This document shows, piece after piece, positions 1 to 35,978 of a stretch of DNA of 35,978 nucleotides. Under the pieces are notes generated by a model, which was not told the origin of the DNA, did no database searches, and saw only the letters and a program-made list of their open reading frames with translations. The position numbers and the translations under genes were made by a program. Source of the stretch: an uncultured Opitutaceae bacterium (GTDB lineage: Bacteria > Verrucomicrobiota > Verrucomicrobiia > Opitutales > Opitutaceae). The DNA is taken from contig CAIYUN010000006.1 in NCBI GenBank assembly GCA_903929355.1, forward strand, positions 1 to 35,978, in the 5' to 3' direction. Position 1 is the first letter of the stretch. Every line of letters starts with the position of its first letter.

Positions 1-106
1 AGAGTGCAGACACAGAGTTCACAGAGCAAACCACTTAAAAATTCAATGGGGGCTGCAATACCCGCACCCGCCGGATGACATCCAAAGCTTCCCTCCTTCC
101 GATGTT

Positions 107-180
107 TTTCTGCTCTGTGAACTCGGGTTTTATCTCTGTGATCTCAGTGTCCAACTGCTGAATTTAGGATGTATCGAGCC
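107..180 (+). repeat. CTCTGTG-type intergenic repeat, copy A
   Basis: This copy reads as CTCTGTGAACTC, then a TTTTATCTCTGTG block, then CCAACTGCTGA and TAGGAT. The same order of blocks recurs at 2850-2918 with a few substitutions, so the two copies flank the glycosidase gene as direct repeats. An inverse fragment (CACAGAGTTCACAGAG) lies at about 11-27. Function is unknown; it could be a mobile REP-like element or a transcribed 3' structure. Confidence 0.6.
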
Positions 181-270
181 AGCAAGGGAGTCGCCACTAG
201 CACTATCGTCTCATGATGTGTCCGGGCCGATCCGAATAATCCGTGGCAAACTCCCACCTTCGGATTTGGG

Positions 271-2496
271 CTAAGGAGCCTGCTTCAGCCCCTCCCATTT
301 GACCGTCCACGAACCGTCACCCGGGAAACCGGGGGCGGGCCGGTCGGGCGCGCCGTCCCAACCCGCCGCCATCATGGCGGTCGCGTAAAGCAGCCCGCCG
401 TTGCCGGGAAGATAAGGGCCGGGGCCGCCCGTGCAGACACCGCGCCAATCGTAGGCGTTCTTCGGGGAATCCTTCAGCAGCGCATCCACCGCGAGGCCGG
501 GTTCGCCCACCCGGGCGGCCGCCATCGCCATCCAGGGAAAATCCCAACCCCAGCACCGGTTCCAGTCCCACGTCGTCCACACTTTGAGCACCGTGCGGTG
601 CGCCGTCTCGCGATCCACGCCTGCGATGGGCGGCAACATGCCAAAAACGCCAATCGGATCCGGATGCTCCCAGGCGCGGGCCGGGTAGGTGTTGGTCCAT
701 TCCGCGGAGTGCACAAAGAGGCCGTCCTTCACCGGCAGCGGCGCGAGCTGCCGGCGGACTTCGTCCCAATGCGGCTCGCGGGCGAGGCCGAGGCGCTCCC
801 GCCAGACCTGCGCCTGGTCCAGTGCCCACCGCCAGTAGGCGAGGTCAAACACCGTGTCACGCGTGATGCCCTGTTCGCTGGGTGGCATGTCAGGCACCAG
901 CGAATACAGTCCCGTTTGGGCGTCGCGCGTCGGGTAGTCGGCCATGTTCTCAGCCGTCTGCCGCACAATGTCGGCCCACTTGTCGAGCGTGGCGCGCGTC
1001 GGATGGAGGCGGTAATCCAGTTCCGCAAAGAAGATCGGGTGGGGCTGTTTCCAAAGCAGCACCACGTTGCCCTGCCATGGCTGGCTGATGCCCTCCGGTC
1101 CGACCCCCTTGGGCCATTCCGCCCCTTTCAGGCCGAGCTGCCGGGCCCGCGCAGTGGCGGAGGGCAGGAGACGCCGATAAATCCCCAGCGCCGTGTCGGC
1201 CATGGACCACCGGTCCCACAGGGCGTAATGCGCCAGATGCCACCACACCATCTCCATGTGAAACCGGTCGCCCCACGGGTCGATCCCCATCAGTCCGATT
1301 TCCGCCGGAGGAAAATCGCCGGACGATTGCGCCGCCATCTGATATTGGGACAAAACGATTCTCCGCTCCAATTCAAACCAGCGCGGGTCCTTGCTGCCGG
1401 ACAGATCGATGGCCCCGCCCGATTTCCAGTAGGCCTCCCAGCGGGCGGCGCACGCCGTCTGGGTTTCCGCCACGGCGGGCGGGGCCGCGCCCAGGCCTTG
1501 AAGGGCATAGACGCAGGTGAATTCCATCGTGTCGCGGCCTGGGGCGCGCAGGGCAAAAACGTGATGGGTCTGGCCCGGATCGGCCCGCGGCTGCAGCTCG
1601 CTGCCCTCGGACCAGGCGAGCCGCGCGTGATAGGTCGTCGCATCCACCTGCCGGAGAAAGTCGGCCCGGTTGGCTGCGGGACGCGTCAGTGACGTCATCG
1701 CCGTGTCGTCCTTGGTGAAATCGCCCACCCACGCGCTGTTTTTCAGGGCGGGATAGGGAAAATCGAGCGTCACCTCCAACTGGCCGCCCGCGAGCAAGGC
1801 TGACTGGATGCGCACCGCCACGGCGTCCAGGGTGGGATGCACGCACGTGGCCACGTGCACCGGCACGCCGGCGAGATCGAAGCTCGAGGTTAGTTCTCCC
1901 GACCAAAGATTGAGCTGGCAGGTGAGATTCGTGATCTCACGGGCGGCGACGTCGCGCCCATCGCTCCAATGCAGCCGCAGCCTCCCCAAGTTCAGGCCGT
2001 GCGGATTGAGGCGCATCCAATCGTGCAGCGCCTGGGTGTTGGCTGGAAATGGATCTGCTCCCGTGGGCCGCCCCTGCTGAAAAGTGCCCGTGGCCGGGAC
2101 CTGGTCCATCGTCACCCCCGCCGGCAGGGGAAACGAATGCCAGGCCCAGTGCGCCATCGTATTGCCGCCGAAGGTTTGGAGGCCCGTGCCGTCGGCGTTG
2201 AAACAAAATTCGCCGTTGCCCAGCGGCATGACGTCCTGGGGCTTGGTCCAGGTGACATCGTGCCGCGAAACCAGGGCGTGGCGGTCCATGGGTGCACCGC
2301 TGGCCGCAGTCGCTCCGGCGCTGCCCAGGGGGATGAAGGTTCCGGCGAGAACGGCGCAAAGATATCTCAGGAGAGATTTCCTCCGGGGTTTCCCATTGGG
2401 ATGGTCGTTCACGTTCAGCAGGGGTTGTACCCCAAATTTTCTCCCTCCCCTCTCCTGCTTTACAAGATTTTTCCCTTCATCCTCAGCCTTCGACAC
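271..2496 (-). CDS. Exported six-hairpin-type glycoside hydrolase (family uncertain, GH65/GH95-like)
   Basis: A 741-residue protein if read from the first ATG. The region around residues 40-67 is a positively charged stretch (KPRRK) followed by a hydrophobic run ending in small residues (GATAASGA), which looks like a signal peptide and suggests envelope or periplasmic action. A GTG at 2412, just before that stretch, may be the true start, because the first ~28 residues are charged and odd. The body is rich in Trp, His and Glu, with segments such as MEMVWWHLAHYALW and WDWNRCWGWDFPW, typical of (alpha/alpha)6-barrel glycosidases of the GH65/GH95 type; I cannot fix the family or substrate. It is transcribed alone, 428 bp downstream of the carboxylase gene, and is bordered on both sides by related ~70 bp repeats. 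Assignment as a carbohydrate-active enzyme is fairly safe; specificity is not. Confidence 0.65.
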   Translation of the reverse strand: MSKAEDEGKNLVKQERGGRKFGVQPLLNVNDHPNGKPRRKSLLRYLCAVLAGTFIPLGSAGATAASGAPMDRHALVSRHDVTWTKPQDVMPLGNGEFCFNADGTGLQTFGGNTMAHWAWHSFPLPAGVTMDQVPATGTFQQGRPTGADPFPANTQALHDWMRLNPHGLNLGRLRLHWSDGRDVAAREITNLTCQLNLWSGELTSSFDLAGVPVHVATCVHPTLDAVAVRIQSALLAGGQLEVTLDFPYPALKNSAWVGDFTKDDTAMTSLTRPAANRADFLRQVDATTYHARLAWSEGSELQPRADPGQTHHVFALRAPGRDTMEFTCVYALQGLGAAPPAVAETQTACAARWEAYWKSGGAIDLSGSKDPRWFELERRIVLSQYQMAAQSSGDFPPAEIGLMGIDPWGDRFHMEMVWWHLAHYALWDRWSMADTALGIYRRLLPSATARARQLGLKGAEWPKGVGPEGISQPWQGNVVLLWKQPHPIFFAELDYRLHPTRATLDKWADIVRQTAENMADYPTRDAQTGLYSLVPDMPPSEQGITRDTVFDLAYWRWALDQAQVWRERLGLAREPHWDEVRRQLAPLPVKDGLFVHSAEWTNTYPARAWEHPDPIGVFGMLPPIAGVDRETAHRTVLKVWTTWDWNRCWGWDFPWMAMAAARVGEPGLAVDALLKDSPKNAYDWRGVCTGGPGPYLPGNGGLLYATAMMAAGWDGAPDRPAPGFPGDGSWTVKWEGLKQAP

Positions 2497-2550
2497 CGCT
2501 GATTCACGAAGGATGGAAGTTCAAAAGTGCGGAGAGATTAAGCGCAAAGA

Positions 2551-2581
2551 CGCCCTCCTTCGCCAAGGCTATGGAGGGCAA
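2551..2581 (+). repeat. REP-like palindrome (CCTTCGC...GCTATGG type)
   Basis: The segment CCCTCCTTCGCCAAGGCTA followed by TGGAGGGCAAG forms an imperfect stem (GCCCTCC with GGAGGGC). Related units occur at 11729-11762, 11829-11858, 25025-25063 (reverse orientation) and 28408-28444. It lies in the 428 bp gap between the glycosidase and the carboxylase gene, which shows no convincing gene. Confidence 0.6.
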
Positions 2582-2703
2582 GCAAAGACGGCAAAGGGAC
2601 GACGGAGGTCAGAATTATTAATCGCTAATACCAACGTCTCGTAAGTTTTAGACTTTTGGGCAACGGTCCCAACAGTTTGACTTACGGACGGCGCGCCCAT
2701 CAG

Positions 2704-2743
2704 CCGTCGCCCCGCCGTCGCATGGCTTTGGCGTGGCAAGCAA
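2704..2743 (+). repeat. REP element, near-identical to the one at 34663-34702
   Basis: A 40 bp unit beginning CCGTCGCCCCGCCGTCGC and ending GGCAAGCAA. The copy at 34663-34702 differs by a single base (GCGTGGC here, GCGCGGC there). Such close identity 32 kb apart indicates a mobile or recently copied element. The rest of 2744-2849 holds another short GC-rich inverted segment (GGCGCGACAAGGCGGTCGCGCC) and nothing else I recognise. Confidence 0.7.
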
Positions 2744-2849
2744 GCCTTCGGCGCGACAAGGCGGTCGCGCCCTACCCCCGGAGCAAACACAAAATCTAAA
2801 TCACAACAGACGTTGGTATGACTCCCAGACCTTCCCGCCGTATGATGCA

Positions 2850-2918
2850 TTTCTCTGTGACCTCGGATTTTATCTCTGTGTGCTCCGTGACCAACTGCTG
2901 ATTCTAGGATAAAGAGCC
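2850..2918 (+). repeat. CTCTGTG-type intergenic repeat, copy B
   Basis: Same block order as 107-180: CTCTGTGACCTCGG, TTTTATCTCTGTG, then GACCAACTGCTGATT and TAGGAT. It lies only 6 bases beyond the stop codon of the carboxylase gene, so it may be part of that transcript's 3' end. Confidence 0.6.
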
Positions 2919-2924
2919 ATGGCA

Positions 2925-5900
2925 TCAGCTCTCGAGGACCACGAGGGTTTCGCCGGCGTTGACGGGCCGGCCCTCGGCGCAGCGGACCTCGCGAACCTTG
3001 CCGGCGCGGCCGGCCACGACCGTGACCTCCATCTTCATGGACTCGAGGATGACGAGCACATCGCCCTCGCGGACCTCGGCGCCGGCGACGACGGCGATTT
3101 TCCAGATGTTGCCCGGGATGTGGGCGGGCACGGCGGTGCAGCCGGCGGGGATGGCCTGCTCGTCCCCGACCGCGGCGGCCTCGGCCTCGCCCGCATAATC
3201 CAACTGGCCGTTCTGTTCCCAGCGGTGGCGCTCCGCCTCGAACGCGGCCTGCTGGCGGGCCTTGAAGGCGCTGATCGTCTCGGCGTGGGTCGCGAGGAAA
3301 TCCTGGTAGTCGCGCAGGCGAAAGGTGGTCTCCTCGATCCTGAGCCCCACCCTGCCCTGCGGAAAATCCTCGCGGAACTTCGTGAGCTCGGCGTTGGTGA
3401 CTGGATAGAAGCGGATCTGGTCGAAGAAACGCAGAAGCCACGGGTGCCCGTCGGTGAACTCGGCGGTCTGCTGGTAACGGTTCCACATCTGGCAGGTGCG
3501 GCCGATGAACTGGTAGCCACCGGGGCCCTCCATGCCGTAGATGCAGAGGTACGCGCCGCCGATGCCGACGGCGTTTTCGGGTGTCCAGGTGCGGGCCGGG
3601 TTGTATTTCGTGGTCACGAGGCGGTGGCGTGGATCCACCGGCGTGGCGACCGGGGCGCCCAGATAGACATCCCCGAGCGCGAGGATCAGATAGCTCGCTG
3701 CAAAGGCGATCCGGTGCACGTCGGCGACGGCGTCGAGGCCGTTGATGCGGCGGATGAACTCGAGGTTGCTCGGGCACCACGGCGCGTCCGGGCGGACGAG
3801 CTGCATATACTTGCGGATGGCGAGCAGCGTGGACTCGTCCTCCCACGAGAGCGGCAGGTGGACAATGCGCGAAGGGACCTCGATGTCGTCCACTGCGGGC
3901 AGCTCGCCCTCGGCGCGCCGGAGTGTCTCCATCAGCTGTTCGAGCGGGAGCACCCGGCTGTCGAAATGAACCTGCAGCGAGCGGATGCCCGGGGTGAGAT
4001 CGATGAGGCCGGGCGGCGGATGGCGTTCGAGCCACGTCTGCAACGCATGGATCCGCATCCGCAGGGCGAGGTCGAGGACCAGCGGGCCGTATTCCACGAG
4101 CAGGTTGGAGTCGCCGGCGCGGCGGTAGCAGACGGCGGGGGCGTCGGGGCGCCCGGGGATTTGCTGGACGATGGCCGGGGCGGCGAACGAGGCGGGGTGG
4201 ATCTGGCCCCGGGACTCGGACGGACGGCGGGCGGGCACCAGCGACTCGAGCTCGGCGTCCTGCGCGACCACGGCAATCCGGGCCTCGTCGACCGTGAGCG
4301 CGCGGAAGCGCACCTTGTCACCGGGCTTGAGCTGGCCGATTTTCCAGAGCTCGGCCTGCACGATGGTCGCGGGGCAGACGAAACCGCCGCAGCTCGGGCC
4401 GTCGGGCCCGAGGATGATCGGCATGTCCCCGGTGAAATCGATCGCGCCGATGGCATAGGCGTTGTCGTGCAGATTCGACGGATGCAGCCCGGCCTCACCC
4501 CCGTCGCGGCGCGCCCATTGCGGCTTCGGCCCGATAAGGCGGACGCCGGTGCGCGCCGAGTTGTAGTGAACCTCATAGGCCGTGCTGAACAGGACATCGA
4601 TGTCGCCGGCCGTGAAAAAATCCGGCGCACCATGCGGGCCGTGGAGGACCCCGATCGTCCATTCGTGCGTGAGCGGAGGGAGGAGCCCGGCGGGCGCGCC
4701 CAGGAGCGGGGCGGCGGACGCGGCGGGGGTGCCGCGGTTCACGCGCAGCACGTCGCCGGCGCGCAGCGCGCGGCCGGCATGCCCGCCGAACCGCCCGAGG
4801 GTGAACGTGGCCTTGCTGCCAAGGTAATCGGGCACGTCGAAACCATGGCGGATGGCCAGATAGGTGCGCAGACCGGGGCCGACAACCGCCGCGAGCCGGA
4901 GCGTCTGGCCCGGACTGACCCGGAACGCGGAATGCCAGGGGACCGGCTGGCCGTCGAGCGTGGCGGGCATCCGCGCGCCGGTCAGTGCGATGACGGCGGC
5001 CGCGTTGAAGCGGAGCGCGGGGCCCTGCACGGTGAGCTCGAGCCCGGCGGAGGCGGCGGGGTTGCCGACGAGACGGTTGGCGAGCCGGAAGGAGCGGCCA
5101 TCCATCGGGCCGGAAGGCGGCACGCCGACCGCCCAGTAGCCGAGGCGGCCCGGGTAATCCTGCACGGTGGTCTGGGTGCCGCCCTCCAGAACATCCACCG
5201 TCGAGGCGGCGTAGCGCAGGGTGCCGAGGTATTTCGTGGTCACCCCCCCGGCGCGAAAACCGTCGGATGCCACGATCTGGCGGAGGTAGTCGAGGTTGGT
5301 CTCCAGGCCGTGCAGGCGGGTTTCAGCCAGGGCGACGTCGAGGCGCTCGAGCGCCTCGGCGCGGTCGCGCCCCTTGACGATGATCTTGGCCAGGAGCGGA
5401 TCGTAGAACGAGGAGACCTCCGTGCCTCGCCCGACCCAGGTCTCGATGCGGGCGGAGGCGGGGAAGTGAACGTCGGTGAGCGTGCCGGCGGCGGGTTGAA
5501 AATTCTTGCCCGGATCCTCCGCGTAAACGCGGACCTGGATGGACGCGCCGCGGGGGGCGGCCGACCAGGAGGACAGATCGAGCTCCCCGGCGGCGGCCCG
5601 GAGCATCCATTCGACCAGGTCGACCCCCGTCACCTCCTCGGTGACACCATGCTCCACCTGGAGGCGGGTGTTGACCTCGAGGAAATAAAACTCGCCGGTG
5701 AGATTGTCGTAGACGAACTCGACCGTGCCCGCGTTTTGGTAGCCGGCGGCGACGCCGAGGCGGGTGGCGCAGGCGAGGAGCCGGGCGCGCTGGCCGGGCA
5801 TGAGGCCGGGCGCGGGGGTCTCCTCGATCACCTTCTGGTTGCGGCGCTGGACGGAACAGTCCCGTTCCCCGACCGCCACGACGTGGCCGCGGCCATCCCC

Positions 5901-6539
5901 AAAGATCTGCACCTCGATATGGCGGGCGTGCTCGACAAACTTCTCCAAAAACAGCCCGCCCTCCTTGAAATTGTTTTTCGCCAGCCGGCCGACCGAGGCA
6001 AAGGCGGCGGCGAGCTCGGCGGGCTGGTGGATGAGCGCCATGCCGATGCCGCCGCCGCCGGCGGTGCTCTTGAGCATGACGGGGTAGCCGATCCGCGCCG
6101 CCTCGGACCGGGCGTGCTCCTCGTCGCGCAGCAGCGGGGAGCCGGGCAGCAGGGGGACCTGGTGCTGTTGGGCGATGGCGCGGGCGGCATGCTTGAGGCC
6201 AAACGCGCGCATCTGGTCGCCGGTGGGCCCGATGAAAACGAGGCCGGCGGCGGCGCAGGCATCGGCGAACGCGGGGTTCTCGGAGAGAAAACCGTAGCCG
6301 GGATGGACGGCCTGCGCGCCGGTGGCCAGCGCGGCGGCGATGATCTTGTCGGCGTCGAGGTAACTTTGCGCGGCCGGCGCGGGGCCCAGGTGGACCGACT
6401 CGTCGGCCTGCCGGACGTGGAGCGAGTGCGCGTCGGCGTCCGAATAGACGGCCACCGAACGCACCCCCATTTTTTTCAACGTGCGGATGACGCGGCAGGC
6501 GATGGCGCCGCGGTTGGCGATGAGGACTTTGGTGAACAT
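2925..6539 (-). CDS. uca: Biotin-dependent urea/guanidine carboxylase
   Basis: A 1204-residue multidomain enzyme. The N-terminal ~450 residues are a biotin carboxylase (KVLIANRGAIACRVIRT at the start, LKSTAGGGGIGM nucleotide loop, EVNTRLQVEH catalytic motif). A KipA/AHS2 half follows from about residue 470 (TVQDYPGRLGYWAVGVPPSG), then a KipI/AHS1 half after about 830 (VCYRRAGDSNLLVEYGPL); together they form the carboxyltransferase. The C-terminus is a biotinyl domain with ESMKMEV, biotinyl-lysine at about 1169. The family ATP-dependently carboxylates urea to allophanate or guanidine to carboxyguanidine. The two DUF1989 genes directly upstream favour guanidine, but the sequence alone does not settle this. 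The start ATG at 6539 overlaps the upstream stop by one base (TGATG), indicating translational coupling. The frame stays open upstream to 7109, but that part overlaps the DUF1989 gene. It is the last gene of the operon; no allophanate hydrolase follows. Confidence 0.93.
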   Translation of the reverse strand: MFTKVLIANRGAIACRVIRTLKKMGVRSVAVYSDADAHSLHVRQADESVHLGPAPAAQSYLDADKIIAAALATGAQAVHPGYGFLSENPAFADACAAAGLVFIGPTGDQMRAFGLKHAARAIAQQHQVPLLPGSPLLRDEEHARSEAARIGYPVMLKSTAGGGGIGMALIHQPAELAAAFASVGRLAKNNFKEGGLFLEKFVEHARHIEVQIFGDGRGHVVAVGERDCSVQRRNQKVIEETPAPGLMPGQRARLLACATRLGVAAGYQNAGTVEFVYDNLTGEFYFLEVNTRLQVEHGVTEEVTGVDLVEWMLRAAAGELDLSSWSAAPRGASIQVRVYAEDPGKNFQPAAGTLTDVHFPASARIETWVGRGTEVSSFYDPLLAKIIVKGRDRAEALERLDVALAETRLHGLETNLDYLRQIVASDGFRAGGVTTKYLGTLRYAASTVDVLEGGTQTTVQDYPGRLGYWAVGVPPSGPMDGRSFRLANRLVGNPAASAGLELTVQGPALRFNAAAVIALTGARMPATLDGQPVPWHSAFRVSPGQTLRLAAVVGPGLRTYLAIRHGFDVPDYLGSKATFTLGRFGGHAGRALRAGDVLRVNRGTPAASAAPLLGAPAGLLPPLTHEWTIGVLHGPHGAPDFFTAGDIDVLFSTAYEVHYNSARTGVRLIGPKPQWARRDGGEAGLHPSNLHDNAYAIGAIDFTGDMPIILGPDGPSCGGFVCPATIVQAELWKIGQLKPGDKVRFRALTVDEARIAVVAQDAELESLVPARRPSESRGQIHPASFAAPAIVQQIPGRPDAPAVCYRRAGDSNLLVEYGPLVLDLALRMRIHALQTWLERHPPPGLIDLTPGIRSLQVHFDSRVLPLEQLMETLRRAEGELPAVDDIEVPSRIVHLPLSWEDESTLLAIRKYMQLVRPDAPWCPSNLEFIRRINGLDAVADVHRIAFAASYLILALGDVYLGAPVATPVDPRHRLVTTKYNPARTWTPENAVGIGGAYLCIYGMEGPGGYQFIGRTCQMWNRYQQTAEFTDGHPWLLRFFDQIRFYPVTNAELTKFREDFPQGRVGLRIEETTFRLRDYQDFLATHAETISAFKARQQAAFEAERHRWEQNGQLDYAGEAEAAAVGDEQAIPAGCTAVPAHIPGNIWKIAVVAGAEVREGDVLVILESMKMEVTVVAGRAGKVREVRCAEGRPVNAGETLVVLES

Positions 6540-7174
6540 CACGGCTCCCAGATCAACACCTCGATGGGGGTGGGGTTGTAGGCGTTGCAGGGATTGTTCA
6601 GCTGCGGACAGTTGGAGATCACGCAGACGACGTCGCGCTCGGCGCGGAGCTCGACATAGCAGCCCGGGGCGGAGACGCCGTCGGCGAAGGTGAGCCGGCC
6701 GTCGGGGGTCACGGGCACATTCATGAAGAAGTTGATGTTGCAGGTGAGGTCGCGCTTCCCGAGATCGGCGCGCCACGCGTGCACGCCGCAGATGAAGCTG
6801 TCGCGGCAGGCGTGCAGGGGCTCCGTGGCGGGCGAGTAGCGCATGGTGTTGCTCTCGCGCGAACAGGCCCCGCCAAGCGTGTCGTGGCGGCCACAGGTGT
6901 CCGCCACAATGGTGAGCAGCGGATCGCCGAGCGACGACATCAGCACCGTGCCCGTGGAGAGATAAAGGGCGGCCTGGTGGCGGATGGTGTCGCTGGCGCT
7001 GTAGCGGTTGACGGGATCGTGGGCGTCGTAGAACAGCGTGTCGGCGGCCTGGTTGCCCTCCACATCCACGATGCGGAGGATCTGGCCGCGCTTGATTTCG
7101 TGCGTCCACGGGTCGCCGGCGGGGATGACATGGCGGTGGGCGGCCGTGGCGGGATCGAGGGAACTGGTGGTCAT
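6539..7174 (-). CDS. DUF1989 protein, urea carboxylase-associated protein 2 (carboxyguanidine deiminase subunit family)
   Basis: 211 residues, full length for the family. Hallmarks: [20 protein letters not shown] near residue 33, [19 protein letters not shown] around 85-105 with the probable metal-binding His and Cys, [16 protein letters not shown], and the C-terminal [19 protein letters not shown]. These match UAAP2-type DUF1989 proteins. Homologous pairs are known to form a Ni-dependent carboxyguanidine deiminase (CgdAB), which turns carboxyguanidine into allophanate. The gene sits 4 bases after its partner at 7179-7928 and overlaps the carboxylase start by one base, so the three are almost certainly co-translated. 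Whether this is subunit A or B cannot be told from sequence here. The regulator two genes upstream is NikR-like, a pleasing match to a nickel-dependent enzyme, but that link is inference. Confidence 0.88.
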
Positions 7175-7178
7175 GGGG

Positions 7179-7928
7179 TCAGTCGCGGAGGGTGACGTAG
7201 GTCTCGGTGTTGCGGAAGGCCCGCTCGTTTTCGGGGCACGAAAGCCGGCAGGCGTCGTCCACGGCGGCCGGCGGCGTACGGAAGACCTCGAGCCGGACCT
7301 GGCGCGGGTGATAGCCCGGGTCGGGGTCGAGCGGATGCTGGCAGGTGTTGAGCACGACCAGGGTGTCCAGCTCGAAGCGGAGCTCGATCTGGTCGCCGGG
7401 CCGGGAGTTGCCGGGGATGAAGGTGAGACGGCCGGCGTCGTCGGCCACGACCTTGCTGAAAAGATTCAGGTTGGGCACCAGATCGCGCGGTCCGAGACCC
7501 CACTTGGCGAGCTCGATCAGGAAACAATCGCGGGCGTTGCGGTGAAAGTCGTTGCGCGCCGTCTGGTAGTTGCTGGTCCCGCCGTATTTTTGGGCGACCA
7601 GTTTGGCGTCGGAGCAGCCGCAGACGGTGTCGTGCCAGCCGACGCTGTCGGCGGTGAGCGAGGCGAGGATGCGCCCCATGTCGGAATGGAGACAATAGGG
7701 CTGGCGCAGATAGAAAATGTGCTGGCCCTTGAGCGTGTCCGGCAGGTTGTACCGCTCGGAGGGGACGTCGGCATGGTACAGCAGCAGCCCGACATTGGCC
7801 CCGCCGTCGAGGTCGGTGAGGCGCAGGGATTTGCCGCGCGAGAGCACGGCGGACCACATGCCCGCATGGGTGAGGATCCGGGTAAGGATGGGCGCGGCGG
7901 GCGCGGCGGGAAGGGCGGGGGCGACCAT
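7179..7928 (-). CDS. DUF1989 protein, urea carboxylase-associated protein 1 (carboxyguanidine deiminase subunit family)
   Basis: 249 residues. Motifs of UAAP1-type DUF1989 proteins are present: [20 protein letters not shown] near residue 35, [26 protein letters not shown] around 97, [16 protein letters not shown], and [10 protein letters not shown], ending in a Cys-containing tail ([15 protein letters not shown]). It is the partner of the gene at 6539-7174 in the proposed carboxyguanidine deiminase. It is the first gene of the second half of the operon: the 93 bp gap upstream contains the same GGTGTTAC direct repeat as the promoter region of the transporter genes, so it probably has its own regulated promoter. 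No Shine-Dalgarno motif precedes the ATG; the leader is C/T-rich (CGCTCCTCCGCC). Confidence 0.87.
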
Positions 7929-7942
7929 GGCGGAGGAGCGAG

Positions 7943-7971
7943 GGTGTTACGTTATTCCAGTTAGGTGTTAC
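7943..7971 (-). promoter_or_regulatory. Direct-repeat operator candidate upstream of the DUF1989-carboxylase genes
   Basis: On the + strand GGTGTTAC (7943-7950), 13 bases, GGTGTTAC (7964-7971). The identical arrangement, with unrelated spacer sequence, occurs at 11476-11504 before the transporter genes. The 21 bp period places both half-sites on the same face of the DNA. It starts 15 bases upstream of the ATG at 7928. Most likely a binding site for the NikR-like regulator; an RNA element is less likely because the repeats are direct, not inverted. Confidence 0.65.
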
Positions 7972-8021
7972 CGGGGCAGCGAAGCAAGGGCGGGCGGGAA
8001 GATCGGGCGGCGGCCGCAGCC

Positions 8022-8465
8022 CTACAGGAGCGGCGGGATGGCGGTGGGGGTGAGGTTGAGCTTGGCGTATTTGACGCCCTTGCAGGCCCCAAGCGTGTCG
8101 GCGAGATCGCGGAGCGCGCGGGCCGGGCCCTGGACGAGCAGCACCTCCAGGTAGTGGTGGTGCTCCAGGTGGACGTGCATGGAGGTGACGACCATCAGGT
8201 AGTTCCGGTGCTGGATGTCGGCGAGTTGCCGCTGGAGGTTCCGCTTCCGGTAGTCGTACACGAGGGTGATCGTGCCGGCCATCCGCTGCGTGCCGAGCTC
8301 CTGCGCGTGTTCGATGAGCTGTTCGCGGGCCATGGCGGCGATCGCATGGGACCGGCTCGGGAGGCGGCGGCGCACGACCATGTCGTCGAGCTCGTCGAGG
8401 AGGGCGGCGGGCAGCGACACGCTGAAGCGGGCCAGCGGGGGGGCGGTGACGGGGGGCGGTTTCAT
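8022..8465 (-). CDS. NikR-like ribbon-helix-helix transcriptional regulator, variant metal site
   Basis: 147 residues. The N-terminal ribbon-helix-helix ([18 protein letters not shown], residues 13-30) is followed by an ACT-like metal-sensing domain. Compared with E. coli NikR, the ligands His76, His87 and His89 are kept here as His86, His97 and His99, but the Cys95 position is Tyr105 ([12 protein letters not shown]). DNA-contacting ribbon residues would be Arg13, Ser15 and Ser17. It starts on ATGA, overlapping the stop of the ATPase gene by 4 bases, so it is co-transcribed with the transporter. It lies directly between two copies of the GGTGTTAC direct repeat, making it the obvious candidate regulator of both units, including itself. 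Loss of the Cys ligand suggests altered metal affinity or a different metal or effector; this is inference. Confidence 0.85.
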
Positions 8466-9373
8466 TCGACATCGTCCCCCACGACGGTGAGGCGCACAAT
8501 GGGCAGCTTCTCCCCGGCCGACTCCAAGGGAGGGTGGATCAGCTCGTCAATGCGGCGGCGCGTGGCGAGGAACTCCGGGGTGGCAAACTGCGCCGGGCCG
8601 CGCGGGCGCGGGACGGGCACCTCGATGAGCTCCTGCACCTCGCCGGGATGCGCCTTGAGCACGAGGATGCGGTCGGCGAGGTAGATGGCCTCGTCGAGGT
8701 CGTGGGTGATGAAAACGATCGTCACATCCACGTTGCGCCAGATCTGGAGCAGGTAGCTCTGCATCTGGGCACGGGTCTGCGCGTCAAGCGCGCCGAACGG
8801 CTCGTCCATGAGCAGGATCCGCGGGTTGGTGGCGAGGGCGCGGGCGATGGCGACGCGCTGCTTCATGCCGCCGGAGAGCTGCGCGGGATAGGCGTCCTTG
8901 AACTTGGTGAGATTGACCAGGTCGAGCCACTGGAGCGCCTCGCTTTTGGCCCGGCCGGATTCCATGCCGCCCATCTCCAGGCCGAACATCACGTTGCCCA
9001 GCACCGTGCGCCACGGGAACAGCGTGTAGCCCTGAAACACCATACCCCGGTCCGGACAGGGACCGGAGACAGGCTGGCCGTCGAGGAGGACCTGCCCCGA
9101 CGTCGGCTCGTCGAGACCGGCGAGCAGGCGGATGAGCGTGGACTTGCCGCAGCCGGACGGACCGATGAGACACATGAACTCGCGCCGATGCGCGCAGAAG
9201 TTGAGCGAGCGCAGGGCGACCGTTTCGCCGCCCTGGCGGGTGGCAAACGTCCGGGTGAGATCCCGCACCTCGAGCACGACGGGGCGTTCCCGCAGCTTTT
9301 GGAAACGCTCCGCCACCGCCGGCGACTGGCGGCGGTAGTCGGCGAGTTCGGTCGTCACGGCGGGCGCGCTCAT
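8462..9373 (-). CDS. ABC transporter ATP-binding protein (nitrate/taurine/urea-carboxylase-linked type)
   Basis: 303 residues read from ATG 9373, whose ATGA overlaps the permease stop. The frame is open further upstream to 9445, but those residues lie inside the permease gene and are not family-like. Walker [11 protein letters not shown]-loop [13 protein letters not shown], signature LSGGMKQR, Walker [13 protein letters not shown] and the switch histidine in FITHDLDEA are all intact. This is the SsuB/TauB/NrtD class of importer ATPases. It energises uptake of a small nitrogen compound with the permease (9370-10383) and binding protein (10469-11467). The ~40-residue N-terminal extension before the ABC domain is usual for the urea-carboxylase-linked subgroup as far as I recall. 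Confidence 0.9.
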
Positions 9374-10383
9374 GCCGGGCCGCCCCCCTTGCGGCCGAGC
9401 AGCGCGAGCACCGCGTTCAGCCGGCTCGGCGCCCGCGGCTGCCACGGAAAGATCCGCCGGCCGATGAACGCCAGCCCCTGGTCGGTCACGAGACCGATGA
9501 CGCCGATGATGAGGATCGCGGCATAAACGTTGTCGAAGTTGCGGTACTTCGCCTGCTGGTTGATGAAAAAGGTGATGCCCGTGCTCACGCCCACGACCTC
9601 GGCGACAATCAGGTAGGTCCAGGCCCAGCCCAGGAGGATGCGCTGGTCGTTGTAGATGTCCACCAGGCAGCCGGGCACGATGACATGCAGCAGCAACTGC
9701 CTCGGGCGCGCGCCGAGGGTCTGCGCGGCCTCGATCAGCGCGGGGTCGTGGCGGCGCACGGTGTTGGCGATGACGAGCACCTGTTGGAAAAACGTGCCGA
9801 TGACGATGATGGCGATCTTGGGCGCGGCGTAGATGTCGAGCACGGCCACGGTGAGCGCGCCAAAGGCCGGCGCAGGCATGTAGCGCACGAAGTCAATCAC
9901 CGGCTCGAACAGCCGGGCCAGCGGCGGATAGGCGCCGCACAGGATGCCGAGCGGCACCCCGAACAGCGACGAGATCAGGAAGCCCCAGAAGATGGTCTGG
10001 ATGCTGAGCCAGAGGCTTTGGTGCAGCCACAGCTCGTCGCGCAGCACGGGCTTGGTGGTGAACGCCGTCCACAGCGCGCGGGCAACGGCGTGCGGCGCGG
10101 GCAGGAACACCGGGTTGGCCCGCTCGCCCACGGCCGCCCGGCCGCCGGCGGCGACGGCCTGGGCGTTTTCCGTGGCGAAGACGGCGCGCTCGACCAGGAG
10201 GTCCGCCTTGAACCAACTGACCGTGCCCGGGTCGGTCACGTGGATCAGCGGGTGCCAGATCCACGGCACATAGCTGACCAGCGACCACAGCACGAGCGGC
10301 AGCAGGAAAGAACAGACCAGGAGGACGCTCCGCCGCCGGGGCGAGGGCTCACGACCGACGGCGGGCCAGCGGGAGCGGGTCAT
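9370..10383 (-). CDS. ABC transporter permease (SsuC/TauC/NrtB-like)
   Basis: 337 residues from ATG 10383. The frame is open to 10512 but that extension would overlap the binding-protein gene and is Arg/Pro-rich noise. The first hydrophobic segment ([20 protein letters not shown]) is followed by a ~75-residue hydrophilic insertion, then the usual core of about five membrane helices. The EAA-type coupling loop is visible as [21 protein letters not shown]. Together with the ATPase and binding protein it forms an importer of the nitrate/taurine/aminomethylpyrimidine family found beside urea/guanidine carboxylases; the likely cargo is guanidine or urea, by context only. The long insertion after helix 1 is typical of the carboxylase-linked subgroup. 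Confidence 0.88.
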
Positions 10384-10468
10384 GGGAGGAGGCGGGACGG
10401 CGGCGCGCAGGGGAACCGGCGCGCCGGGGGGGAACAAGCGCGACGACCGAAGGTGGTCGCGCCCGGGA

Positions 10469-11467
10469 TCATTTTTTCGCGGCGATGGCCTCGTCCGTGA
10501 GCTTGAAATCAATGGACGCCTTGGGGTCCTGCGACTCCTTGTAGACCTTGTTTTTCACGTTGAAGTCGTTGGCCACGCCGGAGGACCCGAGCAGCGAGTC
10601 AAAGCCGGGGCCGGCTTTGGCGATGATTTTCGAGCTCTCGGCCAGGGTGAGGAAGCGGGTGCCGCCGATGAAGCCGGCGTAGTCGGCCGGGGCGGAGCCG
10701 GAGCGGGCGGCCATGATCTTGAGCGCGTCGTCCTTGGTGGCGGGATCCTTGAGGTAGGCAACGACGCGGTCCCAGATGGCGACAAATTTGACCCAGTCGG
10801 CGCGGTGCTGGGCGAGACTCTGCGGCGTGACGGCGATGGTGTCGTAGATGAGGCCGGGCTCGTCAGCGCTGGTGTAGACCGGGGCGGAGCCGGCGACGGC
10901 CTTGAGGGCCTGGCCGGCGTTGGGCTGCCAGGCGGCGACGGCGTCGAGCGTGGGCGAAGGGAAGGCCTGCGGGGTCTGGGGGGTGGGCGTGTTGACCAAC
11001 GTGACGTCGGACTCGCTCATGCCGTTTTTCTTGAGGGCGTTCAGGAGCATGAGGTGCTCGACGACCCCGACCTCCAGGCCGATCTTTTTGCCCTTGAGAT
11101 CCTTGACGGTTTTGATGCCCGGTTTGCCGATGATCATGTCGTTGCCGTTGGAGTAGTCGGTGAGCATGATGACGATGTTCTTCCCGCCGCCGGCGCCGGT
11201 GACGAGCGAATCGCCATTGGTGACCATGACGGCGTCGGCCTTGCCGGCGGTGAAGGCGTCCATGGAGGGGCCGTATTCAAACCAGAGGAACTGGACATCC
11301 AGGCCGGCGTCCTTGAACCAGCCCTTTTGGGAGGCGATCTCCCAGGCGACCCAACCCGGCCAGTCGCTGTAGGCGACCTTGAGGGGGGCGGCTTGGGCGG
11401 ACGGGAGGGCCGAGAAGGCGGCGACGACGAGCAGGACGGAGGAGACGAGGCGGCGGAGGGAGGACAT
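10469..11467 (-). CDS. ABC transporter periplasmic substrate-binding protein, urea carboxylase region type
   Basis: 332 residues with a clear signal peptide (MSSLRRLVSSVLLVVAAFSA, cleavage probably after AQA at ~26). The mature start LKVAYSDWPGWVAWEIASQ and the stretch FEYGPSMDAFTAGKADAVMV are characteristic of NMT1/SsuA-like binding proteins linked to urea carboxylase clusters. It captures the transported nitrogen compound in the periplasm and hands it to the permease. It is the first gene of the operon; a GGTGTTAC direct repeat begins 9 bases upstream of its ATG, so regulator binding would be expected to block transcription or early initiation. The 85 bp between its stop and the permease ATG hold no other gene. 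Ligand identity (guanidine, urea or a pyrimidine) is unresolved. Confidence 0.9.
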   Translation of the reverse strand: MSSLRRLVSSVLLVVAAFSALPSAQAAPLKVAYSDWPGWVAWEIASQKGWFKDAGLDVQFLWFEYGPSMDAFTAGKADAVMVTNGDSLVTGAGGGKNIVIMLTDYSNGNDMIIGKPGIKTVKDLKGKKIGLEVGVVEHLMLLNALKKNGMSESDVTLVNTPTPQTPQAFPSPTLDAVAAWQPNAGQALKAVAGSAPVYTSADEPGLIYDTIAVTPQSLAQHRADWVKFVAIWDRVVAYLKDPATKDDALKIMAARSGSAPADYAGFIGGTRFLTLAESSKIIAKAGPGFDSLLGSSGVANDFNVKNKVYKESQDPKASIDFKLTDEAIAAKK

Positions 11468-11475
11468 GACGGATG

Positions 11476-11504
11476 GGTGTTACAATGTTGTGGGAAGGTG
11501 TTAC
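11476..11504 (-). promoter_or_regulatory. Direct-repeat operator candidate upstream of the ABC transporter operon
   Basis: GGTGTTAC at 11476-11483 and again at 11497-11504 on the + strand, separated by 13 unrelated bases, exactly as at 7943-7971. Only these two pairs were noticed in the window, and both precede first genes of the carboxylase locus. The closeness to the start codon (9 bases) leaves no room for a Shine-Dalgarno site. Confidence 0.65.
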
Positions 11505-11979
11505 GCGGGACCGGAGACCCATGAGCAGGTCGCGTGCCGAACCCGGGACGGATGCGGGCGGAAAACGCCGGCCGGGCTGAATCGAACCCGGATTTGGACA
11601 CAGAGCACACCGAGCAACAGGATCGGACCGGAAATTTTTACAGGAGGGAACAGAGAGAACGGAGGCCGGATGAGGATTTACCGGGGGGACACACAGAGCA
11701 CAGTGGGACGAGCCGTCCGCCGTCGCTTAAGCTTCCTCCTTCGCTGAAGCTACGGCGGACAAGTTGGCGCGACGAATGGGGAATCCAGGGGGAAACAACC
11801 TGGAATGATTTTACACAAAGTTCGCCGCCGCCTTCGCCGGGCTATGGCGCGCCAAGAAGCACGCGAAGACGGATTCAGTCGGAACTGCTCAAGCCGGCAA
11901 AAGACTCAGATTCGCCCACGGGAATGGCCTCGTAGCGACCGCACTTGACCTTAACCTCAACCCCGGCCAAGGTTCCACC
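11505..11979. repeat. Gene-free spacer with degenerate repeats (two REP-like units, CACAGAG fragments)
   Basis: This 475 bp stretch separates the carboxylase operon from the toxin-antitoxin island. It contains CACAGAG-type fragments at about 11596-11612 and REP-like units at 11729-11762 (CTTCCTCCTTCGCTGAAGC then TACGGCGGACAAG) and 11829-11858 (GCCGCCTTCGCCGGGC then TATGGCGCGCCAAG). Short open frames here encode Arg/Pro-rich peptides derived from the repeats and are not credible genes. I found no convincing guanidine riboswitch on the minus strand. Confidence 0.55.
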
Positions 11980-12192
11980 ATGTCAATTGCTGAGATCAAG
12001 GCCGAGGCTCAGCGGCTCCCCGCCGATGAGGTGCAGCACCTTGCCGCCTATTTTCACCATCTTTCCCGGCGGCTGGAACCGGGCTATGGCGCGAGTTTGG
12101 ATGCAGCCGCCCAAGCGGCCGATGGCGGGGACAAGATCGCGCTCACCGAGGTGAAACGGCTTGAGGCCGAGCTGGGACGGGCCGGCCGGTGA
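11980..12192 (+). CDS. Antitoxin of a RelE/ParE-type toxin-antitoxin pair
   Basis: 70 residues. MSIAEIKAEAQRLPADEVQH followed by LAAYFHHLSRR is the usual N-terminal helix pattern of small antitoxins paired with RelE/ParE-like toxins, with a charged C-terminal tail (EVKRLEAELGRAGR) that would bind the toxin. The stop overlaps the start of the toxin gene by 4 bases (GTGA), the normal TA arrangement. The reading frame is intact although the toxin gene downstream is broken, which is the pattern expected when a toxin is lost first. The start is preceded by AAGGTTCCACC, with no strong Shine-Dalgarno motif. Function rests on size, context and pattern only. Confidence 0.6.
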   Translation: MSIAEIKAEAQRLPADEVQHLAAYFHHLSRRLEPGYGASLDAAAQAADGGDKIALTEVKRLEAELGRAGR

Positions 12193-12443
12193 ACCCTGGT
12201 TACGAGTTTGTGCTGGTTGGCTCCTGCGCGCGGGCGTTGCTCGCGCAGCCACGCGCCGTCCGCCGCCGCACGCTGGATCTGCTCGCACAGTTGGAGCTGC
12301 ATCCCTTCCGCGAGCCTGATTTTCTTGAAGCTGGCACCAGCGGTCGCACCTACTCGGTCATAGTTGATCGCGACATGGTTGTGACCTAGTGGTTGGACGA
12401 TGCCGCGAAAGAGGTGCGCATCGTTCAGCTCGAGTGGGCCTGA
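12189..12443 (+). pseudogene. RelE/ParE-like toxin interrupted by an in-frame TAG codon
   Basis: The frame opens at GTG 12189 and encodes YEFVLVGSCARALLAQPRAV, LDLLAQLELHPFREPD and TYSVIVDRDMVVT, a RelE/ParE-like fold pattern. A TAG at 12387-12389 ends it after 66 residues. Reading on in the same frame gives WLDDAAKEVRIVQLEWA and then TGA at 12441-12443, which is precisely the expected last strand of such toxins (usually Y-W-x-D, so a Tyr codon to TAG change explains it). The gene would be 84 codons plus stop when intact. The C-terminal strand usually carries active-site residues, so the truncated form is probably inactive. Partner antitoxin is at 11980-12192. Confidence 0.7.
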
Positions 12444-12454
12444 GGATGTGATCC

Positions 12455-12690
12455 GAGGACACGGTCATCAAAATTTGATGGTGGGCATGATCGAACACGC
12501 GGACGGCCTGTTCCCGCGTGACGGAAGGAAAGGCCTCAAGCCAGTCGTCAAGGCCGACGCCGGCCTCCAGATTTTAAAACAGGCTGCTCACCGGAAGCCG
12601 CGTGCCGTAAAAGCACGGGGCCCCACTGACGCGCCCCGGGTTGATCCAGATCAGCGGCTCACGGGCGTCGGGAAGAAGCGTGTCTTGCAT
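12455..12690 (-). pseudogene. DUF433 antitoxin-like gene interrupted by an in-frame TAA codon
   Basis: Reading the minus strand from ATG 12690 gives LIWINPGRVSGAPCFYGTRL then PVSSLF, followed by TAA at 12576-12574, and continuing in the same frame NLEAGVGLDDWLEAFPSVTR then EQAVRVFDHAHHQI. This is a textbook DUF433 protein (VapB-like antitoxin, winged-helix type: INP...GTR.PV...L..G...D..L..FP..T..Q). One change (Gln CAA to TAA) breaks it. The C-terminal end is uncertain because no stop follows at the usual place. The usual PIN-like partner (DUF5615) is absent. Convergent with the RelE-like pseudogene. No other gene is visible in 12444-12812. Confidence 0.7.
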
Positions 12691-12812
12691 GCCTGCGTGG
12701 TAATCGACGGCGGGCGGGTGAAAACAAAAACGGGCGCGTCGGGGAAAGAACGGACGCGAGTGGGGCGTGTTGCAGGCTTGCCAAGCACGGACATCGGCCG
12801 CAACCTGTTCTC

Positions 12813-13016
12813 ATGACGACGACTGTCGAAGCCATTTACGAGGGGGGCAAGCTGTTGCTGCCGCAACCGTTGATGTTGCCAGAAAAGACCCATGTGCGCG
12901 TGACCATCGAATCTGACCTGGAACGCGCGGCATGGCTGAAACTCTCCGAATCCACCCTGATGAAGACCTGGGACAACCCGGACGACGACATTTTTAATGA
13001 GCTGCTCACGAAATGA
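12813..13016 (+). CDS. AF2212-like (DUF104) antitoxin
   Basis: 67 residues. TTVEAIYEGGKLLLPQPLML followed by PEKTHVRVTIES is the DUF104/AF2212 signature (a short beta fold starting with a 'V.A.YE.G...P' motif). The C-terminal half ends with LMKTWDNPDDDIFNELLTK, the acidic helix common to antitoxins that neutralise MazF/PemK or PIN toxins. The gene overlaps the MazF-like toxin gene by 20 bases (12997-13016), so expression is coupled. Both frames are intact, unlike the two neighbouring TA genes. The upstream region 12691-12812 has no recognised promoter. Confidence 0.75.
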   Translation: MTTTVEAIYEGGKLLLPQPLMLPEKTHVRVTIESDLERAAWLKLSESTLMKTWDNPDDDIFNELLTK

Positions 13017-13308
13017 AGTCGTGCTGCTGCCGGTTCCCTTCACTGATTTGACCAGCCGCAAAGTACGCCCGGCCATCGTGGTCGGTCGTCACGGGGCCGA
13101 CCTCCTGCTGGTGCCCCTCACGTCGAAGCTGGCGAACGCGGATTTTCCGCTGCAAGCCTGGCGTGCGGCCGGACTCAATGTGGCAACGGGCGTCAAAGGC
13201 CAGGTCGTCACAGTGGAGGAGCGCTTGGTCGTGAAAACGGTCGGTGCCCTGGCGGCGTCCGACCAGCAATTGCTCGATGACCGACTGCGGGCCTGGCTGC
13301 AATTGTGA
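12997..13308 (+). CDS. MazF/PemK-family mRNA interferase toxin
   Basis: 103 residues, normal size. The N-terminus EVVLLPVPFTDLTSRKVRPA followed by IVVG contains the conserved substrate-loop/active-site Arg (KVRP), and LLLVPLTSKL carries the conserved Thr/Ser of the MazF active site. The family cleaves single-stranded mRNA at short sequences and arrests growth unless bound by its antitoxin, here the DUF104-like protein encoded just upstream. The ATG at 12997 gives a 20 bp overlap with the antitoxin; GTG 13021 is a possible internal alternative. No disabling mutation seen. Confidence 0.85.
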   Translation: MSCSRNEVVLLPVPFTDLTSRKVRPAIVVGRHGADLLLVPLTSKLANADFPLQAWRAAGLNVATGVKGQVVTVEERLVVKTVGALAASDQQLLDDRLRAWLQL

Positions 13309-13406
13309 GGTGGAGGCGAAACCCCGGGATTTGAACGGCACCGATAACGGCGCCGATGCGTTTTTGTGGACATTGCACAGATCGCTGCTGCCGCTGGGAA
13401 AGGTGC

Positions 13407-13470
13407 TGACCGCGCACCACGGCCAAAATAGGAGCCGTGCTTCTTTGCGTAGGCTGGGGTGAAGGGTCAT
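13407..13470 (-). pseudogene. 5' stump of a second ABC-2 permease gene
   Basis: ATG at 13470 begins MTLHPSLRKEARLLFWPWCA, aligning with the start of the intact permease at 15524 (MKIHPRIRKEVHVLFWPWCA). A 22-base run, 13407-13428, is identical to 15461-15482. After 13407 the similarity stops abruptly and unrelated sequence continues. The stump begins 29 bases beyond the stop of the intact permease, so the operon once had two permease genes and the second was cut away at the border with the toxin-antitoxin island. Confidence 0.75.
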
Positions 13471-13499
13471 GGCGGACGGGGGGCCCTGTCGCTTCTGAG

Positions 13500-15524
13500 T
13501 CAGGGCGGCACGAACTCGTCGCGCAGATATAAGATCTCCCATTCTCCATTTGGGAAAATTAACACCCCGAAATTCTTCACACGATCGGTGGCGGCGGGAT
13601 CTATCGGGCTTCTCTGACCATAGGCCTTGAGTTCGTCTTCGTCGAGTTTCCAACGCTCCACGTGGAGTTGCAGGGTGGTGTTCCTGAGCCAGAACTTGGT
13701 CTGGGCCGATAGTTTTCCGGTGGCCTGAAACTCTGCCTGTGATACCTTCGTGTTGATCGAGTGCCCTGTCGCGGGCAGCGGCGGCGGTTTTAGCGCGTTG
13801 AACGCCGCCTGCGTTTCGATGATCAACGGAGTATAATGCATGCACCTTCCCATGGTATCCACTGTGCGAAGAAATGATATTTGTAGTCCGCCGAGCACCG
13901 CAATCAACGCGACCAGCCGGACGAGCGGCCACATCCATTTGGCGGGCGGCATCCGGAACGCTCTCCAAGACTGCATGCCTACTGCAAAAGCCATCAGGAT
14001 CACCGCGGGCCAGAAAGAAAGCGGGGGCCCGTAGGAATCCCAGTTATCGTAGTCGAGTCTTCCAAATTCCGCCCCAGACAACTGCCAATGAGCTGCGATC
14101 CAAGCGGTAAGTTGGGTGAAATATTCGGGCGGGTTAAGGTCATAAATTTTATGGTAATACCCGCCGTCCCCGGTGGTGAAGTAACTTATCGCCGTTACCG
14201 TAATACCGCCATGGTTGAGGTTTATGCCCATGCTGCCTCCTGCAGCCCGAATTCCCAGCCAACCTGCAACCGCGAATAAAGCAGCGGCGAAGATCGTGAG
14301 GAGGACCGCTTGGGTGAGACGTCCAATCATCGTGGCGCTCCAGAAACTGAGGAGCAGCAGCAGGCTGAGCGCGGCGATTCCGAGACAAACATACTCTCCC
14401 GATTTGATGCATCCCGCGAGGGGCGATGCAATCGCCGGGGCCGTCAGGATCGAAAGCACAACCGGCAGGACCACACATGCCAACAGACCCGCCAGCAGTG
14501 AAACGAGCAGCTTGACCCGCCATTGAATCCGGACCGCCAGAGGAAGAATGAGGTTGGTCTGGTGCAGGCCCAGCGCCCGCTCCTCGCAGAGCGGCAGGCA
14601 ACCCGCAAGGATCAAGCCAAAGGTCATATAAATGCAGGTTCCCGTCGCCAGCAATATCTCGGCTCCGTCCTTCTGCCGGGGCAGCAGCACCGCCAACGCG
14701 GTCAGGGCCAGCCAAAACAGGAAAAACAGCAGGGCGAGAGTGAGGAGAGGGCGCAGGAGGCGAAGTTCCTTCCGCACGGAATTGGCGACGGGCGAACCGC
14801 CCCGGCTGCGGAGCAGGGATGCGATGGGGGCCTTGCTTTCGGATGAATTACCCCAACCGCCTTCACCGGCCTCCGCCGCGTTCAGCTCCAACCCGGCAAA
14901 TTTCCGCCAACCAAGCCAAAGAAACAGGAGCGCGTAGCCGAGACCGGCCACTGACATGGCGACGGGAATCCATTCATTAACCTGCGCAGGATGGCCCTTC
15001 CCAATTTCACCAACCACAAAGACGACGGTCAACATCACGGCCCCCAACGCGGCGATGGAAAAAACGAAGCCGCCGATGACGGAACGGGCGACCAGAGACC
15101 AAAATCCCGCGGAACAAACCAGCGGGACGAACATGTAAAGCACCGGATATTCGAAGACCCCACCCATGCGGTCGAATTTGGAGAAGGGATCGTACGCAAA
15201 ATCCAAAAGGCCCACCAATTGAAGTGCCGGGATAGAAAGTGCGGCCAGCACGAGCATCTTCTCGCCCCACAAACGTCGCCGCGAGCTAGGCTGGCTTAAC
15301 AACATCAGGAAGGTGCGCGCATGGAATTCTACGCCAAACGACAACGCGGCGAGCAAAGCGCCCCCCAAGCTCAAGATCAGCGAGGCCGAGCCCAAGCCAT
15401 CATTCCAATACTGGGTGGTATCCTGTGCGTGCCAGGTCAGCCACATCGCCAACGTGAGCATGACCGCGCACCACGGCCAAAACAAGACGTGGACTTCCTT
15501 GCGGATGCGGGGATGGATTTTCAT
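13500..15524 (-). CDS. ABC-2 type transporter permease
   Basis: 674 residues with about twelve hydrophobic segments. The first follows a short cytoplasmic tail (VHVLFWPWCAVMLTLAMWLT), another is LFFLFWLALTALAVLLP, and a large soluble stretch forms the C-terminus (after about residue 530). It looks like the membrane partner of the YtrB-like ATPase encoded just upstream, 10 bases away. The family exports lipids, peptides or antibiotics; the substrate is unknown. This gene is one of the few in the window with a strong Shine-Dalgarno site (GAGGAGG, 6 bases before the ATG). A paralogue stump lies downstream at 13407-13470. Confidence 0.85.
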   Translation of the reverse strand: MKIHPRIRKEVHVLFWPWCAVMLTLAMWLTWHAQDTTQYWNDGLGSASLILSLGGALLAALSFGVEFHARTFLMLLSQPSSRRRLWGEKMLVLAALSIPALQLVGLLDFAYDPFSKFDRMGGVFEYPVLYMFVPLVCSAGFWSLVARSVIGGFVFSIAALGAVMLTVVFVVGEIGKGHPAQVNEWIPVAMSVAGLGYALLFLWLGWRKFAGLELNAAEAGEGGWGNSSESKAPIASLLRSRGGSPVANSVRKELRLLRPLLTLALLFFLFWLALTALAVLLPRQKDGAEILLATGTCIYMTFGLILAGCLPLCEERALGLHQTNLILPLAVRIQWRVKLLVSLLAGLLACVVLPVVLSILTAPAIASPLAGCIKSGEYVCLGIAALSLLLLLSFWSATMIGRLTQAVLLTIFAAALFAVAGWLGIRAAGGSMGINLNHGGITVTAISYFTTGDGGYYHKIYDLNPPEYFTQLTAWIAAHWQLSGAEFGRLDYDNWDSYGPPLSFWPAVILMAFAVGMQSWRAFRMPPAKWMWPLVRLVALIAVLGGLQISFLRTVDTMGRCMHYTPLIIETQAAFNALKPPPLPATGHSINTKVSQAEFQATGKLSAQTKFWLRNTTLQLHVERWKLDEDELKAYGQRSPIDPAATDRVKNFGVLIFPNGEWEILYLRDEFVPP

Positions 15525-15534
15525 TTCGGCCTCC

Positions 15535-16434
15535 TCAGGTTTTCAGCGTGGCCACGAAGATCTCCTCCAGCGTGAGCGCCTCGCTCGTCAGGCTTTCCGG
15601 CGAGAGGGCGCGCAAGCGTTCCATCATCTCCGGGCCGCCGCCGTTGACGACCAGCTCCAGCTCACGGCCGCTGCTTTTCACCTGCAACGCACCCGGCAGG
15701 TCGAGCTTCGGCGGCGTTTCGGCGAAGCGCACGCGGATCTTTTGGTACTTCGCCCGGGCCTCGTCGGCGCCGAGGTGGACCACCGCCCGGCCTGCGTCCA
15801 TGATGGTGAACTCGTCAATCAGGCCCTCGAACTCGGTGATGAGGTGCGTGGAGACCAGGATTGTGCGGTTGCCCGGGTCGCCCTCCTGGTAGGCGCCAAT
15901 CACCGTCTCGATGAACTCGCGGCGCACGATCGGGTCCAGGCCGGAGGTGGGCTCGTCGAGCACCAGCAACTCCGGCTCGGGGCAGATCGCGCCGACCAGC
16001 GCGACCTGCGTGCGCTGGCCCTTGGAAAGTCCGCCGGTCTTCTGGGCGGGATCGAGCCGGAACCGGTCCAGCAGCGCCCGCTCCGTCTCCTTGTTCCAAT
16101 GGGTGCGGAACGAGGCAAGGTAGTCCAGCGTTTCGCGCACCGTCATCCATGGGTAGAATGCGACCTGGTCGGGCACATACGCGAGGCGGCGCTTGACCGC
16201 TACTTCGTGCTTCGCCGGATCGAGGCCGAAGAGCCGCACGGTCCCGTGCTTCGGCCGGAGCAGGCTGAGCAGGCACTTCATCGTGGTGGTCTTGCCCGCG
16301 CCGTTGCGGCCAAAGAGCCCGTAACAGCGGCCCGCCGGGACCGTGAGGCTGAAGTCGTGCACGGCGTCGGCGCGACCATAGGCGTGCGACAGGTTTTGGA
16401 TGTCGATGACCGGGGTGACGGGTGGGGTGTTCAT
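15535..16434 (-). CDS. ABC transporter ATP-binding protein (YtrB/CcmA-like)
   Basis: 299 residues. Walker A GRNGAGKTTTMK near residue 39, Q-loop region AYVPDQVAFYPWMTV, signature LSKGQRTQVAL (a slightly divergent LSGGQ, common in this family), Walker B LLVLDEPTSGLDP and switch histidine in LVSTHLITEFE. A ~80-residue C-terminal domain follows the ABC core. It powers the ABC-2 permease at 13500-15524. The ATG overlaps the stop of the GntR regulator (ATGA, 4 bases), so the three genes form one operon like ytrABC, an operon type induced by cell-wall-active antibiotics in Firmicutes; the same trigger here is only a guess. Confidence 0.9.
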   Translation of the reverse strand: MNTPPVTPVIDIQNLSHAYGRADAVHDFSLTVPAGRCYGLFGRNGAGKTTTMKCLLSLLRPKHGTVRLFGLDPAKHEVAVKRRLAYVPDQVAFYPWMTVRETLDYLASFRTHWNKETERALLDRFRLDPAQKTGGLSKGQRTQVALVGAICPEPELLVLDEPTSGLDPIVRREFIETVIGAYQEGDPGNRTILVSTHLITEFEGLIDEFTIMDAGRAVVHLGADEARAKYQKIRVRFAETPPKLDLPGALQVKSSGRELELVVNGGGPEMMERLRALSPESLTSEALTLEEIFVATLKT

Positions 16435-16877
16435 GCAGGGGTGGATTGAGGTTCGCGGGGCTGATCGTGGTGGCGCTGGCGCTCGGCCAGCACCTCGAGG
16501 CGGTCGCGCACGAGGTCGAGAAACTCGTCGGGCGGCACCTGCAGGTGGTGCGCCTGCACCACGGCCTGGTCGATGTCGCGGATGAGCAGCTTGCGGCGGG
16601 CGTCCTTTTTCAGCGGCGAGTGGTTCGCGGCGAGGAAGCAGCCCTTGCCCGGGATGGTCTCGATGACGCCCTGGCTCTCCAGCTCGGTGTAGGCCTTGGC
16701 GATGGTGTTGCGGTTGACGCGCAGCTCCTCCGCCAGCGGCCGGATGAAAGGCAGCGCCTCGCCGGGCTTGAGCGCGCCCGACGCGGCGGCAGCCTTCACC
16801 TGGTCGACGACCTGGAGGTACACCGGCAGACCGGATTTGAAGTTGAGCGAGAAAATCATGACTGGCCTATCTGTCAT
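16431..16877 (-). CDS. GntR-family regulator, YtrA type
   Basis: 148 residues from ATG 16877; ATG 16859 (MIFSLNFKSGLPVYLQVVDQ) is the better start because it matches family N-termini and frees the palindrome at 16871-16884 for use as an operator. The winged helix-turn-helix is intact: LKPGEALPFIRPLAEELRVN then RNTIAKAYTELESQGVIET and the wing IPGKGCFLA. The C-terminal ~60 residues form the short dimerisation helix region of YtrA proteins. Such proteins repress their own ABC transporter operon and respond to cell-envelope stress. It is the first gene of the operon with the ATPase and permease. Confidence 0.88.
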   Translation of the reverse strand: MTDRPVMIFSLNFKSGLPVYLQVVDQVKAAAASGALKPGEALPFIRPLAEELRVNRNTIAKAYTELESQGVIETIPGKGCFLAANHSPLKKDARRKLLIRDIDQAVVQAHHLQVPPDEFLDLVRDRLEVLAERQRHHDQPREPQSTPA

Positions 16878-16884
16878 AGGACAG
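16871..16884. promoter_or_regulatory. Palindromic operator candidate for the GntR regulator
   Basis: CTGTC-ATAG-GACAG is a perfect inverted repeat with 5 bp arms, followed by another GGACAG half-site at 16887-16892. It overlaps the upstream candidate start ATG (16877) and precedes the ATG at 16859 by 11 bases, a natural position for autorepression. No good -10/-35 pair was found next to it. Confidence 0.4.
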
Positions 16885-16975
16885 TGGGACAGTTTGGGCG
16901 CGGGTCAAGCGGAAAAATGAAAAGATCTGCGGCGGGTTCGCTGCCGCTCCCTTCAGCCAAATTTCAGCATTTGGT

Positions 16976-17142
16976 CACAGAGCCCACAGAGATAAAAGCC
17001 GAGTTCACAGAGCAACAGCATCGGCCGGACCGAAGTTTCTGGTTTCACCCTCCAAGGGGGAAATCTCATGCTTGAAAACAAGTTTCGCAAGTGGTTTTCT
17101 CCGTGAACTCTGTGTCATATCTCTTTGCTCTCTGTGTAACCT
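16976..17142. repeat. Inverted pair of CTCTGTG-type repeats
   Basis: 16978-17016 carries the inverse form (CACAGAGCCCACAGAGATAA, then GAGTTCACAGAGCAACAG); 17095-17142 carries the forward form (TTTTCTCCGTGAACTCTGTG, then TATCTC and CTCTCTGTGTAACC). They are related to the copies at 107-180 and 2850-2918. Facing each other, they could form a large hairpin in the 281 bp gap between the GntR gene and the ASKHA-like gene, perhaps ending transcription of the latter. No gene is visible in the gap. Confidence 0.5.
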
Positions 17143-17158
17143 TGCTGCCGTTTTAGGT

Positions 17159-18226
17159 TCAGGCGGTTTCCCTGTTTGCGGAGCCGGGGACGTCGTTGAA
17201 GCGAGCTTGCCACGGCGCGGCGGCCTCGGGGTGCACGGGATCAAAGGCGGCCACGGCACCGAGGAGACCGAGCCACGCCGGCGGAATGCGGTCCGACTGG
17301 ATTCCGCGGGAGAAAACGAGGTGCCGCGCCTCCGCCCAGGCGGCCACATCCAGGCCAAAAGGCTGCAGGCCGAGCGCCGCGGCCAAAGTCGCGGCGGGCC
17401 ACGCCTGCCCGTCGCAAAGGCCCTGGCACACAAGAGTGGCCGGGCGCTGGCGCAGGCTGGCCAGGGCGGGTTTTAACCGGTTCGCGAGCGGCTGCATGAT
17501 TTTTGCCCCAAGTCCGGTGAAATCATAGTCCGGGCCGTGGAGCAGCCGCACGGCGGTGCCCCGCAGCCGGAGCTTGAGCGCGGCCTGCAGGGCGTCCGCC
17601 ACCGTGCCCAGACCGGCTGCGACCGTGACCACGTTCTGCACGCCGCCAGCGGTGATCACCAACAGGTCGGTGCGGGTCTCACTGATGTCGCACAGCAACA
17701 GCGGCACGGCGGACGGCAGCGCGCCGACTGTGCCAGCGAGGGCTCCGGCCAGCGCGAGTCGGGCTGACTGGGAGTGGAGCGGCGCGACACCCCAGCGGGC
17801 CAGCTGGCCAAAAGTCTCCGCGCAGCCGGGCGCGAGCAGCACGTCGAGCAGCCAAATCTGGCCGATGGCCGGCGGACCGCCCGAGTCGGACGCGCACCAG
17901 GCCCATGCAGCCGACGCGCCAGCGTGGTCGAACCGGTGGCTGAGCAACCGGCGCACGGCCGCCGCGTCAGTGACCCGCATGGACTGGTCGGAGGATGCGC
18001 GCACGATGCTCCGCAGGCGGGGCCGCAACAGCACCACCGACCCCGGCTTCCCGCCGGCGGGGACAAACTCCCGGATCGCAGCCAGGGCGTTTCCCGGGTC
18101 GCCCAGCCAAACCTCACGCAATTCCTCCACCTCGCGGCGCTTCGGACCAAGGCGGACCCGCGCCAACACCACCGTCTGTTCCCCCAACTCAAGGAAACAT
18201 AGCGTGGGAAACGGGTGCTTGGTCAT
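17159..18226 (-). CDS. Uncharacterised ASKHA-like (PilM-like) protein
   Basis: 355 residues, soluble. I do not recognise a close family. The segment VPLLLCDISETRTDLLVITA followed by GGVQNVVTVAAGLGTVADAL (about 180-220) resembles the second phosphate loop and connecting region of actin-like ATPases such as PilM/FtsA (D-I-G-x-x-x-T). The N-terminus PTLCFLELGEQTVVLARVRL likewise resembles the first phosphate strand of PilM. It is 87 bp downstream of the coiled-coil gene and on the same strand, so the two may be co-transcribed. A role as a cytoplasmic scaffold or pilus-type assembly factor is possible but unproven. No Shine-Dalgarno motif; start chosen as the first ATG before the hydrophobic strand. 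Confidence 0.5.
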   Translation of the reverse strand: MTKHPFPTLCFLELGEQTVVLARVRLGPKRREVEELREVWLGDPGNALAAIREFVPAGGKPGSVVLLRPRLRSIVRASSDQSMRVTDAAAVRRLLSHRFDHAGASAAWAWCASDSGGPPAIGQIWLLDVLLAPGCAETFGQLARWGVAPLHSQSARLALAGALAGTVGALPSAVPLLLCDISETRTDLLVITAGGVQNVVTVAAGLGTVADALQAALKLRLRGTAVRLLHGPDYDFTGLGAKIMQPLANRLKPALASLRQRPATLVCQGLCDGQAWPAATLAAALGLQPFGLDVAAWAEARHLVFSRGIQSDRIPPAWLGLLGAVAAFDPVHPEAAAPWQARFNDVPGSANRETA

Positions 18227-18313
18227 CGGGCAAAGAGGTCGGGAGGGCGCGGTGGGCTGGCGGTTTAACCGGGGGCGAAGGGCGGGCTGGGTGGGCGGGC
18301 TGCCGGAGGCGGC

Positions 18314-19489
18314 TCACCGGCCGTTGGGCGTGGCCGGACCGGGGACGGGGGCCTTGACGGTCTCGGCCGCCTCCCGGCCGAAGCCGGCGAAAAAGGATTT
18401 GCGGGCGGGCTTGTCCGCCGAGGGAGTGTCGCCCTTGTCTGACGGGCCGGGTCCGTTTTTCGGCCGATCGGACCCGGGGGAGGCCGGGGAGCTATTCGCG
18501 AGGCTCTGACGCTTGATCTCAATGTCAGCCTCGGCCTTCTCCAGCTCGGCCAGCTCGAGGGCCAGCAAGGCGCGCAACCGGGCGATTTCGGCCGCTTCCA
18601 ATGCACCGTTGGTCCCATCGGAGGGTTGGGCGCTGGCCACCGTCAACGCCGCAGCGTGAATTTCGGTGCGGCCCGCGGCCTCCTGTTGTTGGAGCGTGGC
18701 CTGACGCGCCTGCCACGACTCCTGATGTTCGGTCGTGCGATTGGCCAGGTCCGCCTGCTCGGTGGCGAGACGGGCGGCGGTCTCGTTCGTGCGCTCGGCG
18801 AGGGCGGTGACCCGGGCGAGCTCGGCCTGCAACCTCGCCTCGCCCTCGGTGAGGCCGGCCCGCCCGGCCTGAAGTTCCGCGGCGGAGGCGGCGAGGGCGG
18901 CGCGCTCGGCCGCGACACTTTCCCGCAAGGCCTGCAGTTCCTGCTCCAACTGCTGTCGCTGACTCCCGGCCTTCTGCCGCTCGGTTTCAAGTTCCTGCTG
19001 GGCGGCGGTCAGCGCGGCCCGCGTCGGGCCAAACTCACCCGCTTTGGCGTGCTCCGCCGCCAGTTCGGCCGCCAAGGTGGCGCGTTCGGCGGCGATCCCG
19101 TCCCGCAAGGCCTGCAGCTCCTGCTCCAACTGCTGTTGCCGCTGCTGGGCCCCCAGACGTTCGCGCTGGAACTCCTCACGGGCAGCGGCGAGGGCGGCCT
19201 GGGCCGGGACGAGCTCGCCGGCTTTGACGCGTTCCGCGGCCAGCTCGGCCGCCAGTTCAGTGCGCTCGGCCTTGAGGCTGTCACGCAAGTCCTGCAGATC
19301 CTGCTCAAACTGCTGAAGCCGGCGCCGGGCTTTCTCCCGCTCGTGCTCGAGTTCCTTGCGGGCGGCGATGAGCGCGGCCCGGGCCGGGCCGAGCTCACCG
19401 GCATTGGCGCGTTCGGCGGCCAGTTCGGCGGCCAGCGTGGCGTTTTGCGCCGCAGCGCTGTCGCGCGCGGTTTGCAGCTCATGCTCCAA
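18314..19489 (-). CDS. C-terminal part of the giant coiled-coil protein (out of frame with its 5' part)
   Basis: 391 residues starting at ATG 19489 (MEHELQTARDSAAAQ). This is the natural continuation of the repeat protein encoded from 23493: repeats 22-25 of the array, each opening with LEQEL/FEQDL, then a ~65-residue Ala/Glu-rich coiled-coil and a disordered Pro/Ser/Lys tail (PASPGSDRPKNGPGPSDKGD) ending ATPNGR. The internal ATG is probably not a normal start; the segment was most likely translated as part of the longer protein until a one-base change near 19499-19500 put it out of frame. Restoring one A in the minus-strand run CGGAACAGCAGC gives R-K-Q-Q-Q-L-E-H, which fits the repeat consensus exactly. 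Confidence 0.6.
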   Translation of the reverse strand: MEHELQTARDSAAAQNATLAAELAAERANAGELGPARAALIAARKELEHEREKARRRLQQFEQDLQDLRDSLKAERTELAAELAAERVKAGELVPAQAALAAAREEFQRERLGAQQRQQQLEQELQALRDGIAAERATLAAELAAEHAKAGEFGPTRAALTAAQQELETERQKAGSQRQQLEQELQALRESVAAERAALAASAAELQAGRAGLTEGEARLQAELARVTALAERTNETAARLATEQADLANRTTEHQESWQARQATLQQQEAAGRTEIHAAALTVASAQPSDGTNGALEAAEIARLRALLALELAELEKAEADIEIKRQSLANSSPASPGSDRPKNGPGPSDKGDTPSADKPARKSFFAGFGREAAETVKAPVPGPATPNGR

Positions 19490-22400
19490 CTGCTGCTGTT
19501 CCGCCCCGCTTCCAGCTTTTCGGTCTCCCGTTCCTGCAGGGCGGCGGCGAGGGCGGCCTGGGCCGGGGCGAGCTCACCGGCTTTGGCCCGCTCCGCGGCC
19601 AGTTCGGCGTCCCGTTGGGCGCGTTCGGCGGCGATACTTTCGCGCAAGCCCTGCAGCTCCTGCGCGTACTGCTGTTGCCGACGCTCGGACTCCTGACGCT
19701 CAGCTTTCAATTCCTTCCGGGCGGCCGCGAGCGCCCCCCGCGCCGGGGCGAGTTCCCCGCCCTTGGCGCGCTCGGCGGTCAGTTCGGCCGACAGTTTGGC
19801 GCGTTCGGCCGTGGTGCGGTCGCGCAACGCCTGCAGCTCCTGCTCCAACTGCTGTTGCCGGCGCCCGGCCTCCTGACGCTCGGTGGCGAGTTCCTCCCGG
19901 GTGGCGGCCAGGGCGGCCCGCGCCGGCGCGAGCTCACTGGCGGTGGCGCGCTCGGCGGCCAGGGCGGCCTGTTCCGTCGCGAGGGTGTCGCGCAAGGTCT
20001 GCAGCTCCTGCTCCCACTGCTGTTGCCGACGCCCGGCCTCCTCGCGCTCGGTTTTCAGTTCCTTCCGGGTGGCCGCGAGCGCCCCCCGCGCCGGGGCGAG
20101 TTCCCCGGCCTTGACGCGCTCCGCCGCCAGTTCGGCGGCCAGGCTCGCGAGTTCGGCCGTGGTGCTGGCGCGCAAAGTCTGCAACTCCTGCTCCCACTGC
20201 TGTCGCCCGCGCCCGGCCTCCTGGCGCTCGGTCACGAGTTCCTGTTGGGCGGCCGCGAGCGCGGCCCGCGCCGGTGCAAGCTCGGCCGCAGTGGCGCGCT
20301 CCGCGGTTAATTCGGCGGCCAGACTGGCGCGCTCGGCCGTGGTGCTGTCATGCAAAGCCTGCAAATCCTGCTCCAACTGCTGTTGGCGATGCCGGGCTTC
20401 CTGGCGTTCGCGCTCGAGCACCTGGCCGGTCGAGGTGAGGCTGTCGCGCAAGGCCTGCAGCTCCTGCTCCCACTGCTGTTGCTTCCGCCGGGCCTCCTGC
20501 TGCCCGGCCTCCAGCTCCTGCCGGACGGCGGCCAGCTCGGCCCGGGCCGGCGCGAGCTCACTGGCGATGGCGTGCTCCGCGGCAAATTCGGCGCGAGCCG
20601 TGGCGAGGCTGTCGCGCAAGGCCTGCAATTCCTGCTCAAACTGTTGTTGCCGACGCCCGGCCTCCTGGTGCTCGGCCTCCAGTTCCTGGCGGGCGGACGT
20701 GAGCGCGGCCTGGGCCGGGGCGAGTTCACCGGCCGTGGCCCGCTCGGCGGCGAGGCTGTCGCGCAGGACCTGCAACTCCTGCTCCAACAGCTGTTGCCGA
20801 CGCCCGGACTCCTGGCGTTCGCTCACCTGTTCCTCGCGGGTGGCGGCGAGCGCGGCCCGGGCCGGGGCCAGCTCACGGGCGGTGGCACGTTCGGTGGCAA
20901 GCTGGGTGGCAAGTTCGGAGCGTTCGGTGGCAAAACCATCCCGCAGGGCGTGCAGCTCCTGTTCCAACGCCTGGTGCCGGCGCCCGGCCTCCTGCCGCTC
21001 GGTCTCCAGTTCCTGACGCGTGGCGGCGAGGGCGGCAAGGGCCGGTGCGAGCTCGCTGGCCGTGGCGCTCTCGGCCGCAAGTTTGGCGTCTGATTCCGCC
21101 CGCTCGGCGGCAAAGCCCTCGCGCAGGGTCTGCAGTTCCTGCTCCAACTGCTGTTGTCGGCGCGTCCCTTCCTGACGGGCGCCCTCGAGTTCCTGCCGGG
21201 CGGTCGCGACGGCCGCCTGCTCGCCGGCGAGGCCGACCCGCAAGGTCTGCAACTCCTGCTCCACCTCCTGCTGCCAGCGCAAGGCCGCGTCGCGTTCGGT
21301 CTCCTGTTCCTGCCGGGCGGTGGCCAGCGCGGCCCGCGCCGGCGCGAGCTCGGCCGCCGTGGCACTCTCGACGGCAAGTTTGGCGGCCAGTTCGGTCCGC
21401 TCCGCGGCAAACGCGTCGCGCACGGTCTGCAGTTCCTGCTCCAAGTGTAGTTGTCGGCGCCCAGCCTCCTGAAGCCCGGCCTCCCGTTCCTCCTGGGCGG
21501 CGGCCAGCGCGGTGCGCCCGCTGGCAACGCCGTCCCGCAAAGTCTTGAGTTCCTGCTCCACCTCTTGTTGCCAGCGCAACGCCGCCTCACGTTCGGTCTC
21601 CTGTTCCTGGCGGGCGGCGGCCAGCTCGGCCCGGGCCGGCGCGAGCTCGGCCGCCGTGGCGCTCTCGACGGCAAGTTTGGCGGCCAGTTCGGTCCGCTCC
21701 GCGGCAAACGCGTCGCGCAGGGTCTGCAGCTCCTGCTCCAAGTGCTGTTGCCGGCGCCCGGCCTCCTGAAGCCCGGTCTCCCGTTCCTCATGGGCGGCGG
21801 CCAGCGCGGTGCGCCCGCTGGCAACGCCGTCCCGCAAAGTCTTGAGTTCCTGCTCCACCTCTTGGTGCCAGCGCAACGCCGCCTCGCGCTCGGTCTCCTG
21901 TTCCTGGCGGGCGGCGGCGAGCTCGGCCCGGGCCGGCGCGAGCTCGCTCGCCGTGGCGCTCTCGGCCGCAAGTTTGGCGGCGAGTTCGGTCCGTTCGGCG
22001 GCAAACGCGTCGCGCAGGGTCTGCAGCTCCTGCTCCAAGTGCTGTTGACGGCGCCCGGCCTCCTGACGCCCGGCCTCCCGTTCCTCCTGGGCGGCGGCCA
22101 GCGCGGCCCGTCCGGTCGCGACGTCGTCCCGCAAAGTCTTGAGCTCCTGCTCCACCTCTTGTTGCCAGCGCAAGGCCGCCTCGCGTTCGGTCTCCTGTTC
22201 CCGCCGAGCGGCGGCGAGCGCCGCACCTTCGTTCGCGACGCCGTCCCGCAACGCCTGCAGCTCCTGCTCCAAGGCTTGTTGACGACGCCCGGCCTCCTGG
22301 CGCTCGGCCGCAAGTTCCTGCTGCGCGGCCTCGAGCGCGGCCTGCGCCGGCGCCAGCTTCCCGGCAAGGGTGCGCTCGGCGGCAAGTTCGGTGGCGTAGC

Positions 22401-22750
22401 CTTCCCGCAGGTCCGTCAGTTGCTGCTCCAGATGCTGTTGCCGGAGCAGGGCCTCCTGGCGTTCGGTCTCGATTTCCTGATGCGCCGACTCAAGCTCCCC
22501 GGCCTTGGTGCGCTCGGCGGCAAGTTCGGCGGCCACTTCGGCGCGTTCGGCGGTGAGGCTGTCCCGCAAGGTCTGCAACTCCTGCTCAAACTGCTGGAGC
22601 CGGCGGCGGGCCTCCGATTTTTCCGTCTCGAGCTCCTGCCGGGCGGCGGTGAGCTCGGCCCGGGCCGGCGCGAGCTCCGCGGCCGCAGTCTGCTCGATGG
22701 CCTGGTGGGCGCGCAGGGCCTTCAGTTCCTGGTCCATCTGCTGCATTTGC
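19000..22750 (-). repeat. Coding tandem repeat array (~180 bp and ~117 bp units, 297 bp higher-order unit)
   Basis: The + strand repeats CTGCAGCTCCTGCTCCAACT roughly every 117-180 bp across this span. The best-conserved block lies at about 21300-22200, where equivalent positions recur at exactly 297 bp intervals (GCAAACG at 21407-21413, 21704-21710, 22001-22007). Near-identity of these copies implies recent unequal recombination, and such arrays are also prone to assembly collapse and frameshift errors. Confidence 0.85.
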
Positions 22751-23493
22751 GCCCGGTGGTTCTGGCGTTCCTGCACGATGGCCTCCCGTTCATCGGCGAA
22801 GGCGACCTCCTGGCGGTCGAGCTTTTCCTGCCGGGCCTGGAGCGCGGCGCGGTCGGCGACGAGTTGTTTGATCAGGGCCGGGATGTTGGCGGCCCCGGGG
22901 GTCTTGACCTCGATGCCGCCTTTTTTGCCGGCGGTCTTGGCCAGGGCGGCGGCATCAGGAGCCGCGGGGGCGACCGTTTTCCCCTCATCCTTCAGAAATT
23001 CCACCGTCAGGGGCGTGACCGCGGTGCAGAAAACCGACCGATGCTGTTGGTCCAATCCCATGAAATCGGCCAGAAGGGACACGACGCCGTCGAGATTGTA
23101 AGGCGGGGTGTACATGTCCTTGAGACCAAGCCGGATTCCCCGTACGACTGAAGCCACGTCGAGACGGTCGGCCACGAGCACAACCTTGGCGGAGGGTTGG
23201 GCCCGTCGGATTTTCTCCACAAATCCGAGGCCGCAGTCCTTGGCCTTGCGGCAGTCGGCAAAGACCACATCGCTGTACTCGAAGTTCAGAAACTCGTCGA
23301 ACTGAACCTCATCCCCAATATCCAGCACGTGCATGTTGGTGCCGCTAAAGACCATGGATCGCGCACGGATAAACGTCTGTTGGTATTTCACCAACAACAT
23401 TTTAACAAATACATTGCCGCCACCTGAGCGCTCAGTCAAGGGGATGTAAGCCTGATTGGGAGCGATCGCAGGACTGGGCTTGGCGGGCGGCAT
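19009..23493 (-). CDS. Giant repeat protein: receiver-like head plus ~21 coiled-coil repeats, frameshifted near 19500
   Basis: 1494 residues as read; about 1726 if the frameshift near 19499-19500 is mended and joined to the part ending at 18314. Residues ~30-145 look like a response-regulator receiver fold (MLLVKYQQTFIRARSMVF, a possible phospho-acceptor in DVVFADCRKAKDCG, then AKVVLVADRLD and IRLGLKDMYTPP). From ~230 on, a run of coiled-coil units follows, each opening with LEQELQTLRD and containing ELAPARAALAAARQELETER. The full unit is 60 residues; shorter ones are 39. Three 99-residue (297 bp) higher-order repeats are almost identical at DNA level (21407, 21704 and 22001 mark equivalent positions). 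The last ~164 residues as read are out-of-frame and Pro/Arg-rich. No signal peptide or membrane segment; probably a long cytoplasmic filament or scaffold. Start ATG 23493 has no Shine-Dalgarno motif. Confidence 0.65.
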   Translation of the reverse strand: MPPAKPSPAIAPNQAYIPLTERSGGGNVFVKMLLVKYQQTFIRARSMVFSGTNMHVLDIGDEVQFDEFLNFEYSDVVFADCRKAKDCGLGFVEKIRRAQPSAKVVLVADRLDVASVVRGIRLGLKDMYTPPYNLDGVVSLLADFMGLDQQHRSVFCTAVTPLTVEFLKDEGKTVAPAAPDAAALAKTAGKKGGIEVKTPGAANIPALIKQLVADRAALQARQEKLDRQEVAFADEREAIVQERQNHRAQMQQMDQELKALRAHQAIEQTAAAELAPARAELTAARQELETEKSEARRRLQQFEQELQTLRDSLTAERAEVAAELAAERTKAGELESAHQEIETERQEALLRQQHLEQQLTDLREGYATELAAERTLAGKLAPAQAALEAAQQELAAERQEAGRRQQALEQELQALRDGVANEGAALAAARREQETEREAALRWQQEVEQELKTLRDDVATGRAALAAAQEEREAGRQEAGRRQQHLEQELQTLRDAFAAERTELAAKLAAESATASELAPARAELAAARQEQETEREAALRWHQEVEQELKTLRDGVASGRTALAAAHEERETGLQEAGRRQQHLEQELQTLRDAFAAERTELAAKLAVESATAAELAPARAELAAARQEQETEREAALRWQQEVEQELKTLRDGVASGRTALAAAQEEREAGLQEAGRRQLHLEQELQTVRDAFAAERTELAAKLAVESATAAELAPARAALATARQEQETERDAALRWQQEVEQELQTLRVGLAGEQAAVATARQELEGARQEGTRRQQQLEQELQTLREGFAAERAESDAKLAAESATASELAPALAALAATRQELETERQEAGRRHQALEQELHALRDGFATERSELATQLATERATARELAPARAALAATREEQVSERQESGRRQQLLEQELQVLRDSLAAERATAGELAPAQAALTSARQELEAEHQEAGRRQQQFEQELQALRDSLATARAEFAAEHAIASELAPARAELAAVRQELEAGQQEARRKQQQWEQELQALRDSLTSTGQVLERERQEARHRQQQLEQDLQALHDSTTAERASLAAELTAERATAAELAPARAALAAAQQELVTERQEAGRGRQQWEQELQTLRASTTAELASLAAELAAERVKAGELAPARGALAATRKELKTEREEAGRRQQQWEQELQTLRDTLATEQAALAAERATASELAPARAALAATREELATERQEAGRRQQQLEQELQALRDRTTAERAKLSAELTAERAKGGELAPARGALAAARKELKAERQESERRQQQYAQELQGLRESIAAERAQRDAELAAERAKAGELAPAQAALAAALQERETEKLEAGRNSSSWSMSCKPRATALRRKTPRWPPNWPPNAPMPVSSARPGPRSSPPARNSSTSGRKPGAGFSSLSRICRTCVTASRPSALNWRPSWPRNASKPASSSRPRPPSPLPVRSSSANVWGPSSGNSSWSRSCRPCGTGSPPNAPPWRPNWRRSTPKRVSLARRGPR

Positions 23494-23605
23494 TTGGGTC
23501 GCGTTAAAGTTCGATCCTAATAGGGTGTAAACCCCAATGGGATGCGAATATGGGGCAAAAAGCCGGGTGTTTTGTCAAGGTTATTGTCTGGGGTGAAATA
23601 CCTAA

Positions 23606-23634
23606 TTGACATCAGGTGTAAATCTGACGAATCT
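23606..23634 (+). promoter_or_regulatory. Weak sigma-70-type promoter candidate for the 23846-24805 gene
   Basis: TTGACA (23606-23611), 17 bases, GAATCT (23629-23634). The -35 is perfect, the -10 poor. It lies in the 352 bp divergent region between the coiled-coil gene (-) and the helical protein gene (+). A 41-codon frame at 23713-23838 (MPTGSATSTPAAAIAWLRLA) is present but not convincing as a gene. Confidence 0.3.
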
Positions 23635-23845
23635 GCTGGGCATCAAGTCTTTTGCCACTGCTCCCTCCATCTGAGTCCCGGGTGGGCTGGAAGCCTTAAG
23701 ACCGACACCACCATGCCCACAGGTTCCGCCACCTCAACGCCTGCCGCCGCCATCGCGTGGCTGCGGCTTGCCAGGTTCATCCTGATCCAAAAGAACCGAA
23801 ACATCACGATCGGTGTTGGACGCCGAGAGTTGGAATAGCATTTGC

Positions 23846-24805
23846 ATGGAGAACCAAATGGAACTGCCTGAAGACATCATCGGCTGGCTGCGCGACGAGG
23901 CCTACCTGAGCCTCTGCGGAGAGGCTGTGCGCGCCGCACTGGACAGCGCCGCCAAGGAGAAGGATGCCGTCGCCAGCACGCGCCCGCCCTTTGGCGTGCT
24001 CGCGTCCAAGAAGGCCCGCGAAACCTTTGAGCACTCGATGCACACCGTGCTCACCACCGAGGTCGCCCTGCATAACCGTCAGGAAAAAATCCAGGCGCTG
24101 GAAGGCGCCGTGATGGCAAGACTGCGGCCCGCGCTGCACCGGTACCTCGAAGGCCTCTCCACCGACTACCGGCAGCGCCCCGAGGTGCTGGCCGCAGTTG
24201 ACGCCTGGGAGGCGCTGCTGGAGGGCTACGGCGAGCAGCTCCAGGCGTTCGCACGCGAGCTGCGCCAGACCCTCAACGCCATCAGCGGCCCGGCCCCCGT
24301 GACGCAGGAGGAGTTTGAGGAGCGCATGCGCACCTATGCCGCGCTGCACCACGCGGCCGGCGGCGTGGACGCGGTGGCCGGGGGGCTCGAGGCGGCCGCC
24401 CGGCGGCTCACCGCCTGCGCCAACCCCCTCTTCCCCTCGCCCACGGTGGGCGGTCCGCCGCTCACCGGCCAGGAACAATGGGCCGGGCGGGCGACCTCGC
24501 TCGGCGACACCGCGCTGGTCGCCGAGATCGGACGGGCCGAGGCGACGGTGCGCGAGCTGCTGGCCGACAATCTGGGCAGCCTGCATGCCCGGGCGGAGGC
24601 CGCGCGCGAGCAGATTGAACACGCGGCCGGCCAATACCTGCAATCCTACTGGAACCAACTGCGCGCCCACGCCACCGCCCATTATGTCGAGGAAAAGGAC
24701 GTGGACGAGGTGATCGCAGAGGTCACGGAGCGCCACCACACAGCCGAACTGAAACGCCAGCGGACGCGCCTGGCCACGGATGATCCCTACATGGGCGAGC
24801 GGTGA
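23846..24805 (+). CDS. Uncharacterised helical protein divergent from the coiled-coil gene
   Basis: 319 residues from ATG 23846 (MENQMELPEDIIGWLRDEAY); ATG 23861 is equally possible, and the frame is open from 23813. The protein is almost wholly alpha-helical, with charged amphipathic stretches such as RLRPALHRYLEGLSTDYRQR and ARAEAAREQIEHAAGQYLQS, and no signal peptide or membrane helix. I recognise no family. It is transcribed away from the giant coiled-coil gene and shares its 352 bp upstream region, which suggests a possible functional partnership with the coiled-coil/ASKHA pair. Its 3' end runs directly into a repeat cluster. Confidence 0.6.
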   Translation: MENQMELPEDIIGWLRDEAYLSLCGEAVRAALDSAAKEKDAVASTRPPFGVLASKKARETFEHSMHTVLTTEVALHNRQEKIQALEGAVMARLRPALHRYLEGLSTDYRQRPEVLAAVDAWEALLEGYGEQLQAFARELRQTLNAISGPAPVTQEEFEERMRTYAALHHAAGGVDAVAGGLEAAARRLTACANPLFPSPTVGGPPLTGQEQWAGRATSLGDTALVAEIGRAEATVRELLADNLGSLHARAEAAREQIEHAAGQYLQSYWNQLRAHATAHYVEEKDVDEVIAEVTERHHTAELKRQRTRLATDDPYMGER

Positions 24806-25200
24806 GGAGGGCGGAGGGTGGAGGCCAGAGGTCAGATGTCAGATGTCAGAGGGCGGAGGCCGGAAGCCAGAGGCCAGATGCCGGAGGGCAGAGGGCGGAG
24901 GGCGGAGGCCAGAGGTCAGAGGTCAGAGGTCGGAGGTCAGAGGGCGGAGGGCGGAGGTGGAGCGCGTTGACCCCAACGCGCTTCCGCCATCTCCGGGGTC
25001 GGACGTGACCGCCTTGTCGCGCCGGCTTGTCCGCCGTAGCATCAGCGAAGGTGGAAGGCTTGGCGAAGGCGGATGGGCGCGCCGCTCCGGGCGGGAGGCG
25101 CGACGCCCCCCGTCGCGGTCGGGAGGAGGCAACGCGACGAGGGCGTCGCGTCACCAGGAGACGGAAAGGAAGCCGGTTGAGTCAACCGGCTCCACCTGCC
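24806..25200. repeat. Repeat cluster: CAGAGGT low-complexity array plus REP-like palindromes
   Basis: 24825-24955 is made of short GGTCAGAGGTCAGAGGTC-type and GGGCGGAGG units. Then come the palindrome AGCGCGTTG-ACCC-CAACGCGCT (24961-24982), a reverse CCTTCGC-type REP unit (25025-25063), ACGCGACG-AGGG-CGTCGCGT (25132-25151) and AGCCGGTTGA-G-TCAACCGGCT (25172-25192). The same families recur at 26859-27181 and 28160-28460. A reading frame continuous with the GH28 gene passes through here, but its residues are repeat-derived. Confidence 0.8.
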
Positions 25201-25295
25201 GGACGGAATGGAAGCCCTTAGGGACAGCCATAGCGCCGCCGAATACCCTTGTCCGGGGCTGGCGGCCTGTGTTTACCCTTCCCCTCCCCTTCCCC

Positions 25296-26858
25296 ATGAA
25301 AATCTCCCTCCCCCGCCGGCTGCTTGTCCTTTCGCTCGGTCTGACCGTCCTGACTTCGGCCGCCTTGGCCGCTGATACCCCGCCCGCCGTCTATGATGTG
25401 CGCGCCTACGGCGCGACCGGCGACGGCAAGACCATTGACAGCGGCGCCGTCAACCGCGCCATCGACGCGGCGGCGGCGGCCGGCGGCGGCACCGTGCGCT
25501 TCCCGGCCGGCACCTATGTCTCCTACACCATCCACCTGAAGAGCAATGTCGCGCTCTACCTCGACGCGGGGTCGACCATCCAGGCGGCACCCCAGCCGAC
25601 CGGGGGCGAACCGGGCTATGACCTGGCCGAACCCAACCTTTTCCAGGGCAAGGACAATGTGTATCAGGATTACGGGCACAGCCATTTCCACAACAGCCTG
25701 ATCCTGGGCGAGAACGTGGAGAACGTCTCCATCCTCGGGCCCGGCCGGATCTACGGCCACGCGCTGTTCCGGGACGGCGGCACCCGCCCGGGCGAGGGCA
25801 ACAAGGCGATCGCGCTCAAGCTCTGCCGCAACGTGACCCTCAAGGATTTCACCCTCTTCGAGGCGGGCTGGTTCTCGCTCCTCGCCACCGGCGTGGACAA
25901 CCTGACCCTCGACAACCTCCATGTGGACACCAACCGCGACGGCTTCGACATCGACTGCTGCCGCAACGTCCGCGTCTCCAACTGCACGGTCAACTCCCCG
26001 CGCGATGACGGCATCTGCCTGAAGAGCTCCTTCGGCCTCGGCTTCGCCCGGGCCACGGAGAACGTGACCATCACCAACTGCTCGGTGAGCGGCTATGACA
26101 TGGGCACATTCCTCGACGGCACCTACAAGGTCACGCGCGGGATGGGCGGCACCGGCCGCATCAAGTTCGGCACCGAGTCCAACGGCGGGTTCAAAAACAT
26201 CACCATCTCGAACTGCATCTTCGACCATTGCAGCGGCCTGGCGATCGAGAGCGTGGACGGCGGCATCATCGAGGACGTGACGGTGAGCAACCTCGCCATG
26301 CGCAGCATCGCGAACGCGCCGATTTTCATCCGCCTGGGCCACCGGATGCGCGGGCCCGCCGACACCCCGATCGGGACGATCCGCCGGGTGAGCATCAGCA
26401 ACATCGTCGCGTCCAACGTGAGCAGCGGCTCGGCCATCCTGATCGCCGGCACGACGGACCATCCGATCGAGGAGGTGCGCCTGAGCGACATCCGCATCAT
26501 CTACCAGGGCGGCGGCACGGCGGCGCAGGCCGCGATCAACCCGCCGCAGGACGAGCGGCAGTTTTACCCCGAGCCCGGCAGCCTGGGCGTGATGCCGGCC
26601 TACGGCATGTTTGCGCGGCACATCAACGGGCTGACCCTGCGTGACGTGGAGGTGAGCTTCACCAAGGACGACGTGCGCCCGGCGGTGGTGCTGGACGACG
26701 TGGCGGGAATCGCGTTTGATCATTTCAAGGCCCAGCGGACGGCGGGCGTGCCGGTGGTGGTCGGCACGAATGTGCGCGATTACACGGTCCAGAGCTCGCC
26801 CGGGCTCGCGGAAGGGCATCTGGACACGCTCGGCGCGGCGGCGGCGGCGGTGAAATAA
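25296..26858 (+). CDS. GH28-family pectinase (polygalacturonase/rhamnogalacturonase type), exported
   Basis: 520 residues from ATG 25296; the frame is open upstream from 24780 but that part is repeat DNA. Signal peptide: MKISLPRRLLVLSLGLTVLT, cleavage probably after ALA at ~27. The mature protein starts with YDVRAYGATGDGKTIDSGAV, the usual first turn of the pectate-lyase-like right-handed beta-helix. Catalytic Asp candidates are Asp215 (NRDGFDID) and Asp237/Asp238 (RDDGICLKS); the R-I-K motif is present (RIKFGTESNGG). The His of the classical G-H-G motif is not at the expected site (GYDMGT), as in some rhamnogalacturonan-type GH28 enzymes. It hydrolyses galacturonic-acid-containing pectin backbones in the periplasm or outside. 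Bordered on both sides by repeat clusters. C/T-rich leader without Shine-Dalgarno. Confidence 0.88.
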   Translation: MKISLPRRLLVLSLGLTVLTSAALAADTPPAVYDVRAYGATGDGKTIDSGAVNRAIDAAAAAGGGTVRFPAGTYVSYTIHLKSNVALYLDAGSTIQAAPQPTGGEPGYDLAEPNLFQGKDNVYQDYGHSHFHNSLILGENVENVSILGPGRIYGHALFRDGGTRPGEGNKAIALKLCRNVTLKDFTLFEAGWFSLLATGVDNLTLDNLHVDTNRDGFDIDCCRNVRVSNCTVNSPRDDGICLKSSFGLGFARATENVTITNCSVSGYDMGTFLDGTYKVTRGMGGTGRIKFGTESNGGFKNITISNCIFDHCSGLAIESVDGGIIEDVTVSNLAMRSIANAPIFIRLGHRMRGPADTPIGTIRRVSISNIVASNVSSGSAILIAGTTDHPIEEVRLSDIRIIYQGGGTAAQAAINPPQDERQFYPEPGSLGVMPAYGMFARHINGLTLRDVEVSFTKDDVRPAVVLDDVAGIAFDHFKAQRTAGVPVVVGTNVRDYTVQSSPGLAEGHLDTLGAAAAAVK

Positions 26859-27181
26859 GGCAGAGGTCAGAAGTCAGAGGTCAGAGGTCAGATGTCAGAG
26901 GGCGGAGGCCGGATGCCGGGAGGCCGGATTTCAGAAGGCAGAGGGCGGAGGCCGGATGCATGACGGTGGAGCGCGTTGACCCAACGCGCTTCCGACCCGC
27001 CTTGAAATGGGGCCGCGACGCCCTCGTCGCGGTCGGGGTCAACGATACGCGACGGAGGCGTCGCGTCCCCACCACTTCGAGCCAGCGCGTTGGGGTCAAC
27101 TCGCTCCACCTCCCGGCCAGCGTGTTGAGGTCAACTCGCTCCACCTCCCGGCCAGCGCGTTGGGGTCAACTCGCTCCACCC
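26859..27181. repeat. Repeat cluster: CAGAGGT array, palindromes and three 35 bp tandem repeats
   Basis: 26862-26960 is the same CAGAGGTCAGA / GGCGGAGGCCGGATG array as before the GH28 gene. Palindromes follow: AGCGCGTTG-ACC-CAACGCGCT (26970-26990), CCGCGACG-CCCT-CGTCGCGG (27013-27032) and ACGCGACG-GAGG-CGTCGCGT (27047-27066). Three direct repeats with a 35 bp period start at 27081, 27116 and 27151 (GCCAGCGYGTTGRGGTCAAC, then TCGCTCCACC). No gene is visible. Confidence 0.8.
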
Positions 27182-27237
27182 CTCCCCCTCATCGGCATTG
27201 ACCCCGGAGCCGAACCGGTGTCCGTTTCGTTCCCACC

Positions 27238-28155
27238 ATGTACCCGGAAACCTCCACCGCCCCCGTGCGCAAACCGGCCTGGCTCCGCGCCCGGCTCCCC
27301 GGCGGGCCGGGCTATGCCGCCACCCGGCGGCTGGTGGACGAGAACCAGCTCCACACCGTCTGCCAGAGCGCGCAGTGCCCCAACCTCGGCGAGTGCTGGG
27401 CGCGCGGCACCGCCACGGTGATGATCCTGGGCAACATCTGCACCCGCTCCTGCAACTTCTGCGCGGTCCAGACCGGCCGGCCGACGGAACTCGACCTCGG
27501 CGAGCCCGCCCGGGTCGCCGACGCCGTGGCCAAGATGAACCTGAAGCACTGCGTCATCACCAGCGTGGCGCGCGATGAGCTGGCCGACGGCGGCGCGAGC
27601 GTGTGGGCGGCGACCATCCGGGCCGTCCGTAACCGCAATCCCAATACGGCAGTCGAGGTGCTGGTGCCGGACTTCAAGGGGCGGCTGGGCGACGTGGACA
27701 CCGTGCTCGACGCGAAACCGGACATCTTCAACCACAACGTCGAGACGGTCGAGCGCCTGCAGAAACCCGTCCGCGTGCAGGCGCGCTACGACCGGTCGCG
27801 CCTGGTGCTGCGCCACGCGAAAAGCCGCGGCTTCGTGACCAAGACCGGGATCATGCTCGGGCTCGGGGAGGAGCAGCCTGAGATCGAGCAGACGCTGCGC
27901 GACATCGCCGCCGACCAGACGAACATTGTGACCATCGGCCAGTATCTCCAGCCCACGCCGCAGCACCTGCCCGTCGCGCGCTGGGTGCCGCCGGAGGAGT
28001 TTGCGCACTGGAAGACCTTCGGCCTCGGCCTCGGACTGGGCGTGGTCGAGAGCGGCCCGCTCGTGCGCTCGAGCTACCACGCCGACGAGCAGTCGCAGAA
28101 ATATACCGGCGCCGAACATTTGAATACGGAGAACGCCCTCGCGGGGAGAGGCTGA
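27238..28155 (+). CDS. lipA: Lipoyl synthase (radical SAM)
   Basis: 305 residues, full length. The auxiliary iron-sulfur cluster motif is present as C42-x4-C47-x5-C53 (CQSAQCPNLGEC), the radical-SAM cluster as C68-x3-C72-x2-C75 (CTRSCNFC), and the C-terminal R-S-S-Y-H motif carries the Ser ligand of the auxiliary cluster. It inserts two sulfur atoms into protein-bound octanoyl groups to make lipoate for pyruvate and 2-oxoglutarate dehydrogenases and the glycine cleavage H protein. No lipB or lipoylated enzyme gene is adjacent. The 379 bp upstream hold only repeats, including three 35 bp tandem units ending 57 bases before the ATG. No Shine-Dalgarno motif (leader CGTTCCCACC). Confidence 0.97.
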   Translation: MYPETSTAPVRKPAWLRARLPGGPGYAATRRLVDENQLHTVCQSAQCPNLGECWARGTATVMILGNICTRSCNFCAVQTGRPTELDLGEPARVADAVAKMNLKHCVITSVARDELADGGASVWAATIRAVRNRNPNTAVEVLVPDFKGRLGDVDTVLDAKPDIFNHNVETVERLQKPVRVQARYDRSRLVLRHAKSRGFVTKTGIMLGLGEEQPEIEQTLRDIAADQTNIVTIGQYLQPTPQHLPVARWVPPEEFAHWKTFGLGLGLGVVESGPLVRSSYHADEQSQKYTGAEHLNTENALAGRG

Positions 28156-28159
28156 AGGT

Positions 28160-28460
28160 TGAGAGGGGGAAAGGTTGAAGGGTTGAAGGGCGTCGGCGGA
28201 AAGACTGACGGAGCGGGCGGGTCGCCCGCCGGGTTTGGCAGGTGGAGCGCGTTGACCTCAACGCGCTGGCGGGTGCCGAAGCCAGGTCAACGACCTGGCC
28301 TACAGGGGACGATGGAGCCGCGACGAGCGCGTCGTGGCCCCAGGGAGACCCGTGCGGAAAGCGGGTTGGGGTCAACCCGCTCCACCTTGGAGCCGCGACG
28401 CACCAGGCATCCGCCTTCGCTGCAGCTATGGCGCGACATGCCAAGCGCGGCTGCGCCGCG
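28160..28460. repeat. Repeat cluster downstream of lipA (REP-like palindromes)
   Basis: Includes AGCGCGTTGA-CC-TCAACGCGCT (28246-28267), GCCAGGTC-AAC-GACCTGGC (28281-28299), a CGACGAGCGCGTCG unit (about 28320-28334), AGCGGGTTG-GGGT-CAACCCGCT (28360-28381) and a CCTTCGC-type REP unit (28408-28444). One of these stems may serve as the lipA terminator, but none has a clear U-tract. No gene is visible between 28156 and 28852. Confidence 0.75.
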
Positions 28461-28570
28461 CTTGTATCCATTTTGTCACGCTTTCCGGCGTGAAAACTGC
28501 TTTAAAACGCGGAGGAAAGTCGCGGACAGCGCCGCAAGCACAAAATCACACAAACTTTGCAAATTTTCCG

Positions 28571-28599
28571 TTGACCCGGCTCCACCATGATTCCATACC
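28571..28599 (+). promoter_or_regulatory. Promoter candidate for nrdB-nrdA
   Basis: TTGACC (28571-28576), 17 bases, CATACC (28594-28599), with an AT-rich stretch upstream (CAAACTTTGCAAATTTTCC) that could act as an UP element. It implies a ~245 nt leader for nrdB. The -10 overlaps the first of two NrdR-box-like sites. Confidence 0.45.
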
Positions 28600-28640
28600 G
28601 GTTGTGTTCTGCGCGGCCTCCGACCACAACCCCTTGTGGT
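28591..28640 (+). promoter_or_regulatory. Tandem NrdR-box-like sites
   Basis: ACCACAA-CCCC-TTGTGGT (28623-28640) is a perfect inverted repeat. The stretch 28591-28608 ends with TTGTGTT, matching the right half of that palindrome, and its centre lies 32 bp upstream, three helical turns. NrdR represses ribonucleotide reductase operons by binding two ~16 bp boxes at about this spacing, usually over or next to the promoter. No nrdR gene is in the window; the match is to the pattern, not the central bases of the best-known consensus. Confidence 0.5.
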
Positions 28641-28754
28641 TAGCAACGCGTCAATAAGTTCCAGCAACTTTGATTCGCCTAGCGCCTTCCATCGCCAAGA
28701 AAGGCCCTTCGTCACGCCCACTTTTCCCACTTCCCGCCCTCCGACTTCCGTCCT

Positions 28755-28800
28755 CCGGCATCTGACCTCTGATGTCTGACCTCTGACCTCTTCCTTCCGC
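28755..28800 (-). repeat. Reverse-oriented CAGAGGT repeat in the nrdB leader
   Basis: CATCTGACCTCTGATGTCTG followed by ACCTCTGACCTCTTCC is the reverse complement of the arrays at 24825-24955 and 26862-26960. It lies within the predicted untranslated leader of nrdB, 52 bases before its ATG, next to a CTCC-rich stretch. Confidence 0.65.
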
Positions 28801-28852
28801 TCCGCCCTCCTCCTTTCCGCCTCCTCCCTCCCCGTCCCTCTTTCGTCCGGTC

Positions 28853-29938
<1,086 letters not shown>

Positions 29939-30150
29939 AACGCAGCCCGCGTCGCTTTTTCCGCACCCAGCCCTGCTTCCGCCCGCCTCCGGCGTGCCCG
30001 CACGGCATTTGCCATTTTTCACGCCCTCCTCCGCGCCTTCGTCTCGTTCTCGTTCTGTCTCCGGACCTTTATCTAACTCCCTCCCTGCGCCTTCGCGCCT
30101 TTGCGCCTTTGCGTTAAACTTTCCGTCCTCCTTCCTGACCCGCTTCTCCC

Positions 30151-33492
<3,342 letters not shown>

Positions 33493-34620
33493 AATCTTCG
33501 GAATTTTTAACCACGGATCACACGGAGTTTCACGGATCCGAGAAATGGTATTTATATAGAACATTATGGCACCCGGTGATATATTTGATGGATGGCATTT
33601 TGACATAAAAACAGCGGCGATGACGCTTCTTGGAACGCCTCTTATATTGTACTTTATAGGTATCATTAGAAGGAATATAAAAAGCTCTGGAACATACGCA
33701 CTCGAAGGTGGTATGTATTGGGCGAGTCGCTCGCTTAAACGGTCTCTCGCCGGAAGTCTTAGTTTAAAACAGTACTGTCGACTGCGCCTCGCGGATGAGA
33801 ACCAATATTTGTTCGTGCCTTCAAGTCTCGACATCAAACTTCATATTGACAAAGTATTCGTTAAGCTATCGCTGATTAATCAAGGGCAGATTGATTCACA
33901 CTACAGCCATAGTGATATTCTTAATATTGGTAATCGTCTCAGAGTTATCGGAGATCCGGGATCTGGTAAATCATCGCTTGTAAAAAGGCTTTTTCGTGAC
34001 GCATGTTACACTGCACTATCAAAGCCATCCCAAGCAAAACTACCTGTCATTATAGAACTTAAGACTATTGTTGTTGGAAACCAGAAGACAGATAAACTGG
34101 GTGAATGGTTCTTAAAGAGAATTAGAGAAGGGGTCCGTAAAAGTTCCGTATATAAGATGGACGAATGCTTTGATTCGTACACGCATAATTCCGGAGTGCT
34201 TGTACTTCTTGATGGTCTTGACGAAGTATCTACCACGAATTACCAGAAAGTCCAACATGCAATTCTTGGTTTAAGTAAAACACTTTCAGAGAAGGGGCCA
34301 AATAATTCTCTGGTCCTAACAATGCGTACGCAGTTCCATCAGCAGGTTAAGGATGATTACCGAAATATATTTGGAACAGCTCTATTTCTTAAGCCTTTTT
34401 CTCCAAGTGATATATATGAGTTTCTTGTGCGCTGGCCATTTCAGAAAAGTCGATCCAAACATATTGCGCGAATCTATGGCGAGCTAACCGATCGACCGAC
34501 ATTGAGAGAGATGTGTAGCAATCCGCTAATACTTTCTATGTATGTGGCGGAAGATCAAGCTGCTGGTCACGTCGTTGCACCTGAATCAAGAACAGAATTT
34601 TATCGTAAGGTAGCCAAGGT

Positions 34621-34702
34621 AAACTGCAGCGACGTAGCCGCAGATCCGACTCGGAGCGTCCGCCGTCGCCCCGCCGTCGCATGGCTTTGGCGCGGCAAGC
34701 AA
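34621..34702 (+). repeat. REP element at the NACHT breakpoint
   Basis: Contains AGCGACGTAGCCGCAGATCC followed by a 40 bp unit at 34663-34702 (CCGTCGCCCCGCCGTCGC to GGCAAGCAA) that matches 2704-2743 except for one base. It separates the NACHT fragment from an unrelated antisense gene fragment, marking an insertion or recombination point. Confidence 0.75.
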
Positions 34703-34892
34703 TTTCGATTTGTCCAGTCAGTTGAGCGTCAGAGCTGTGTAAAATCATCTTGCCGTCGGGCGAAACCCGGATCATCACAAGCTCATTCACCATCAACCAG
34801 TCGCCCACCATTCCGGCCGGAATATTGTTTGCGGCGGGTTGAGCGGCTAACGCCACCAGGAAAGGGAAGCTGGCGGCAAGGTACCGGCGGGA
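34703..34892 (-). pseudogene. Stump of a small exported protein
   Basis: Minus-strand frame: SRRYLAASFPFLVALAAQPA resembles the end of a signal peptide, followed by IPAGMVGDWLMVNELVMIRV and SPDGKMILHSSDAQLTGQIEI. Then the frame runs into the REP element (ACRAKAMRRRG). GDW...V...G....H is reminiscent of small lipocalin-like or TIGR03067-type secreted proteins, but no family can be assigned. Its 3' end is lost to the REP element and its 5' end overlaps the transposase gene, so both ends look broken. Confidence 0.5.
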
Positions 34893-34932
34893 TGTTTTTG
34901 AGTCGGCGGGTGCCGCCCAGGCCTTCGTTACT

Positions 34933-35817
34933 GTGCTGGAGGAAACACTACCTCGGTATGGCTGGCGATTGCACGCCTACGTGATCATGCGGAACCATTT
35001 TCATCTGGCGCTGGAAACACCCCGGCCGAACTTGGTCGATGGCATGCACTGGCTGCAGAGCACGTACGCCACCCGTTTCAACCGTTTCCGGGGAGAGAGC
35101 GGACACTTATTTCAGGGACGGTATCAATCGATCTTGATCGAGGATCTGGTGGCTTTGGGGAAGGTGGTGGATTACATTCACCTCAACCCGGTCAGGGCTG
35201 GAATTGTGCCGGTCGAACAGGTGGCGGCGTTTCGGTGGAGCAGCCTGCTCCGTTTCGTCAAAGGCCCGCGCTTTCCGGGGCTCGTAGCGGTGGACTGGCT
35301 CCCGAAACGGGGCGGGTGGAGTGATACGACCGAAGGATGGCAGGGGTATGTCACGCATTTGGCGGCGTTGTCAGGAAATCCAGAGAGGCAAAAGGAGGAG
35401 GGGTTCGAAGGGTTTTCGCACGGTTGGGCGATTGGCACCTCCGGTTGGCGCCGGGCGGTGGCGAAGGATCACGCCGACCTCGCGCTCAGTCCCGGCATCC
35501 AGGCGGGCGAGGTGAAAGAGATCAAACACACGCGTTGGGCAGAGCGTCTGGAGCTTAAGCTCGCAACGGTCGGCCATTCGCTGGCCGAGTCGGTGGCCGC
35601 ACCCAAAGGCGCAGCGTGGAAGTGGGAGGTCGCCCTCCGCATGCGGCAGGAAGAGGGAGCGTCCGTGAAGTGGATCGCCGAGCAGATGGGGATTGGAAAC
35701 GTGAACGCGCTCCGGGCCCGCCTAAGCCGTGAACAACGGAAGCCAGGGCGAACACGCCGGGTTGGCGATGGGCATCGCGAGGGAAAGAATGCTCTAATGT
35801 CACATCGTTCGGCCTGA
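34933..35817 (+). CDS. REP-associated tyrosine transposase (RAYT, Y1/IS200-like), N-terminus truncated
   Basis: 294 residues from GTG 34933; the frame extends to 34843 and the residues RYRRDVFESAGAAQAFVTVL just upstream of the GTG still look like RAYT, so the intact protein started further upstream and its first strand (usually ending ...YHV..RG) is missing. The HUH motif is NHFHLALE, and the catalytic Tyr is in VVDYIHLNPVRAGIV. The C-terminal extension with a helix-turn-helix (SVKWIAEQMGIGNVNALRAR) is complete. RAYTs bind and cleave palindromic REP sequences and are thought to have spread them through genomes. The many REP-like elements in this window are natural substrates, although the family-to-family match cannot be tested here. 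Activity of this copy is doubtful because the N-terminal beta strand is part of the catalytic fold. Confidence 0.85.
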   Translation: MLEETLPRYGWRLHAYVIMRNHFHLALETPRPNLVDGMHWLQSTYATRFNRFRGESGHLFQGRYQSILIEDLVALGKVVDYIHLNPVRAGIVPVEQVAAFRWSSLLRFVKGPRFPGLVAVDWLPKRGGWSDTTEGWQGYVTHLAALSGNPERQKEEGFEGFSHGWAIGTSGWRRAVAKDHADLALSPGIQAGEVKEIKHTRWAERLELKLATVGHSLAESVAAPKGAAWKWEVALRMRQEEGASVKWIAEQMGIGNVNALRARLSREQRKPGRTRRVGDGHREGKNALMSHRSA

Positions 35818-35836
35818 CCCCTTAAATTGAGGGTCA
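35815..35836. terminator. Short inverted repeat overlapping the RAYT stop codon
   Basis: TGACCC (35815-35820) and GGGTCA (35831-35836) flank a 10-base AT-rich loop. It starts on the TGA stop of the transposase gene and lies just before the presumed left end of the IS630-like element. It may be a weak terminator or the border of the RAYT unit; there is no U-tract. Confidence 0.3.
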
Positions 35837-35837
35837 C

Positions 35838-35978
35838 CTAGTGTAGTGTCTCATTAATAGCGTGACAATGAGTATTCGCGGCCTTTACTCTGCTGCGATG
35901 AGCAGACTCAATGCCCGGGTGGATATCAGCGGTGATCAACGCGCGGAGTTGGAACGCCTGGTGGCGGCGCCGACGACG
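35838..35978 (+). mobile_element. Left end of an IS630-family insertion sequence (runs off the window)
   Basis: After CACCTA the sequence GTGTAGTGTCTCATTAATAG precedes a transposase start, fitting an IS630 terminal region inserted next to a TA dinucleotide. The right end is outside the window, so terminal repeats cannot be compared. Confidence 0.5.
35868..35978 (+). CDS. IS630-family transposase, N-terminal fragment (partial at window end)
   Basis: ATG 35868 begins MSIRGLYSAAMSRLNARVDI; ATG 35898 in the same frame is the alternative. The segment DISGDQRAELERLVAAPTT is the characteristic opening of IS630-type transposases (x-L-S-x-E-Q-R-x-x-L-E-x-L-x-x-x-x-T). Only 37 codons are inside the window, so the catalytic DDE domain is not visible and integrity cannot be judged. 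Confidence 0.65.
   Translation, partial: MSIRGLYSAAMSRLNARVDISGDQRAELERLVAAPTT

Follow-up and report, generated by a model that had tools for sequence, protein, structure and literature searches.

The window analysed here (the whole stretch of 35,978 nt, positions 1 to 35,978 of the forward strand of contig CAIYUN010000006.1, assembly GCA_903929355.1) comes from an uncultured Opitutaceae bacterium and carries, just beyond the gene for the ribonucleotide reductase (RNR) large subunit, what is most probably a dead pseudogene: a horizontally acquired NACHT gene truncated after codon 349, the lost part of which was probably removed by deletion or rearrangement. The genome is a draft assembly of 91 contigs (96.2% complete). 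The features on which this reading is built are collected in Table 1.

Table 1 Coordinates of the features discussed in the text, numbered from the first letter of the window.
Feature	Position	Strand	Basis or remark
MITE-like element, complete 190-nt copy, 32 kb from the break	2629..2818	+	Element delimitation
RNR large subunit gene, its 3' flank being the site of the NACHT gene	30151..33492	+	Pfam Ribonuc_red_lgC (3.7e-184), ATP-cone, Ribonuc_red_lgN
AT-rich spacer, 73 nt, GC 0.37, with CCACGGATCACACGGA-type repeat	33493..33565		Repeat recurs in genome
NACHT STAND gene remnant, codons 1-349	33566..34612	+	Pfam NACHT and relatives L026-L028
Putative N-terminal membrane helix, residues 16-34	33611..33667	+	Kyte-Doolittle 1.88
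Walker A, GDPGSGKS, residues 129-136	33950..33973	+	Invariant with P0001 and P0002
Walker B stretch, LVLLDGLDE, residues 212-220	34199..34225	+	Invariant with P0001 and P0002
MITE-like element, internal 92-nt fragment, diverged, both terminal repeats gone	34611..34702	+	Repeat comparison within genome
Filler, origin unassigned, minus-strand frame open	34703..34881		Unmatched in the other 235 of 236 class genomes
RAYT transposase without its first ~20 residues and start	34882..35817	+	NCBIfam NF047646, locus alignments
Repeat at contig end, 141 nt	35838..35978		Common to the ends of contigs C7 and C69 (100% and 99% identity)

The reading frame from 33566 encodes a NACHT domain (Pfam PF05729, 35.1 bits against a cut-off of 26.7, E 1.5e-8), and both Walker motifs, described as intact in the initial annotation, proved invariant in an alignment with two relatives. 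Judged by its domain (a score above the Pfam cut-off together with Walker A and Walker B), the window copy belongs to the NACHT-family STAND NTPases; it lacks the remaining module and C-terminal sensor part, both of which its relatives possess. Elsewhere in the genome the NACHT profile found nothing above its cut-off, the window gene being the sole such match among five at E ≤0.01.

Relatives were sought in a collection holding one genome per species, in a scan that needed exact peptide seeds and gave 27 seed matches. Three were found: in a Chitinophagaceae MAG (L026, 55% identity), in a KSB1 MAG (L027, 51%) and in Azospirillum rugosum (L028, 46%). The first two are intact, with ORFs of 910 aa (P0001) and 1115 aa (P0002), respectively. 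The Azospirillum rugosum relative is split over two frames, with the break near L028 6446-6456, where an assembly or sequencing error is possible; two of the four known copies of the subfamily, this one and that in the window, look broken. The membrane helix proposed for the window protein corresponds to one hydrophobic N-terminal stretch of 19 residues, starting at residue 16, and remains putative as a helix. The equivalent stretch scores 2.08 in the KSB1 and 1.93 in the Azospirillum protein, compared with 1.88 in the window, but the N-terminus of P0001 reaches only 1.6, so that a membrane helix is less sure in the Chitinophagaceae protein and uncertain family-wide.

Similarity of the window protein to these relatives stops at V349 (34610-34612), and the repeat match starts at 34611, in agreement with the end of coding similarity first placed at about that position. 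Beyond the break the relatives continue for 561 (Chitinophagaceae), 765 (KSB1) and 538 (Azospirillum) residues. None of the three ends near it, the one observation that the initial annotation had named as telling against a truncation, and a naturally short NACHT family was rejected in view of the length of these three extensions. Over P0001 residues 351-500 the two intact relatives are 55-58% identical to each other, so the window copy has lost a conserved part and no loose tail. Hydrophobic stretches lie near the end of this part in all three relatives (at 757 and 783 in P0001; 768, 797 and 902 in P0002; 589 and 635 in the Azospirillum part), and P0002 also has a TPR block at about 930-1060. 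Going by these sequences, what has been lost takes in the remainder of the STAND module, a helical portion and, close to the C-terminus, two hydrophobic stretches. The claim that a ligand-sensing C-terminus had been removed holds in that the C-terminal part is gone, but understates a loss that exceeds the sensor and includes the rest of the module. A structure model of P0001, built from five sequences, was poor (mean pLDDT 46.1).

Codons 1-349 are free of stops and frame breaks, and the frame continues uninterrupted to 34984 (472 aa), which indicates that either the loss is recent or a short protein is still made. Continued function of the truncated gene as a small membrane-NACHT protein, such as a regulator or decoy, would suit these unbroken codons, the full set of NTPase motifs and the open frame; we nevertheless consider it very improbable, as the conserved part after residue 349 is gone, no short relative occurs among the three found, and the final 123 residues of the frame, which have no counterpart in the relatives, consist of element, filler and out-of-frame RAYT sequence.

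The description of the gene as AT-rich was borne out, its GC of 0.414 standing against 0.651 for the adjoining RNR gene, and the suggested comparison of codon use with a neighbour gave a GC3 of 0.348 for the remnant against 0.917. Together with this foreign base composition, horizontal acquisition is supported by the placement of the nearest relatives found in other phyla and by searches of 288 genomes of the bacterium's own phylum, in which the NACHT part was matched in its own genome only (P0002 matched two genomes, the second via its TPR part only). P0001 likewise matched a single genome out of 395 in the phylum to which the Chitinophagaceae MAG belongs and one out of 385 in that of the Azospirillum relative's class, both times the genome of the relative itself. 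From such sequence comparisons the NACHT subfamily looks rare, although distant relatives may have been missed owing to the first-look filter in the genome searches and the exact peptide seeds in the species-collection scan. A phage or plasmid origin was dropped: there was no match among 50,697 phage records and none confirmed in viral contigs, and the seven matches among 72,556 plasmid records were only 22-26% identical. The PDB sequence search yielded nothing but a pair of weak hits to an ABC transporter (5.7e-4 and 5.8e-4), which we took as chance.

The piece at the end of the coding similarity had been labelled a REP element. Of ten copies of this element examined in the genome, seven could be delimited, at 174-275 nt, with ends of the form TACCAACGTCT...AGACGTTGGTA in small variants; the undelimited copies were L005 (no recognisable right end), L013 (neither end) and L015 (no core pattern). 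Inspection by eye revealed a perfect 3-bp target duplication in five of the seven (TTA in L008, L010, L011 and L012, TCA in L006, none in L009 or L014), and 3-bp TNA duplications are reminiscent of IS5-type elements. Two copies, L009 and L010, deviate from the others at the second base and the last but one, with matching changes at both ends (TG...CA instead of TA...TA). Complete copies thus have the anatomy of a MITE (short, geneless, with terminal inverted repeats and target duplication). A REP element is a short stand-alone palindromic repeat, and the REP label does not suit a piece that belongs to a longer element with terminal inverted repeats.

The window fragment itself has no ends. Compared with L006 (194 nt), 27 nt are missing on its left and about 75 nt on its right, and the palindrome CTGCGGCGAGGTCGCCGCAG of other copies carries changes in it. 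Matches to 89-92 nt of the fragment, 82-92% identical, occur at five further sites in the genome, with a best whole-fragment match of 92.4% and no identical copy; only the 44-nt core at 34659-34702 recurs unchanged, in one other copy (L005). The reported near-identity to a copy 32 kb away is accurate for 44 nt (42/44 identical, at 2700-2743) and fails for the rest of the 92 nt. With both ends missing and changes inside the palindrome, the sequence is a diverged internal MITE fragment and no fresh insertion. Simple insertion of a REP or another small element into the NACHT gene, as the wording ‘cut off by a REP element’ had it, would explain why the repeat stands exactly at the break; this is already contradicted by the loss of both terminal repeats and by the far side, where the NACHT gene never resumes and the next gene, encoding the RAYT transposase, is cut as well, and we give it almost no credence.

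The RAYT gene passes the cut-off of Pfam Y1_Tnp (33.7 against 23), and against NCBIfam NF047646 it reaches 58.5 bits of 80, matching the profile from position 21 and falling short of the full domain. RAYT relatives were aligned at 29 loci, and at 28 of these (among which L070 and L095 overlap) the alignment starts at the window's 34882 codon; in all 28, the residues NRGN stand directly before this point and the protein then runs on to a start codon absent from the window. A DNA-level match in the host-family genome G1085 also begins at 34882, and other DNA matches begin elsewhere in the RAYT gene. Two genes therefore end sharply about 270 nt apart, with the element fragment and 179 nt of filler between them, and an element without ends next to a RAYT gene sharply cut at 34882 is more readily explained by a deletion or rearrangement that left filler than by an insertion. 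The minus-strand frame at 34701-34883 was considered as a further cut gene and rejected, since none of the 235 class genomes besides this one (236 in all) yielded a relative. The six bases AAGGTA occur at both edges of the 271-nt patch (34607-34612 and 34878-34883) and also inside it, at 34616; they are possibly a trace of the rearrangement, or chance. Further downstream, the repeat that closes the contig is probably a mobile-element end where the assembly broke.

The order of pieces at the break rests on the draft assembly, and its 91 contigs, together with the identity of the 44-nt core to that of L005, allow for a wrong join inside this repeated core, with the gene whole in the organism. 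Such an artefact is improbable: over its full 92 nt the piece matches no other copy exactly, the second break (34882) falls clear of the repeat, and the missing part is on no other contig. This last point follows a check proposed in the initial annotation, a search of the genome for the missing 3' part, in which P0002 gave 22 matches across the 91 contigs: the window copy and 21 in its TPR region (P0002 residues 894-1080), to TPR proteins.

We infer, with fairly high confidence, that the variable DNA directly 3' of the host RNR gene held a foreign gene whose product was a large NACHT STAND protein, probably associated with the membrane, and that a deletion or rearrangement then took everything after codon 349 along with the start of the RAYT gene; the leftover patch of about 270 nt would be an internal MITE fragment and filler. 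In the whole protein, by analogy, the helical C-terminus, which carries TPRs in one relative, would sense an infection cue, the NACHT module would bind nucleotide and assemble, and the N-terminal hydrophobic helix would act on the membrane, stopping the infected cell. The remnant retains its nucleotide-binding core and has lost the rest of the module and the sensor, for which reason it is most likely dead, with no function expected.

The site of the gene was compared across the host family, in which RNR was found in 41 of 61 genomes, our own included. RNR 3' flanks were taken from 37 of the 40 other genomes (all except G1074, G1108 and G1109) as loci L097-L133, including a few very short ones (L099 and L127); ORFs were called by a simple script and the first three scored, 36 loci yielding ORFs and L115 none. 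The flank is variable and often AT-rich: among 29 flanks compared, three locus pairs had related ORFs and only L055/L064 (the same places as L112/L121) exceeded 70% identity. Within the first three ORFs, seven of the 36 loci held R-M or RT genes, namely N6/N4 methylases (L097, L112 and L113), a BglII-type endonuclease beside an ORF that by eye resembles an MT-A70 methylase (L110), the same system as in L112 (L121), an RT with 7.5e-54 to a retron RT model (L118) and a type II methylase (L128). The remaining 29 loci (81 ORFs) held no methylase or RT at 1e-5; other PADLOC matches in them were to mad2, C3a186, PDC-M64, PDC-S10, Cas3-type and LmuB, and the first ORFs of L114 (1277 aa, with an AAA_16 match below threshold) and L106 (a PIN-domain protein) were left uncounted. 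At 33499-33545, just upstream of the NACHT gene, the CCACGGATCACACGGA-type repeat has 14 other matches in the genome.

Two control regions lacked R-M and RT genes: the three ORFs 5' of RNR in 32 of the 37 genomes (without G1083, G1084, G1087, G1095 and G1102), with 0/32 loci, 93 ORFs and one mad2 match, and the three ORFs 3' of recA in 36 host-family genomes, three of them outside the RNR set, with 0/36 loci, 107 ORFs and matches to mad3 (five ORFs), mad2 (three), PDC-M04 (one) and LeoA (one). Fisher's test of 7/36 against 0/68 gave p = 0.0004 (p = 0.001 with L112 and L121 counted once) for a count that is post hoc, covers R-M and RT genes only and would show a smaller contrast between RNR flank and controls if all PADLOC matches were included. 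As the test was framed after R-M genes had been seen in the very loci later counted, the result makes the RNR 3' flank a candidate site for the landing of defence genes, a lead and not proof. Among the literature matches listed, nothing was to the point on a defence hotspot in the RNR flank.

A flank bearing R-M and RT genes fits an anti-phage origin of the NACHT gene without proving it, and such an origin and role are plausible. Alternatively, the intact family may serve other signalling and the remnant be no defence relic, which is compatible with the truncation. For this speaks the lack of any match to a PADLOC model above 1e-4 (best mad8 at 0.037 for the window, Cyclase at 0.0022 for the relatives; none fits), as do the relatives' neighbours, which are mostly ordinary or unmatched genes, with an RNase_T exonuclease near the gene in L026 and a weak endonuclease match, at its cut-off, directly after that in L027. 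We nonetheless judge this alternative rather unlikely in view of the partial similarity to EruA in four NACHT proteins (far below the model's cut-off), the patchy, AT-rich cargo (GC 0.29-0.42) and a site that is common to R-M genes. Downstream of the intact relative in L026, adjacent RNase_T exonuclease ORFs (6309-6872 and 7032-7592) share identical first 60 residues, the result of a recent duplication or an assembly slip.

Taken by itself, the window NACHT gene is an unremarkable pseudogene from an uncommon NACHT subfamily; more interest attaches, as leads, to its intact relatives and to the flank 3' of RNR. The former represent a small NACHT subfamily, unusual in its layout of membrane helices and directly testable against phage in laboratory strains, and the latter may be a place to seek new defence genes in the host family. 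Tentatively, and with more doubt than conviction, we propose that this flank serves the host family as a so far unrecognised site where defence genes (R-M, retron-type RT and NACHT) land, and that the NACHT genes make up a subfamily, rare and without a name, whose products have hydrophobic helices towards either end and would be bacterial NLR-like sensors associated with the membrane, found here in four unrelated lineages and broken in two of four copies. For annotation, a ‘REP’ label at the end of a gene can mask an element fragment left by a deletion.

Three known systems invite comparison. The window resembles REP elements with their RAYT transposases in that a RAYT gene lies 180 nt from the repeat and a palindrome is found inside complete copies of the repeat; it differs in that the repeat belongs to a 174-275-nt element with terminal inverted repeats and, in five of seven copies, 3-bp duplications. 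With EruA (NCBIfam NF058535) the likeness is a partial match over the NACHT and post-NACHT region, at 34.9 bits for the window and 27.8-41.2 for the relatives, seen in all four NACHT-bearing proteins scanned (9.3e-10 to 6.8e-7; P0002 6.1e-11). The window copy is no EruA by that model, whose cut-off of 1000 bits is far above these scores and of whose 1318 positions only about 140-260 match; no paper on antiphage EruA was among the literature matches listed. The antiphage protein bNACHT25 uses an N-terminal nuclease as its effector, with phage sensing mediated by the host chaperone DnaJ (PMC12169576). Such bNACHT proteins share with the relatives a central NACHT module between N- and C-terminal parts, the latter helical in the relatives; where bNACHT25 has an N-terminal PD-(D/E)XK nuclease, the protein described here shows just a hydrophobic helix, and the window copy stops before the rest of the module.
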